NCBI RefSeq assembly: GCF_003762835.1
Contig: NZ_RJWA01000003.1
Span: 372,001-436,000, forward strand
DNA: 64,000 bases
Direction of reading: 5' to 3'
Source: Micromonospora sp. HM5-17
Lineage (GTDB): Bacteria > Actinomycetota > Actinomycetes > Mycobacteriales > Micromonosporaceae
Shown here one piece after another: positions 1-64,000 of this stretch. Position 1 is the stretch's first letter. The number at the start of each line of letters is the position of its first letter. The position numbers and the translations under genes are program-made. The notes under the pieces are model-generated. The model did not search any database, was not told where the DNA came from, and saw only the letters and a list, made by a program, of their open reading frames with translations.

Positions 1-504
1 CCGGGCGTTGGTCAGCACGTCGCGCTCGGCGGCCGAGGCCCGGCCGGTGATCAGACCGATCCGGCGGGGCAGGAACGGCGGTTGGCGCTTGCGGGAGCGG
101 TCGAAGAGCCCCTCGGCGGCGAGCAGCCTCTTCAGCTTCTCCAGCCGGGCCAGCAACTCGCCGAGCCCGACCTGCCGGATCTCGTCGGCGCGCAGGCTCA
201 GCGTGCCCCGAGCGGCGAAGAACTCCGGTCTGGCGTGCAGCACCACCCGGGCACCCTCGGCCAGTTCGGGGGCGCCGGCGTCCAGCACGTCCCGGTTCGT
301 GGTGACGGTGAGGCTCAGGTCGGCCGACGGGTCGCGGAGGGTGAGGAAGACCGTGGCGGCGCCGGGACGGCGGCTGATCTGTGCCACCTGGCCGTCGACC
401 CAGACCCAGCCGAGCCTGCCGATCCAGGCGCTCAGCTTCTGGCTGACCACCCGGACCGGCCAGGGCTCCTCGGGCGTACTGCGGGGGATTCCGGAGTCCG
501 TCAC
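1..504 (-). CDS. xseA: Exodeoxyribonuclease VII large subunit, 5' part (runs off the window)
   Basis: Only the first 168 codons are present; the gene continues past base 1. The product is the large subunit of exonuclease VII, which degrades single-stranded DNA with the small subunit XseB. The visible part reads [10 protein letters not shown]..., then an N-terminal OB-fold (about residues 20-115, with [14 protein letters not shown] and [13 protein letters not shown]) and the beginning of the catalytic domain ([20 protein letters not shown]). The start is GTG at 504, preceded by a weak ribosome site. It is transcribed away from ispH across a 197-nt gap. xseA next to ispH is a common actinobacterial arrangement, and xseB would be expected just outside the window. 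Confidence 0.93.
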
Positions 505-689
505 CGGGCCAGCGTACGGCCGCCGACCGCGTCGACCCCGGAGCCCGGTCGATCGGGGCCGGACCCGACCGGGCCGGATCCGTGAGGTCGCCCTGGTGGG
601 AGACCCGGGCGGGTCCGCGGTGCCGGCCGCTGACCACCCCGACCGTGCCCTGGGGTACGTCGAGGCGGGGCGAGCGGAGCGACGGCCCG

Positions 690-695
690 TAGACT
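690..695 (+). promoter_or_regulatory. -10 box of a leaderless ispH transcript
   Basis: TAGACT lies 6 nt upstream of the GTG start of ispH (702). That is the spacing expected if transcription begins at the start codon itself. There is no Shine-Dalgarno sequence in the six intervening bases, which supports a leaderless mRNA. No clear -35 box is visible. Confidence 0.6.
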
Positions 696-701
696 GGTCG
701 G

Positions 702-1724
702 GTGACCGAGGCTCAGGCGACACTCCAGACCGGCAAGCGCGTCCTGCTGGCCAAGCCCCGCGGCTACTGTGCCGGCGTCGATCGCGCCGTCCAGACCGTC
801 CAGGAGGCGCTGAAGCTCTACGGACCGCCGATCTACGTCCGCAAGCAGATCGTGCACAACAAGCACGTCGTCGCCACGCTGGAGCGCCAGGGCGCCGTCT
901 TCGTCGAGGAGAACGAGGAGGTGCCGGAGGGCGCCATCGTGATCTTCTCCGCCCACGGTGTGGCGCCGGAGGTCTACGAGCAGGCGAGGGCGCGGTCCCT
1001 GCGGGCCATCGACGCGACCTGCCCGCTGGTCACCAAGGTGCACCAGGAGGCCCGGCGGTTCGCCGCCGAGGACTACGACATTCTGCTCATCGGGCACGAG
1101 GGGCACGAAGAGGTGATCGGCACCTCGGGCGAGGCGCCGGCGCACATCCAGCTCGTGGACGGGCCGGAGGCCGCCGACCGGGTGACCGTCCGGGACCCGT
1201 CGAGGGTGGTCTGGCTGTCCCAGACGACGCTCTCGGTCGACGAGACGATGGAGACGGTGGCCCGGCTCAAGCGCCGGCTCCCGCTGCTCCAGTCCCCGCC
1301 GAGCGACGACATCTGCTACGCCACGCAGAACCGGCAGCACGTGGTCAAGAAGATCGCGCCCGAGTGCGACGTCGTGATCGTGGTCGGGTCCCGCAACTCC
1401 TCCAACTCCGTACGCCTGGTGGAGGTGGCGTTGGACGCGGGGGCCCGCGCCGGCTACCTGGTCGACTACGCCTCCGAGATCGACGACGAGTGGCTGGCCG
1501 GGGCCGGTACGGTGGGCCTGACCTCCGGGGCGAGCGTGCCGGAGGAACTGGTCCAGGAGGTCCTCGACCACCTCGCCGCGCGCGGCTACACCGACGTGAC
1601 CGAGGTGACCACGGCCCAGGAGCGGCTCACCTTCTCGCTGCCCCAGGAGCTCAAGCGGGACATGCGGGCCGCCGCGGCGGCCCGGGCCGGGGACGGGAAC
1701 GAGCGGCGGGGCGTACCCGTCTGA
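702..1724 (+). CDS. ispH: 4-hydroxy-3-methylbut-2-enyl diphosphate reductase
   Basis: The 340-residue product is IspH (LytB), the last enzyme of the methylerythritol-phosphate isoprenoid pathway. It reduces HMBPP to IPP and DMAPP. The three cysteines that hold the [4Fe-4S] cluster are visible at C23 (GYCAGVDRA), C107 (DATCPLV) and C205 (DDICYATQN), and the substrate-binding AHG and H-containing motifs lie between them. Length and motifs are normal for the family. The GTG at 702 is preferred because a TAGACT -10 box lies exactly 6 nt upstream, implying leaderless translation. A lipoprotein gene follows 5 nt after the stop. Confidence 0.97.
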
Positions 1725-1729
1725 TCAGC

Positions 1730-2149
1730 ATGAAGACCCTGCGGCTCGCCGGGTCCGTGCTCGTCGCCGCGCTGACCCTCACGGCGTGCGGCGAGGCCGG
1801 GCCGACGTCACCAACCGCACCGGGAGGAGCCCCCGTGACCTCGTCCACGTCACCAGACCCGACCGGCTCCGGTCCGGCCACTCCCGCTCCGACGACACCG
1901 CCCACGTCGACCGGTCCGACCCGGGGGAGGCCGCCGTCGCCGGGATCGCCGACGACCCTCAGCGGGGTCGTCCGGGAGGGCGTCGAGGCCGGCTGCTACC
2001 TGATCGACAACTATCTGCTGGTCGGCGGCCCACGTGACGTGATCGCGGCGGGGGGCCGGCTGACCGTGACCGGCCGGGTGCAGGCCGACCTGATGACCAC
2101 CTGCCAGCAGGGGATTCCGTTCGTGGTGGAGACCGCCACCCGCGGCTGA
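1730..2149 (+). CDS. Small secreted lipoprotein
   Basis: A 139-residue lipoprotein of unknown function. The N-terminus MKTLRLAGSVLVAALTLTAC is a lipoprotein signal peptide with lipobox LTAC, so Cys20 should be lipidated and the protein held on the outer face of the membrane. Residues about 22-72 are a low-complexity Pro/Ser/Thr linker. The folded part is the C-terminal about 65 residues (LSGVVREGVEAGCYLIDNYLLVGG...), which resembles a small OB-like or beta-barrel domain with cysteines that could form a disulfide. It follows ispH by 5 nt and may be co-transcribed with it. I do not recognise a named family. Confidence 0.85.
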   Translation: MKTLRLAGSVLVAALTLTACGEAGPTSPTAPGGAPVTSSTSPDPTGSGPATPAPTTPPTSTGPTRGRPPSPGSPTTLSGVVREGVEAGCYLIDNYLLVGGPRDVIAAGGRLTVTGRVQADLMTTCQQGIPFVVETATRG

Positions 2150-2226
2150 GCCCTTGCGGCGCCGGCATCCGGCCGATCGCGCCCACCGGTGTCCGGACAG
2201 CCCGTTCCCGGGCGCGGCGCGGCCGT

Positions 2227-3393
2227 CTACGACCCGGGAGGCGTACGGTCGAGCAGCTCCGGCGCCTGCGGCTGGCGAGGTGCGGTCTCGACCTGCGGCG
2301 GCGTCGGTAGCTCGTCGCCGGCCACGCCCAGCTCGGCGAGCTTGCGGGCGCTGACCAGCACCCGCGCCTCCAGCGAACCCACCGTCCGGTTGTACGCGGT
2401 GACCGCGCCGCCGAGCGCGCTTCCCAGCTTCGAGACGTGCTCGCCGAGGGTGCCGAGCCGGCCGTACAGCTCGCGGGCCAGGGTGTGCACCGCGGCCGCG
2501 TTGCGGGCCAGCGCCTCCTGACGCCAGGAGTAGGCGACGGTACGCAGCAGCGCGACCAGGGTGGCCGGGGTCGCGAGGACCACGTTGCGGGCGAACGCGT
2601 GCTCCAGCAACGCGGGGTCGCGCTGCAGCGCCACGTCGAGGAACGGGTCGGCCGGGACGAAGAGGACCACGAACTCCGGGGACTGTGCGAAGGCGGCCCA
2701 GTAGGACTTGGTGGCCAGCGCGTCGACGTGCGCCCGCAGCTGCCGGGCGTGGGCGTCCAGGTGCCGGTTCCGCGTGGCCTCGTCCCGAGCCTCCATCGCG
2801 GTCAGGTACGCCTCGAACGGCGCCTTGGCGTCGACGACCACCGTCCGACCGCCGTACAGCCGGACCACCAGGTCGGGGCGTACCCCCTGCTGGTCGGTGC
2901 TGGCGGTGACCTGCTCGGCGAAGTCGCAGTGCTCCAGCATGCCGGCGGCCTCGACGACCCGGCGGAGCTGGTGCTCGCCCCACCGCCCCCGGATCTGGGG
3001 CGCGCGCAGCGCCGCCACGAGCTGCTTCGTCTCGGTACGTAGCTCCCCGGAGACGACGGCCATCGACCGGACCTGCTCGCGGAGTTCCGCGTAGGCGTCG
3101 ACCCGCTCGCGTTCCAGCTCGGCGACCCGCTGCTCGTACCGGCGCAGCGTCTCCTGCAGCGGCGCGACCGCGCGGGCCACGGCCTCCTGGGACTGCACGG
3201 TCGCCTCGTAGGAGAGCGCCCGCATCGACCGCTCCAGCCGGTCCTCGCCCTCCCGGGTTGCCCGCAGGGTGGCGTCGAGCCGGGCGATCTGGGCGCTCGA
3301 CCGCGCGGTGGCGGCGAGCCAGCCGACGGCGCCGCCCGTGACGAGACAGACCACCACCACGGCCACCGTCGCGAGACTCACGTGACGAAGCAT
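2227..3393 (-). CDS. rmuC: DNA recombination protein RmuC
   Basis: A 388-residue RmuC protein. This family carries a PD-(D/E)XK-type nuclease fold and limits inversions and other recombination at repeats. The start chosen is ATG at 3393 (MLRHVSLATVAVVVVCLVTGG), which gives the single N-terminal membrane segment usual for RmuC. A coiled-coil region follows at about residues 25-130 (many Arg/Glu/Leu heptads), then the RmuC core (RGRWGEHQLRRVVEAAGM... and VVVDAKAPFEAYL). The in-frame open sequence upstream of 3393 has no coding character. It converges on the lipoprotein gene. Confidence 0.93.
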   Translation of the reverse strand: MLRHVSLATVAVVVVCLVTGGAVGWLAATARSSAQIARLDATLRATREGEDRLERSMRALSYEATVQSQEAVARAVAPLQETLRRYEQRVAELERERVDAYAELREQVRSMAVVSGELRTETKQLVAALRAPQIRGRWGEHQLRRVVEAAGMLEHCDFAEQVTASTDQQGVRPDLVVRLYGGRTVVVDAKAPFEAYLTAMEARDEATRNRHLDAHARQLRAHVDALATKSYWAAFAQSPEFVVLFVPADPFLDVALQRDPALLEHAFARNVVLATPATLVALLRTVAYSWRQEALARNAAAVHTLARELYGRLGTLGEHVSKLGSALGGAVTAYNRTVGSLEARVLVSARKLAELGVAGDELPTPPQVETAPRQPQAPELLDRTPPGS

Positions 3394-3658
3394 GCCAAAC
3401 GGGCATCGTGATCCGCACGGATGGCGCGTGAGCTGGGACCTTGGGCTGAGGCTCGACACCGTTGGGCCCGGGCCGGGACGATCTGGTCGCCACCGCTGGC
3501 CGTCCGCCGACAACCTCGCCGCGAACGCCGCCCGGCGTAGACGGCGGACGTCGCGCGATGCGTGTCGGGTGCGGTGGTGGAGGGGTGGTTAACCGGTTCG
3601 CGGGTGGTAGGGCTGGCAGGATGGCCCCGGCCCGGGCCAGGAGGCAGAGTCGAGAGCC

Positions 3659-4312
3659 GTGAGCGGTGAGGTGACGATGGCGGCGGGGCGGCGACCCGAC
3701 ACGGCCGCGCGGTGGTGGGGCAGCCTGGCGGTGGCGGCGCTGGCGGTCGCGGCGGTGACGGTCACCGCCCAGGCGGTCGGGCGGTTTCACTGGTGGGCCG
3801 GATTTGTTCTCGTACCCGGAGCCTTGATCGCGGCGTCCGGCGGGCCGCTGCTGCTTCGCGGCGGTGGACGAGGGTTCGTCGGATACCTGCTGGCCTGCGT
3901 CGGCGGTCTGGTCTTCGCGGTCGGTGGGCTGCTGATGCTCGGGCTGATGGGTCGGGGCTGGCCCCTCATGATCACCCTGCCGGCGCTGGCCATCGCGGGC
4001 ACCTACGTCTGGCACGCGGCGGACCCGCTGCCCGCGGCCTTCCACCGCACGATCGCGATGCTGGCCCTGGTCACCGCCGCCCTTGGGATCACGTTCCTGC
4101 TGCTCGTCAACGGCGTCCTCGACTTCGGCGACCGGGGGTGGTGGGGCGGGTTCATCATGGCCGGTGGCGCGGTGATCCTCGGCAACGGGCTGGAACTGCT
4201 CCGGCACCAGATCCCGTACCGGGCGCAGGCGGTGACGCTGGCGATCGGGCCGGGGGTGATCGCCCTCCTGCTCGGCCTGCGGTTCCTGCGTGACTGGCCG
4301 TTCAACCTGTAG
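3659..4312 (+). CDS. Integral membrane protein, unknown function
   Basis: About 217 residues from the GTG at 3659, or 211 from the ATG at 3677. The sequence is dominated by six or seven hydrophobic segments (for example SLAVAALAVAAVTVTAQ, FVLVPGALIAASGGPLLL, YLLACVGGLVFAVGGLLMLGL, TIAMLALVTAALGITFLLLVNGV). It has no catalytic motif I can name. Codon use is typical of the neighbours. It stands alone, followed by a hairpin at 4316-4346. Confidence 0.75.
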   Translation: MSGEVTMAAGRRPDTAARWWGSLAVAALAVAAVTVTAQAVGRFHWWAGFVLVPGALIAASGGPLLLRGGGRGFVGYLLACVGGLVFAVGGLLMLGLMGRGWPLMITLPALAIAGTYVWHAADPLPAAFHRTIAMLALVTAALGITFLLLVNGVLDFGDRGWWGGFIMAGGAVILGNGLELLRHQIPYRAQAVTLAIGPGVIALLLGLRFLRDWPFNL

Positions 4313-4315
4313 TCC

Positions 4316-4346
4316 GTGCCCGGCCGGTGCGCCGCCCGGCGGGCAC
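4316..4346 (+). terminator. Hairpin after the membrane-protein gene
   Basis: GTGCCCG at 4316-4322 pairs with CGGGCAC at 4340-4346, just after the stop at 4312. There is no U tract, which is usual for high-GC actinobacterial terminators. Confidence 0.45.
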
Positions 4347-4390
4347 GCTGCCCGACCGACGGGCGCTCCTGACGGTCTGACCGGCGACCC

Positions 4391-4452
4391 CGTCACCGTT
4401 CCTGATTCGTCGCCGTTCCTGATTCCGTCGCCGTTCCTGATTCCGTCACCGT
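4391..4452. repeat. Tandem 18-nt repeat upstream of padR
   Basis: About three and a half head-to-tail copies of an 18-nt unit, CGTCGCCGTTCCTGATTC. The first copy (4391-4407) is 17 nt and has A for G at position 5; copies two (4408-4425) and three (4426-4443) are identical; a partial fourth begins at 4444. The array ends about 50 nt before the padR start, so it may be a regulatory iteron array or simply slipped DNA. Confidence 0.85.
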
Positions 4453-4488
4453 CGACACGCCGAGGTGCGCGCCATAGCTTGATCGTTG

Positions 4489-4497
4489 ATATATATT
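4489..4497 (+). promoter_or_regulatory. padR promoter overlapping an AT palindrome (candidate auto-operator)
   Basis: The -10 box TATATT (4492-4497) ends 6 nt before the GTG at 4504, so the transcript is probably leaderless. The box is embedded in the palindrome ATATATAT (4489-4496), a striking AT island in very GC-rich DNA. PadR proteins often repress their own promoters, so this is the likely operator; that part is inference. Confidence 0.5.
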
Positions 4498-4503
4498 GAC
4501 CAT

Positions 4504-4860
4504 GTGAGCGGGATGCGCGAACCCACATTCCTGATCCTGGCTGCCCTGGCCGACCAGCCCCGCCACGGCTACGGGATCATCCAGGAGGTCGCGGCGCTGT
4601 CGGCGGGGCGGGTCACGCTGCTTCCCGGAACGCTCTACACCGCGCTGGACCGTCTGGCCGCGCAGGGCCTGGTGGCCCGGGACCGAGAAGAGGTCGTCGA
4701 TGGGCGGCTCCGCCGGTACTACCGGTTGACCTCGGACGGGCTGGCCGCACTGGACGCGGAGACCGCACGCCTGCGCGCACTCGCCACCGTGGCGGAGCGC
4801 AAACTGCGCCGGCACGTTCGGGATCAGCCGGCGGTCGCCGTCCGTCCCCGTCCGGCGTGA
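4504..4860 (+). CDS. PadR-family transcriptional regulator
   Basis: A 118-residue winged-helix regulator of the short PadR class. The fold signature is clear: MREPTFLILAALADQPRHGYGI (helix 1-2), TLLPGTLYTALDRLAAQGLV (recognition helix), DGRLRRYYRLTSDGLAAL (wing), then a C-terminal dimerisation helix. PadR proteins usually repress a linked membrane or efflux gene. I chose GTG at 4504 because a TATATT -10 box lies 6 nt upstream; ATG at 4513 is the alternative. It runs directly into the next gene (24 nt to its ATG), a typical PadR plus membrane-partner pair. Confidence 0.9.
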   Translation: MSGMREPTFLILAALADQPRHGYGIIQEVAALSAGRVTLLPGTLYTALDRLAAQGLVARDREEVVDGRLRRYYRLTSDGLAALDAETARLRALATVAERKLRRHVRDQPAVAVRPRPA

Positions 4861-4883
4861 GCCGACGTCACCGAGGAGATGTG

Positions 4884-6017
4884 ATGCCCCAGCCGCTGGA
4901 GGTGCTGGCGCGCCGCTACCGCCGGCTGCTGCTGTGTTATCCGCGGCAGTATCGCCGGGCCCGGGGTGAGGAGATCGTCGCCACGTTCCTCGATCTCGCC
5001 CCGCCCGACCGGACCCGGCCGACCGTCCGCGAGGCCGTCAACCTGATCCGTCACGGCCTGCGGTGCCGACTGGGGCGCCCCAACAGCCGGGGTGTGGTGC
5101 TGGGCGCCGTCCTGACCGCACTGGCGTGGGGCCTGTTCACCGGGGCCTTCGCCGCGCGGCTCGGGTGGGAGACCGCCCGTCCACTCCCGACCGAGGCCGA
5201 GGCGACGGAACTCTTCGGCCGGATGCTGGGCCGGGACGTGACGGGGCAGGTCGTCGTGGATCCGGCGCTGTTCGTCATCTACGGGCAGCCGCTCAACGCG
5301 CAGAACCTGCACCTGCTGTTCTCTCCCGACGCCGGCGAGTACCAGCAGGGGCGTGCCGCGGTAAGCCTGCACGGTCCTTCCGATGTCGACCACCGGGCCC
5401 TGGTCGACTCCACCCGAGCCTGGTTGTACGCGCACGGATGGCGGGTCTCCGAGGTGGTGATCCGTAACCGCGTGGCGTGCACCGGATGCGACGAGTCGAC
5501 GCTGCCCAAGGAGGCGGTGTTCGCCGCGCGGCGCGGGGACGACGTGGTGAGCCTGGAGATCTCGTTGGGCGATCCCCGGCCGCGTCCGCCGAAGCCAGGG
5601 GTGGACGGCTACGACGAGACGTACGCCTCGGTCGAGCTGACCCGGGCGAGTCCGGCGGCGGTCTGGCCCCTCGGCGTGGTCGGCGGGCTGACCGGTGCGC
5701 TCGTCGGCTGGTTGACGTTCGGGTGGGCCAGTCGGCGTACGGAGGGTCGTGGCCGGCTGCTCCGGGGAAGCACCACGGTGTTGTTCGGCATCGCCGTCGC
5801 CATCTGGTACGTGCCGCTGGTGGTGATCGTTCCGTCCATGCTGGTGGACCAACTGGAGACGTCGGCTCCATCCTGGCCTCCGATGTGGGAGTGGCTCGGG
5901 CAACCCGCCCTCCTGCCCGTGTCCGTCGTCGGTACGGGCGCGGCCCTGGTCGCGCTCGCCGTGTCCGCGCTACCGCGACGCCGCGAACTCGCGACCGACG
6001 CGCGGCCGGCCGTCTGA
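4884..6017 (+). CDS. Membrane protein co-transcribed with padR
   Basis: A 377-residue protein. An N-terminal cytoplasmic stretch (MPQPLEVLARRYRRLLLCYPRQYRRARGEEIV...) resembles the short prefix seen on many proteins encoded beside padR genes. One membrane segment follows (about residues 66-90), then a large soluble region (about 90-260) with a CTGC motif, then three C-terminal membrane segments. Function is unknown; its coupling to padR suggests it is the regulated partner. The ATG at 4884 has a good ribosome site (GAGGAG, 4873-4878). Confidence 0.8.
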   Translation: MPQPLEVLARRYRRLLLCYPRQYRRARGEEIVATFLDLAPPDRTRPTVREAVNLIRHGLRCRLGRPNSRGVVLGAVLTALAWGLFTGAFAARLGWETARPLPTEAEATELFGRMLGRDVTGQVVVDPALFVIYGQPLNAQNLHLLFSPDAGEYQQGRAAVSLHGPSDVDHRALVDSTRAWLYAHGWRVSEVVIRNRVACTGCDESTLPKEAVFAARRGDDVVSLEISLGDPRPRPPKPGVDGYDETYASVELTRASPAAVWPLGVVGGLTGALVGWLTFGWASRRTEGRGRLLRGSTTVLFGIAVAIWYVPLVVIVPSMLVDQLETSAPSWPPMWEWLGQPALLPVSVVGTGAALVALAVSALPRRRELATDARPAV

Positions 6018-6092
6018 TCGGCGATCCCCGCGGTGCCGGCGTACACCGTGGTCAGCCGGCGGTAGCCCGCGAACCGGCATCTGGCAAGAAAC

Positions 6093-6130
6093 TCCTCTGC
6101 TCTTGAAGAGGACGTAGGAAAGCTTCATCC
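6093..6130 (+). promoter_or_regulatory. Candidate operator upstream of the serine hydrolase
   Basis: TCCTCT (6093-6098) and AGAGGA (6107-6112) form a perfect 6-bp inverted repeat with an 8-nt spacer. Directly after it lies GTAGGAAAGCTTCATCC (6114-6130), which contains the palindrome AAGCTT and resembles, from memory, GGAAA/TTTCC sites bound by RpiR/MurR-type regulators of cell-wall sugar use. The factor is not established. Confidence 0.35.
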
Positions 6131-6158
6131 TGGTCTCGGCATCGACGCGAGGGGCGGG

Positions 6159-8060
6159 GTGACGATGGCGGGACGAGGGATCGGCGCGGGCGGCACCGAC
6201 GGTGGTTCCGGCGCGTCCCGGCTCACGGCGGCGTTCATGACCGCGACGCTGGTCGGGGCGGTGCTCGCCGTCGCGCCGTCGGCCGCCGCCGGCCCGAGGG
6301 TCGGGCAGCGGGTGCCCTCCGGTCCCGAGGGCGGCCAGGAGGTGGTGGTGACCGGGCGTGCGTCCGGGCCGCCGACGGTCGATCCGGCGGCGCTGCGGTT
6401 CGTCCACCGGACGCTGCGGGTCGGCCAGGCCGCCGAGGTCGGGCTCCTTCCCGAGTACGTCGACCGGCTGCGCGCCGACGCGGAGGCGTACCTGACGCCG
6501 ACTCCGGACCACCCGGACCACCCGACCTACGCCGGGGCGGTGGTACTCGCCGCGAAGGACGGGGTGATCGTCCGGCACGAGGCGGTCGGCACGGCGGTCC
6601 GGTACGAGGCGGTCGGGCCGCCCCCCGGACGGGAGGGCATCGAACTCCCCGCGGCGCGGCAGATCCCGATGCGTCCGGACACCATCTTCGACCTCGCCTC
6701 GATCTCGAAGCTCTTCACCACCGTGGTCGCCCTGCAACTGGCCGAGCGAGGGCGGATAGACCTGGACGCGCCGGTCGTCCGCTACCTGCCGGAGTTCGCC
6801 GCCGGCGGCAAGTCGGCGGTGACCGTCCGGATGCTCCTCACCCACACCGCCGGACTGCCGGCCTTCCTGCCACTGTGGAGCACGTACCCGACCCGGGAGG
6901 AGCGGATCGCGGCGGCCCTGGCCACCCCGTTCGCGGCCGGGGCCAGTCCCGGCGGCCAGTACATCTACTCCGACCTCGGGCTGATCGCCCTCGGAGTGCT
7001 GGTCGAGCGGGTGGCCGGACGGCCGCTGGACGAGCTGGTGGCGAGCCAGATAACCCGGCCGCTGGGAATGTCCGACACCGGCTACAACCCGTCGCCCGCG
7101 CTCCGACACCGGATCGCCGCCACCGAGTACCAGCCGTACGCCGGACGGGGCATGGTCTGGGGCGAGGTCCACGACGAGAACGCCTGGGCGCTGGGCGGGG
7201 TGGCCGGCCACGCGGGAGTCTTCTCCACCGCCGGCGACCTGGCCGTCTTCTGCCAGATGCTGCTGAACGGCGGCGAGTACGGTGGCGTGCGGATCCTCCG
7301 CGAGGAGACCGTACGGGCGATGCTGGTCAACTACAACGCCGCCCTGGAGAGCAGCTATCCGGAGAGCGACCGAGGGCTCGGCCTCGAACTGAACAAGCAC
7401 TGGTACATGGCCGGGCTCGCCTCGCCGGTCGGCTTCGGACACACCGGTTTCACCGGCACCTCGCTGGTGGTCGACCCGCTCTCGCGCACCTTCCTGATCG
7501 TGCTGACCAACCGGGTCCACCCCGACCGGAACTGGGGGAGCAACAACGTCGCCCGGCGGGCGCTGGCCCGTGACCTGGCGTACGCGATGCCGGTTCGGCC
7601 ACTCGGCGGTGGTACCGCGTGGCGGGCGGACGACCGCGACGGCGCCCGCCTCACCCTCACCGCGCCGCTGCGCCGGCCCGCCGGCCGGGCGACCATCGCC
7701 AGCTTCCACCTGTGGTACGACACCGAGCCGCGGTACGACACCCTGCGGTTCGAGGCGTCGGCGGACGGCGGCGCGTCCTGGGCACCGGTCGAGGTGACCC
7801 TCTCCGGGGCGGGTCACCACTGGACCGCCGACGGCGAGTTGACCGGCTACGGCGGGCGGCGCTGGTGGCACGTGCTCGCCACGGTGCCGGCCGGCACGAC
7901 ACACCTGCGCTGGAGCTACACCACCGACGGCAGCTCGCAGGGTCGGGGCGTGTACGTCGACCATCTCCTCGTACTCGGGCTCGGCGGGCTGTATTTCCAC
8001 GGCGAGGGAGCGGACGCGAGCCGCTTCGTCGCCACCGGATGGAGTCGGTCGGACCGGTGA
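6159..8060 (+). CDS. Secreted serine hydrolase, beta-lactamase/class C family
   Basis: A 633-residue protein with an N-terminal signal sequence (hydrophobic about residues 22-44, ending SAAAG). The catalytic domain (about 95-480) has the penicillin-recognising fold motifs: SISK at 181-184 (nucleophile Ser181 and Lys184), a YSD motif in place of YxN, and HTG (in GHTGFTGTS) in place of KTG. That pattern fits class C-like esterases and peptidases rather than true beta-lactamases. A C-terminal beta-rich domain of about 150 residues (SFHLWYDTEPRYDTLRFEA..., RWSYTTDG) probably binds carbohydrate or protein. It likely acts on cell-wall peptides or recycled muropeptides. Start is GTG 6159 or ATG 6165. 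A candidate operator lies at 6093-6130. Confidence 0.88.
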   Translation: MTMAGRGIGAGGTDGGSGASRLTAAFMTATLVGAVLAVAPSAAAGPRVGQRVPSGPEGGQEVVVTGRASGPPTVDPAALRFVHRTLRVGQAAEVGLLPEYVDRLRADAEAYLTPTPDHPDHPTYAGAVVLAAKDGVIVRHEAVGTAVRYEAVGPPPGREGIELPAARQIPMRPDTIFDLASISKLFTTVVALQLAERGRIDLDAPVVRYLPEFAAGGKSAVTVRMLLTHTAGLPAFLPLWSTYPTREERIAAALATPFAAGASPGGQYIYSDLGLIALGVLVERVAGRPLDELVASQITRPLGMSDTGYNPSPALRHRIAATEYQPYAGRGMVWGEVHDENAWALGGVAGHAGVFSTAGDLAVFCQMLLNGGEYGGVRILREETVRAMLVNYNAALESSYPESDRGLGLELNKHWYMAGLASPVGFGHTGFTGTSLVVDPLSRTFLIVLTNRVHPDRNWGSNNVARRALARDLAYAMPVRPLGGGTAWRADDRDGARLTLTAPLRRPAGRATIASFHLWYDTEPRYDTLRFEASADGGASWAPVEVTLSGAGHHWTADGELTGYGGRRWWHVLATVPAGTTHLRWSYTTDGSSQGRGVYVDHLLVLGLGGLYFHGEGADASRFVATGWSRSDR

Positions 8061-8131
8061 CCCGGCGGCCCCGGCGGGACCGGTGTCGGGACCCCGGCCA
8101 CCGGGCCGGAGACGAAGGCGATCATTGTTCG

Positions 8132-8827
8132 GTGAACACCCTGAGCGAAGCGTTCGAGAAACTCGGCGCCGACCACGCCGCCCTCGCCCTGGAGCGGCTC
8201 GGCGCCTTCAACAGCCACCTGCCGCAGGGCGAGGCCTGGTCGTTCGACCTGCATGCCCGCACCTTCACGATGGGGCGGACGACGATCGCCATCCAGGTGA
8301 TCGGGACCTTCTCCGCCGAGCACGCCGCCTGGGTCTGGGCCTGGGACAACGCCAGCCTCCAGCAGTTCCCGGAGGCCATAGCCGACGCGTGGCGGGTGCG
8401 GGAGTATGGCGAGCGGTATGGCATCCCGGAGTTCGTCGACCGAGGCGTTGACCTGTCCGGCTTCGCCGACCCGCGGTTCGGCGCGGAGAAGCTGGCCCTC
8501 ATCGCCACCGCCGTGCTCGGGGCGAAGGGGTACGCCGGGGTGACGACCTCCGGTGGATTCCGCGCGTACCTGGTGTCGAACGACCCGGCGATCCCGGAGC
8601 GCGGACCGCGTGGCCCGGAGCACGTCAGCCACTACCTGCGTACGGCGGCGGACTGGTTCCCGACGGCGAACCCGATGACGCTCGCGGCCGCGTACGCCAC
8701 CGGCACCGGCGGACGGTGGATGCAGGTGCCCGGCGGCCTGGTGGTCAACCTGGGCGAGGGCTCGATGACCCTCCACTACCGGGAGGGTCGGCTCGACCGG
8801 GTCGGCCCGCCGGTGGCCCTCGTCTGA
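8132..8827 (+). CDS. DUF6882-type protein
   Basis: A 231-residue soluble protein from GTG at 8132. The sequence FTMGRTTIAIQVIGTFSAEHAAWVWAWDNASLQQFPEAI is typical of DUF6882, a family found singly or in tandem in many bacteria and with no known function. No signal peptide, membrane segment or catalytic motif is visible. It follows the serine hydrolase by 71 nt on the same strand. Confidence 0.8.
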   Translation: MNTLSEAFEKLGADHAALALERLGAFNSHLPQGEAWSFDLHARTFTMGRTTIAIQVIGTFSAEHAAWVWAWDNASLQQFPEAIADAWRVREYGERYGIPEFVDRGVDLSGFADPRFGAEKLALIATAVLGAKGYAGVTTSGGFRAYLVSNDPAIPERGPRGPEHVSHYLRTAADWFPTANPMTLAAAYATGTGGRWMQVPGGLVVNLGEGSMTLHYREGRLDRVGPPVALV

Positions 8828-8949
8828 CTACCGGAGCCTGAACCGTTTCGGCGCCAGCGCCGTGCCCGGTGGTCCGGGCCGTGTCCGCTCGGGAAGAACC
8901 CGGCCGGGTGGGTGTTGTTCGTCGCCACCGGCGGTCGCAAACTATCGTC

Positions 8950-10014
8950 GTGAATGTCCGCACGATCTGGCGACGGCCGGTTCCACCCGTCAGCGTGCTC
9001 GCGCTCGGGCTCAGCGTGGTCGCGCTGGCGCTGGCCGCGACGGCACTCTACTTCTCGGCCGGACGTCAGGGCGACGACCTGGCTCGGGACGCCTCACGGC
9101 GGTTCGCCGCCGTGGAACTCCTCGGCTCGCCCTCCGACACGGTACGGGCCAGCGGGGTCTTCGCCCTCGAGAACGTTCTCCGGGAGGCGCCGGCCGAGCA
9201 GCCCATCGTGACCGCGGTCCTCACCGCCTTCGTGCGGCAGTACGCCACGGCTCCGGCCGAAAGGTCCACTGTCGACGACGCGGCGCGGCATCCGGCGGTG
9301 GACGTTCAGGCGGCCCTGACCGTGCTCGGCCGGCGCGACGTCCGCTGGGACCGTCCGGGCGAGCGGCTCGACCTCTCCGGTGCGGTGCTGACCGGCGCGT
9401 CGTGGCGGGACGCGCGCCTGGCCGGGGTGATTCTCACCGGAGCCCGGCTGGACGGCGCCGACCTGCGTGGCGCGACGCTCGACGGCGCCGACCTCTCCGG
9501 CGCCGACCTGACCGGCGCGGACCTGGACCGGGCCAGCATGCGGGGGACCACCCTGACCCGGGCGAACCTGACGAACGCCCGGATCAACCTGGCGATCCTC
9601 GACCGCGCGACCCTCAGCGGTGCGCAGATGCCGGGCGCGGGCCTGGACGGGACCGGGCTGGTCGGCGCCACCATGGTCGGGGTCAACCTGCGCGGCGCCC
9701 GGCTCGACGCCACCAACCTCTCCGCCGCGAACCTGACCGACGCCGACCTGAGCGAGGCCTACCTCGGCTACGTCACCGCGCCCGGCGCCGACCTGACCAG
9801 AGCGAGACTGGTTGGCTCGAATCTGATCGACATCGACCTGACCGAGGCCCAGCTCGCCGGGACGAACCTCAACCGGGCGCTGCTGCACGGGGCGACGCTG
9901 AACCGAACCCGGGTCACCGCCGACCAGATCAGCTGCGCGGTGCTGAGCGACCGGACCCTCCTGCCGGCGGCGATGGTGGTCCCCAGCCGACCCGCCCCCA
10001 CCTGCGCCGACTGA
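8950..10014 (+). CDS. Membrane-anchored pentapeptide-repeat protein
   Basis: A 354-residue protein from GTG at 8950. One N-terminal membrane segment (about residues 10-35, VLALGLSVVALALAATALYFS) is followed by an alpha-helical region (about 40-125), then about 30 pentapeptide repeats of the A(D/N)LxG type, such as GADLRGATLDGADLSGADLTGADL..., which form a right-handed square beta-helix, and a C-terminal cap with CAVLSD and CAD. Pentapeptide proteins include gyrase-protecting DNA mimics, but the membrane anchor and helical domain make that unlikely here. The role is unknown. A weak CAAACT box 6 nt before the GTG suggests leaderless expression. Confidence 0.88.
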   Translation: MNVRTIWRRPVPPVSVLALGLSVVALALAATALYFSAGRQGDDLARDASRRFAAVELLGSPSDTVRASGVFALENVLREAPAEQPIVTAVLTAFVRQYATAPAERSTVDDAARHPAVDVQAALTVLGRRDVRWDRPGERLDLSGAVLTGASWRDARLAGVILTGARLDGADLRGATLDGADLSGADLTGADLDRASMRGTTLTRANLTNARINLAILDRATLSGAQMPGAGLDGTGLVGATMVGVNLRGARLDATNLSAANLTDADLSEAYLGYVTAPGADLTRARLVGSNLIDIDLTEAQLAGTNLNRALLHGATLNRTRVTADQISCAVLSDRTLLPAAMVVPSRPAPTCAD

Positions 10015-10024
10015 CGCCGATCCG

Positions 10025-10065
10025 GGGAGGGCTCCGTCACGCCGCCGGCGCGACGGAGCCCTCCC
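10025..10065. terminator. Bidirectional terminator between converging genes
   Basis: GGGAGGGCTCCGTC (10025-10038) is perfectly complementary to GACGGAGCCCTCCC (10052-10065), a 14-bp stem with a 13-nt loop. It lies between the pentapeptide gene (+) and valS (-) and should serve both. Confidence 0.85.
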
Positions 10066-10070
10066 GGTGG

Positions 10071-12683
10071 TCAGAAGGCGCAGGCGATGACGAGTTCCGG
10101 GGCGCGGTCGGGCAGGAGGTCCAGCTTGCCGATCCGGCCCGCCGCCTTCAGGTCTGCGGCGATCAGGCCCAGCCGCTCCAGTGTCTCCGCCGGGCCGAGC
10201 ACCTCGGCCAGCGGCACCTCGGTCCGCATCGACAGCTTCCGTTCCGACTTCGCCCGCCGTACCTGGGTCAGCGCCGTACCGGCCAGCTCCAGCAGCGCCG
10301 GATCGCCGTCGGCCGCGACCCGCTGAATCTCGTACGTCGTCGGCCACGGCGCCCGGTGCACCGAGCCGTACCGCCACCAGGACCAGATCTCCTCGGTGAC
10401 GTACGGCAGGAACGGGGCGAAGAGCCGCAACTGCGCCGAGAGCGCCGCGGCGAGGGCGGCCCGGGCCGAGTCGGCGCCGGAGCCCGTGCCGTACGCCCGC
10501 TCCTTCACCAGTTCGATGTAGTCGTCGCAGAACGTCCAGAAGAACGCCTCGGCGCACTGGAGGGCTTCCGTGTGGTCGTACCGCTCGAGAGCGGCGGTGG
10601 CGGTGGCGACCACGCCGGCGAGCCGGGCGAGCATCGACCGGTCCAGCGGCTCGGTCGCCGGTGCCCGCAGCGCGTCGGCGGCGCCGAGCCCGAGGGCGAA
10701 CCGGGACGCGTTCAGCAGCTTCGTCGCCAGCCGTCGACCGACCCGGATCTGGGCCGGGTCGAAGGCGAGGTCGGTGCCGGGGCGACCGGTCGCCGCCCAG
10801 TAGCGGACCGCGTCCGGGCTGTGCTCCTCGAGCAGTCCCATCGGGGTGACGACGTTCCCCTTCGACTTGGACATCTTCTTCCGGTCCGGGTCGAGGATCC
10901 AGCCGGAGAGCACCGCGTCCCGCCAGGGCAGCACCCCGTGCTCCAGGTGGGAGCGGACCAGGGTGGAGAAGAGCCAGGTGCGGATGATCTCCTGGCCCTG
11001 TGGCCGCAGGTCCATCGGGAAGACCCGGGCGAACAGGTCCGGGTCGCGTTCCCAGCCGCCGACGATCTGTGGCGTCAGCGACGAGGTGGCCCAGGTGTCC
11101 ATGACGTCCGGGTCGGCCACGAAACCGCCCGGCTGGCCGCGCTGCGCCTCGACGTACCCGGGCGGCACGTCGGTGGTCGGGTCGACGGGCAGTGCGGACT
11201 CCTCCGGAGTGAGAGGCTGGGTGTGGTCCGGCTCGCCGGCGTCGTCGAGTCGGTACCAGATCGGGAACGGCACCCCGAAGAAGCGTTGCCGGCTGATCAG
11301 CCAGTCCCCGGTCAGCCCGGTCACCCAGTGCTCGTACCGGTGCCACATGTGCTCCGGCACCCAGTTCAGCTCCCGGCCCCGGGCCAGCAGTTCCGCGCGC
11401 AGGTCGGCGTCCCGGCCACCGTTGCGCAGGTACCACTGCCGGGTGGAGATGATCTCCAGGGGCTGGTCGCCCCGCTCGTAGAACTTCACCGGATGGGTGA
11501 CCGGTCGCGGCTCCCCGACCAGGTCGCCGGAGGCCGCCAGCAGTTCGACGATCCGCCGCCGGGCCGCGGTCACCGAGAGGCCGGCCAGCTCGGCATACGG
11601 GGCCGGGGCGACGCCGGCGGGCGGGTCGGGGAGCAGCCGGCCGTCCCGGCCGATCACCACCCGGGTCGGCAGCCGCAGCTCCCGCCACCAGGTCACGTCG
11701 GTCAGGTCGCCGAACGTGCAGACCATGACCAGGCCGCTGCCCTTCTCCGGGTCGGCCAGCGGGTGGGCGTACACGGTCACCTCGACGCCGAAGAGCGGGG
11801 TGGCGACCGTGCCGCCGACCAGGTCGGCGTAGCGCTCGTCGTCCGGGTGGCAGACCAGCGCCACGCAGGCGGGCAGCAGCTCCGGGCGGGTGGTCTCGAT
11901 GTGCACGTACCTCCCGTCCCGGCCCGGTCCGGGCGCGGGCGGCGTCCCGGCGCTGCCCGGCCCGGGACGAACCACCGCGAACCGCAGTCGGTGGTACGCC
12001 CCGGGCCGCTCCCGATCCTCCAGTTCGGCCTGGGCCACCGCCGTGCCGAACCCGACGTCCCAGAGCGCCGGCGCCTCCGCGCTGTACACCTCGCCCCGGG
12101 CCAGGTTGCGCAGGAAGGCCCGCTGCGCGGTGGCCCGGGCTTCCGGTCCGATGGTGGTGTACGTCAACGACCAGTCCACCGAGAGCCCCAGCCGTCGCCA
12201 GAGTGCCTCGAACGCCCGCTCGTCCTCGGCGGTCAGCCGCTGGCACAGCTCCACGAAGTTGCGCCGGGAGATCGAGACCGGGTTCTTCCGCACCTCGTCG
12301 CTGACCGGCCGCGCGGGCGGCCGCCACTCGGGGTCGTACGGGAGCGACGGGTCGCAACGCACGCCGAAGACGTTCTGGACCCGCCGCTCGGTCGGCAGGC
12401 CGTTGTCGTCCCAGCCCATGGGGTAGAAGACCGTCCGGCCGCGCATCCGCTGGAACCGGGCCACGATGTCGGTGTGGGTGTACGAGAAGACGTGCCCCAT
12501 GTGCAGTTCGCCGGATACAGTCGGCGGAGGGGTGTCGATGGCGAATACGTCCGCCCGGCTCTTCGACCGGTCGAACGCGTACGTGCCCTCCTCCTGCCAG
12601 CGGGGCGCCCACTTCTCGGCGAGCCCGTCCAGGCTCGGCCGTTCCGGGACACCGACGCGGCGCTGCCGCTCTGTATCAGTCAT
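10071..12683 (-). CDS. valS: Valyl-tRNA synthetase
   Basis: An 870-residue class I aminoacyl-tRNA synthetase. The HIGH motif is HMGH at 61-64, preceded by the ValRS-typical DTPPPTVSGEL, and the KMSKS motif appears as KKMSKSKGNV in the C-terminal half of the catalytic core. The editing domain and an anticodon-binding region (RYDHTEALQCAEAFFWTFCDDYIELVKERAY) follow, with a short C-terminal segment that contains no long coiled coil. Translation starts at ATG 12683. TACCAT lies 6 nt upstream, so the mRNA is probably leaderless. It sits 104 nt downstream of the AAA-DUF2997-radical SAM gene set. Confidence 0.96.
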   Translation of the reverse strand: MTDTERQRRVGVPERPSLDGLAEKWAPRWQEEGTYAFDRSKSRADVFAIDTPPPTVSGELHMGHVFSYTHTDIVARFQRMRGRTVFYPMGWDDNGLPTERRVQNVFGVRCDPSLPYDPEWRPPARPVSDEVRKNPVSISRRNFVELCQRLTAEDERAFEALWRRLGLSVDWSLTYTTIGPEARATAQRAFLRNLARGEVYSAEAPALWDVGFGTAVAQAELEDRERPGAYHRLRFAVVRPGPGSAGTPPAPGPGRDGRYVHIETTRPELLPACVALVCHPDDERYADLVGGTVATPLFGVEVTVYAHPLADPEKGSGLVMVCTFGDLTDVTWWRELRLPTRVVIGRDGRLLPDPPAGVAPAPYAELAGLSVTAARRRIVELLAASGDLVGEPRPVTHPVKFYERGDQPLEIISTRQWYLRNGGRDADLRAELLARGRELNWVPEHMWHRYEHWVTGLTGDWLISRQRFFGVPFPIWYRLDDAGEPDHTQPLTPEESALPVDPTTDVPPGYVEAQRGQPGGFVADPDVMDTWATSSLTPQIVGGWERDPDLFARVFPMDLRPQGQEIIRTWLFSTLVRSHLEHGVLPWRDAVLSGWILDPDRKKMSKSKGNVVTPMGLLEEHSPDAVRYWAATGRPGTDLAFDPAQIRVGRRLATKLLNASRFALGLGAADALRAPATEPLDRSMLARLAGVVATATAALERYDHTEALQCAEAFFWTFCDDYIELVKERAYGTGSGADSARAALAAALSAQLRLFAPFLPYVTEEIWSWWRYGSVHRAPWPTTYEIQRVAADGDPALLELAGTALTQVRRAKSERKLSMRTEVPLAEVLGPAETLERLGLIAADLKAAGRIGKLDLLPDRAPELVIACAF

Positions 12684-12689
12684 CCGCCG

Positions 12690-12695
12690 ATGGTA
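12690..12695 (-). promoter_or_regulatory. -10 box of a leaderless valS transcript
   Basis: On the minus strand TACCAT is separated by 6 nt (CGGCGG) from the ATG of valS. It implies that valS has its own start site and is not only read through from the upstream gene set. Confidence 0.55.
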
Positions 12696-12787
12696 CGTCG
12701 GGCGTCCGTCGCGTCCGACCGGGTTTTACCTGCCCAAAGACCGGGGCCGAGCCGGGTGTGGGGGTGATCCGTCGCCCGGATCCGCCG

Positions 12788-13456
12788 TCAGGCGGGGGCG
12801 CGGCGCGGGCGGGTGCCGAGCCCCTGGAGCAGCGCGTCCAGCACGTCCGGTTCGGCCCAACCGTTGACCGCGATGCCGCCCGACGCGTCGACCGTGACCT
12901 CCAGCCGGTCAGGGCCGGCGACCAGCTCCGCGACGGAGGTGGCGATCCGGTCGGTGAGCAGCACGAACTCCTGGTTCGTCGACCCGACCCAGGGACGTAC
13001 GCGGTCGATCCGGTCGGCAAGGAACGGTCCGGCGACCAGGAGGTCGGTCTCGGCGAGCAGCGCGGCCACGTCGGCACGACCGGTGCTGATCGCCCGGTGC
13101 AGCTCCTCGGTGGTGTAGCCGGTGAAGGTCATCACGGATCTGCCGGCCGCGCGTACCCCGGCGGCGACCCGGGCCAGGGCGGCGGCCTGGTCGAACGGCT
13201 CACCGCCGAGCAGGGTCAGCCCGGCCGTCCCGGCGTCGAGGATCCGGGCGACCAGCGCGGCCGGTGCGATCCGCTCGCCGCCACGGAAGCCCCACATGTG
13301 CGGGTTGAAGCAACCGGGGCAGCGGATGCTGCACCCCTGCACCCAGACCGCCGTTCGCTCGCCCGGCCCCTCGGCGCGGGTCGAGGCGAGGAAGCGTGCC
13401 ACCGAGACGACGTCGGGTTCCGCGCTCGCCGCCGGGACGCGGGTGTGGTCAGACAT
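12788..13456 (-). CDS. Radical-SAM activase-like protein (4Fe-4S, NrdG-like)
   Basis: A 222-residue protein of the NrdG/pyruvate-formate-lyase-activating group. The iron-sulfur motif CxxxCxxC is C42, C46 and C49 (GCSIRCPGC), followed by NPHMWGFRGGE and by the GGEP SAM-binding motif (LTLLGGEPFDQ, about 74-80). No ribonucleotide reductase or formate-lyase gene is nearby, so the usual activase job is not supported. Its ATG lies inside the end of the upstream HhH gene (8-nt overlap), which ties it to the Ycf46/DUF2997 set. Its substrate may be one of those proteins; that is inference. Confidence 0.85.
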   Translation of the reverse strand: MSDHTRVPAASAEPDVVSVARFLASTRAEGPGERTAVWVQGCSIRCPGCFNPHMWGFRGGERIAPAALVARILDAGTAGLTLLGGEPFDQAAALARVAAGVRAAGRSVMTFTGYTTEELHRAISTGRADVAALLAETDLLVAGPFLADRIDRVRPWVGSTNQEFVLLTDRIATSVAELVAGPDRLEVTVDASGGIAVNGWAEPDVLDALLQGLGTRPRRAPA

Positions 13457-14471
13457 CGAGGACGCGACCCTGGTGCGGCGGTCGCCACCCGTCGTCATCG
13501 GAGCCACGTCCGGCTCCGCCCGTCGGTCCGGTACCGGACCCGAACGTCGGCCCGGTGGTGTCTCCGGCCGCCGGTCCGAACGCCGATCCGGCGGCCTGCC
13601 CCGCCCGGGGCGGTGCGCAGACCAGCCGGTGTCGCAGCCGGGCGAACTCGTGCGGGGCCAGGCCGGCGACGGCGGCGAACTCCTGCACGCTGCCGAAGCC
13701 GCGCTGCGCCTGCCGCTGCGCGAGCACCCGGGCGGCGCGGTCGGGATGGAAACCCGGCAGCGCCACGAGCTGCTCGTAGCCGGCGGTGTTGACGTCCACA
13801 GCCGGCTCGCCGGCCGTCCCGGTCGGCGGCCCGGGCGCGACCGTCGACGGTGGCCCGACCGTGGCCGCAGCCCCTGACGGGGCGGTGGGTGCTGGCCCCG
13901 GCCTGGCGGGTGACGTGACCGGTGCGGCGGACGGCCCCGGGCCGTAGAACGACTCCGGCGGCGGCACCAGGCCCGGCGGCAGCGTTCCGGGACCGTACGG
14001 ATTGCTGACGTATCCGGTTGGCGCGGAATGGGGTGACCCGTGGTGAGCGGGCCCGGGGTAGGCCGGCCCGGGGTGGCTCGGCGGCGGCGCCACGGCCGGC
14101 TGGGCGTACCACGGCACCCAGGTGGCCCGCCACCGCAGCCACGCGCCGTTGATCGCCGCCGCGTGGATCAGGCTCGCGAGGTAGGAGACGAGGTAGACCC
14201 AGACAGCGATGGTGCTGACGACGCTCTGCTGGGGTGTCACGCCGACCACGACGAAGGAGGTCCAGCCGAGTACCAGGTAGCAGATGCCGGAGATCCACCA
14301 CGCCGGTCGACGGGCGCGTATCCCGACGTAGAGGAAGCCGATCCCGCCCAGCCAGCTGAGCCCGAGCGCGGGAATCAGCAGCCACAGGCTGTGCCGGATC
14401 CGCCAGCCGAGGCTGCGCGCCGGGTGGTCGGCCGGGAGCGCGACCTGACCGTGCTCAGGCCCGGTCGACAT
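13449..14471 (-). CDS. Membrane protein with C-terminal helix-hairpin-helix (ComEA-type) domain
   Basis: A 340-residue protein in three parts. Residues about 27-108 contain three membrane segments (LWLLIPALGLSWLGGIGFLY, WWISGICYLVLGWTSFVVVG, VVSTIAVWVYLVSYLASLI). Residues about 120-225 are a Pro/Gly-rich disordered linker. The last part (about 226-290) is a helix-hairpin-helix domain like that of the DNA receptor ComEA (VDVNTAGYEQLVALPGF and FGSVQEFAAVAGL). HhH domains bind DNA without sequence preference, but this one would face the cytoplasm or the outside depending on topology. It overlaps the DUF2997 gene before it (17 nt) and the radical-SAM gene after it (8 nt). Confidence 0.85.
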   Translation of the reverse strand: MSTGPEHGQVALPADHPARSLGWRIRHSLWLLIPALGLSWLGGIGFLYVGIRARRPAWWISGICYLVLGWTSFVVVGVTPQQSVVSTIAVWVYLVSYLASLIHAAAINGAWLRWRATWVPWYAQPAVAPPPSHPGPAYPGPAHHGSPHSAPTGYVSNPYGPGTLPPGLVPPPESFYGPGPSAAPVTSPARPGPAPTAPSGAAATVGPPSTVAPGPPTGTAGEPAVDVNTAGYEQLVALPGFHPDRAARVLAQRQAQRGFGSVQEFAAVAGLAPHEFARLRHRLVCAPPRAGQAAGSAFGPAAGDTTGPTFGSGTGPTGGAGRGSDDDGWRPPHQGRVLDV

Positions 14472-14676
14472 CACGCAGTTCCTGCCGCTGCGCGGCGTAC
14501 GTCGGCGCCCGGTCGAAGTCGGCGGTGTAGGCGCTCTCCACCACGCGGGCGTCGAGCAGCTCCTCGAGCACCGCGATGTAGTCGAGGCACTCCTCGCCGA
14601 CGACGCCCCTGGTCTCGGCGTTGACCGTACCGTCCGGGGCGACGGTTACCACGATCCGACGTTCACCCAGCACCAC
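14455..14676 (-). CDS. DUF2997 small protein
   Basis: A 73-residue protein beginning at one of two adjacent GTG codons (14676 or 14673), with GGAGGGGG just upstream. The pattern IVVTVAPDGTVNAETRGVVG, then C and LEELLDARVV, matches DUF2997: a beta hairpin with DGxV, a G-xx-G-xx-C motif (Cys about 34) and a helix. In cyanobacteria DUF2997 is encoded beside Ycf35 (DUF1257) and a ferredoxin, with no known role. Here it overlaps the Ycf35-like gene by 14 nt and the HhH gene by 17 nt, so the three are translationally coupled. Confidence 0.82.
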   Translation of the reverse strand: MVLGERRIVVTVAPDGTVNAETRGVVGEECLDYIAVLEELLDARVVESAYTADFDRAPTYAAQRQELRDVDRA

Positions 14677-15127
14677 GTACCCCCTCCCGTACCGCGAAGA
14701 CCAGCCGGACGGCCTCGTCCTCCATGGTCTGTTCCGACTCCAGCCGCAGCCCGGCGGCCGGGGCCCGCTCCCGCAACCGGTCGAGCACGGCCCGCTGCAC
14801 CTGGCGACCGTACCCGGCGTCAACGGCGCGCACGATCTCGATGGCGCGGCTCTCGTCGACCTCCCCGGTGAAGGAGGCCGTCCAGATGCCGTTCTGGTCG
14901 CGCCGGAACGTCGCCTGGACGCCCTGCCAGGCCACCGCGATCTCGTGGCCCCGCACGGTGACCGCCGCACCGGTCTCCCGGAGCGCGGCGGCGAGCAGAT
15001 TCTCGTCCCGCATCCGGGTCTGCACCTCACACACCACCCGGCCGTCGTCGTCCCGCCCGGATGCCAGGCCCGCCACGGTGGTCGCGGCGGCCAGGGCGAC
15101 CGGAACGAGGAGCAGTGACACGCTCAT
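14663..15127 (-). CDS. Ycf35/DUF1257-like protein with N-terminal membrane segment
   Basis: A 154-residue protein. ATG at 15127 has a strong ribosome site (GGGAGGG). The first 24 residues are hydrophobic (MSVSLLLVPVALAAATTVAG), unlike cyanobacterial Ycf35. The remainder (about 30-150) follows the DUF1257 pattern: NLLAAALRETGAAVTVRG at the start, ATFRRDQNGIWTASFTG in the middle (where Ycf35 has a DGxYDLxxD-like strand) and a Tyr-containing helix YGRQVQRAVLDRLRERA near the end. The match is by pattern only. Its position between a Ycf46-like ATPase and a DUF2997 gene strengthens it. Confidence 0.6.
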   Translation of the reverse strand: MSVSLLLVPVALAAATTVAGLASGRDDDGRVVCEVQTRMRDENLLAAALRETGAAVTVRGHEIAVAWQGVQATFRRDQNGIWTASFTGEVDESRAIEIVRAVDAGYGRQVQRAVLDRLRERAPAAGLRLESEQTMEDEAVRLVFAVREGVRGAG

Positions 15128-15212
15128 CCGTCCCTCCCCACGGTTCGTTGTCGAACGCGTCCCGGCCCGCGACGCCCCGTCCGACGTGGACTGATCTGCA
15201 CCGCGGGCCGGT

Positions 15213-16853
15213 CTAGTACTCGACCAGCCGGCCCCCGTGCGGGCCGGGCGGAAAGCCGTCCGGGCCCGGCCGTCCGATCGTGGGCCGACCACCGAGATCC
15301 CAGTCCTCGGCGGCGGTGGCCGCCACGGCGCGGGTCGAGGCCCAGGCCCGGACCGCGTCGATCTGCTCGGCCTGGGTGACGCTCAGCGGCACCATGGTGG
15401 CGACCGCCCGGACCAGGTCGTCCCGATCCAGCGGACGCCGGGCGGAGAACGCCTCGAAGAGGCCGGCGATCACCGCCTGCTCGATCTCGGCACCCGAGTA
15501 GCCCTCGGTCAGCGCGGACAACTCGGCGAGCAGGTCGTCGTCGAGGACGAGTCCGCCGGCGACCGCCGGGTTGCGCAACCGGCGGGCCAGGTGGACCCGC
15601 CAGATCGAGCGCCGCTCCACCTGGGTCGGCAGGTCGACGAAGAAGATCTCGTCGAACCGCCCCTTGCGGAGCAGTTCCGGCGGCAGCCGACCGATGTCGT
15701 TCGCGGTGGCGATGACGAAGACCGGACGGGTCTTCTCCTGCATCCAGGTGAGGAACGTGCCGAAGACCCGGGAGGCGGTGCCGGAATCGCCGCCGGAGTC
15801 CGGTGCCAGACCCTTCTCGATCTCATCCACCCAGAGCACGCACGGCGCGGTGGCCTCGGCGATCCGGATCGCGGTCCGCAGGTTCTGCTCGCTCGACCCG
15901 ACCAGCCCGGAGAAGACCCGGCCGATGTCGAAGCGCAGCAGCGGCAGCTCCCAGGTCGCCGCGACCGCCTTCGCGGTCAGCGACTTGCCGCAGCCGGGGA
16001 CTCCGGTGATCAGTACGCCGCGCGGGGCGGGCAGGCCGTACTCGGCGGCCGCGGCCAGCCAGGCCCCCTCCCGTTTGGCCAGCCACCGCTTGAGGTTCTC
16101 GAGGCCGCCGATGTCGGCCAGGCCCGCACCAGCCTCCACCACCTCCAGCAGCCCCGACTTGCGGACGGCCTGCCGCTTCTCCTCGTGCACCACGCGCAGG
16201 TCATGGACGTCGAGGATCCCGTCGTTGACGATCGCCCGGGCGAAGGCGTTCTCCGCCTCGTGCAGGGTCAGCCCGAGCGCGGCCTTGGCGAAGCGCTCCC
16301 GTTGCACGTCGTCGAGGCGGATCTGAATCCGGCCGCTGGCGATGTTCGCCGCGATCAGCCCGTCGAGCACCATCCGGATCTCCGCCTCGCTCGGGAGGGG
16401 AAAGTCGACGATCGTCACGTCCCGGTCCAGCTCGACGGGGATCCGCAGCACCGGTGAGACCAGGACCAGTGTCCGGGGCACCGTGCCGGACTTGAACGCC
16501 GCCGCCACGTCCCGGAGTCGTCGGATGATGCGCGGATCGCCGGGGCGGCCGTCCCCGCCGAGCACCGGATGCAGGTCGCGCAGGATCACCACGCTCGGTT
16601 CGTCGAGCCGGAGTACGGCGTCCAGCGCGTCCGCCGGGTCGGTGGTGCCACGGCGGACAACGCCGTCGGGTTGCACCAGTCCCTCGGTCAGCGACCAGGT
16701 CCAGACCGCCCGGGGCGTCCGGACCGAGGTGCCGTCCCGGGCCACCGCCGTCACCTCGGCGATGACCCGGGACTCCTCGTACGACTCCACGTAGAGGATC
16801 GGCAGTCGAGCCTTGAGCAGCTGGGCAAGATTGTCCCGAAAACTCCTGCTCAC
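15213..16853 (-). CDS. Ycf46-like AAA+ ATPase
   Basis: A 546-residue AAA+ protein. The N-terminal half (about 1-235) begins [26 protein letters not shown], the start typical of Ycf46 proteins, and looks like a degenerate first AAA domain ([11 protein letters not shown] in the Walker B place). The second domain is intact: Walker A GVPGCGKS (284-291), Walker [10 protein letters not shown] with D343/E344, sensor-1 N385 (TANDIG), arginine region RKGRFDE (396-402), and a C-terminal lid ([12 protein letters not shown]). Start GTG 16853 with GGAGAG upstream. Ycf46 is linked to carbon and photosynthesis regulation in cyanobacteria, but a non-photosynthetic role must apply here. It leads a compact gene set running down to the radical-SAM gene. 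Confidence 0.88.
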
Positions 16854-17089
16854 CTCTCCACCCCTACCGCCGCCGGTCGGTCAGCCACTCTAACAGTGCT
16901 GGCCAGCGGCGTTCGGACGTCGCTTCGGCCCGGGGTATCCCGGGCGGCTGGCCATGTGGCGTGCCCGCTGGGGGTTGGGTCCGCGTCGGTGCCGGCCGGC
17001 CGGAGGGCCTCGCGCCGTGCGGGGTGGCGACGAGGTGGCGGTGCGGGCCGACGCCGGGTGGGCGAACGGTGTGGCCGGGATCGGGGTGC

Positions 17090-17569
17090 TCACGACGGCT
17101 CCTCGCTGGTCGAGGTGGGGATGGTCGTGGTGGGCGGTGGCGCCGAGCCCGCCAGCGGAGTGGTGTCGAGGTACCTGACCTCGTAGACGCGCTCGGCAAA
17201 CCGCCAGCCGTCCGGGGTGCGCTGGTAGCGGTCGTGGTAGATGGCGTAGTTCAGGTGCGAGCTGCCGTCGCGAAGGCTGACGAGCTCCTGGATGTACGCC
17301 CGGCCAGTCGCGGTGTCGCCCGCGAGCCGGATCGGCCCCGGGTGTGTCGTCTGGACGAAGAAGTTCCACCGGGCCTGCAACCGCTCACCGCCGGCACGGA
17401 TCTCCTCGCGACCGACCAGCTCGACCGGAATGTTGGGCATCCGCAGCGCGCCGTCCGGCGTGAACAGCGACGCGATGCGGGCGGGATCGCGCATCATCAC
17501 CGCGTCGGCGAACTCGTCACGGAGTGCCGCGATCTCGACGCGGTCCACGATGTCCCGAAGGTGACTCAT
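17090..17569 (-). CDS. SnoaL-like (NTF2 fold) protein
   Basis: A 159-residue protein from ATG at 17569. It has the SnoaL_4/NTF2 pattern: AALRDEFADAVMMRDPARIASLFTPDGALRMP, a central strand region (HPGPIRLAGDTATGRAYI) and the terminal YHDRYQRTPDGWRFAERVYEVRYLD. Proteins of this fold are small-molecule isomerases, hydratases or binding proteins. It faces the SigJ-type sigma gene across a 192-nt shared promoter region. That sigma factor carries a SnoaL domain of its own, so the two are likely a functional pair. Confidence 0.88.
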   Translation of the reverse strand: MSHLRDIVDRVEIAALRDEFADAVMMRDPARIASLFTPDGALRMPNIPVELVGREEIRAGGERLQARWNFFVQTTHPGPIRLAGDTATGRAYIQELVSLRDGSSHLNYAIYHDRYQRTPDGWRFAERVYEVRYLDTTPLAGSAPPPTTTIPTSTSEEPS

Positions 17570-17676
17570 GGTTCCCTTCCTCTCGTCGGCAAGCCGGGGC
17601 GTGGCGGCAGGGCCAGCGCTCCCGTTCGCCGGAAAGGTGTGTCCGGCTATGGTTCGACGACCCAACCCGGTGACAT

Positions 17677-17699
17677 GTGTGGCGGCCCGGCGGCCACAC
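17677..17699. promoter_or_regulatory. Inverted repeat in the SnoaL/sigma divergent promoter
   Basis: GTGTGGC (17677-17683) and GCCACAC (17693-17699) form a perfect 7-bp inverted repeat with a 9-nt spacer, in the middle of the 192-nt gap between the two divergent genes. It may be an operator; no protein is assigned. Confidence 0.4.
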
Positions 17700-17761
17700 G
17701 GTCTGGTCCGGTGTTTCGTCGAATCGGTGAGGGCAGACGTGTGCAGGGAGCCGACAACGCT

Positions 17762-18697
17762 ATGAGTAGCCAGCCCGAGCCGGGACACGGCCGGTCGGAA
17801 CCGGACCTGAGCAGCATCATGGACGAGCGGCGCCGGCTGACCGGTCTCGCGTACCGACTCCTCGGCTCACTCACCGAGGCCGAGGACGTCGTACAGGAGA
17901 CCTACGCCCGCTGGTACGCCATGCCCCGGCACCAGCAGGAGGCGATCGAGAACCCGGGCGCCTGGCTGACGAGGGTGGCCAGCCGCATCTGCCTCGACCT
18001 GCTTGGCTCAGCACGGGTTCGGCGGGAGCGCTACGTGGGCGAGTGGCTTCCCGAGCCGCTGCCCGAGCGCACCGAGTGGCTCGGCGGAGGGCCGGGTGAC
18101 AACCCCGTGGACCCGGCCGACCGAGTCTCGCTCGACGAGTCGGTCACCATGGCCTTCCTCGTCGTGCTCGAATCGATGACTCCGGCCGAACGCGTCGCGT
18201 TCGTCCTGCACGATGTCTTCCGGTACTCCTTCGCCGAGGTGGCCGAGATCGTCGGCCGTACGCCGGGCGCCTGCCGCACGTTGGCCTCGTCGGCCCGGCG
18301 CCGCATCCGCGCCGCGCGGGCTTCCGCGGCCCCGACGGCCTGGCACGCCGGGATCGTCCGGGAGTTCAAGCGGGCCTGGGCGGCCAAGGACATCGAGGCC
18401 CTCGTCAACCTGCTTGACCCGAACGCCACGGCGACCGGCGACGGCGGCGGGATCGTCAGCGCCAGTCCCCGACCCGTGGTGGGCGCCGAGCGGATCGCGC
18501 GCTTCTTCGTCGGCCTCACCGCCAAGACGGTCGACATGACGATCCTCGAGCGTACGGTCAACGGACGTCCCGGTCTGGTCGCCCAGCGCGATGGCGTCGT
18601 CGTGGCGGTGTACGCGTTCCACGTCGCGGGCGACCGGATCACGCGGATCTGGGCGATACTCAATCCCGACAAGATCCGGCACTGGACGGCGAACTGA
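17762..18697 (+). CDS. ECF sigma factor of the SigJ/ECF41 type with C-terminal SnoaL domain
   Basis: A 311-residue sigma factor. Region 2 is RRRLTGLAYRLLGSLTEAEDVVQETYARWY (about 20-55) and region 4 is MTPAERVAFVLHDVFRYSFAEVAEIVGRTPGACRTLASSARRR (about 135-185). A SnoaL-like domain (about 200-311, FKRAWAAKDIEALVNLLDPNATATGDGGG and WAILNPDKIRHW) replaces a separate anti-sigma factor; in ECF41 proteins this domain controls activity. The retained DPDKxxxW-like NPDKIRHW motif is typical of the family. It is divergent from a SnoaL gene. Confidence 0.92.
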   Translation: MSSQPEPGHGRSEPDLSSIMDERRRLTGLAYRLLGSLTEAEDVVQETYARWYAMPRHQQEAIENPGAWLTRVASRICLDLLGSARVRRERYVGEWLPEPLPERTEWLGGGPGDNPVDPADRVSLDESVTMAFLVVLESMTPAERVAFVLHDVFRYSFAEVAEIVGRTPGACRTLASSARRRIRAARASAAPTAWHAGIVREFKRAWAAKDIEALVNLLDPNATATGDGGGIVSASPRPVVGAERIARFFVGLTAKTVDMTILERTVNGRPGLVAQRDGVVVAVYAFHVAGDRITRIWAILNPDKIRHWTAN

Positions 18698-18833
18698 CGT
18701 CGATCCCCACACCACCAAGTCCGGCCAGGATGGTCCGCAACGCCCACGGAGGTGGCGGCAGTCGCCACAGGGTGCGTTGTGGTGTCAGCCGGGGCCTGTG
18801 GGGTCAGCCGTGGCGCTCGTGCTCGCGTTGCGG

Positions 18834-19337
18834 TCAGCCGCGGCGTTCGTGGTCGAGCAGCCAGGTCTTGACCGACAGCCCCCATCGGTAGCCGCCGAGG
18901 CTGCCGTCGATCCGGAGCACGCGGTGACAGGGGACGAAGAGCGCCGCGGCGTTGCGGGCACAGGCCGCCGCGGCGGCCCGGACCGCGCGCGGCCGTCCGG
19001 CGAGGGCGGCGAGATCGGTGTACGTGATGGGCTCGCCCGGTTTGACCTGACGCAGCGTCTCCCAGGCGTGGGCCAGGAAGCCGCCGTCGGTGTGCTGTAC
19101 CACCGGCACCTCGTCGATCGCCGTCAGGTCACCGTCCAGGTAGGAGCGAACCGCGGCGGTGACCGGCCCGAGGTCGGGCCGGGCGAGCAGCGGTCGGCGC
19201 AGCCGGGGATGGACGAGTGCGAGCAGCGTGTCGGCATCGGTGGTGAAGCCGGCGGCGTGCACCACACCGGCGGGATCAGCCACGATCGTCAACGGCCCGG
19301 CCGGGGTGCCGAGGGTGGCGTGGTACAGGCTCCTCAC
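18834..19337 (-). CDS. ogt: Methylated-DNA-[protein]-cysteine S-methyltransferase
   Basis: A 167-residue suicide DNA-repair enzyme that removes alkyl groups from O6-alkylguanine. The acceptor cysteine lies in PCHRV (Cys137), preceded by a helix-turn-helix DNA-binding stretch (ITYTDLAALAGRPRAVRAAAAACARN) and followed by GSLGGYRWGLSVKTWLLDHE. Its GTG start (19337) overlaps the stop of alkA by 4 nt (GTGA), so the two are translationally coupled into an alkylation-repair operon. Confidence 0.95.
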   Translation of the reverse strand: MRSLYHATLGTPAGPLTIVADPAGVVHAAGFTTDADTLLALVHPRLRRPLLARPDLGPVTAAVRSYLDGDLTAIDEVPVVQHTDGGFLAHAWETLRQVKPGEPITYTDLAALAGRPRAVRAAAAACARNAAALFVPCHRVLRIDGSLGGYRWGLSVKTWLLDHERRG

Positions 19338-20872
19338 TGTGCTCTCCAGAGTCTGATCACCGCGTACGAACGCCAGGGCCGCCACCGGGCGGCGTACGCG
19401 TCGAGGGTCGTGGGGTGGTCGGGGAGGCCGAGTGTGGCGGCGCCGCGGCGTACCCCGAGGTCGGTGGGGAGGAAGGTGTCCGGGTCGCCGATGGCGCGGA
19501 TCGCGACGTACCCGGCGGTCCAGGCACCGATCCCGGGCAGTGCGGCGAACCGGGCGAGCTGTTCCACCCGATCCGCACCCGGGTCGAGGTCGAGTGCGCC
19601 GGCGTCGACCGCGCGGGCCACGGCCCGGATCGTCTCCCGGCGGGCGGCCGGCATGCCGAACGCGGCGTCCGGCAGCGCCAGCACCTCCGCCGCGGACGGG
19701 AACGGCCGTACGGCGCACCCCGCGCTGCGTTGATCATGGGCTTGTTCCCCCGATGACCGGTGTGTCGCGGGGACACCGTCGTGCCCGACAGGAACGGTCG
19801 CGGCGGTGACCAGCCGCGCCAGCGTGCTTCGGGCCGCGGCGACGGAGACCTGCTGGCCGACGACGGCCCGGACCGCCAGTTCGAAGCCGTCGACGGCGCG
19901 TGGCACCCGGATCCCGGGCTCCTTCGCCACCAGCCCGGCGAGCGCGGGATCGGCGCCGAGCACGGCGTCCACCGCCATCGGATCGGCGTCCAGGTCCAGC
20001 AGCCGGCGACACCGGGCCACCGCCGGGGCCAGATCCCGTACGTCGGCGAGGCGGAGCGTCGCCGCGACGTGTCCGGGCAACGGGGTCAGCGCGACCTCGG
20101 CGGGCCCGTGTGGCAGGCGCAGGCCCCGCCGGTACGTCCCGCCGCTCACCTCCTCCGTCCCGGGTATGGCCCGCCGGGCGAGGAAGTCGAGCAGTGCGTC
20201 GGCGTGCAGCGGTGGCCGGTACGCGAGCCGGAGGCTGATCGTCCCCGCGGTGCCGTTCCCGGCCCTCGCCCCCGGCCGGTCGCCTCCGGCCCCGCCGCGG
20301 CGGTCACGGCGGCGGCCGGGTGCGCGCAGCGCGGACGGCGGGACCGCGTACACCTCGCGGATGGTGTCGTTGAACTGCCGTATGCTGCCGAAGCCGGCGG
20401 CGAAGGCGATCTCCGCCAGGCCGAGGTCGGTCGTCTCGATGAGGATCCGGGCGGTCTGTGCCCGCTGCGCCCGGGCCAGGGCGAGTGGTCCGGCGCCGAC
20501 CTCCGCCACGAGCATCCGGTGCAGGTGCCGTTCGGTGTACCCGAGCCGATGGGCCAACCCGGGTACGCCCTCCCGATCCACCACGCCGTCCGCGATGAGC
20601 CGCATCGCCCGCCCGACGACGTCGGCCCGGACGTCCCACTCGGGCGAGCCGGGCGCGACGTCGGGCCGGCATCGCCGGCAGGCGCGCAGGCCGGCGCGCT
20701 GGGCGGCGGCGGCCGACGGGAAGAACCGGACGTTCTCCCGCTTCGGGGTCACGGCCGGGCAGGACGGCCGGCAGTAGATGCCGGTGCTGAGCACGCCGGT
20801 GTAGAACCAGCCGTCGAACCGGCCGTCGCGACTGTCGACCGCCCGGTAGCACCGCTCGAAGTCCAGCTCCAC
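19334..20872 (-). CDS. alkA: Ada-AlkA fusion: methyl-sensing regulator and 3-methyladenine DNA glycosylase
   Basis: A 512-residue fusion. The N-terminal Ada domain has the four zinc cysteines C34, C38, C65 and C68 (GIYCRPSC, RACRRC); C34 would be the methyl acceptor. An AraC-type helix-turn-helix follows (about 85-180, FGSIRQFNDTIREVYAVPPSALR). The AlkA domain (about 205-510) contains the helix-hairpin-helix glycosylase signature (LPGIGAWTAGYVAIRAIGDPDTFLPTD, with the catalytic Asp at its end). It should sense methylated DNA, activate the operon and excise alkylated bases. GTG at 20872 is the start. Residues about 360-385 look like a low-similarity insertion (see the repeat at 19728-19790). 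Confidence 0.92.
   Translation of the reverse strand: MELDFERCYRAVDSRDGRFDGWFYTGVLSTGIYCRPSCPAVTPKRENVRFFPSAAAAQRAGLRACRRCRPDVAPGSPEWDVRADVVGRAMRLIADGVVDREGVPGLAHRLGYTERHLHRMLVAEVGAGPLALARAQRAQTARILIETTDLGLAEIAFAAGFGSIRQFNDTIREVYAVPPSALRAPGRRRDRRGGAGGDRPGARAGNGTAGTISLRLAYRPPLHADALLDFLARRAIPGTEEVSGGTYRRGLRLPHGPAEVALTPLPGHVAATLRLADVRDLAPAVARCRRLLDLDADPMAVDAVLGADPALAGLVAKEPGIRVPRAVDGFELAVRAVVGQQVSVAAARSTLARLVTAATVPVGHDGVPATHRSSGEQAHDQRSAGCAVRPFPSAAEVLALPDAAFGMPAARRETIRAVARAVDAGALDLDPGADRVEQLARFAALPGIGAWTAGYVAIRAIGDPDTFLPTDLGVRRGAATLGLPDHPTTLDAYAARWRPWRSYAVIRLWRAQ
19728..19790. repeat. Candidate short interspersed repeat inside alkA
   Basis: The segment beginning TTGATCATGGGCTTGTTCCC (from 19730) interrupts the glycosylase domain with residues that look foreign (THRSSGEQAHDQRSAG). 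TTGATCATG followed by a G/T-rich stretch resembles, from memory, a widespread short repeat in Micromonosporaceae. The frame is kept. No second copy is seen in this window, so the call rests on resemblance. Confidence 0.35.
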
Positions 20873-21058
20873 GCCTCCGATCGTGCCCCGTCCCCGGCCG
20901 GTTCGACTGGCGGGAATCGGACCTGGGGGTGGGCGTCCCGGTGAGGTGCGTGGCCCGCCACGGCTGCCGGCCGCACCACGCGCCCGCGACGAGGAGAGGG
21001 TCCGGTCGGGGTGGGGCGTCGCCCCGCTGCCGGACGGAGGGTGGGCGGGGCGACCTCG

Positions 21059-21064
21059 TAGACT
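21059..21064 (+). promoter_or_regulatory. Probable ychF -10 box
   Basis: TAGACT, identical to the ispH -10 box, lies 98 nt before the ychF ATG. Here it implies a 5' leader of about 90 nt, ending in a purine-rich ribosome site (GAGAGAGAG, about 21141-21149). Confidence 0.4.
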
Positions 21065-21162
21065 CGCGGGAGGCCGACCGGCCGGCACCGCCGGCGGCCG
21101 ACCGCGCGCCGCGCGGTGCCGAGACCGACCGCGGGGCAACGAGAGAGAGCAGTCGCGTTCGC

Positions 21163-22251
<1,089 letters not shown>

Positions 22252-22264
22252 CGGTTGAGGCACG

Positions 22265-22301
22265 CCCTCCGCCCGGGGCAGGACTCGTGCCGGGCGGAGG
22301 G
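22265..22301 (+). terminator. ychF terminator
   Basis: CCCTCCGCCCGG (22265-22276) pairs perfectly with CCGGGCGGAGGG (22290-22301), a 12-bp stem with a 13-nt loop, starting 14 nt after the ychF stop. Confidence 0.85.
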
Positions 22302-22394
22302 GAGGCCGGCGGGCCCGCGGCCACCGGTGGTCGTCGGGGCCGCCGCCCGTGGACTCGGGTCTCACCCCGCCCCTCGGGTCCACTCGTGGCAGCG

Positions 22395-22438
22395 CGATGT
22401 GGCTCGCTACGAAATGCGATGTGATCCGCTACGAAATG
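22395..22438. repeat. Tandem duplication at the 3' end of the PH-domain gene
   Basis: Two head-to-tail 22-nt copies (22395-22416 and 22417-22438) match at 19 of 22 positions; both end CGCTACGAAATG. The right copy contains the stop codon of the PH-domain gene; the left copy is a duplicate of that gene end. Confidence 0.8.
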
Positions 22439-22791
22439 TAGTGCAGGATCACGTTGTGGACGTGGTGGCTCTTTTTCTCACCGCGGAACTCCACCTCGTA
22501 GGTCTGGGCGCCGACGTGGATCGCGATGGCGCCGGTGGAGAAGAACGAACCGCCCCAGGACTTGTTGCTGACCACGCTCACGCTGGTGATCTTCGAGTAC
22601 GGGATGCTGGTGATGGCGTACTTCTTCCCGATGAATGACTTGTCCTGGATGATGACGCGGCGGTTGGTCAGCCCGATGAAGCCGGTCCCGGCGCCGATCG
22701 CGTCGTACACGGCGATGACCTGCTCCCCGTCGAGCAACCCGCTCTGGATCTGCTGGAGTTGCTCCTGGCGGTCGTAAATGACGTTGGTCAT
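22429..22791 (-). CDS. Bacterial PH-domain protein
   Basis: A 120-residue protein matching the bPH (PF08000-type) fold: DGEQVIAVYDAIGAGTGFIGLTNRRVIIQDKSF, a run of beta strands, and a C-terminal helix (KKSHHVHNVILHYIS). The domain is used for protein-protein contact and membrane-linked tasks, but no role is assigned here. The gene is noticeably less GC-rich than its neighbours. ATG 22791 follows a TAGCCT -10 box by 7 nt, so expression is probably leaderless. Confidence 0.85.
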   Translation of the reverse strand: MTNVIYDRQEQLQQIQSGLLDGEQVIAVYDAIGAGTGFIGLTNRRVIIQDKSFIGKKYAITSIPYSKITSVSVVSNKSWGGSFFSTGAIAIHVGAQTYEVEFRGEKKSHHVHNVILHYIS

Positions 22792-22798
22792 GATCCCC

Positions 22799-22804
22799 AG
22801 GCTA
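22799..22804 (-). promoter_or_regulatory. -10 box of a leaderless PH-domain gene
   Basis: On the minus strand TAGCCT is separated from the ATG at 22791 by 7 nt (GGGGATC). Confidence 0.5.
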
Positions 22805-22860
22805 GGTGGGGCCCGCCACCCCGAGCCCGGCGCGCGGATCGCGGTGCGCGCCGGACGGGG

Positions 22861-23175
22861 TCAGCTCCGCTCGTCGGTCACGGCCCGGTAGACGTCCTCG
22901 ATACGGGCGGCCAGGGTGACCTCGTTCTCGGTGAGGGCGTCGGCGTCCCGGGAGCCGATCCTGATCTGGGTGTGACCGTCGAGCCGGCGGACCTCGGGGC
23001 GCAGGTGCAGGGCGTCCGCGATGACCTTCACTCGTTCGGTCAGCGCCGCGTGTTGGGCGTCGTCGAGTACCAGGGTCCGTTTGATCTGCTGGCCCTCGCG
23101 GGTCCAGCCGCCCAGTAGGGTGAGTGCGTCGCTGAGGTAGTCACGGTGCATCCGGCTACCCCACAAAGCACGCAT
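22861..23175 (-). CDS. Pterin-4a-carbinolamine dehydratase-like protein, active site not conserved
   Basis: A 104-residue protein from ATG 23175 with a good ribosome site (GGGAGG). The overall pattern is that of PCD/DCoH: LTLLGGWTREGQQIKRTLVLDD, a helix, then an IRIGSRDADALTENEVTLAARIE ending. The catalytic HHP motif is replaced by HLRP (residues 57-60), and the second conserved TH is SR here. It is therefore probably not an active dehydratase and may be a structural or regulatory homologue. It is the nearest gene to the divergent mutT. Confidence 0.7.
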   Translation of the reverse strand: MRALWGSRMHRDYLSDALTLLGGWTREGQQIKRTLVLDDAQHAALTERVKVIADALHLRPEVRRLDGHTQIRIGSRDADALTENEVTLAARIEDVYRAVTDERS

Positions 23176-23298
23176 CGCCTTACCTCCCGGGCGTCGTTGC
23201 CGGCTTGTGGCCAAATCGTCGCCATCCTGTGTCTCGTCGGTGCTCCCTAGTCTGTCGCTGAGCAGCTGGTGTGTCCACGTCCACCCCTCCGGCTTCTC

Positions 23299-23327
23299 TT
23301 GACCGTGGGGACTCTCAGCGCTACCCG
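23299..23327 (+). promoter_or_regulatory. Candidate mutT promoter
   Basis: TTGACC (23299-23304), a 17-nt spacer, then TACCCG (23322-23327). The -35 box is good and the -10 box is poor. It lies 27 nt before the ATG at 23354. Confidence 0.35.
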
Positions 23328-23353
23328 AATTCCTGATTGATCTGGCACGCTGA

Positions 23354-23833
23354 ATGGTCGTGCGCAGTGAACGGGTGAGCGGTAGAGACCGTACCGCGCC
23401 GAATGGGGGATTGTCCGACCGCAATCAGCACCAGCCTCGGGTTGTGGTGGGCGCGGCAATTATCGCGGGTGATCGAGTGTTGGGCTGCGCCCGGTCCGGT
23501 CCGCCGGAGGTGGCTGGCCGTTGGGAGTTCCCGGGCGGCAAGGTCGAGCCCGGTGAGTCCGAGGAGGCCGCGCTGATCCGGGAGTGCGCCGAGGAACTCG
23601 GCGTACGGGTGCAGATCGGTGATCGGGTCGGCGGGGACGTCCCGATGGGCCACGGGCGGTCGGTGCTCCGGGTGTACCTCGCCCGGCTGGTCGGAGACGA
23701 CGAGCCGAAGCCGCTGGAGCACGCCGAGCTGCGGTGGATGCGGGCGGAGGAGTTGGACAGCGTCCCCTGGCTGCCGGCAGACGTACCGATCGTGCTGGCC
23801 CTGCGCCCCGTCCTCGCGGCCCGGTGCGGTTGA
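23354..23833 (+). CDS. mutT: Nudix hydrolase, MutT type (8-oxo-dGTP diphosphatase)
   Basis: About 159 residues. The Nudix box is complete at residues 61-84: GGKVEPGES, then EEAALIRECAEELGV, with the REcaEE core. WEFPGGK before it and the short C-terminal domain (LRWMRAEELDSVPWLPAD) match the MutT subgroup that removes 8-oxo-dGTP. The first about 28 residues are not conserved in the family and the true start could be an in-frame GTG further in. It converges on sdhB with a shared terminator. Confidence 0.9.
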   Translation: MVVRSERVSGRDRTAPNGGLSDRNQHQPRVVVGAAIIAGDRVLGCARSGPPEVAGRWEFPGGKVEPGESEEAALIRECAEELGVRVQIGDRVGGDVPMGHGRSVLRVYLARLVGDDEPKPLEHAELRWMRAEELDSVPWLPADVPIVLALRPVLAARCG

Positions 23834-23992
23834 GCCGGGCCGGGTGACGGGTGTGCGCCGGACGACGCGGCGGGGTGACCCCGACCATGTGACGCGAATG
23901 CGTCGGGCCACGTGGCGACGGCTCGGCCCGTAACCCGGCGCTGGCGGTCGGGCGGTTCGGCAACGGGTTCAACAACGAGCTGAAAAGCGTGC

Positions 23993-24023
23993 GGGGGTTG
24001 CCGGCGACCGCCTGACAACCCCC
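23993..24023. terminator. Bidirectional terminator between mutT and sdhB
   Basis: GGGGGTTG (23993-24000) pairs with CAACCCCC (24016-24023). The stem extends outward by three more pairs (GTG/CAC) past one mismatch. Confidence 0.75.
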
Positions 24024-24042
24024 ACACACTCCGCGAGACGAA

Positions 24043-25107
24043 TCAGTCCTGCTGTTCCGGGTGGGCGTAGTTGAGGTCCTTCGCCGGCATCGGGAACGTC
24101 ACGTCGTCACCGAACGGTGAGGGCGCCGCCGGACGGTCGAAGGCGAACTCGCTGATCGGCAGCCGACCCCGGGAGTCGACCGCGGGCGCCTGGGGCTGCG
24201 GCACCTGCCGCCCCCAGTGCAGGCCCCGCTCGGCGTCGGTCTCGGCCCCCGGCTCGTGCGACGCGCCGGCGTGCGAGTGCGCCACGCCCAGCTGGTCGGG
24301 GTCACGCGGGCTCTGCCCGGCCCCGTCCTGGCCACGTCGGAAGATCCTGCTGCCCAACCACACAAGAGGATCGTACCGTCGGTCGACCACGCGTTCCTTC
24401 ATTGGGATGATCGCGTTGTCGGTGATCTTGATGTGCTCCGGGCAGACCTCGGTGCAGCACTTGGTGATGTTGCAGTAGCCGAGGCCCTGGGACGCCTGGG
24501 CGTACTCCTTCCGGTCGGTCCTGGTGTCGAGCGGGTGCATGTCCAGCTCGGCGGCGCGGATGAAGAACCGCGGGCCGGAGAAGGCCGGCTTGTTCTCCTC
24601 GTGGTCCCGGACCACGTGGCAGGTGTTCTGGCACAGGAAGCACTCGATGCACTTCCGGAACTCCTGCGACCGCTCGACGTCCACCTGCTGCATCCGGTAC
24701 TCGCCCGGGGCCAGGTCCGGCGGCGGGGCGAATGCCGGGGTCTCCCGGGCCTTCTCGTAGTTGAACGAGACGTCCGTGACCAGGTCGCGGATGATGGGGA
24801 AGGTCCGCAACGGGGTGATCGTCACGGTCTCGTTCTCGTCGAAGGTCGACATCCGGGTCATGCAGCCCAGCCGCGGCATACCGTTGATCTCCATCGAGCA
24901 GGAGCCGCACTTCCCGGCCTTGCAGTTCCAGCGGCAGGCCAGGTCGGGCGCCTGGGTCGCCTGGAGGCGGTGGATCACGTCGAGGACGACCTCGCCCTCG
25001 TTGACCTCCACCTGGTAGTCGGTCAGCTCGCCACCGGACTCATCGCCCCGCCAGATCCGGAAATGCCGGATGGTGCCGGCCTTGGCCGGCGCGTCCTGGT
25101 TCCCCAT
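24043..25107 (-). CDS. sdhB: Succinate dehydrogenase iron-sulfur subunit
   Basis: A 354-residue subunit carrying electrons from the flavoprotein to the membrane part. The [2Fe-2S] ligands are CRWNCKAGKCGSCSMEING (about 59-75), and the [4Fe-4S]/[3Fe-4S] ligands are CIECFLCQNTC (about 153-163) and CNITKCCTEVCPEHI (about 212-226). About 100 residues follow the folded domain (from about 255) and are charged and Pro-rich with no recognised fold; most SdhB proteins end near 250. Its ATG overlaps the sdhA stop by 1 nt. Confidence 0.95.
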   Translation of the reverse strand: MGNQDAPAKAGTIRHFRIWRGDESGGELTDYQVEVNEGEVVLDVIHRLQATQAPDLACRWNCKAGKCGSCSMEINGMPRLGCMTRMSTFDENETVTITPLRTFPIIRDLVTDVSFNYEKARETPAFAPPPDLAPGEYRMQQVDVERSQEFRKCIECFLCQNTCHVVRDHEENKPAFSGPRFFIRAAELDMHPLDTRTDRKEYAQASQGLGYCNITKCCTEVCPEHIKITDNAIIPMKERVVDRRYDPLVWLGSRIFRRGQDGAGQSPRDPDQLGVAHSHAGASHEPGAETDAERGLHWGRQVPQPQAPAVDSRGRLPISEFAFDRPAAPSPFGDDVTFPMPAKDLNYAHPEQQD

Positions 25108-27032
25108 TACTTGGCCGCCTCCTCAGCGTGCGCCTCTGCGGTGAGGGCGTCGAACTCCGCCAGCTCCTCATCGGTCAGGTACTTGGCCAGCTCGGCCCGG
25201 TCGAAGAGCATCATCAGCTCCGGGCGCATCTTCGGCAGCGGCTTGTGCTCCAGCCGTACCTTCTCGCCGTCGAGCGAGCAGACCAGGTTGACGGTGCGCC
25301 ACTTCGGCGACATCGTCGGGAAGTCCTCCCGGGTGTGGCCGCCCCGGGACTCCTCGCGCTCCAGCGCGGCCCGGGCCGTGCACTCCGAGACGAGCAGCAT
25401 GTTGCGCAGGTCCAGGGCGAGGTGCCAGCCCGGGTTGTAGCGCCGGCCGCCGGTGACGCTGACCCGGTTGACCCGGTCGCGCAGCTCGGCGAGCCGGACC
25501 AGCGCATCCTCCAGCTCGCTCCTGCGCCGGATGATGCCGACCAGGTCGCCCATCACCGTCTGGAGATCCTGCTGCAACCGGTACGGGCTCTCCCCGCCCT
25601 TGCGCTCCAGCGGGGCCAGGGCCCGCTCCACCGCGGCCTCGACGTCGGCCGTCGAGACCTTCGGACGCCGGCCGACCGAGTCGGCGTACGCCGCCGCGTG
25701 CTCGCCGGCCCGCTTACCGAAGACCAGCAGGTCGGAGAGGGAGTTGCCGCCGAGCCGGTTGGAGCCGTGCATCCCGCCGGAGACCTCGCCGGCGGCGAAG
25801 AGCCCCTGTACGTGACCGGCCGCCGCGGTGGTGTCCGGGTCCACCTCGACGCCGCCCATCACGTAGTGGCAGGTCGGGCCGACCTCCATCGGCTGCTTCG
25901 TGATGTCGACGTCGGCCAGCTCCTTGAACTGGTGGTACATCGACGGCAGTCGGCGCTTGATCTCCTCGGCCGACAGGCGGCTGGCGACGTCCAGGTAGAC
26001 GCCCCCGGCCGGGCTGCCGCGTCCCGCCTTGACCTCGGCGTTGATCGCCCGGGCCACCTCGTCGCGGGGCAGCAGCTCCGGCGGGCGCCGGTTGTTGTCC
26101 GGGTCGGTGTACCAGCGGTCCGCCTCCTCCTCGGTCTCCGCGTACTGCTTGCGGAAGACGTCGGGGACGTAGTCGAACATGAACCGCTTGCCCTCGGAGT
26201 TCCGCAGCACCCCGCCGTCACCCCGGACCGACTCGGTCACCAGGATGCCCTTCACCGACGGTGGCCAGACCATGCCGGTCGGGTGGAACTGGAGGAACTC
26301 CATGTTGATCAGCGTCGCGCCGGCACGCAGCGCCAGCGCGTGCCCGTCACCGGTGTACTCCCAGGAGTTCGAGGTGACCTTGTACGACCGGCCGACGCCG
26401 CCGGTGGCCAGCACCACCGCCGGAGCCTCGAAGAGCACGAACTCGCCCGACTCCCGGTAGTAGCCGAAGGCGCCGGCGATCCGGTCGCCGTCCAGCAGCA
26501 GGTCGGTGATGGTGGTCTCGGCGAAGACCTTGATCCGGGCCTCGTAGTCGCCGTGCTGCTTCTTGTCCTCCTGCTGGAGCGAGACGATCTTCTGCTGGAG
26601 GGTACGGATCAGTTCCAGGCCGGTCCGGTCGCCGACGTGCGCCAGCCGCGGGTACTCGTGGCCGCCGAAGTTGCGCTGCGAGATCTTCCCGTCCTTGGTC
26701 CGGTCGAAGAGCGCGCCGTACGTCTCCAGCTCCCAGATGCGCTGCGGGGCCTCCTTGGCGTGCAGCTCCGCCATCCGGTAGTTGTTGAGGAACTTGCCGC
26801 CGCGCATGGTGTCGCGGAAGTGAACCTGCCAGTTGTCCCGGGGGTTCACGTTCCCCATCGCGGCGGCGGCGCCGCCCTCGGCCATCACGGTGTGCGCCTT
26901 GCCGAACAGCGACTTGGAGATGATCGCGGTCCGCTTCCCGGCGAGCCGGGCCTCGATCGCCGCCCGCAGGCCGGCGCCCCCGGCGCCGATGACGACGACG
27001 TCGTAGTGGTGTCGTTCGATTCGGGTTGTCAT
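25107..27032 (-). CDS. sdhA: Succinate dehydrogenase flavoprotein subunit
   Basis: A 641-residue FAD subunit that oxidises succinate to fumarate. The FAD-binding GAGGAGLRAAIEARLAGKR is at about 16-34, the histidine that carries the covalent flavin lies in GKAHTVMAEGGAAAA (about residue 47), and the substrate-site HPTGMV and the Arg-containing GSNRLGGNSLSDLLVFGKRAG are present. The sequence type is that of the actinobacterial Sdh1 enzyme with a single-polypeptide anchor. It lies between the anchor gene (12 nt upstream) and sdhB. Confidence 0.96.
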   Translation of the reverse strand: MTTRIERHHYDVVVIGAGGAGLRAAIEARLAGKRTAIISKSLFGKAHTVMAEGGAAAAMGNVNPRDNWQVHFRDTMRGGKFLNNYRMAELHAKEAPQRIWELETYGALFDRTKDGKISQRNFGGHEYPRLAHVGDRTGLELIRTLQQKIVSLQQEDKKQHGDYEARIKVFAETTITDLLLDGDRIAGAFGYYRESGEFVLFEAPAVVLATGGVGRSYKVTSNSWEYTGDGHALALRAGATLINMEFLQFHPTGMVWPPSVKGILVTESVRGDGGVLRNSEGKRFMFDYVPDVFRKQYAETEEEADRWYTDPDNNRRPPELLPRDEVARAINAEVKAGRGSPAGGVYLDVASRLSAEEIKRRLPSMYHQFKELADVDITKQPMEVGPTCHYVMGGVEVDPDTTAAAGHVQGLFAAGEVSGGMHGSNRLGGNSLSDLLVFGKRAGEHAAAYADSVGRRPKVSTADVEAAVERALAPLERKGGESPYRLQQDLQTVMGDLVGIIRRRSELEDALVRLAELRDRVNRVSVTGGRRYNPGWHLALDLRNMLLVSECTARAALEREESRGGHTREDFPTMSPKWRTVNLVCSLDGEKVRLEHKPLPKMRPELMMLFDRAELAKYLTDEELAEFDALTAEAHAEEAAK

Positions 27033-27044
27033 GTCAGAGGCCCT

Positions 27045-27866
27045 TTAGTTGATGAACCGCAGGTCGGAGAACCACTCGGCGGAGACCGCCATGATGTAGA
27101 AGTCGGTCAGCGCGAGGGTGCCGAGGGTGATCCAGGCGAGTTGCATGTGCCGGACGTTGAGCTTGGAGACGAACGTCCAGAAGCGGTACCGCACCGGGTG
27201 CTTGGAGAAGTGCTTCAACCGGCCGCCGGTGACGTGTCGGCAGGAGTGGCAGGAGAGGGTGTACGCCCAGAGCATCACCACGTTGCCGACCAGGATCACG
27301 TTGCCGAGCCCGAAGCCGAAGCCCTCCGGGCTGTGGAAGGCGAGGATCGCGTCCCAGGTGTTGATCACCGAGATGATCGCGGCGGCGTAGAACGCGTACC
27401 GGTGCAGGTTCTGGCCGATCAACGGGAACCGGGTCTCCCCGGTGTACCGCTTGTGCCCGTCGGGCACGGCACAGGCCGGCGGCGACAGCCAGAACGACCG
27501 GTAGTACGCCTTGCGGTAGTAGTAGCAGGTCAGCCGGAAGAGCAGCAGCAACGGCAGGCTCAGCGCGGCGTCCGGGATGATCCACCAGCCGGGCAGGACC
27601 CGACCGAAGTGAGCCGCCTCGGGAAGGCAGCGATCGGTGACGCACGGTGAGTAGAACGGGGTCAGGTAGTGGTAGTCGTCGACCCAGTACCACCTGTGCA
27701 TGAACACCCGCACCGTGGCGTAGGTGACCCAGGCGCCGAGTCCAATCACCGTGATCAGCGGAGCGAACCACCAACGGTCGGTACGCAGGGTTTTTGCCGT
27801 GATGGCCGCGCGCTGCCGCACGCTCCCCGGCAGTCCGGCCGGAGGTGGGGCCGTCCTCGTAGTCAT
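27045..27866 (-). CDS. sdhC: Succinate dehydrogenase membrane anchor (Sdh1-type, single polypeptide)
   Basis: A 273-residue protein with five or six membrane segments (FAPLITVIGLGAWVTYATVRVF, IIPDAALSLPLLLLFRLTCYYY, YAFYAAAIISVINTWDAILAFH, ILVGNVVMLWAYTLSCHSCRH, QLAWITLGTLALTDFYIMAVS). Several conserved His residues (for example in HRY, LSCHSCRH and RHMQLAW) could ligate haem. It occupies the anchor position in the sdhCAB order used by Sdh1 in mycobacteria and streptomycetes. Ribosome site GGGAGA is 7 nt before the ATG. Confidence 0.88.
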   Translation of the reverse strand: MTTRTAPPPAGLPGSVRQRAAITAKTLRTDRWWFAPLITVIGLGAWVTYATVRVFMHRWYWVDDYHYLTPFYSPCVTDRCLPEAAHFGRVLPGWWIIPDAALSLPLLLLFRLTCYYYRKAYYRSFWLSPPACAVPDGHKRYTGETRFPLIGQNLHRYAFYAAAIISVINTWDAILAFHSPEGFGFGLGNVILVGNVVMLWAYTLSCHSCRHVTGGRLKHFSKHPVRYRFWTFVSKLNVRHMQLAWITLGTLALTDFYIMAVSAEWFSDLRFIN

Positions 27867-28219
27867 CTATGTCTCCCTGACGGGGCCCGGTCTGGCTGAC
27901 GGGCACTGATGGTGTTTCCGGCGGGGCCGCGCGGGCAGGGGAGGACCCGCAGCCGCGCTACCTGCGTCCGCGTCGGTGCACACGTTACGCCGCACACGGA
28001 CGGGCATCTGCGCAAGGGAGTGTTGCGGGTTTCCCGCCGGTTACGAAAGTCCCGGCACCGGATTCGGGCATAGTTGTGCAGAACTTCACTCCACGTGGCG
28101 ATTCCGCCGCGCTGCACCACCGCGCCGACCGCCGTCACCTGCCCCGCCGTCCCTTGAGGCCGGACCCCTCCGACCCCGCCTCGACGGCGGTCGCGCCGGG
28201 CCTGCCCCGGGTCACCGGG
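27867..28219. other. Intergenic region upstream of sdhC
   Basis: 353 nt lie between sdhC (-) and the end of the next minus-strand gene. I see the sdhC ribosome site, and on the minus strand CAACTAT near 28070, which could be a -10 box. No ORF with coding character, no terminator-strength hairpin and no known riboswitch pattern is evident. Confidence 0.5.
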
Positions 28220-29011
28220 TCACAGGTCGGGGGCGGCGAGCCGCCGGGCGGCGGCGGCACACGACGCCGGCCACCGTTCGAGGCGGTCGGTGACGGGACG
28301 TCCGCGGCGGTCCTCGGGCACGACGAAGAACGCCGGCTCGCCGCCGCTCGCCTGCCGGTCGAGGGCGTCGGCGTAGGCGGCCCGGGCGTCGACCAGTCGC
28401 CGCCACAGCTCGGCGTGGCGCTCCCGCCGGTCCTCGGTGTCGTCCCGGTCGTCTCGCCACCCGGGCATCTGCTCGAGCTCGGCCAGGAACGGGCGAACGG
28501 CGACGTTCTCGTTCCGGATCGCCGTCGCCCGCTGGCGCGGCCCGGACGTCGCACCCGGCGGGGTCAACCGGTTGAGCCGTCGCTCCAGGTCCCGGCAGGC
28601 CGTTGCGGTCCGGCTCCGGGCCCGCTCGACGTCGTCCGAGTGCCGGATGATCCGGCCGACCCCGGCGGCCAGCGCGACGAGGCCGCCGCAGACCAGCAGA
28701 ACGAGGACGACCGTGCCCGCGACGCCGCCGATGATCAGCCGTCGGCGGCGTCCGTCCGAACCGGTTCGGCGTCGGTCCCCCGCGGCGCCGGAAGCCGCCG
28801 TGGCCTCGCCCGCCGCTGGTCCGTCCGGGCCGCCGCTCCGGGCGGCGTCGGGGTCCCCGGCGCCGAGACCGGTGGCGTCGGTCGCACCGGGCGCAGGGTC
28901 GCCGGTGCCCCATCCGGTGGTGCCGGTGGCGTCGGCGGCGCCCCGTCCGGTGGCCTCGGCGTCCGGTCCGGTGGCGTCGCCCGGGATCGGGATGGTGGGG
29001 TCGTCCGTCAC
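28220..29011 (-). CDS. Single-pass membrane protein of unknown function
   Basis: A 263-residue protein from GTG 29011. The first about 90 residues are low-complexity (Gly, Ala, Asp, Thr), rich in repeated DATG-like runs. One membrane segment follows (about 92-116, LIIGGVAGTVVLVLLVCGGLVAL). The outer part (about 120-263) is helical and charged, with two cysteines that could pair (TACRDLERR and PASCAAAARR). The layout resembles anti-sigma or sensor proteins, but no domain is recognised. Confidence 0.75.
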   Translation of the reverse strand: MTDDPTIPIPGDATGPDAEATGRGAADATGTTGWGTGDPAPGATDATGLGAGDPDAARSGGPDGPAAGEATAASGAAGDRRRTGSDGRRRRLIIGGVAGTVVLVLLVCGGLVALAAGVGRIIRHSDDVERARSRTATACRDLERRLNRLTPPGATSGPRQRATAIRNENVAVRPFLAELEQMPGWRDDRDDTEDRRERHAELWRRLVDARAAYADALDRQASGGEPAFFVVPEDRRGRPVTDRLERWPASCAAAARRLAAPDL

Positions 29012-29083
29012 GTCACACAGTCAAGCACCGCCGGTCGAGTACGGCATCCCCGCCCGGTCCACCCTGGAGCACCGGCGGGCCGG

Positions 29084-30472
29084 TCAGCCGGACGCGCCGC
29101 CGGTGAAGTTCCACGACGCCAGCCGCAGCGCCGGCGTCGACCACCAGGCGCTGCTGAAGGTCCACGAGTGCAGGACGGCGTGCCGCCCCACCCCGAGGAC
29201 CGCACCCGGGGCGAGCGCCCGCGGGTACGACTGGGTGAACCGGAGGTTCTGCACGGCGGTGCTGACCTCCCCGTTCTCGACCAGCCACACGCCGTTGCGG
29301 GTGAGCCCGGTGACGACCAGGCTCTTGGGGTCCAGCACCCGGGTGTACCAGAAATCCGTGACGAGCAGGCCGCGTCGTACCCCGGCCACCAGGGCGGCCA
29401 CGTCGGAGTCGAGCGCCGGACCGGAGACCTCGCTCGCCCGGGTCGTGCCGTTCGGCGATTCGGCCGGCAGGAGTCCCAGGTGTAGGGGGATGGCCCCCGC
29501 CACCGTGCCGCCCGGCACGGCGTGACCCGTCGAGGTCGTCCCGGCCCCGGCGGCGGTCCGCCGGTCGTGCACGACCGCGGTGGTGACCCCGTGCTCGACC
29601 AGCGCGAACGGAGCCCGGGGCGTCCCCTCCGCGTCGAACGGGAGCGCCGGGGCGGAGAGCGGGTCGTCGACCAGGGTCACCGCCCGGTCGAACTGTGCGC
29701 TGCCCGGTTCGGCGAACGAGCGCCGCTCGTTGTACGTCTTGCCGTTGAAGCCGTACATCGCGAGGTTCTGCAACAGGTCGGCGACGGCGGTCGGCTCCAA
29801 CACGACCTCGTACCGCCCGGGTGGCAGCTCGACCGGGGCGACGCCGGCCCGCGCCTTCACCGCGGCGCGCGCGCCGAGTACGGCGCCGGAGAAGTCGGCG
29901 AGCCGTACCGAGCCGGACCGGGCGGCGCCGTCGGCACCGTCGCAGCGGGCGATCCCCTCCATCGCCGCCTCGGTGCTGCGGCCGGTCACCGAATGGCCGG
30001 CGGTGTTGGCGAAGGCGGCCTCGCGGCGTCCGGTCCGGCAGTACCCGGCCGCCTCCAGGCCGCCGGTCGCGTCGACGAACGCGCGGACCTGTTCGGCCCG
30101 CTGGTCGGCGGAGGCGGCGGCGGTGGCCTCGTCCCAGTTGCCGGCCCAGTCGGGCACGGTCGGCGGGGTGAGCCCCGGCCAGCCCGGGTCGGGCGGGCTG
30201 TGCCGAGCCGCCGCCACGGTCCGCTCGACCAGGTCGCGCAGCCCGTCGCCGTCGACCACCGTGGACGACCCGCCGGCGGTCCGGCCGTCGAGGTGCAGCC
30301 GTAGCCGGACCGTCGTGCTTCGTTCGGCGACGTTCTGGTGGATGAACGAGTTGGCGAACCGGGTCAGCGCCAGCTCCGCGTCCTCGGCGCTGACCTCCGC
30401 CTCGGCGGCCGGACCGGCGAGCCGCCGGACCAGGTCGACGACCTGGCCGGCGAGGTCGAGTGGCGTCGTCAT
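29084..30472 (-). CDS. tldE: Metalloprotease partner TldE/PmbA
   Basis: A 462-residue protein of the TldE (PmbA) family. TldD and TldE form a heterodimeric protease that cleaves unfolded peptides and matures some ribosomally made peptides such as microcin B17. TldE lacks the zinc site. Family features include VRLRLHLDGRTAGGSSTVV near the N-terminus, the PPGRYEVVLEPTAVADLLQNLA motif in the middle, and GLLVTDFWYTRVLDPKSLVVTGLTRNGVWLVENG near the end. It lies 28 nt after tldD, so the two are one operon. Confidence 0.94.
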   Translation of the reverse strand: MTTPLDLAGQVVDLVRRLAGPAAEAEVSAEDAELALTRFANSFIHQNVAERSTTVRLRLHLDGRTAGGSSTVVDGDGLRDLVERTVAAARHSPPDPGWPGLTPPTVPDWAGNWDEATAAASADQRAEQVRAFVDATGGLEAAGYCRTGRREAAFANTAGHSVTGRSTEAAMEGIARCDGADGAARSGSVRLADFSGAVLGARAAVKARAGVAPVELPPGRYEVVLEPTAVADLLQNLAMYGFNGKTYNERRSFAEPGSAQFDRAVTLVDDPLSAPALPFDAEGTPRAPFALVEHGVTTAVVHDRRTAAGAGTTSTGHAVPGGTVAGAIPLHLGLLPAESPNGTTRASEVSGPALDSDVAALVAGVRRGLLVTDFWYTRVLDPKSLVVTGLTRNGVWLVENGEVSTAVQNLRFTQSYPRALAPGAVLGVGRHAVLHSWTFSSAWWSTPALRLASWNFTGGASG

Positions 30473-30500
30473 CGGCGTGCTCCTTCCGCTCCCCGCTCCC

Positions 30501-31937
30501 TCATCCGCGGACCCCGACCCGGACCTTGGTGAACCGGGCCGGGGCGGCCGGGTGTCCGGTGTGGCCGATCTGTACGGGTTGCCCCTTGCCGCAGTTCGGC
30601 GTTCCCCAGGCGACGATCTCGGAGGAGAGCATGTCCATCGATCGCCAGAAGAGCGGGCCGATTCCGGTGTAGGTCGGGTTGCGGAGCATTCGTCCCCGAC
30701 GGCCGTTCTTGACCTCCCAGCCGATCTCGCAGCCGAACTGGAAGTTGAGCCGCTTGTCGTCGATCGACCATGAACGGTTGACGTCCATCAGGATGCCGTC
30801 GTCGGTGGCGGCGATCATCTCGTCCAGCGTGTGCGGGCCCGGCTCCAGGCCGACGTTGGTCATCCGAACCATCGGCAGCCGGGCCCATCCGTCGGCCCGA
30901 ACGCTGCCGGCGTAGTCGAGGCCGGCGACCGCGGCCGAGTCCCGCCCGGCCAGGGTGCCGACCCAGCGGCCCTCCCGGACCGCGTCCCGTTTCGCCGCCG
31001 GGGTCCCCTCGTCGTCGAAGCCGAAGCTGCCGAGCGCCCCGGGGATGGTCGGGTCGATCGTGATGTTCATCAGTTCGGAGCCGTACCGGAGTGTGCCGAG
31101 TTGGTTCAGGTCGAGCCAGGAGGTGCCGGCAAGAGCGGCCTCCCAGCCGAGGATCCGGTCCAGCTCGATGGCGTGCCCGACCGACTCGTGGATCTGGATT
31201 GCCATCTGCTCGCCGCCGAGGATCAGGGTGGTCTCACCGGCCGGGCAGAGCGGCGCGGTGACCAGCGCGCGGGCCTCCTCGGCGATCCGGGCGGCGTGCG
31301 CGGTGAGGTCGAGTGCCTCGACCAGTTCCCAGCCCTGGGTGCCGTACTGGCCACGGTAGCTGGGGTACGAGCGGCGCTGCGTCTCGCCGTCGCCGATCAC
31401 CGTGGCCGCGATGCCGGCGCCGCACTCCCGGATGTGCTGGTCGATCCGGTGGCCCTCGCTGGAGACGAACCACGTGCGGGTGTCCCAGATCTGGTAGATC
31501 CCCTCGGCCTGGTCGGCGCCGTGCTCCCGGGACAGGGCGGTGGCCCGGACCAGCAGGTCGCCCTTGTCGGCCAGCGGGACCGAGAGCGGGTCGATCTCGC
31601 ACGGGGAGCGCCAGGAGCCGGTGCTGGCCGGCACCGGCAGCAGGTTGCTACCGGGGCCGGGGACCCGGCCGCTGGCCGCCGCGATCCGCGCGGCCCGCTC
31701 GCCGGCCGCCCTGGCCGCCGCCCGGGTCAGCTCCGGTACGGCGTAGAAGCCCCACCCGGAGCCCACCAGCGCCCGTACGCCGAGTCCGGCGCTCTCGTCC
31801 TGGCTGACCGACTCGATGTCGCCGTTGCGGGCCGTCATCGACTCGTAGCGGCGGTGCATCACCCGGACGTCGGCGTACCGGGCCCCGGCGTCGAGGGCCG
31901 CCTCGACCGCCGCCGTCGCCACGTCGAACTCCGCCAT
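30501..31937 (-). CDS. tldD: Zinc metalloprotease TldD
   Basis: A 478-residue catalytic subunit of the TldD/TldE protease. The zinc motif HExxxH is H250, E251 and H254 (QIHESVGHAIELD). The C-terminal half has the family GANMDLNRSW-like stretch (DDGILMDVNRSWSIDDKRLNFQFG). Start ATG 31937 has a GAGGAGGGGG ribosome site. A longer upstream frame has no coding character. No precursor peptide gene is visible next to it, so general peptide turnover is the safe reading. Confidence 0.95.
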   Translation of the reverse strand: MAEFDVATAAVEAALDAGARYADVRVMHRRYESMTARNGDIESVSQDESAGLGVRALVGSGWGFYAVPELTRAAARAAGERAARIAAASGRVPGPGSNLLPVPASTGSWRSPCEIDPLSVPLADKGDLLVRATALSREHGADQAEGIYQIWDTRTWFVSSEGHRIDQHIRECGAGIAATVIGDGETQRRSYPSYRGQYGTQGWELVEALDLTAHAARIAEEARALVTAPLCPAGETTLILGGEQMAIQIHESVGHAIELDRILGWEAALAGTSWLDLNQLGTLRYGSELMNITIDPTIPGALGSFGFDDEGTPAAKRDAVREGRWVGTLAGRDSAAVAGLDYAGSVRADGWARLPMVRMTNVGLEPGPHTLDEMIAATDDGILMDVNRSWSIDDKRLNFQFGCEIGWEVKNGRRGRMLRNPTYTGIGPLFWRSMDMLSSEIVAWGTPNCGKGQPVQIGHTGHPAAPARFTKVRVGVRG

Positions 31938-32198
31938 CGCCCCCTCCTCGCTGCCCGCGGGCGTCGTCGCCGTTCGCCCCACACGCCGCCGCCCCACTCC
32001 CCACACCGACGGCGGCCATGGCGGACCGGCCGGGATGTCCGCGGCCGATCACGGGATGACCTTAGGCGAGAAATCCGCCCCGCGGGGTGGGAGAGGCGGG
32101 GGTCGACAGCGTCCGGTGGTACCGATTTGAATGGGCGATGGCCGTGGGCGGGGTAGGAGACGCGGGGGGTGACGGTCCGACGGCTGACAGATCGGTTC

Positions 32199-32227
32199 TT
32201 GTAGCTTATTTTCACCCTCTGTTATCT
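32199..32227 (+). promoter_or_regulatory. Promoter of the dpp operon
   Basis: TTGTAG (32199-32204), a 17-nt spacer and TTATCT (32222-32227), inside an AT-rich island in the 380-nt gap between tldD and dppD. A second -10-like box, TAGGTT, follows at 32232. The rest of the gap holds the tldD start side and nothing else that I can support. Confidence 0.55.
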
Positions 32228-32317
32228 GATGTAGGTTACCTTCGCCGCTGCCTCGGCCGGGCCGGACCGTCCGGCACGCGGTGTGACCGGCGGCGGGCAG
32301 GGTGAGAGGAGGGCGTC

Positions 32318-33388
32318 GTGGCGGCACCGAAAGCATCCGCGGACACGCCGGCCGACGGCCCGTACCTGCGGGTGCGCGACCTGCGGGTCCGCTTCCGGAC
32401 CGAGGACGGGGTGGTGCGCGCGGTCGACGGGGTCTCGTTCGCCGTCGAGCGTGGTCGCACGCTCGGCATCGTCGGGGAGTCGGGCTCGGGCAAGAGCGTC
32501 ACCAGTCTCGCCGTGCTCGGCCTGCACGATCCCCGGCGTACGGAGGTCAGCGGCGAGATCTGGGTCGGCGGGCGGAACATCGTCGGGCTTCCCGAGGCCG
32601 AGATCCGCAGGCTGCGCGGTCGGGACATAGCGATGATCTTCCAGGATCCGCTCTCCGCGCTGCATCCGTACTATCCCGTCGGGCGGCAGATCGCCGAGGC
32701 GTACCGGATCCACCACCCGGAGGCCAACCGCCACGCGGCCCACCGCCGGGCCGTCGAGATGCTCGACCGGGTCGGCATCCCGCAACCGGCGCGGCGGGCG
32801 GAGCAGTACCCGCACGAGTTCTCCGGCGGCATGCGACAGCGGGCCATGATCGCGATGGCGCTGGTCAACGACCCCGCCCTGCTGATCGCCGACGAGCCGA
32901 CCACCGCGCTGGACGTCACCGTGCAGGCGCAGATCCTCGATCTGCTGGCGGACCTACAGCAGGAGTTCCACTCCGCGATCATCCTGATCACCCACGACCT
33001 GGGGGTGGTCAGCCAGGTCGCGGACGACGTCCTGGTGATGTACGCCGGACGGGCGGTCGAGCACGGCAGCGTCGAGCAGGTGCTGCGCCAGCCGCAGCAC
33101 CCGTACACCTGGGGGCTGCTCTCCAGCGTGCCGTCGCTGCACGGCGACCCGAACGCGGACCTGCTGCCGATCCCCGGCAACCCGCCGAGCCTGATCAACA
33201 TCCCGCCCGGGTGTGCGTTCCACCCCCGGTGCCGGTACGCCGACCACACCGGCACCCGGTCGTACCGGGAGGTCCCCGAACTGCGTCCGGTGGCCGGGAC
33301 CAACCACCTGGTCGCCTGCCACCTGCCGGAGGAGGAGCGGCGGCGGCGCTACGCCGAGGAGATCGCCCGGGTGGGAGTGGCCCGGTGA
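32318..33388 (+). CDS. dppD: Oligopeptide ABC transporter ATP-binding protein (DppD-like)
   Basis: A 356-residue ATPase of the peptide/nickel importer family. Walker A is GESGSGKS (about 60-67), the signature is FSGGMRQR, Walker B is LLIADEP, and the H-loop is LITHDLG. The C-terminal extension with the cluster-like CAFHPRCRY...VACHLPEE is typical of DppD/OppD. The GTG start has GAGGAGGG upstream. It is the first gene of a five-gene operon. Confidence 0.93.
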
Positions 33389-33509
33389 GGACGAGGAACC
33401 GGGTGGGGTGGGCGAGTCCCGCCGCCGCGAGCGAAAGGCGACGCCCGGTGCGGGCGCGGAACGGGCGGGGCGGACGGGCCCCGCGGTCTCGGACGGAGGA
33501 CGGGCTCCG

Positions 33510-34525
<1,016 letters not shown>

Positions 34526-34529
<4 letters not shown>

Positions 34530-35545
34530 GTGCTCCCACCAACCCCGTCGATCGTGACGTTGCCGCGACCCGGCCCGCCGCGGACGACAGGCAGGCGTCC
34601 GACCCACAGCCGGACGCGACGTTCGTCGGCCGCTCGCCGGGGCAGCTCGCCTGGCTGCGGCTGCGTCGGGACAAGGTCGCGCTGGTCAGCGGCGGAGTGC
34701 TGATCTTCTTCATCCTGGTGGCGGCGGCCGCGCCGCTGGTGGAGAAGCTGTACGGCAAGGGTCCGCAGGAGCGGTTCCCGGAGCTGCTGGACCGCAACGG
34801 CTTCCCGCTCGGGTACGCCGGGGTCAGCGGCGAGCACTGGTTCGGCATCCAGCCCGGAAACGGTCGGGACATCTTCATCCAGGTGGTGTACGGCCTGCGT
34901 ACCTCGCTGATGATCGCCTTCACCGCGGCCGTGCTGACCATCGCGCTCGGCGTCGTCGTCGGCATCGTCGCCGGGTACGTCGGCGGGTGGGTCGACGCCG
35001 TGATCACCTGGATCATCGACCTGGCCCTGGCCTTCCCGTTCTACATCTTCTGCTTCGCCTTCGTGCCGTTGGCGGTGAACCAGTTCTACGGCCCGCGGGA
35101 CGAGGTCTCGCCGTGGTTCCGTCCCGGACTGCTGGTGCTGATCTTCGTGATGTTCAACTGGACCACCTCGGCCCGGCTGGTTCGCGGCCAGGTCCTGTCG
35201 CTGCGCGAACGGGAGTTCGTGGAGGCCGCCCGCGCCTCCGGCGCCGGCCTCGGGCACATCCTGTTCCGGCAGCTCCTGCCGAATCTCTGGGCGCCGATCC
35301 TGGTCACCTTCTCGCTGAACGTCCCCGCGCTGATCACCGCCGAGGCGGCCCTCTCCTTCCTCGGGATCGGGGTGCTGGAGCCGACCCCGGACCTCGGCCG
35401 GCTGATCAACGACAGCATCCGGTACCTGCGGGACGTTCCCAGCTTCACCATCGTCGGCGGGACGACGCTGTTCCTGCTGGTGCTGGCGTTCAACCTCTTC
35501 GGTGACTCGTTGCGCGACGCGCTCGACCCGAAGTCGAGCAGGTAG
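34526..35545 (+). CDS. dppC: Oligopeptide ABC transporter permease (DppC-like)
   Basis: A 339-residue permease with six membrane segments. The N-terminal motif is typical of DppC/OppC ([28 protein letters not shown]), and the EAA loop is [26 protein letters not shown] periplasmic insert of about 60 residues lies after the first segment. Coupled by ATGA overlap to dppF. Confidence 0.93.
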
Positions 35546-35556
35546 GGGGCGCGAGA

Positions 35557-36555
35557 ATGCTGCGGTTCCTGGTCAAGAAGCTGCTGCTCGCGCTCACCAC
35601 GCTGATCGCGGTCAGCGTGGTGACCTTCGGCCTCTTCTTCGCCGTACCGAACAACCCGGCCGAGCTGATGTGCGGCGACAGCAAGAACGTCTGCAGCCCG
35701 GAGCGGATCGCGATGATCGAGCGCCGCATGGGGCTGGACAAGCCGATCGTCACCCAGTACGGCGACTTCATGCGCGGCATCTTCGTCGGACGGACGATCG
35801 GCTCGGGCCCGACCGCCCGCGAGTGCCCCGCGCCCTGTCTCGGCTTCTCGTTCCGCAACGACGAGCCGGTGACCGAGATCGTCGCCCGTACCCTGCCGGT
35901 GACCCTGAGCATCGTCTTCGGCGCCGCCGTGGTCTGGCTCGTGTTGGGCGTCTCGATCGGGATGGCCTCGGCGCTACGCCGGGGCACCGCCCTCGACAAG
36001 CTGGCGGTCGGCACCTCGCTGGTCGGCGCCTCGATGCCGATCCTCCTCTTCGGACCGTTGCTGCTGATCGTCCTGGTCTACGAGACCGGACTGTTGACGT
36101 ATCCGCGCTACACCCCGATCACCGAGGACCCCGTGGCCTGGGCGTCGGCGATGATCCTGCCCTGGTTCGCGCTGGGCTTCCTCAACTCCGCGACCTACGC
36201 CCGGCTCTCCCGGGCGCAGATGCTGGAGACGCTCTCCGAGGACTTCATCCGGACGGCCCGGGCCAAGGGCCTGCCGAAGCTCGCGGTGTACGGCCGGCAC
36301 GCGCTGCGGGCGGCGATCACCCCGATCATCACGATCGCCGGGCTGGACCTCGGCGCCTACCTCGGGGGCACCGTCATCACCGAGACCGTCTTCGGGTTCA
36401 CCGGGCTGGGCAAGACCGCGCTCAACGCGGCGCTGAACCTCGACATGCCGATCGTGATGGCCACGGTGCTGCTCGCCGCCGTCTTCGTGGTGACGGCGAA
36501 CGTCCTGGTGGACGTCCTGTACGCGGTGGTCGACCCCCGGGTCCGCCTCGGCTGA
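35557..36555 (+). CDS. dppB: Oligopeptide ABC transporter permease (DppB-like)
   Basis: A 332-residue permease. The start MLRFLVKKLLLALTTLIAVSVVTFGLFF and the EAA loop DFIRTARAKGLPKLAVYGRHALRAAITPIITIAG are characteristic of DppB/OppB. It follows dppC by 11 nt; in many operons the B permease comes first, so the order D-F-C-B-A is less common. A periplasmic loop carries CGDSKNVC and CPAPC. Confidence 0.93.
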   Translation: MLRFLVKKLLLALTTLIAVSVVTFGLFFAVPNNPAELMCGDSKNVCSPERIAMIERRMGLDKPIVTQYGDFMRGIFVGRTIGSGPTARECPAPCLGFSFRNDEPVTEIVARTLPVTLSIVFGAAVVWLVLGVSIGMASALRRGTALDKLAVGTSLVGASMPILLFGPLLLIVLVYETGLLTYPRYTPITEDPVAWASAMILPWFALGFLNSATYARLSRAQMLETLSEDFIRTARAKGLPKLAVYGRHALRAAITPIITIAGLDLGAYLGGTVITETVFGFTGLGKTALNAALNLDMPIVMATVLLAAVFVVTANVLVDVLYAVVDPRVRLG

Positions 36556-36638
36556 CCGGCGGCGCGCGAGCCGACCGCGGCCACACCGGTGTCGACGCCC
36601 GGGACGGAAACGTTGCCCCATCGTTATTGCCAGGAAAC

Positions 36639-36676
36639 TTACCGCCGGGCAAACCTGCGTGAATATTTTCTTCACG
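36639..36676 (+). promoter_or_regulatory. Internal promoter and palindrome upstream of dppA
   Basis: TTACCG (36639-36644), a 17-nt spacer and AATATT (36662-36667) make a possible promoter. CGTGAA (36658-36663) and TTCACG (36671-36676) form a perfect 6-bp inverted repeat across the -10 region, a good position for a repressor. It would let dppA be made in excess over the other subunits, as is usual for binding proteins. Confidence 0.4.
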
Positions 36677-36733
36677 ATTACCAGCCGACCACACGCCCAG
36701 CCAAGCCCGGGAACGAGACCAGGAGGAAGTCCG

Positions 36734-38488
36734 ATGCGACCTAGGCTCGCGGTGGCCGCGACGAGCACCGCGCTCGTCCTCGCCGCCAGTGCGCTGGCCG
36801 CCTGTACGGAGAACACCGGTGAGATCGACGACTCCGACAGCGGCGGCAACCAGCAGTTCACCAGCTCGATCGCGACCGACCCCAAGGACTCCCAGGGGCC
36901 GGCGGCCGAGGTGCCGGGCGCGCAGAGCGGGGGCACGCTCAAGCTGATCACCGAGGCGGACTTCGAGCACCTCGACCCGCAGCGGACGTACACCTTCAAC
37001 GCGATGTCGATCCAGCAGATGTTCGTCCGGACCCTGACCGTCTTCAAGGAGGACGGCAAGGGCAACGTGCTGCTCGTCGGCGACCTCGCCACCGATGCCG
37101 GCAAGGACGTCAACTCCGACTGCAAGACCTGGGAGTACACCCTCAAGGAGGGGTTGAAGTTCGAGGACGGTACGCCGATCAAGGCGGCCGACGTCGCGTA
37201 CGGGATCGCCCGCTCCTTCGAGGAGACCATCGACGGCGGCCCGACGTACCTCCAGGAGTGGCTGGCGAACAACCCGACGTACAACGCGACGTACAAGGGG
37301 CCGTACACCTCGGGGAGCGACACCGTCCCCGGGTTGACCGTCAAGGACGACCGGACCCTGGTCTTCAACTTCGCCGAGCCGCACTGTGACCTGCCGTTCG
37401 CGCTCTCGCTGCCGACCTCGGTGCCGGTGCCGAAGGCCCAGGACACCCGGACCGAGTACGACCGCCGGGTCGTCGCCTCCGGGCCGTACAAGATCAAGGA
37501 GTACGTCAAGGACACCCGCCTCGTCCTCGAGCGGAACCCGCACTGGGACCCGAACACCGACCCGCTGCGGCACGCGTACCCGGACACCATCGAGGTCGAG
37601 ATAGGACCGGACGACCAGGCCGCCACCGAGCGGGCGCTGGCCGGCCAGGGCGCCGACGCCGGGGCGGTCGCCTGGGACGAGGTGCCGCAGGCGCTGGTCA
37701 ACCAGGTCCTCTCCGACTCCTCCCTCGGCGACCGGGTCATCCGCAAGTCCGCCCCGTCGGTCTGGTACCTGACCATCAACAACGAGCGGATCAAGGACCT
37801 GAAGGTGCGCCAGGCGATCGCGTACGCGATCGACAAGCAGGGCATCCTGGCGACCCAGGGCGGTGAGGCGGCGGGCCGGCTCACCCACACCCTGCTCGCC
37901 GACACCACCATCGGGCAGACCAACTACCCGAACCCGTACGACGGCGGCCCGACCGGCAACCCGGAGAAGGCCAAGGAGCTGCTCGGCGGGCAGAAGCCGA
38001 AGCTGGTCTTCATGTCCCGGAGCACCGCCTTCGGGCAGCAGACCGCGCCGATCGTCGAGCAGAGCCTGGAGCGGGCCGGCTTCGACGTCACCGTGCAGTA
38101 CGTCGACGACCACAACCCGACCGCCCGGACCCGGGGCAACCCGTACGACATCTACCTGACCAACTGGGCGGCGGACTGGCCGAGCGCGGTCTCGACGATC
38201 CCGGTGCTCTGGGACGGCCGCAAGCTCGGTCCGCAGGGCAACTCGAACGTGTCGTACTTCAACGCCGACGACGTGAACGCCGAGATCGACCGGGTCAGCA
38301 AACTCCCGGCGGGCGAGGCGGGCCCGGAGTGGGCCAAGATCGACCAGATGATCATGGAGAAGTACTGCCCGGTGGTGCCGATCTACCAGGACAACACCTT
38401 CCTGGTGACCGGCCCGAAGGTCGGCGGCCTGATCATCTCCGAGCAGTTCGGGTCGCCCGTCTTCTACAACACGTACCTGAAGCCGTAG
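36734..38488 (+). CDS. dppA: Oligopeptide ABC transporter substrate-binding lipoprotein (DppA-like)
   Basis: A 584-residue SBP_bac_5 protein. The signal MRPRLAVAATSTALVLAASALAAC has lipobox LAAC (Cys about 24). GGTLKLITEADFEHLDPQRTYT marks the start of the folded part, and LKEGLKFEDGTPIKAADVAYGI is the family signature. The N-terminal linker is acidic. ATG 36734 has GGAGGA upstream. It ends at a perfect 19-bp inverted repeat. Confidence 0.95.
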   Translation: MRPRLAVAATSTALVLAASALAACTENTGEIDDSDSGGNQQFTSSIATDPKDSQGPAAEVPGAQSGGTLKLITEADFEHLDPQRTYTFNAMSIQQMFVRTLTVFKEDGKGNVLLVGDLATDAGKDVNSDCKTWEYTLKEGLKFEDGTPIKAADVAYGIARSFEETIDGGPTYLQEWLANNPTYNATYKGPYTSGSDTVPGLTVKDDRTLVFNFAEPHCDLPFALSLPTSVPVPKAQDTRTEYDRRVVASGPYKIKEYVKDTRLVLERNPHWDPNTDPLRHAYPDTIEVEIGPDDQAATERALAGQGADAGAVAWDEVPQALVNQVLSDSSLGDRVIRKSAPSVWYLTINNERIKDLKVRQAIAYAIDKQGILATQGGEAAGRLTHTLLADTTIGQTNYPNPYDGGPTGNPEKAKELLGGQKPKLVFMSRSTAFGQQTAPIVEQSLERAGFDVTVQYVDDHNPTARTRGNPYDIYLTNWAADWPSAVSTIPVLWDGRKLGPQGNSNVSYFNADDVNAEIDRVSKLPAGEAGPEWAKIDQMIMEKYCPVVPIYQDNTFLVTGPKVGGLIISEQFGSPVFYNTYLKP

Positions 38489-38495
38489 CGATGTG

Positions 38496-38543
38496 AGGAA
38501 GGGCCCCTTCCTATCGTTTTTGGTATAGGAAGGGGCCCTTCCT
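38496..38543. terminator. Perfect 19-bp inverted repeat after dppA
   Basis: AGGAAGGGCCCCTTCCTAT (38496-38514) and its exact complement ATAGGAAGGGGCCCTTCCT (38525-38543) flank a T-rich 10-nt loop. Each arm also contains a near-palindrome of its own. From memory, this AAGGGGCCCTTCC element recurs in Micromonosporaceae genomes, so it may be a dispersed repeat that acts as a terminator for dppA and for the minus-strand fragment. Confidence 0.8.
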
Positions 38544-38545
38544 TG

Positions 38546-39234
38546 CTACTGGCCGAGCTGGGCGGCCATGCGGCGGCGCAGTGGGGGCACCGCGCCGATG
38601 GCGCGGAGCATGGTCCGGAACGCGGCCCGCCCGACGCGGTTGGTCGAGCCGGTTTGCCGGGCGTTACGGAGCGACTGCCGCACCGCGGCGAAGCCGTGGC
38701 CGCGCATCTGGCGCTCGTAGTCGTGCAGTGCCGGCCGCAGCGTCATTCTGCCGGCCTCGACCTCGGTGAGCATGCGGCACAGCAGCGCGGCGTCGCGCAG
38801 CGCCGTGTTGGCTCCCACCCCGGCCATCGGCGTCATGTTGTGGATCGCGTCGCCCAGCAGGGTGACCGGCCCGGTCTCCCACGCGCCGACCGGTGTCGCG
38901 CTGCGGAGCCGGATCGCGTTGACCGTCGTCGGGTCGGAGCCCTCGATCAACGCGCGCAGCGCGGGCGCCCAGCCCGCGGTACGGTCCAGCACGAGCCGCT
39001 GGAGGTCGGTTCCGGACAGCGCGTCGAGGCGGTCGGCCGGAAACGCGTCGGCCGCGTCCGCGTAGCCCCAGAGGACGTACGGGCGCGTGTGGTCGAGCAG
39101 GAACTCCCCGGGCGTGTCGTCCGTCGCGACTGCGGGGCTCCGGTCGGGTCGCCAGACGGCGGTGAAGAGGGACCCGCGGTTCTTCGGAACCACGAGGTTG
39201 ACGTCCTGGGTGAGGACCCGGGGGAGCGCCGGAT
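38546..39234 (-). pseudogene. 3' part of an FAD-dependent monooxygenase
   Basis: About 230 codons match the C-terminal part of an aromatic-ring FAD monooxygenase: PRVLTQDVNLVVPKNRG, a substrate-domain middle part, and the second FAD motif GPVTLLGDAIHNMTPMAGVGANTALRDAALL. The N-terminal about 150 residues with the GxGxxG site are missing. Upstream (beyond about 39235) the homology stops and a plus-strand fragment begins, so the gene is truncated and probably silent. Confidence 0.75.
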
Positions 39235-39349
39235 CACCGGTCTGCCCGCGGACTCGCCGGAGTTCCTCGCGGCGTACGCCGAGCAGCTGCGCCGCGTCCT
39301 CGCCCACCTCGCCGGATCGGCCACATCGTCCGGTGGGCCCGCCACCTGA
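39235..39349 (+). pseudogene. 3' end of a plus-strand gene, possibly a regulator
   Basis: A short frame reads ITGLPADSPEFLAAYAEQLR..., then RRVLAHLAG, and ends at TGA 39347-39349. The helical, Leu/Arg-rich end resembles the C-terminus of a TetR-type regulator. It has no start and abuts the truncated monooxygenase 5'-to-5'. A TetR regulator divergent from a monooxygenase is a common pair, which fits a deletion across their shared promoter. Confidence 0.4.
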
Positions 39350-39424
39350 CGGACGGGGCGCCGGGTTGGTCCGGCACACTCGGCGGCGGGACCGCGTTCC
39401 GCGCGTCCGGGGCTCGGGCCGGCG

Positions 39425-39916
39425 TCAGCGCCAGCCGTACCCGGCGCGGAGCGCCTGGCTGACCCGCTCGAACCGCTCCCGGTCGAGGATGGCGCCCTCG
39501 CGGCGGATGCTGTCTTCCCGCATCGTCAGGACGCGGTCGAGGCGCACCCAGCTCGGCCGGTTGTCCCGGTCCCACGGGCCCGGGCCGAGGGCCAGCCAGT
39601 GGCGCTGCCCGTCCCGCTCACTCTGGCTGGAGAGCATCAGCCCGAAGAGGGTCCGACTCACCCGGCTGATCACCAGCACCGGCCGGTCCTTGCCCTGGCG
39701 CGGGTCGTCCTCGTACGGCACCCAGGTCCAGACGATCTCGCCCGGGTCGGCCCGCCCGTCGAGTTCGGGTGCGTAGACGAGCTGCCGCCGTCGCAGGGCC
39801 GCCACCTGACGCCGCCGCGCGACCTGTGCCGGAGTGGGGACGGCGGTACGGGGGGTGGGCACCCGTCGGGTCATCCGACCGACCGTCGCGGCCACGCCTT
39901 TCCAGAGATTCGCCAC
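39425..39916 (-). CDS. PemK/MazF-like protein
   Basis: A 163-residue protein. Residues about 55-163 match the PemK/MazF fold: GEIVWTWVPYEDDPRQGKDRPVLVISR, a loop with LMLSSQSERD, and the end strand (ILDRERFERVSQALRAGYGWR). MazF proteins are mRNA interferases; the family also has inactive chromosomal members. The first about 55 residues are basic and not part of the domain. No small antitoxin gene lies on either side. Confidence 0.82.
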   Translation of the reverse strand: MANLWKGVAATVGRMTRRVPTPRTAVPTPAQVARRRQVAALRRRQLVYAPELDGRADPGEIVWTWVPYEDDPRQGKDRPVLVISRVSRTLFGLMLSSQSERDGQRHWLALGPGPWDRDNRPSWVRLDRVLTMREDSIRREGAILDRERFERVSQALRAGYGWR

Positions 39917-39972
39917 GGGGAGGCACCCTACCCGCCCACCTGCCAGCCCGACAGGTACCGGCGCAGCGGTGG

Positions 39973-40581
39973 TCAGCCGATCCGGGACACCAGGTTACGC
40001 AGCCAGATCGTCCACCGCGGGCTGTCGTGCACCTGCTCCGGGACCAGGTAGTGCTCCGCGTCGACTCGACGTATCACCTCGTCGCGTACGGGCAGCAGGA
40101 TGAACTCGACACTGAACGGGCGTAACGGCCGCCCGAGCGACCGTTCGATCTCGTACACCACGGTGCCGCTGATGGCGGAGGTCGGGCCGGGTCGCTCGTA
40201 GCCGGCGCGTTGCCGCGCGGCGTGCCAGTCCCGGGCCTCGGGCCAGCGTTGGGCGACGATCCGGCGCAGCGCCGGGTACGGCGCCAGGCCGAGTGGATCG
40301 GGAGTGTCGTACGCCGGCTCCAGGTCGGCGCCGGACCGGATCGGCTGTCGGGTGGGGTCGACGAGCGAGAGCCACCAGCCGAGCCACTCCGCTCCGAGTA
40401 CCTCGTCCGGCACATCGCCTCCCCGGGTCGGGGCCGGCGGTTGGGCGACGTCCAGCGGTCCGGGCACCAGCCGGTGCGGCGGCGGTTCGATCCGCTCCGC
40501 CGCCCTCATCCACAGTGCACAGTCGAGCAGCTGGTCCCATCTGCGGACGCCCATCCGCCAGGAGATCGGGCCACCGCGCAC
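39973..40581 (-). CDS. Hypothetical protein
   Basis: A 202-residue soluble protein from GTG 40581 (ribosome site GGAGGAG, 6 nt spacing). It is Trp- and Arg-rich (WDQLLDCALWMRAAERIEPPPHR, EWLGWWLSLVD, ARDWHAARQRAGYERP) and ends with a beta-like stretch (VEFILLPVRDEVIRRVDAEHYLVPEQV). I recognise no family. It is followed by the PemK-like gene (57 nt) and may be co-transcribed. Confidence 0.75.
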   Translation of the reverse strand: MRGGPISWRMGVRRWDQLLDCALWMRAAERIEPPPHRLVPGPLDVAQPPAPTRGGDVPDEVLGAEWLGWWLSLVDPTRQPIRSGADLEPAYDTPDPLGLAPYPALRRIVAQRWPEARDWHAARQRAGYERPGPTSAISGTVVYEIERSLGRPLRPFSVEFILLPVRDEVIRRVDAEHYLVPEQVHDSPRWTIWLRNLVSRIG

Positions 40582-40702
40582 GACCGACTCCTCCCCGTGA
40601 CCACGTACCGCCAGCGTAGTGAGCGGGGCGGCACGGAGAGGAGTCCTCGCGTGGGGTTCCGGGTCGTCCGACCGGACGTATCCGGGCCGGCGGGGCCGCG
40701 GG

Positions 40703-40925
40703 TCAGGCCGGCCCGATCCGGAACTCGAGCGCGTACCGGCGGGACTCGCCCGGCTGGAGCACCGGCAGCACCCCGCGCTCCCGGGCCTCGACCCGGCCGC
40801 CGATCACGGGGCAGTTCGCCGGCTCGATGCCCAGCACGTACGTGCCCCGGCGCAGGCTCTTCCACTGGAGCAGGGCCGGTAGCTGTCCACTGTGGAACAC
40901 GGTGATGGTGACGCCTCGGGCTGCT
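40703..40925 (-). pseudogene. 3' end of a DUF4432 (aldose-1-epimerase-like) gene
   Basis: About 73 codons match the C-terminus of DUF4432 sugar mutarotase-like proteins: VTITVFHSGQLPALLQWKSL, then GTYVLGIEPANCPVIGGR and LQPGESRRYALEF. The rest of the about 330-residue protein is absent. The fragment's 5' end meets a plus-strand permease fragment near 40925. Confidence 0.7.
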
Positions 40926-41221
40926 CGCCGGCGTCGCGGGCTGTCTGTCGCTGGCCCACTTCAGCACCACCACGATCAGCGGGCACAGCGCGGACAACCT
41001 CTCCGCGATCGCCGCCGTGATTCTCGGCGCGGTCAGCCTCTTTCGGCGGCAGCGGCACGGTGGCCGGTACGGTGATCGGCCTGCTGATCCCGGCCGTGTT
41101 GCAGGGCGGGTTCGTGGCCGTCGGGGTGAACCCGTACTGGCGGTTCGTCACCGTCGGCGCGGTGTTGGTGCTCGCGGTCTACCTGGACCAACTGCGCCGG
41201 CGGCGCCGCTCGCGCAGCTGA
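40926..41221 (+). pseudogene. 3' end of a sugar ABC permease (RbsC type) with a frameshift
   Basis: The frame reads LLAGVAGCLSLAHFSTTT... up to AVSLF, then continues in another frame as GGSGTVAGTVIGLLIPAVLQ... and VAVGVNPYWRFVTVGAVLV, ending at TGA 41219-41221. An extra T in CTCTTTCGG near 41040-41044 causes the shift. These are the last about 100 residues of a ribose/xylose-type permease. Both the missing 5' end and the frameshift say it is dead. Confidence 0.75.
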
Positions 41222-41240
41222 GGCGGCGGCTCGGGGCGAC

Positions 41241-41275
41241 GTTCCGGCCCGGCGACGGCACCGCCGGGTCGGAAC
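41241..41275. terminator. Terminator between the permease remnant and metH
   Basis: GTTCCGGCCCGGCG (41241-41254) pairs with CGCCGGGTCGGAAC (41262-41275), 14 pairs including one G-U, with a 7-nt loop. It ends 5 nt from the metH stop. Confidence 0.8.
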
Positions 41276-41279
41276 GCGG

Positions 41280-44921
<3,642 letters not shown>

Positions 44922-44928
44922 CTCACCA

Positions 44929-45028
44929 CCTCCGTATGTGAACGGAGGCGCCCTTACCAACGGAAACGGGTGAATCTCGGGCCGAGCGTGGCGGGCGTCC
45001 TCGCCCGTTGCAGCGCCTCTCGACCCGG
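44929..45028 (-). ncRNA. Probable S-adenosylhomocysteine (SAH) riboswitch in the metH leader, with a ribosome-site hairpin
   Basis: On the minus strand the core GAGGCGCTGCAAC matches the SAH motif. P1: GGGTCGAG (45026-45019) with CTCGGCCC (44986-44979). P2: CGGGCG (45007-45002) with CGCCCG (44997-44992). Pseudoknot P4: GAGGCGC (45019-45013) with GCGCCTC (44951-44945). Right after it, CCTCCGT (44948-44942) can pair with ACGGAGG (44935-44929), which holds the metH ribosome site. P4 and that hairpin share bases 44945-44948, so they exclude one another. SAH binding should therefore free the ribosome site and turn metH on. Confidence 0.8.
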
Positions 45029-45034
45029 GGACCG

Positions 45035-45040
45035 AGAATA
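45035..45040 (-). promoter_or_regulatory. metH promoter -10 box
   Basis: TATTCT on the minus strand, placed so that transcription would begin near 45028, the first base of riboswitch P1. The -35 region is not clear. Confidence 0.55.
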
Positions 45041-45095
45041 CCGGAACGCCCGCCAGCGGGCCGGGAACGCTCAGTGGCTGGGACGGATTGGATGG

Positions 45096-45923
45096 TCAGC
45101 CGGCGTCCCGGGACTCGGCGGCGACCCGGTCGAGCCACTCGCCCAGCAACGCGTCGAAAAGCGCCGGCTGCTCGATCTGGAGGTTGTGTCCCGCGACGTC
45201 GAGTACCGCGAAGCTCGCCCGCGGGTAGTGCGGGAGCAGCGCGAACTGGTCGACGTACCCGACGCTGGAGTCCTGCCGGCCGGTGAGGATCAGGGTGGGC
45301 CGTTCGTACGCCGGCCCGCTCTCCGGATCGGTGCCGAGCCGCCAGCGGCGCCGGATCCGCGCCAGCGCGGCACCGTCGGCGAGGTCGAGACCGACCATGA
45401 TCTCGTCCCGGAACCGTCGCAGGGTCTCCGGCGACTGCACCACGGCGATCTCCGTGTACTCCGCGGCGAGCCGTGGGTCGAGCGACGCGACCAGCGCCGG
45501 GTCGGGGCGGAGCACCTGGAGCTCCGGGCGGTTCCGCTCGGCGTGCTCCACCGCCGTGCCGATCGGACAGATCAGGGCCAGCCCGAGCACCTGCTCCGGG
45601 CGGGCCCGGGCGAGGCCCCGGGCGAGGTAGCCGCCGTACGACTCGCCGACCAGCAGGAACGGGGCGTCGCCGATCGCCTCGTCGACCAGGTCCTGGACGG
45701 CGTCGAGGACGTCGTCGGAGCTGGCGATCGACTCCGGGGCCGGCGACCGGCCCATGCCGGGCAGGTCCGGGTAGATCCGGCGATATCCCGGCCGCCGTGC
45801 GAAGACCGGCTCCAGGCAGCCGCGCATCAGCCGGTGGTCGGGCGTCCAGCCGTGGAGTGCCAGCACCGGCACGCCCGAACCCTCCTCGACGACGTGCAGC
45901 GTGACCGGTGTCCGTCGGGTCAT
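45096..45923 (-). CDS. Alpha/beta hydrolase
   Basis: A 275-residue hydrolase from ATG 45923 (ribosome site GAGGGGAG). The fold markers are LALHGWTPDHRLM (oxyanion-hole HG), the nucleophile elbow GESYGG, the acid in LTGRQDSSVGY, and the late His in DVAGHNLQIE. The substrate is unknown; epoxide hydrolases, esterases and C-C hydrolases share this pattern. Confidence 0.88.
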   Translation of the reverse strand: MTRRTPVTLHVVEEGSGVPVLALHGWTPDHRLMRGCLEPVFARRPGYRRIYPDLPGMGRSPAPESIASSDDVLDAVQDLVDEAIGDAPFLLVGESYGGYLARGLARARPEQVLGLALICPIGTAVEHAERNRPELQVLRPDPALVASLDPRLAAEYTEIAVVQSPETLRRFRDEIMVGLDLADGAALARIRRRWRLGTDPESGPAYERPTLILTGRQDSSVGYVDQFALLPHYPRASFAVLDVAGHNLQIEQPALFDALLGEWLDRVAAESRDAG

Positions 45924-46021
45924 GGCGCTCCCCTCACGATCGTGGCTGGCGGTGTGCGCAGGAGATCGTGCCACCGGGGACCGACAATCCCGGCTCGGGC
46001 CGCCACGACACGGGTGGTGGG

Positions 46022-46047
46022 CTGGCCCCGACCCGGGTCGGGGCCAG
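46022..46047. terminator. Perfect 26-nt palindrome after the UvrA2 gene
   Basis: CTGGCCCCGACCC (46022-46034) is followed immediately by its complement GGGTCGGGGCCAG (46035-46047). It lies 30 nt beyond the stop of the UvrA-like gene on the minus strand and probably ends its transcript. Confidence 0.6.
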
Positions 46048-46076
46048 GGGCGTCCGTACCGCAGCCGTACGTCTGG

Positions 46077-48467
<2,391 letters not shown>

Positions 48468-48762
48468 CGTGTCTCCATCCGTGGACGGGGCCGCCCTCGG
48501 GCACGCCTGGCCCCGCCCTGGTGATTTGTGGTGCATTCGGGTCGTCGGTCTGGATCGCCGGCGCCGGTACGGCCCGGTGGCCACCGGCTCCTCGGCCGGT
48601 CCGGGCGCCGTACGCCCGGCCGGCGGATCCCGGGCCCGGACCGCGCACGGCGCAGGTCCCACCGTATCCACGTCCCCGGGGCAGGCAACGCCCCGGCCCC
48701 GGCCGGGCGCCGGAGCCCGGGACCGTGCCCCGGGTGGGTCGGGGCGGCACCTATCGGACGGC

Positions 48763-49170
48763 TCAGCGCAGCTCGTTGATGCGGATCAGGTTGCCCGCGG
48801 GGTCGCGGAACGCGCAGTCGCGAACCCCGTACGGCTGCTCGGTCGGCTCCTGAACGACCTCGGCACCGCTGGCCTCAAGCCGTGCGAAGACACCGTCGAG
48901 GTCCCGGGTGGCCAGGGTGAGGCCGGCGTACGTGCCCTTGGCCATCATCTTGGTGATCACGCGCCGCTCCTCCTCGGTGACCCCGGGGTCCGCGGCCGGC
49001 GGATGCAGGACCAGGGAGGTGGACTGGCCGGCGGGGCCGACCGTGATCCAGCGCATGCCGTCGTATCCGACGTCGTTGCGGACCTCGAAGCCGAGGGTGT
49101 CGCGGTAGAAGGTCAGCGAGGCGTCCGGGTCGAGGTGGGGGAGGAAGGTGTAGTGGATGCTGAGGTCCAT
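48763..49170 (-). CDS. Glyoxalase/bleomycin-resistance (VOC) family protein
   Basis: A 135-residue VOC protein: DASLTFYRDTLGFEV at the start, a TLATRDLDGVFARLEASGAEVV middle, and PYGVRDCAFRDPAGNLIRINE at the end. Metal-ligand candidates are His7 and the final Glu. ATG 49170 follows TAGCGT (49183-49178) by 7 nt, so the message is probably leaderless. That box lies across the end of the AraC gene, which precedes it on the same strand; AraC-VOC pairs are common. Confidence 0.88.
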   Translation of the reverse strand: MDLSIHYTFLPHLDPDASLTFYRDTLGFEVRNDVGYDGMRWITVGPAGQSTSLVLHPPAADPGVTEEERRVITKMMAKGTYAGLTLATRDLDGVFARLEASGAEVVQEPTEQPYGVRDCAFRDPAGNLIRINELR

Positions 49171-49180
49171 GCCGGTCACG

Positions 49181-49624
49181 CTAGCCGCGGCGCCTGGCCT
49201 GGGCTTCTCGATTCCTGACCGGTCTGGTCACCTGCTTCGCCACGCACGGCGGCACCCCGGCCATCTCGCCGGACGCGATGCGCCGGTAGGTGCTGGGCGG
49301 GACACCGACCAACTCGGTGAAGCGGGTGCTGAAGGTGCCCAACGACGCACAGCCGACCGCGAAACAGACCTCGGTGACGCTGAGGTCACCCCGACGCAGC
49401 AGCGCCATCGCGCGCTCGATGCGTCGGGTCATCAGATAGGAGTACGGCGACTCGCCGTAGGCGAGCCGGAACTCGCGGCTGAGGTGTCCGGCCGACATGG
49501 CGACGCCGCGGGCGAGCGCCTCCACATCCAGCGGCCGCGCGTACTCCCGGTCGATCCGGTCACGGACCCGGCGTAGCCGGGCGAGGTCGCGCAGGCGCTG
49601 CGCCTCGGCGCTTCTGCTGGTCAC
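49181..49624 (-). CDS. AraC-family regulator (HTH-only)
   Basis: A 147-residue protein from GTG 49624. It consists of little more than the double AraC helix-turn-helix: YARPLDVEALARGVAMSAGHLSREFRLAYGESPYSYLMTRR and GDLSVTEVCFAVGCASLGTFSTRFTELVGVPPSTYRR. No effector domain is present. It probably controls the VOC gene downstream, whose -10 box lies in its last codons. Confidence 0.9.
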   Translation of the reverse strand: MTSRSAEAQRLRDLARLRRVRDRIDREYARPLDVEALARGVAMSAGHLSREFRLAYGESPYSYLMTRRIERAMALLRRGDLSVTEVCFAVGCASLGTFSTRFTELVGVPPSTYRRIASGEMAGVPPCVAKQVTRPVRNREAQARRRG

Positions 49625-49821
49625 CGAGCGATCGTGCCACCCTGCGCCGACATCCGCCCAGCGCCGCCAACCGGTCGGCGACGCTTCGGGCGTACTCCCC
49701 GATCCCGTCGAGCGCGAGGTTGTCGACGCCGGCCACCGGGACCGCCGACGACAGCCCACCGGGTCGTCAGCCGCGCGTCGTGTCGTGATCAGTTCCGGGG
49801 ATCCCGAGCGGGTGTCCGGGG

Positions 49822-51996
49822 TCAGAGGTGCTGGCGGAGGAAGTCGAGCTCCAGGGCGAGCAGCCGCTCGGCGGTGCCGCCGGTCGCCATGTGGGTGGCT
49901 CCGGTCAGCGGGATCACCGAGTGTGGGCGCCCGGCGGCCAGCAGGGCGGCGGAGAGCCGCAGGGTGTGCGCGGCGACCACGTTGTCGTCGGCGAGACCGT
50001 GGACGAGCAGGATCGGCCGGGCCTCGGCGTGGTGCCGCACCGGCTCGGCGGCGAGTTCGAGCAGCGAGTGGTGGGCGTACACCTCCGGACTCTCCGCCGG
50101 CATCCCGAGGTAGCGCTCGGCGTACGCGGTGTCGTACAGGCTCCAGTCGGTGACCGGTGCCCCGGCGATGGCGCACCGGAACAGATCCGGTCGGCAGAGC
50201 ACGGCGAGCGCGGCCAGCCAACCCCCGAACGACCAGCCCCGGACCGCGACCCGGTTGAGGTCGAGGTCGGGATGCTTGCCGGTGAGCGCGGTGAGCGCGT
50301 CCGCCTGGTCGGCGAGGATCACGTCGGCGAGCCGCCGGTGGACCACCTTCTCGAACGAGGGCGCCACGCCCGGCGTACCCCGGTTGTCGACCGTGACCAC
50401 CGCGAACCCGGCGTCGGCCCACCACTGCCGCTCCAGCCAGGCCGACCGGGTCGCGACGACCTCCTGGTGCCCGGGGCCACCGTAGACGTCGAGCAGGACC
50501 GGCAGTCGGCGGCCGGCGACGTGGTTGGTGGGGTAGACCACCGCGGCCGGCAGCCGGCGGTCGGTGACCCGCTCCAGCGCCGGACGTGGGGCGTACGGCG
50601 GGGTCGCGGCCAGGTTCCGTAGCCGGCCGACCTCCCGGTCGCCCTGCCAGACAGCCCAGATCCCGCCGGGCTCGTCGAGCGAGCGGGAGTGCACCACCAG
50701 GACGTCCCCGCCGACCACCGCCGAGTGCCAGCCCGGGTCGGCGGTCATCCGCCGGGCGTCGATCCCGCCGGCCCCGATCGTGGTCCGGACCCGGAACAGG
50801 TGCTGTTGGCTCGGTTCGCCGCTGCTCCCCTCGACCAGCAGGTCCGGACTGCCGTTGCGGGTGGGGAGCCACCCGACGACCCGGCGGACGTAGAGCGAGG
50901 GCGGGGTGAGCAGGGTGCCGTCGGCGAAGAGGCAGCGGGCGTCGTAGCCGTCGTGCGCGAGTTCACCCCCCACCAGGACCCGGCCGTCGGGCAGGTGCCG
51001 GGGCGTACCGGCGACCGGATCGACCCACCGCGGGTCGGCGAGTTCGGCGTGCACCTGGGTCTCCCCGGTCCGCGGGTCGACGGCGAGCACCAGCCCGTGC
51101 TGCTGCAACCGGCGCAGCACGGTGATCAGCGGGCCTGTCTCGGCCCACTCCACCGAGATCAGGTACGGGTAGGTCTCGCGGTCCCAGTGCACGTCGACCC
51201 AGCCGCCGTCGAGGTCGAGCAGGTGCAGGCTGACCTCGGCGTTCGGTCCTCCCGCGCGGGGGTAGGCGACCGCGCGCGGCGGGTCGGCCGGATCGCCGGG
51301 GTCGTGCAGGTACCAGCGGGGCAGCCGCGACTCGTCGACCCGGGCGGCCAGGATCGACCGCCCGTCCGGCGCCCACCAGTAGCCCCGGAACCGGCCGAAC
51401 TCCTCGGCGGCGACGAACTCGGCCAGGCCCCAGGTGACGCCGTTCTCCTCGCCGGCCAGCAGGGTGTCGGTGCCGTCCGGGCCGATCACCCGAAGCTGCC
51501 CCGGGCGGGCGTCCGGGGCGTTTCGGCCGCCGGCCGGCCGGGCCGGCTCGGTGACGTCGGTGACGTACGCCAGCCGCTCGCCGGTCGGGTCTGGCCGGGG
51601 GTCCACCGGCGGCGCGGCGACGGCGACCTCGACCACGTCGCCGTGGATCAGGTCGGCCCGGAACAGCCGGCCGCCGAGCGGGAAGACCGCGACCCGGGCG
51701 GCCGGGTCGGTGGCGTACGACACGATTCCCGCCGCGGTCAGTCGGCGCCGCTCCCGCAGCGCCCGTTCGGTCGGGTGTGGTTCGTCGTCGCCACCGTCGT
51801 CGAGCAGCACGGCCGGGTCGGCGACCAGCCGCTCGGTGCCGGAGGCGACGTCGAAGAGCCAGAGCGCGTCGACCGGGTCGGTCGGGCCCGCGGAGCGGAG
51901 GAACACGACCCGGGACCCGTCGTTGGCCACCGTCACGGACCGCGGCGCGCCGCAGGTGAAGCGGCGGGTGCGGGCGGCCAGCTCCGGGTAGTCCAC
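49822..51996 (-). CDS. Prolyl oligopeptidase-family (S9, DPP IV-like) peptidase
   Basis: A 724-residue protein with an N-terminal beta-propeller (about 1-470) and a C-terminal alpha/beta hydrolase domain. The catalytic Ser589 is in GWSFGGW, with Asp about 670 in HGLADDN and His about 702 in TGATHM. LPVLLDVYGGPGHQEV leads into the hydrolase domain. There is no signal peptide, so it is cytoplasmic. GTG 51996 follows TACGAT (52008-52003) by 6 nt, a leaderless arrangement. It diverges from mshB. Confidence 0.93.
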   Translation of the reverse strand: MDYPELAARTRRFTCGAPRSVTVANDGSRVVFLRSAGPTDPVDALWLFDVASGTERLVADPAVLLDDGGDDEPHPTERALRERRRLTAAGIVSYATDPAARVAVFPLGGRLFRADLIHGDVVEVAVAAPPVDPRPDPTGERLAYVTDVTEPARPAGGRNAPDARPGQLRVIGPDGTDTLLAGEENGVTWGLAEFVAAEEFGRFRGYWWAPDGRSILAARVDESRLPRWYLHDPGDPADPPRAVAYPRAGGPNAEVSLHLLDLDGGWVDVHWDRETYPYLISVEWAETGPLITVLRRLQQHGLVLAVDPRTGETQVHAELADPRWVDPVAGTPRHLPDGRVLVGGELAHDGYDARCLFADGTLLTPPSLYVRRVVGWLPTRNGSPDLLVEGSSGEPSQQHLFRVRTTIGAGGIDARRMTADPGWHSAVVGGDVLVVHSRSLDEPGGIWAVWQGDREVGRLRNLAATPPYAPRPALERVTDRRLPAAVVYPTNHVAGRRLPVLLDVYGGPGHQEVVATRSAWLERQWWADAGFAVVTVDNRGTPGVAPSFEKVVHRRLADVILADQADALTALTGKHPDLDLNRVAVRGWSFGGWLAALAVLCRPDLFRCAIAGAPVTDWSLYDTAYAERYLGMPAESPEVYAHHSLLELAAEPVRHHAEARPILLVHGLADDNVVAAHTLRLSAALLAAGRPHSVIPLTGATHMATGGTAERLLALELDFLRQHL

Positions 51997-52002
51997 ACGG
52001 TG

Positions 52003-52008
52003 ATCGTA
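52003..52008 (-). promoter_or_regulatory. -10 box of a leaderless S9 peptidase gene
   Basis: TACGAT on the minus strand, 6 nt from the GTG at 51996. Confidence 0.5.
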
Positions 52009-52133
52009 GGGCCGGGGCCGGCCGGATGTGGCCGAGCCGAGGCACGACCACCGGTCCGGTACCGGTAGCGGGTGCGTGACTCTCCGGATGTGCTGACTCA
52101 CTCCCTGAGTACGGCGGCCCGGGACCGGACGCG

Positions 52134-52139
52134 TAGAGT
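52134..52139 (+). promoter_or_regulatory. -10 box of a leaderless mshB transcript
   Basis: TAGAGT followed by 7 nt and the GTG start of mshB (52147); no ribosome site lies between. Confidence 0.55.
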
Positions 52140-52146
52140 TGCCTGG

Positions 52147-53130
52147 GTGACGACCCTGACCGTCCCGTCCGACCCGGGCGAGGCCGAGCGCCTTCCCGCC
52201 CGGCGTCTGCTGTTGGTGCACGCGCACCCCGACGACGAGTCGATCGGCACCGGCGCCACCATGGCGTACTACGCCGCGTCCGGTGCCCACGTCACCCTGG
52301 TCACCTGTACCCTCGGCGAGGAGGGCGAGATCCACGTGCCGGCGCTGGCCGGGCTCGCCGCCGCCGAGGCCGACCAGCTCGGCGGATACCGGATCAGTGA
52401 ACTCGCCGCCGCCTGTGCGGCGCTGGGCGTGACCGATCACCGCTTCCTCGGGGGCGCGGGGCGGTACCGCGACTCCGGAATGATGGGGCTGCCCACCAAC
52501 GACCACCCGCGGGCGTTCTGGCGGGCGGACCTCGACGAGGCCGCCGGACACCTGCTCGAGGTCATCCGGGAGGTTCGCCCGCAGGTGCTGGTCACGTACG
52601 ACCCGAACGGCTTCTATGGGCACCCGGACCACATCCAGGCACACCGGGTGGCGATGCGCGCGGCGGAGCTGGCCGCGGCCGAGGGCGTCGGCCCGGCCAA
52701 GATCTACTGGACGGCGATGCCGACCAGCGTGCTGGAGGCCGGCCTGGCCGCCTTCGCCGAGGTGGATGTGGCGAACAACCCGTTCGCGGGGACGCAACGG
52801 GCGGAGGATCTGCCGTTCGGCACCCCGGACGAGCAGATCGCGGCCCGGATCGACGCCACCGACCACCACGCCGCCAAGGAGGCGGCGATGCGGGCGCACG
52901 CCACCCAGATTCCCGACGACTCGTGGCTGTACTCGATCGCCAGCAACTTCGGCGGTGAGTTCATGGGGGTGGAGTACTACACCCTCGCCGCCGGGGTGAA
53001 GGGACCGGGCGCCGGCCCGTACGGGTGGGAGGACGATCTCTTCGCCGGGCTCGCCCTCGACCCGGCCGAGTCGGCGGTGCGGATTCCGTCGCCGGGCTCC
53101 GGGGCGCCCGCGGAGGCGGGCGCCCGGTGA
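52147..53130 (+). CDS. mshB: N-acetyl-1-D-myo-inositol-2-amino-2-deoxy-alpha-D-glucopyranoside deacetylase
   Basis: A 327-residue zinc deacetylase of mycothiol synthesis, the thiol that replaces glutathione in actinobacteria. The zinc motif HPDDE is in [21 protein letters not shown] (about 25-45), and the distal ligand His is in [16 protein letters not shown]. The substrate-region motif [15 protein letters not shown] is MshB-specific, distinguishing it from Mca. GTG start leaderless. A membrane protein gene overlaps its stop by 4 nt (GTGA). Confidence 0.94.
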
Positions 53131-53609
53131 CCCTGCCCAGCCCGGCCATGTCCGCGCCCCCGGAGCCATCCCCGGAGCCACCGCCGGCGGAGCGGTCGGC
53201 CCTGCTGGCCGCGGTCGACCTGGCCCTGCGGATCGTCGGGGGCGTGGTCGCGGTCGTCGGGGCGGTGGTCACCGCCGTCCTGGAGCTGATCCTGTCGACG
53301 CTGCGGGTCGGCGGCGTGCTGGTCGGGCTCTCGGCACTGCTCGCCGTCGTCGCCAACGTGGCGCTGAGCTGGTTCGCGCCCCGGGCGGTCGGCCACCGGT
53401 GGGCGCTCGCGCTGCCCGCGGTCGTCTGGTTCGGGCTGATGGTGGTCGCGGCCGGCGGTACCGCCGAGGGCGACATCCTGCTCGCCAGCGACAACTGGGT
53501 GGGGCTGGCGATGATCTTCGCCGGGTCGGTGACCTTCGCCGTGATGGGGTTCCGGTTGATCATCGCGCCCCGGCGGGCCGAGCCACCGGCACCGCCCGCT
53601 GACGGGTAG
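53127..53609 (+). CDS. Small membrane protein downstream of mshB
   Basis: A 160-residue protein from GTG 53127 overlapping mshB. A Pro-rich start is followed by four membrane segments ([92 protein letters not shown]). A membrane protein directly after mshB is common in actinobacteria, function unknown. Confidence 0.8.
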
Positions 53610-53825
53610 GCCCCGCGGACATCCCGCCGGTCCCGGCGGGTTGATCGCCGACCCGTGCGTCTCGGCCTGCCCACGGCCGTCCGACAGGCCGCGATCTCGT
53701 GGCGGCGGGCCGGATTCCGGCTCCCGGCGTACGCGGTCCATGGCTCCATTCCGTTGGCGGTGGTACAAATCTGGGTCAGAAATGCCCTCACCACAATGGG
53801 CCCCCTACCCCCAGAAGGACGTGCC

Positions 53826-54290
53826 ATGAAGGAGCGTTGGCGGTCGGTCGGAGTGCTCGCGGGCGTGCTGTTCGGGATCAACGTGGTGGCCCGGTTGGTG
53901 TCCCGATTCGCCTTCGGCGAGGACACCGAGATGCAGGACCGGCTCTCGTTGGCCATGTTCGCCGTGATCGGGCTGATCCTGGCGACCCTCGCGTTCGTGC
54001 GGGGCCGGCGCCGGCCGCTGCCCGACTGGGCCGGCGAGATGGCGCTCTCGGTCCTGATCGCGATGCTGTTGACGATCCTCGTCGGACCGTTCATCAGCGG
54101 CAGCCAGCCGTTTGCCGCCGGTGCCGGCGCGTTCTTCTCGCAGGTCTGGCTCTACGCCGGTTTCACCGCCGGCGGCGCGATCCTCGGGTACCTGTTGCTG
54201 ACCGCGTTCGGGCTGGACTACCGGTCCCAGTCGCTCAAGCGCTTCGCGGAGGCGAAGCAGTCGAAACCCCGCCGGCCGGTCCGCCGCTGA
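53826..54290 (+). CDS. Small membrane protein, unknown function
   Basis: A 154-residue protein from ATG 53826 with an AGAAGGA ribosome site. Four membrane segments are visible (SVGVLAGVLFGINVVARLVS, LSLAMFAVIGLILATLAFV, MALSVLIAMLLTILVGPFISG, WLYAGFTAGGAILGYLLLTAFG), with a basic C-terminus (KQSKPRRPVRR). No family recognised. It converges on the GNAT gene. Confidence 0.8.
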   Translation: MKERWRSVGVLAGVLFGINVVARLVSRFAFGEDTEMQDRLSLAMFAVIGLILATLAFVRGRRRPLPDWAGEMALSVLIAMLLTILVGPFISGSQPFAAGAGAFFSQVWLYAGFTAGGAILGYLLLTAFGLDYRSQSLKRFAEAKQSKPRRPVRR

Positions 54291-54365
54291 CCCGTCCCGT
54301 CCGCCGGCCGCCCGCTGTCCCCTCGTTCGTACCGCGCGGGCTGCCGGGTGACGCCCGGGCCGCGG

Positions 54366-55412
54366 TCAGTCGGACGGCTCGGTGCGGGTCTGGTACGTGT
54401 GGTGGGTGGTGAAGCCCAGCCGCCGGTAGAGCGTCACCGCCGCCTCGTTGTGCTCCTCGACCTGGAGAAAGGCGTCCGTCGCGCCCTGCTGCGCGGCCCA
54501 GAGCGCGAGTGCCCGGACCACGTGCCGGGCGAGTCCCCGGCGCCGGGCCGCGGGGACCACCTCCAGCAGGGTCAGTCCGAGCCAGCGGCCCTGGCCGGTC
54601 ACCGTGCCCCGGGCTATCGCGAGCAGCTCGCGCCCGCCGTCCGGTGGGGCCGGCTCGGCGTACACGTGCGCGAAGCGAACCTGGTCCACGGCGGTGAGCA
54701 CGTGGTACGCGGCGGCCGGCAGCGCGGAGCCGTCCGCCTCCTCACCCCGCTCGCTGGCCTGCCTCCCCTTGCGCTTCGCGACCAGGGCGAGCCACCCCGC
54801 CGACGGCGTCGTGGCCAGCTCCACGGCCGGCAGATCCGGACGCTCGGGGGTGGCGGCCAGGATCGTCGCCAGCGGTGCGGTCTGGACCAGCACCGGCGGG
54901 CGGCGGCCCCAGCCCTGGTCGTCGAGCGCCACGCCGACCGGCGTGGCCAGCGGCAGCGGGACGTTGACCAGTGCCGGTTGGCCCTGCTCCGCGTACCAAC
55001 GCCGGATCGCGTCGATCGCCTCGGGCAGCGGCCGGTCCGGGTCGCCGACCGGCAGCGCGGAGTTCGCCCGGCCGGTCCAGCCCTCGGCGGCGCGCAGCAG
55101 CCAGTCGCCGAGCCGGCCGCGGACCGGGGCTGGCCAGGCCTCGTCGGCGGCGCGCTCCAGCTCGACCACGGCGGCGGCGCCGGGCCGCCGGGCCGGCGGC
55201 ACCCGCTTGGCCCGGTGCACCTCGGCCAGCGGGACCCGCAGCGGGCCGTCCCGGGTGACCAGCGTGAGGTGGGTCTCGGTCAGTTCGACGAGTTCACCGA
55301 GGGCGTCGGTGTAGCGGGGGCGATCGGCGGCATCACCGATGATCCGGCGGACGACCACTCGCTGTCCCACATCCCGCCGTCCGAGCACGATCGACCCCCT
55401 CCCCGGCGACAT
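54366..55412 (-). CDS. GNAT N-acetyltransferase with a long N-terminal region
   Basis: A 348-residue protein from ATG 55412. The last about 130 residues are a GNAT domain (LGLTLLEVVPAARRRGLARHVVRALALWAAQQGATDAFLQVEEHNEAAVTLYRRLGF, with the R/Q-x-x-G-x-G/A loop as RRRGLA). The first about 90 residues (VVVRRIIGDAADRPRYTDALGELVELTETHLTLVTRDGPLRVPLAEVHRAKRVPP) look like a small SH3-like domain. The acceptor is unknown. Its promoter overlaps that of fdxA. Confidence 0.85.
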   Translation of the reverse strand: MSPGRGSIVLGRRDVGQRVVVRRIIGDAADRPRYTDALGELVELTETHLTLVTRDGPLRVPLAEVHRAKRVPPARRPGAAAVVELERAADEAWPAPVRGRLGDWLLRAAEGWTGRANSALPVGDPDRPLPEAIDAIRRWYAEQGQPALVNVPLPLATPVGVALDDQGWGRRPPVLVQTAPLATILAATPERPDLPAVELATTPSAGWLALVAKRKGRQASERGEEADGSALPAAAYHVLTAVDQVRFAHVYAEPAPPDGGRELLAIARGTVTGQGRWLGLTLLEVVPAARRRGLARHVVRALALWAAQQGATDAFLQVEEHNEAAVTLYRRLGFTTHHTYQTRTEPSD

Positions 55413-55427
55413 ACTAGGCTCTAACCG
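55411..55427. promoter_or_regulatory. Back-to-back promoters of the GNAT gene and fdxA
   Basis: ATACTAGGCTCTAACCG contains TAGGCT on the plus strand (fdxA -10 candidate, about 45 nt before its GTG) and TTAGAG/TAGAGC on the minus strand just before the GNAT ATG (55412). Their bases overlap, so the two starts probably compete. Confidence 0.35.
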
Positions 55428-55466
55428 TCGCGGTCGATCGCGGCTGGCTTGCGGAGGAGAAGATCG

Positions 55467-55793
55467 GTGACCTACATCATCGCCGAGCCGTGTGTGGATG
55501 TGCTCGACAAGGCGTGCATTGAGGAGTGCCCGGTCGACTGCATCTACGAGGGCAACCGGATGCTCTACATCCACCCCGACGAGTGCGTCGACTGCGGTGC
55601 CTGTGAGCCGGTCTGCCCGGTAGAAGCGATCTTCTACGAGGACGACGTCCCGGAGCAGTGGAAGGACTACACCACCGCGAACTACGAGTTCTTCGAGGAC
55701 CTCGGTTCGCCCGGCGGCGCCTCCAAGATCGGCAAGATCGACAAGGACAGCCCCTTCGTCGCGGCCCAGCCGCCGCGCGGGGAGGGGCACTGA
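55467..55793 (+). CDS. fdxA: 7Fe ferredoxin FdxA
   Basis: A 108-residue ferredoxin with one [3Fe-4S] and one [4Fe-4S] cluster. Ligands are visible as [14 protein letters not shown] and CIYEG (first site), and [16 protein letters not shown] (second). The acidic C-terminus ([20 protein letters not shown]) is typical. GTG 55467 follows GGAGGAGAAG. Its TGA overlaps the start of dapC (CTGA). Confidence 0.95.
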
Positions 55794-56941
55794 GCGGCAC
55801 TCCGGCCTCCGGGTCGGGCAGCGGTACGCCGGCCGGCGCGGCGGCGAGGCGTGGCGCCGGCCTGCCGGACTTTCCCTGGGACCTGCTCGAACCGGCCAAG
55901 GCCCGCGCGGCGCGGCACCCCGACGGCATCGTCGATCTCTCGGTCGGCACTCCCGTCGATCCGGTCCCGGCGCTGATCCAGGCTGCCCTGGCGGCGGCCT
56001 CGGACGCCCCCGGCTACCCGCTGACCGCCGGCAGCCCGGCGCTCCGTGCCGCGGTGACCGGTTGGGTGGCCCGGGCCTGTGACGCGGACCCGGAGACGGT
56101 CGGAGTGTTGCCGACCATCGGCTCCAAGGAACTCGTTGCCTGGCTGCCGACCCTGCTCGGGGTCGGCCCCGGTGACGTGGTCGTGATTCCCCGGATCTGC
56201 TACCCGACGTACGAGGTCGGGGCCCGGCTCGCCGGGGCGGAGGTCATCCGGGCCGATTCGCTCACCGCGCTCGGCCCGGACCCCCGGGTACGGCTGATCT
56301 GGGTGAACTCGCCGTCCAACCCGACCGGTCGGGTGCTGCCGCCGGCGCACCTGCGCAAGATCGTGGAGTGGGCGCGCGAGCGTGGGGTGGTGGTCGCCAG
56401 CGACGAGTGCTACCTGGCGCTGGGCTGGGAGGAGACGCCGACCTCGATCCTCTCCGCCGAGGTCGCCGGCGGCGACTACCGCAACCTCCTGGCCGTGCAC
56501 TCGCTCTCCAAGCGGTCCAACCTGGCCGGCTACCGGGCCGGCTTCGTCGCCGGGGACCCTTCCCTGGTCCGGGACCTGGTCGCGGTGCGCAAGCACGCCG
56601 GGATGATCCTGCCCGCCCCGGTGCAGGCGGCGATGGTCGCGGCGCTCGGGGACGAGGAGCACGTGGCCGCGCAGCGGGCCCGATACGCCGTTCGCCGCGA
56701 GGTGCTGCGGGACGCGCTGGTCAAGGCCGGATTCGAGATCGAGCATTCGACGGCCGGGCTCTACCTGTGGGCCACCCGGGACGAGGACTGCTGGACCACG
56801 GTGGACTGGTTGGCCGAGCGGGGGATCCTGGTCGCCCCGGGGGACTTCTACGGTCCCGCCGGCAACCGGCACGTCCGGGTCGCACTCACCGCCACCGACG
56901 AGCGGGTGGCCGCCGCCGCCGACCGGCTGGTGGCGGCCTGA
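55790..56941 (+). CDS. dapC: Succinyldiaminopimelate transaminase (PLP-dependent)
   Basis: A 383-residue class I aminotransferase of lysine/diaminopimelate synthesis. PLP-site motifs are SKEL (phosphate), [23 protein letters not shown] (Asp and Tyr), and the Schiff-base lysine in [15 protein letters not shown]. The N-terminus [36 protein letters not shown] matches known actinobacterial DapC. There is no ATG, GTG or TTG in frame before a point deep in the protein; the only start placed by a ribosome site (GGAGGGG) is CTG 55790, inside a CTGA overlap with fdxA. The next in-frame ATG upstream (55658) would add 44 residues antisensical to the family and has no ribosome site. Confidence 0.9.
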
Positions 56942-57107
56942 TCCGTACGCCGTGTGCCGCCCGAGCCAGGCGGCGACGAGACCGAACAAGCGCAGCAGGT
57001 GGCGGCGGAGGAACCGGCCGACCGTGGCGGCCAGCCCCCGGAGCGATCGGGCCGACACGACGATCGCGGCCAGGCCCCCGACCGGTCAGGTGATCCAGCC
57101 GGGGACC

Positions 57108-57881
57108 TCAGGGGCGCCGGATACCGGTCGTGGACGGGCGGGCCCGAGGCGTCCACCCGGCCGGTGGGACGGCGCGGTCGTGCTCGTCGTCACGGTCGTC
57201 ACCGTCGTGGGCAGGGGCGAGGGCGCCACCGGCGAGCGGGCGGGATCCGGCCCGCCACGGGTCCGTTCGGTCGGTGGTGCCGGTCGGGTCGGTGTCGTTG
57301 GTCCAGTCGGTGGCGTCGGGCCAGCCGGTGTCGTCGGCCCGGCGCGACACCGGTTCCCCCGACCGGTTCGGGATCGGCAGCCCCAGGCCGTCGGCGCCGA
57401 GCGGTCGGTCCGACTCGGCCGTACCGGACTCGCCGTCCGAGGGAGACGGCTCCGGCTCCGGCTTCGGCCACCGCCGCCATCGCTGGACGCTGGCCGCCCC
57501 GACGAGCAGTAGCGATCCCAGGGCCAGCGCGGTGCCGGTTCGGACCGGGACGCTCAGGTCGACCGTGCGACCCGCCACGGCGACGTCGCGGTCCAGCAGG
57601 TTCAGCAGCTGCGGACTGGTCAGCGGCCCCAGGCCGGCGATCACCAGGAATGCGCCGGCGAGTACGGCGCCCAGCGGCGAGAACCGGAGCGCGGAGGCGA
57701 GTCCGAGCAGTACTCCGGCCGCAGCCAGGGTCAGGGCGGGGAGGACGAGCCGGCCGCCGTTACCGCCGCTGTCGAGTATGGTCGCGAACTCCCGCGCGGA
57801 CCGGTCCTGCCCGGCGGCGAGCAGAAACCAGACCAGCGGGGTCATGACAAGCGCGTAGACCACCGTGCCGATGTGCCGCAT
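57108..57881 (-). CDS. Membrane protein with disordered C-terminus
   Basis: A 257-residue protein. The first about 135 residues contain four membrane segments (TVVYALVMTPLVWFLLAAG, LVLPALTLAAAGVLLGLASAL, PLGAVLAGAFLVIAGLGPL, TGTALALGSLLLVGAASV). The remainder is a polar, Asp/Thr-rich tail with TDPTG-like repeats and no fold. No family is recognised. It converges on dapC. Confidence 0.75.
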   Translation of the reverse strand: MRHIGTVVYALVMTPLVWFLLAAGQDRSAREFATILDSGGNGGRLVLPALTLAAAGVLLGLASALRFSPLGAVLAGAFLVIAGLGPLTSPQLLNLLDRDVAVAGRTVDLSVPVRTGTALALGSLLLVGAASVQRWRRWPKPEPEPSPSDGESGTAESDRPLGADGLGLPIPNRSGEPVSRRADDTGWPDATDWTNDTDPTGTTDRTDPWRAGSRPLAGGALAPAHDGDDRDDEHDRAVPPAGWTPRARPSTTGIRRP

Positions 57882-57954
57882 GCCGGCAACGTACCGATCC
57901 GGTGATCGTTCGTCGCAGCGGCGAAAGCGAAACTTAAGGAAGAGCGTGACGGCG

Positions 57955-57982
57955 TTGACCTGGGACGTCGCGGATGTAACAG
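57955..57982 (+). promoter_or_regulatory. Plus-strand promoter-like pair in the gap before the SIMPL gene
   Basis: TTGACC (57955-57960), a 16-nt spacer and TAACAG (57977-57982). It is good by -35 but lies 140 nt before a gene that has its own leaderless box, so it could drive a longer leader or a small RNA. The rest of the 243-nt gap (57882-58124) shows nothing I can support. Confidence 0.3.
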
Positions 57983-58112
57983 GGCAGCCGAATCGGGCGC
58001 TCTAACCGGGGATCATCATGCCCAGAAACGGATCGGAATGACGGCGGAAATGGCGCCGTCTCCGGCTGGGGGCGGCCCGGCCGGACGGCCGGCTCCGTCC
58101 GGAGCACGGGGC

Positions 58113-58118
58113 TAGGCT
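58113..58118 (+). promoter_or_regulatory. -10 box of a leaderless SIMPL gene
   Basis: TAGGCT, followed by 6 nt and the ATG at 58125. Confidence 0.55.
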
Positions 58119-58124
58119 GACCGG

Positions 58125-58793
58125 ATGACCGATCGTCCGACCGTCGATCCGACGCTCCTCGTCCGGGGTGAGGCGGTCTGGGAGGTGCCACCGGAGCTTG
58201 CCCGGTTCGCCGTGACCGTGTCGGTGCGGGACCGGCACCGCGCGGCGGCGCTGGCCCGGCTCACCGAGCGGACCGACGCCGTCCGCGGGGTGATCGACGG
58301 CTACGGCGCCGCGGTCGAGCGCCGGGAAACCGGCCAGCTGTGGGTACGCCCCGAGCGGAAACGCGGCGGCGATCGGGTCGCCGCGTACGTCGGAAGCGCC
58401 ACCACCACGGTTGCCGTGACCGACTTCGCGGTCCTCGGCGAGCTGATGCTCCGCCTCGCCGACCAGGACCAGACCGCCGTGGCGGGCCCGTGGTGGGAGC
58501 TGCGCCCCGGCAGTCCGGCGCATCGGGAGGCCCGGCGGGCCGCGGTCGCCGACGCGATCACCCGGGCCCGGGAGTACGCCGCCGCGCTCGGCGCGGAGGT
58601 GACCCGCCTGCTGGAACTCTCCGACACCGGTCCGGCGGAGCGGCCGGTGATGTTCGCCCGGGCGGCGTACGCCGGGTCCGGGGACGGTGCGACGCCGGAA
58701 CTCGACCTCGATCCGCAGCTCCAGACCGTACAGGCCACGGTGGAGGCCCGGTTCGCGATCAGTCCGCCCCGGCTGGACGTCGCACCGGCCTGA
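58125..58793 (+). CDS. SIMPL-domain (DUF541) protein
   Basis: A 222-residue cytoplasmic protein of the SIMPL family: VRGEAVWEVPPELARFAVTVSVRDR at the start, VAAYVGSATTTVAVTDFAVLGELM in the middle, and AVADAITRAREYAAALGAEVTRLLELSD near the end. Unlike most relatives it has no signal peptide. Function is unknown. Leaderless start at 58125. Confidence 0.88.
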   Translation: MTDRPTVDPTLLVRGEAVWEVPPELARFAVTVSVRDRHRAAALARLTERTDAVRGVIDGYGAAVERRETGQLWVRPERKRGGDRVAAYVGSATTTVAVTDFAVLGELMLRLADQDQTAVAGPWWELRPGSPAHREARRAAVADAITRAREYAAALGAEVTRLLELSDTGPAERPVMFARAAYAGSGDGATPELDLDPQLQTVQATVEARFAISPPRLDVAPA

Positions 58794-58962
58794 ACCCGAT
58801 CGGGTCGCGTTCTCCCGGCCGGTCACCCGCCGCCCGGCGACGCGCACATGAGCCGGATCAGGGGCCGGCGGCGCGGCGCGCCGTCCCGGTCGGTGGCGGT
58901 GACGGCCGCGGGGCGGCATGGCGAACACGGTCGCCGGGGACCAGTGGCGAGCCCAAATCCGT

Positions 58963-58992
58963 TTGCCGAACCCGTCCGGTTCGGCCTAGCGT
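58963..58992 (+). promoter_or_regulatory. metG promoter with a perfect palindrome between -35 and -10
   Basis: TTGCCG (58963-58968), an 18-nt spacer and TAGCGT (58987-58992). GCCGAACC (58965-58972) and GGTTCGGC (58978-58985) form a perfect 8-bp inverted repeat with a 5-nt centre. It covers the space between the boxes, the classic position for a repressor, or for a MerR-type activator that untwists a long spacer. The 18-nt spacer is slightly long, which suits the second idea. Confidence 0.6.
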
Positions 58993-58998
58993 GCCGGC

Positions 58999-59049
58999 AT
59001 GTTCGCCGCGACCCACGCCATGCGCCGGCCCCTCGGGGGCCGGTACTAG
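58999..59049 (+). CDS. Leaderless 16-codon upstream ORF in the metG leader
   Basis: ATG 58999 lies 6 nt after the TAGCGT box, so the RNA should begin at this ATG. The ORF encodes MFAATHAMRRPLGGRY and ends at TAG 59047-59049. Codons 9-15 are embedded in hairpin H1 (59025-59043), so a ribosome translating the ORF would melt that hairpin. Two of the codons are Met. It resembles a leader peptide of an attenuator. It is too short for homology to prove. Confidence 0.55.
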   Translation: MFAATHAMRRPLGGRY

Positions 59050-59147
59050 TCGCGCGCGTCCACCCGCGTCACACGGGTCCCTTGCCAGCCGAGGGGCCCG
59101 TGTCCGTTTCCGGTCCGGGCCCCTCCGTCCCTTCCCGGAGGAGCGCC
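59025..59147 (+). ncRNA. metG leader with mutually exclusive hairpins and a hidden ribosome site
   Basis: H1: CCGGCCCC (59025-59032) with GGGGCCGG (59036-59043), 8 bp. H2: ACACGGGTCCCTT (59071-59083) with GAGGGGCCCGTGT (59091-59103), 13 pairs (two G-U) with a 7-nt loop. H3: CCTCCG (59122-59127) with CGGAGG (59136-59141), which includes the metG ribosome site GGAGGAG (59137-59143). Alternatives: GGCCCCTCGG (59027-59036) pairs perfectly with CCGAGGGGCC (59089-59098), and GAGGGGCCCG (59091-59100) with CGGGCCCCTC (59116-59125). The last alternative breaks H3. There is no T tract, so control of translation is more likely than termination. I find no T-box UGGN bulge or SAM motif. Confidence 0.65.
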
Positions 59148-60638
59148 ATGACCTACCTGACCACTCCGATCTACTACGTCAACGACGTGCCGCACGTCGG
59201 GCACGCGTACACGACGGTCCTCGCCGACGCGCTGGCCCGCTGGCACCGCCTGGCCGGGCGCCCCGTCCGGCTGATCACCGGCACCGACGAGCACGGCGCC
59301 AAGGTGCAGCGGGCGGCCGCCGAGGTCGGCGTGACGCCGGCCGCGCTCGCCACGACCACCGCCGGGCGGTTCCGGTCCACCTGGGACCGGCTCGGCATCG
59401 GGTACGACGAGTTCATCCGTACCACCTCGGCCACGCACCGGCGCACCGTGACCACCCTGCTGACCCGGCTGTACGAGGCGGGCCACCTCCGGCGGGCCCG
59501 GTACGACGGCCGGTACTGCGTGGCCTGCGAGGCGTACACGACTCGGGCGGTCTGCCCGGTGCACGGCCGGCCGACCGAGCAGATCGGCGAGGAGAACTGG
59601 TTCTTCCGGCTCTCCGCGTTCGCCGGGCCGCTGGCCGAGTGGTTCGACCGGTGCCCGGACGCGGTCCAGCCGGCCGAGCGGCGGAACGAGGCGCTCGGCT
59701 GGCTGCGTCGCGGGCTGGTCGACTTCTCGATCAGCCGGGCCAACCTGACCTGGGGAATCCCGCTGCCCTGGGAGCCGACCCAGGTGACGTACGTCTGGTT
59801 CGACGCGCTCGCCAGCTATCTCACCGCCGCCGGCTGGCCGGAGCCCGACTTCCACCGCTGGTGGCCGCCGCGGCACGTCATCGGCAAGGACATCGTGCGG
59901 TTCCATGCGGTCTACTGGCCGGCGATCCTGCTCGCGGCCGGGTTGCCGCTGCCGGAGCGGGTCACGGTGCACGGATTCCTGCTCCAGCGCGGCAGCAAGA
60001 TCGCAAAGTCGGGGGAGCGGGCGGTGCCGCTGGACGACCTGATCGACCGGTTCGGCCCGGAGGCGTTGCGCTACCACCTGTTGCGGGACAACCCGGTCGG
60101 TCCGGACGGGGAGTTCTCGGTGGCCGCGGTCGAGGCGCGGTACCGGGCCGACCTCGCCAACACCCTCGGCAACCTGCTGTCCCGGGTGACCGCCCTGGTC
60201 GTCTCGCACCACGGCGGGCTCGGTCCGGCACCCCGCCCCGACTCGCCACTCGCACCGGTCGCGGCCGAGTGCGCCGAGACGGGCGTGGCCGGCTGGGAGG
60301 CCGGGCAGCCGGCCGAGGCGCTTACCGCCGCCTGGCGGCTGGTGGCGGCGGCCAACGCGTACCTGGTCTCGGCGCGGCCGTGGCGGACCGCGCCCGGCTC
60401 GGCCGAGGCGGTGGAGGTGCTCGGGGCCGCGCTGGAGGCGCTGCGGATCGTCGCCGTCCTGGCCGCGCCGGCGATTCCGCGGACCGCCGCCCGGATCTGG
60501 CGGCAGCTCGGCCTCGACGGGTACGCGCCCCGGGTCCCCGCCGACCTGGCCTGGGGCGGCTATCCGGGCGGTCGTCCGGTGGAGCGTGCCACGCCGCTGT
60601 TTCCCCGGCTGACCCCGCCGGCCCAGCCGGTCCGGTAG
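59148..60638 (+). CDS. metG: Methionyl-tRNA synthetase, divergent form
   Basis: A 496-residue class I synthetase. HIGH is HVGH (16-19) in YYVNDVPHVGHAYTTVLADALARW, followed by TGTDEHGAKVQ. A CxxC...CxxH knuckle (C123, C126, C135, H138) lies in the connective domain. VTYVWFDALASYLTAAG and HVIGKDIVRFHAVYWPAILLA are typical MetRS. The KMSKS loop is KIAKS (283-287), lacking the usual GN after it. There is no C-terminal tRNA-binding domain. It may be the sole MetRS or a second, inducible copy; the unusual leader favours special control. ATG 59148 has GGAGGAG. Confidence 0.9.
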   Translation: MTYLTTPIYYVNDVPHVGHAYTTVLADALARWHRLAGRPVRLITGTDEHGAKVQRAAAEVGVTPAALATTTAGRFRSTWDRLGIGYDEFIRTTSATHRRTVTTLLTRLYEAGHLRRARYDGRYCVACEAYTTRAVCPVHGRPTEQIGEENWFFRLSAFAGPLAEWFDRCPDAVQPAERRNEALGWLRRGLVDFSISRANLTWGIPLPWEPTQVTYVWFDALASYLTAAGWPEPDFHRWWPPRHVIGKDIVRFHAVYWPAILLAAGLPLPERVTVHGFLLQRGSKIAKSGERAVPLDDLIDRFGPEALRYHLLRDNPVGPDGEFSVAAVEARYRADLANTLGNLLSRVTALVVSHHGGLGPAPRPDSPLAPVAAECAETGVAGWEAGQPAEALTAAWRLVAAANAYLVSARPWRTAPGSAEAVEVLGAALEALRIVAVLAAPAIPRTAARIWRQLGLDGYAPRVPADLAWGGYPGGRPVERATPLFPRLTPPAQPVR

Positions 60639-60639
60639 C

Positions 60640-61570
60640 TCAGGACGCCGGTTCGGACCGCGGGTGGGCCCGGGCGGCGCGTACGACCTCCCGCGCCGTC
60701 CGGGCCCGCTCCTCGTCGTGCGGCCGGCCCAGCGTACGCGCGAGCTCGACGGCCCGGTCGAGCAGCGCCAGCGCCTCGTCACGGCGCCCCGCCGCGTGGC
60801 ACGTCTCGGCGTAGCTGTGCAGAAACTCAATCTCCATCTGTGTCTCGGACAGCGGTTCCAGCAGCTCGAGGGCGCGCCGGTGGTGGTCGAGCGCCTTCTC
60901 GGGCGACCCCGTGATCCGCAGCGCGACCCCGAGGTAGTTGTGACACCACGCCTGGTTGTGCGGCAGGTTGCTCTGCTCGGCGACCCGTAACGCGTCGTGC
61001 AGCGCGCGCAGCGACTCCGCCGGATCGTCCGGGGCCAGGGCGACCCCGAGGGTGACCAGCCCGGTGAGCCGCGCAGGCCCGTCGGCCAGGGCGAGGGAGG
61101 CCCGGGCGAGGTCGACGGCCTCGGTGCGCCGCCCGAGGCGGAGGGTCACCCATCCGTCGAAGGCCAGTGCCTGGGACTGCCCGGCGCGGTGCCCGAGCTT
61201 CTCGAACAGCGCGTGTGCCCGGCGGAAGTGCTCCTGTGCCGCCTCCAGGTCGCCGAGATCCCGGCGTGCGAAACCGACGCGCAGCGCCAACACGGCCGCG
61301 GTGTCGTCGTCCGGCCCCGCCTGCTCGGCCCGTTCGTAGGCGGCGAGCGCCTCGGTGAGGCGTCCGGCGGCGGCCCGGGCGTACCCGAGGTCCGCGAGCA
61401 GCGACGCCCGCTCCCGGTCGCGGCCGAGACGTCCCGCGGCTCCTCGTCGGCGGCGAGCTCCGCCGCGTACCGCCGGATCAGGTCGTGCATCCGGTACCGC
61501 CCGGGCGTGGTCTCCTGGACCAGGTGGGCGTCGGGTGCGGACCCGGCGTGGCCGAGGGCGCCCGCCAGGC
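60640..61570 (-). pseudogene. C-terminal part of an AfsR-like (NB-ARC/TPR) regulator, frameshifted
   Basis: Two frames together read as one protein. The first (61570 to about 61440) gives AHLVQETTPGRYRMHDLIRR, the end of an NB-ARC module. The second (about 61440 to the stop at 60640) gives ERASLLADLGYARAAAGRLT, then tetratricopeptide repeats (AQEHFRRAHALFEKLG, ALDHHRRALELLEPLSE, DEALALLDRAVELARTLG). The frame changes between EEP and GRL near 61440. The DNA-binding and ATPase parts are missing, and a plus-strand gene fragment starts where this one stops. Confidence 0.7.
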
Positions 61571-61844
61571 CCGCGACCGGGGCGCGACCGCGGACCAGGT
61601 GCACGCCGTCGCCGCGTGGCGGGAGACGCCGTGGTTCGGCGACGCGGAACGCGCCGCGCTGGCCCTGACCGAGGCGGTGACCCGGCTCGCCGACCGGCCG
61701 GACCCGGTGCCGGACCGGGTGTGGGACGTGGCCGCCACGCACCTCGACCAGAAGGAACTGGCCGCGTTGCTGCTCACCATCGCGGTCGGTAACGCGCTCG
61801 ACCGGCTCGACGTGCCGACCCGGCGACAGGCGGGCGGGTGGTGA
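61569..61844 (+). pseudogene. 3' half of a carboxymuconolactone decarboxylase (AhpD-like) gene
   Basis: The frame ARDRGATADQVHAVAAW, RETPWFGDAERAALALTEAV, LAALLLTIAVGNALDRLDVP and a TRRQAGGW end matches the last about 90 residues of CMD-family proteins (normally about 150). The N-terminal half with the CxxC motif is absent. It abuts the AfsR-like fragment 5'-to-5'. Confidence 0.7.
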
Positions 61845-61958
61845 GCAGGCCGCGCGACACCGGAAGGCGCGACTGACGCGTCGAGAGGGTTCCGCCCCCG
61901 GCAGGGGCACCCCGGTCAACACGGACGAATCTGGATGACCACGGAGAGGAGCATCGTC

Positions 61959-62417
61959 ATGCCGACCAGGAAGCAGACCACCGGCGTCAACGGCGAGGAG
62001 CAGGACGGGTTCACCGCCGAGGAGCGCGAGGCCATGAGGGAGCGCGCCCGGGAGGTGAGGGCGGGCGCCCGGCGGGGCGCCAAGGCCGACCCGGAGGGCG
62101 AGGTGCTCGCGAAGATCGCCGAGATGTCGGAATCCGACCGAACCATCGCCGAGCGGCTGCACAACCTGATCAAGGCGACCGCCCCGGCCCTCACGCCGAG
62201 GCTGTGGTACGGCATGCCCGCGTACGCCCGGGACGGCAAGGTCGTCTGCTTCTTCCAGAGCGCGGCGAAGTTCAAGACACGGTACGCGACGCTCGGCTTC
62301 AGCGACGAGGCGAACCTCGACGAGGGCACCATGTGGCCCACCTCCTTCGCCCTGACCAGGCTGACCGCCGACGACGAGGCGAGGATCAGCGCGCTCGTCC
62401 GGCGGGCGGTGAGCTGA
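61959..62417 (+). CDS. DUF1801 protein
   Basis: A 152-residue protein from ATG 61959 (ribosome site GGAGAGGAG, 7-nt spacing; ATG 61935 would add 8 residues). The first about 60 residues are highly charged and helical ([20 protein letters not shown]). The domain (about 70-152) matches DUF1801/Ydh[51 protein letters not shown]. Its relatives in Bacillus were called iron chaperones, but the function is not firm. Confidence 0.85.
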
Positions 62418-62430
62418 GGGTCGGCGTGCC

Positions 62431-62505
62431 GCCGGGTCGGCCGGCACGGGGTGGGCCGGCCGACCCGGCGGTTCCCGGGCCGGCACCGGCGCCGGCCCGG
62501 GAACC
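62431..62505. terminator. Two tandem 14-bp hairpins between converging genes
   Basis: GCCGGGTCGGCCGG (62431-62444) pairs with CCGGCCGACCCGGC (62456-62469). Immediately after, GGTTCCCGGGCCGG (62470-62483) pairs with CCGGCCCGGGAACC (62492-62505). Both stems are perfect. One may serve each strand. Confidence 0.85.
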
Positions 62506-62570
62506 CCGATCCGCTCGACCGCCGGTGCCCCGGGCTGTCCGGGCCGCGGTCACCCGGATCCGTACCGCGC

Positions 62571-64000
62571 TCACCCGTACATCAGGTGCAGCACCATTCC
62601 GGCCTCGGCGTGCGGGAGGTTGTGACAGTGGTTGGCCCACACCCCGGGGTTGTCGGCCGGGAACGCCACCTCCCAGACCTCGCCGGGGCGTACGTCGAAG
62701 GAGTCCAGCCACAGTGGGCTCCCGGTCGCCGGTTTGCCGTTCCGGGACAGCACCAGGACGTGATGCCCGTGCAGATGCCACGGGTGCACCACCAGTGATC
62801 GGTTCACGATCGTGAACCGGACGATGTCGCCGAGGCGGACGACCTGGGGCGGGATGTCCGGGTCCGCGGCGCCGTTGACCGTGTGGGCGTACCGGGGAAG
62901 CAGCCCGCGCAGGTCGAGGCCGCGATCGAGCACGAGGGTGAAGTCGCGGTCGAACCGGGACCACGGGACCGGGGAACCGGCGCCGTAGCTGAGCGGATCC
63001 AGCACCGGCCAGCGGTCGGTCGCGGTGGAGACCGATCCGGTCGACCAGACCGCCCGGCCGTCGACGAACAGCGCCACCGGGGTGGCGGGTGCGGAGAACA
63101 CCAGGTCGTAGCGCCCGCCGGCCGGCACCAGTACGGCGGTGTCGCGCAGCGGCTGCGGCCCCCGCAGATCGAACCCGTCGATGGCGGCGACCTGGAACGG
63201 GGTCCCGGCCAGGGCGTACCGGTGGGTTGTACTGTCGGTGTTGATCAGGCGTAGCCGTACGGGCGTCCCCGCCTCGACGCGCTCCGAGCGCGGCTCGGGC
63301 AGCGCGACGCCGGCCAGCGTGTGCACCGGCACCGTGACGTCGACGCCGGCGCCCGGCGCAGGAACGTCGACGCCGGCCACCGGGGCCGGGCGCACCACCA
63401 GGACGCCGTAGAGGCCCTTCCGCACGCCGATGTCGGATACCGCGTGCGTGTGGTACCAGTACGTCCCGACCTGGTCGGCGCGGAACCGGTAGACGAACTC
63501 CTGTCCGGGCAGGACCGCCTCCTGCGTCACGCCCGGCACACCGTCCTGGCTGTTCGGCACGTCGTACCCGTGCCAGTGCAGCGTGACACCCCGCGCGATG
63601 TCCCGGTTGCGCAGGGTCACCTCGATGATGTCACCGGCGGTGGCGGTCAGCTCCGGCCCGGGGACCTGCCCGTTGAACGCCCACGCCGCGACGTCACGGC
63701 CGCCGACGCGTACCGTGGCGGTCCCGGCCGTCAGCGTGAACCGCCGGGTCGGCTCGCCCACGGGCCGCTCGTCCCGGTTGCGGTGGTCGTGCGGTACGGC
63801 CGGAGCGGCGCCCGGCGCGACGGCCAGCCCGGTTCCGGTCACCAGCGCCCCGACCGCCACCGCGAGGGCCACCCGGTACGCCGCCCGGGACGGGCGGGAT
63901 CCGAGGGCGCGCCACGAGACCACGGTCGCCGTGAGCACGCCGGCGACCGCGAGCAGTCCCGCGCCCGCCGAGGCCGGATAGCCGTGCAGGACCGTGACGA
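62571..64000 (-). CDS. Multicopper oxidase, C-terminal part (runs off the window)
   Basis: At least 476 residues, open to the window edge; upstream codons (VTVLHGYPASAGAGLLAVAGVL) show further membrane segments, so the N-terminus is a membrane domain. The copper motifs are HWHG, WYHTH, HPWHLHGH and HCH(N)LPHAE, giving all type 1, 2 and 3 ligands; the axial residue of type 1 copper is probably Met (AEAGMVLHLM). The protein is anchored with its oxidase domain outside. It may oxidise copper, iron or phenols. It ends at the tandem terminators. Confidence 0.92.
   Translation of the reverse strand, partial: VTVLHGYPASAGAGLLAVAGVLTATVVSWRALGSRPSRAAYRVALAVAVGALVTGTGLAVAPGAAPAVPHDHRNRDERPVGEPTRRFTLTAGTATVRVGGRDVAAWAFNGQVPGPELTATAGDIIEVTLRNRDIARGVTLHWHGYDVPNSQDGVPGVTQEAVLPGQEFVYRFRADQVGTYWYHTHAVSDIGVRKGLYGVLVVRPAPVAGVDVPAPGAGVDVTVPVHTLAGVALPEPRSERVEAGTPVRLRLINTDSTTHRYALAGTPFQVAAIDGFDLRGPQPLRDTAVLVPAGGRYDLVFSAPATPVALFVDGRAVWSTGSVSTATDRWPVLDPLSYGAGSPVPWSRFDRDFTLVLDRGLDLRGLLPRYAHTVNGAADPDIPPQVVRLGDIVRFTIVNRSLVVHPWHLHGHHVLVLSRNGKPATGSPLWLDSFDVRPGEVWEVAFPADNPGVWANHCHNLPHAEAGMVLHLMYG

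Follow-up and report, generated by a model that had tools for sequence, protein, structure and literature searches.

The window analysed here, i.e. the whole 64,000-nucleotide stretch of Micromonospora sp. HM5-17 DNA to which all positions refer, carries on its forward strand (59148-60638) the gene metG. Sequence and structure-chain searches assign its product of 496 aa to type-1-like methionyl-tRNA synthetases (MetRS), the nearest solved-structure chains being those of the Thermus enzyme. A further MetRS of 602 aa, type-2-like and 32-37% identical to the window MetRS, is encoded on the same contig about 200 kb off; its nearest chains are archaeal 1rqg, human cytosolic 5gl7 and those of E. coli. 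The window metG is an auxiliary (second) MetRS gene, a circumstance overlooked in the initial annotation of this locus. In the accessible part of PMC9071491, human cytosolic MetRS is classified as type 2 and many Gram-positive enzymes as type 1. Upstream of the 602-aa gene no leaderless upstream open reading frame (uORF) with internal Met was found in the window genome and four congeners, one of the congeners having there a uORF devoid of internal Met. The gene just upstream of the metG leader (58125-58793) presumably encodes a SIMPL-domain protein, and the product of a more distant upstream gene (55658-56941) is presumably an aminotransferase; the end of apparently the same aminotransferase gene shortly precedes the metG leader in one orthologous genome (G008), suggesting a shared locus.

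The initial annotation proposed a switch-like element in front of metG, and the sequence features on which it relied are confirmed in the leader at 58987-59147. The -10 box TAGCGT (58987-58992, forward strand) is indeed placed 6 nt before the ATG at 58999, which opens a uORF of 16 codons (58999-59049, forward strand) encoding the leader peptide MFAATHAMRRPLGGRY*, with codons 9-15 inside hairpin H1, as originally described. The start codon appears to coincide with the transcript start, and this leaderless character is supported by the spacing between -10 box and start codon in 96 script-found leaders of related genes (6 nt in 61 and 7 nt in 35, the script demanding a [TC]AnnnT box within 4-9 nt of the start codon). 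Codon 8 (59020-59022, forward strand), a Met codon, is the putative sensing codon, judging from its position directly before H1 and from Met enrichment in the compared leaders. An 8-bp palindrome noticed earlier within the promoter does exist at 58965-58985. Inspection by eye revealed none in orthologous promoters, so that it is probably incidental, and its candidacy as an operator was dropped.

Analysis of pairing and folding delineates six segments on the forward strand. Segments 1 (59025-59032, within the uORF) and 2 (59036-59043) are the 5′ and 3′ arms of H1, segments 3 (59071-59084) and 4 (59090-59103) form the corresponding arms of H2, and segment 6 (59136-59144) is the metG ribosome site CGGAGGAGC, hidden in hairpin H3 by pairing with segment 5 (59116-59125). 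Segment 2 has segment 3 as an alternative partner, segment 4 may pair with 3, 5 or 1, and segment 5 either with 4 over 10 bp or, via 59119-59127, with the ribosome site, the assignment of segments 4 and 5 being based also on comparison with relatives. The central proposal of the initial annotation—one segment having three mutually exclusive partners—was verified at the level of complementarity, which is 10/10 between 59089-59098 and 59027-59036 in the H1 arm, 10/10 between 59091-59100 and 59116-59125 (4:5), and 92% between 59071-59082 and 59092-59103 in H2. The H2 arms do pair, with 14 stacked pairs including G-U rather than the 13 counted originally. The complementarity of 59119-59127 to 59136-59144 over the ribosome site is 89%; the pairing of 59091-59100 with 59116-59125 is supported as a possible exclusive alternative to 5:6, able to free the metG ribosome site as had been suggested. 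Calculated energies in the window are -26.0 (H2), -29.1 (4:5) and -13.7 (5:6) kcal/mol. For the RNA of 58999-59160 the calculated folding energy is -85 kcal/mol, compared with -68.7 ± 4.4 for dinucleotide shuffles, none of 200 being as good (z -3.73).

For comparison, MetRS searches encompassed 7 genus, 300 family and 394 class genomes together with plasmid records, and 83 of the 300 family genomes gave a match at E ≤ 1e-60. Among 118 upstream regions, 101 contain a leaderless uORF with Met before H1, a proportion that is not a class frequency, since 85 regions are from genus and family and the 33 class ones comprise the 30 best of 239 matching genomes plus three named records. The leaders were counted as 96 found by script (97 less L170, a chance uORF in a uORF-less subfamily) and five added by a relaxed look (L037, L167, L174, L180, L211); for L135 an inner ATG was taken as the start. 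Of the 101, 81 have tandem Met, and Met-Met within a leaderless uORF was detected by strict script at -170 to -60 in 64 of 118 real regions versus 0 of 5,900 dinucleotide-shuffled ones. Relatives exemplify the peptides MIATSAQVMMPR, MQPRRERMMRPFPGLLAVR and MSTARVTAEAASPRMMLMSMPSGLFRAS, Embleya sp. NBC_00896 has MITRSFQMMPRRRGC, and the plasmid of Streptomyces sp. NBC_01558 has MITPSRQHRMMPRTRGC*, a uORF absent among the genes listed for this plasmid in the PLSDB table, which is incomplete. In four close orthologues (G002, G003, G005 and G008; 70-84% identity to the window MetRS) the layout is reproduced—TAGnnT or TATCGT, 6-7 nt, ATG, uORF, H2, the 4:5 alternative and a hidden GGAGG—and the peptide ending is kept as M(R/A)RPxxGxx*. 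Thus H2 and the hidden ribosome site persist in close species, their absence from which the initial annotation had named as one of the findings that would speak against its proposal.

In a FastTree phylogeny of 141 MetRS, leader-bearing genes occupy two places: the window clade (n=5), a long branch grouped with nine other MetRS, among which are those of Acidimicrobiia as well as L221 and L222, at support 0.99, and a large clade of 96 genes with leader and one without, sister to 15 lacking it. Such leaders therefore arose twice or moved between lineages; the peptides of both have in common a Met-R/P core and not the whole sequence. Neither L221 nor L222 has a leaderless uORF with internal Met, and among 21 named MetRS relatives outside the leader clades none has a Met-Met leaderless uORF, one of them (L116) possessing a distant leaderless uORF with a single Met. 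Search of 397 order genomes returned, besides the window, two relatives (52-55% identity), both without a Met-containing leaderless uORF. As many as 17 of the 118 regions have no uORF, and 15 of these belong to one sister subfamily of about 508-523 aa (L008-L010, L012, L047, L143, L147, L150-L152, L161, L163, L169, L170, L185), which must be controlled otherwise.

The pairings were evaluated by exchanging arms between 98 leaders in 5,000 permutations (L166 and L192, having no compact hairpin, were left out). Own partners proved better than in all 5,000 permutations for 1:2 (z -13.7), 3:4 (z -24.0), 5:6 (z -6.1) and 4:5 (z -4.2), with the reservation that relatedness of sequences overstates independence in these and all other comparative statistics reported here. 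H2 is the best-supported element (own -20.5 versus swapped -13.4 kcal/mol). Double-sided changes are found at two H2 pairs in the window clade, so that compensatory changes, the lack of which was regarded initially as damaging to the model, are present. RNAalifold on MAFFT alignments misaligned G008 and gave little, and per-sequence hairpins were used instead. In the window and four orthologues the 4:5 pairing was matched by only 3, 5, 2, 3 and 4 of 1000 shuffles; the 3:4/4:5 energies in the five window-clade leaders (-26.0/-29.1, -28.6/-28.4, -27.8/-27.1, -28.7/-22.6 and -20.6/-17.7 kcal/mol) provide segment 4 with two strong partners in each. H1 behaves differently: the hairpin after Met averages -9.3 versus -8.3 kcal/mol in shuffles over 100 leaders (all except L146, where the uORF is 290 nt upstream), exceeds at least 19 of 20 shuffles in only 18 and is weaker than -4 in 16, mostly of the genus g86 group. 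It starts -3 to +6 nt from the Met codon in 100 of 100, a nearness obtained partly by construction as the hairpin was sought only at -3 to +8 nt.

Pairing 2:3, i.e. of the H1 3′ arm with the H2 5′ arm, is needed for a working attenuator and was missing from the initial annotation. In the arm swap it displays no covariation over the 98 leaders, own partners being slightly worse than swapped ones (z +2.0), and its arms are nearly always GGGG/CCCC. Folding of nascent RNA ending at segment 3 in the same 98 leaders gave for this segment a mean pairing probability of 0.70 with the ribosome at Met, 0.45 without ribosome and 0.27 with the ribosome at the stop codon; the first value exceeds both others in 81 leaders, and the gains drop when segment 3 is scrambled (0.26 to 0.14; 0.43 to 0.29). 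When a ribosome is placed at Met8 in the window, the RNA between its edge and 59086 folds with 2:3 at -21.8 kcal/mol; a ribosome at the stop codon, which starts three bases past segment 2, covers this segment by construction, and the remaining RNA folds at -6.4 kcal/mol.

Sequence and computation thus provide a uORF, a Met codon directly before H1, the possible pairings 1:2, 3:4 and 5:6 and the exclusive ones 2:3 and 4:5, and most of these elements are kept in relatives. We consider it highly probable that together they constitute a ribosome-mediated, trp-like attenuator, which senses charged elongator Met-tRNA and controls the auxiliary type-1-like MetRS. At sufficient Met-tRNA the ribosome would read to the stop codon, masking segments 1 and 2, upon which 3 would pair with 4 and 5 with 6, leaving metG off owing to the hidden ribosome site and perhaps also to early termination at H2. 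At a shortage of Met-tRNA the ribosome that has already started would stall with Met8 in the A site and cover segment 1 only; segment 2 would then capture 3 in the course of RNA synthesis, 4 would capture 5, and exposed segment 6 would allow the spare MetRS to be made. Without any ribosome 1:2, 3:4 and 5:6 would all form, again giving the off state. The interpretation offered originally is partly supported by this scheme: its chain from uORF translation through H2 formation and H3 closure to silent metG is retained, supplemented by the 2:3 pairing that it lacked, while its assumption that failure of the ribosome to load changes the outcome is abandoned, the leader without ribosome being off in the scheme preferred here. 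From the three signals suggested (charged Met-tRNA, initiator tRNA or antibiotic) the first one stands and, given that two separate MetRS lineages have Met as the retained residue in front of H1, is narrowed to elongator Met-tRNA. Some observations count against attenuation by Met-tRNA: leaders of the window clade have a single internal Met codon, and initiation itself also needs Met-tRNA. When equilibrium folds were computed for a ribosome placed in turn on every codon of the uORF, the ribosome site stayed closed, with the probability of the open state ≤0.007 among the positions listed (for G003 a part of them). In the window, G002 and G005 this small fraction is largest with the ribosome on Met or adjacent to it, but in G008 it peaks near the stop codon, not at Met. 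As equilibrium folding never opens the ribosome site, the switch, if real, must be kinetic.

The nearest competitor is a variant of this explanation rather than its opposite, and the odds of the two overlap: the same Met-sensing leader might operate through transcription termination at H2 alone, with the ribosome-site hairpin and 4:5 being secondary. The prominence of H2 in the arm-swap test favors termination, as do a run of TTT or TTTT that coincides with the end of H2 or closely follows it in four of five window-clade leaders and T-rich tails in some other relatives, such as GGGGCCTC-TTTT in L035. Yet in the window clade H2 is a strong GC-rich hairpin with 0-4 T at its end and without a strong U tract, no terminator passes the scan of 58700-59300, G008 has no T run after H2, both 4:5 and 5:6 surpass their swapped versions, and 4:5 surpasses shuffles in all five window-clade leaders; control by termination alone is, in our opinion, rather unlikely. 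Much less credible, and in fact improbable, is a ribosome stall brought about by an antibiotic or by the MRRP motif of the nascent peptide, which would turn the leader into a drug sensor instead of a Met-tRNA sensor. In its favor, four of five window-clade leaders retain MRRP, and among 1,750 inner residues Arg is the most frequent one (17%). Over 97 distinct peptides, however, the Met run is followed by R in 38, P in 33, T in 10, A in 5, G in 4, S in 3, I in 2, V in 1 and F in 1, so that only Met is common to all; H1 and codon composition account for much of the R/P/G content, and the gene controlled encodes precisely MetRS.

We give hardly any credence to a ligand-binding riboswitch or T-box. 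A structured GC-rich 5′ region would suit it, and a sub-threshold match to c-di-GMP-II-GCG occurs at 58886-58969 (20 bits with gathering 47.9, E 2.5), but this weak match is upstream of the inferred start and by eye has no counterpart in orthologues, and neither 58000-60000 nor seven relatives contain a match reaching the gathering score of any Rfam family. The T-box and SAM riboswitch models were among those giving no match at threshold there, in agreement with the initial failure to see such patterns, and both candidates were rejected. The c-di-GMP-II-GCG match contains the exact run CCAGTGGCGAGCCC. Equally negligible appears chance pairing in a GC-rich region devoid of function, although G/C-rich arms readily form pairs, the energy of H1 does not surpass that of shuffles and 2:3 is without covariation: the comparisons of the whole fold, of Met-Met and of 4:5 with shuffles, the swap tests supporting four of the five pairings, and recurrence in two MetRS lineages all argue otherwise.

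Leaderless leader-peptide attenuators before synthetase genes are a kind already reported in Streptomyces for other amino acids. As far as the accessible parts of these papers show, in S. lividans TK24 mostly leaderless leader peptides precede leuS, trpS, alaS and thrS (PMC8079986), attenuators of trpS2 and leuS were described in Streptomyces, and methionine operons showed no conserved upstream RNA structure (PMC1262725). These leaders resemble the window in their short, mostly leaderless ORF with codons of the synthetase's own amino acid, in competing hairpins and, for some, in the lack of a U tract, and differ from it in that here an auxiliary MetRS is concerned and the switch is coupled to the ribosome site through two additional segments, 5 and 6. 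The accessible portions of both papers mention no Met leader before metG ('metG' has 0 occurrences in each), and no Met leader before MetRS was found in the published literature covered by our search, most subscription journals being outside its coverage. Thus the switch, initially considered undescribed-looking, is of known kind (PMC8079986; PMC1262725, in their accessible parts), and it is its Met/MetRS version for which no published case was found. The metL leader before metNIQ in S. lividans, as presented in the available part of PMC8079986, is likewise leaderless and Met-containing, but it has another peptide, gene and layout and serves a Met importer, not a synthetase. The chain of alternate pairings is shared with another group of regulators. 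In erm-type translation attenuators a drug-stalled ribosome frees the downstream ribosome site; the stall is thus caused there by drug, while here Met codons are the putative cause. Reportedly, Vecchione and Sello showed in 2010 that an auxiliary TrpRS is attenuated by a Trp leader, and this second, inducible synthetase, whose attenuator is said to read its own amino acid, is close to our case in logic. It belongs to Streptomyces coelicolor and is induced under indolmycin, according to the accessible text citing it (Kitabatake 2002, cited in PMC9437257). The difference is in the amino acid and enzyme (Trp/TrpRS), and the window case is not linked to any known natural inhibitor of MetRS.

A shortage of loaded Met-tRNA, then, probably turns the spare MetRS on, and similar leaders precede such MetRS genes in many actinobacteria. 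This would add methionine to the amino acids read by actinobacterial synthetase leaders, with the peculiarity that the codon sensed is also the start codon. In 85 of 99 leader genomes a second MetRS was detected: all 69 of 69 family leader genomes and 7 of 30 class ones possess the 602-aa type, and 9 further class genomes (f22) give a second match to the type-1-like query. At the thresholds used no second MetRS was detected in 14 of the 99 (13 of genus g86 and G478), where the leader may thus control the only MetRS. In this context we tentatively put forward a joint reading, accepting that the odds are somewhat against its being right in full: at least twice actinomycetes would have placed Met-codon attenuators before separate type-1-like MetRS genes, mostly second copies, making them an inducible back-up; the back-up would come into play upon failure of the resident MetRS, for instance under a natural MetRS inhibitor yet to be identified or a Met analogue; and the six-segment chain would carry the stall signal to the ribosome site, with the leader telling elongator from initiator Met-tRNA since its translation has to be initiated by one of them and its internal Met is decoded by the other. 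We know of no well-established natural product inhibiting MetRS, and the attenuator, by predicting when the spare enzyme is made, may serve as a reporter for such inhibitors.

The leader also represents a short DNA signature marking these MetRS genes. Other genes preceded by such a leader were sought among the 300 family genomes with the pattern ATGATGCGCCCCN{3,6}GGGG, to which the leader of the window itself does not conform; 28 matches were obtained in 27 genomes, against 3 in the backward control. By coordinates, 25 of the 28 precede MetRS found in the family search and one (G119) a MetRS relic, with matches in G108 and G077:C41 outside these 26. Longer leaders, e.g. MMLMxMPSG, are characteristic of L193 and L195-L206 (family f20, genus g86), mostly without strong H1; their layout differs, and the H2 5′ arm GCCCC could pair with GGGGC beside the ribosome site. 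In G005 the MetRS gene appears as two overlapping pieces (L011/L007, G005:C1:8220825-8222293, the second piece, L007, being unused in the comparisons): the frame looks interrupted, by a real change or a sequencing error, and the leader looks intact. In G119 (L227, G119:C1:8052885) the Met-Met leader MQSCGPSMMRPLAGFSGVR* stands before an apparent MetRS relic with large deletions, indicating that leaders can outlive the gene.
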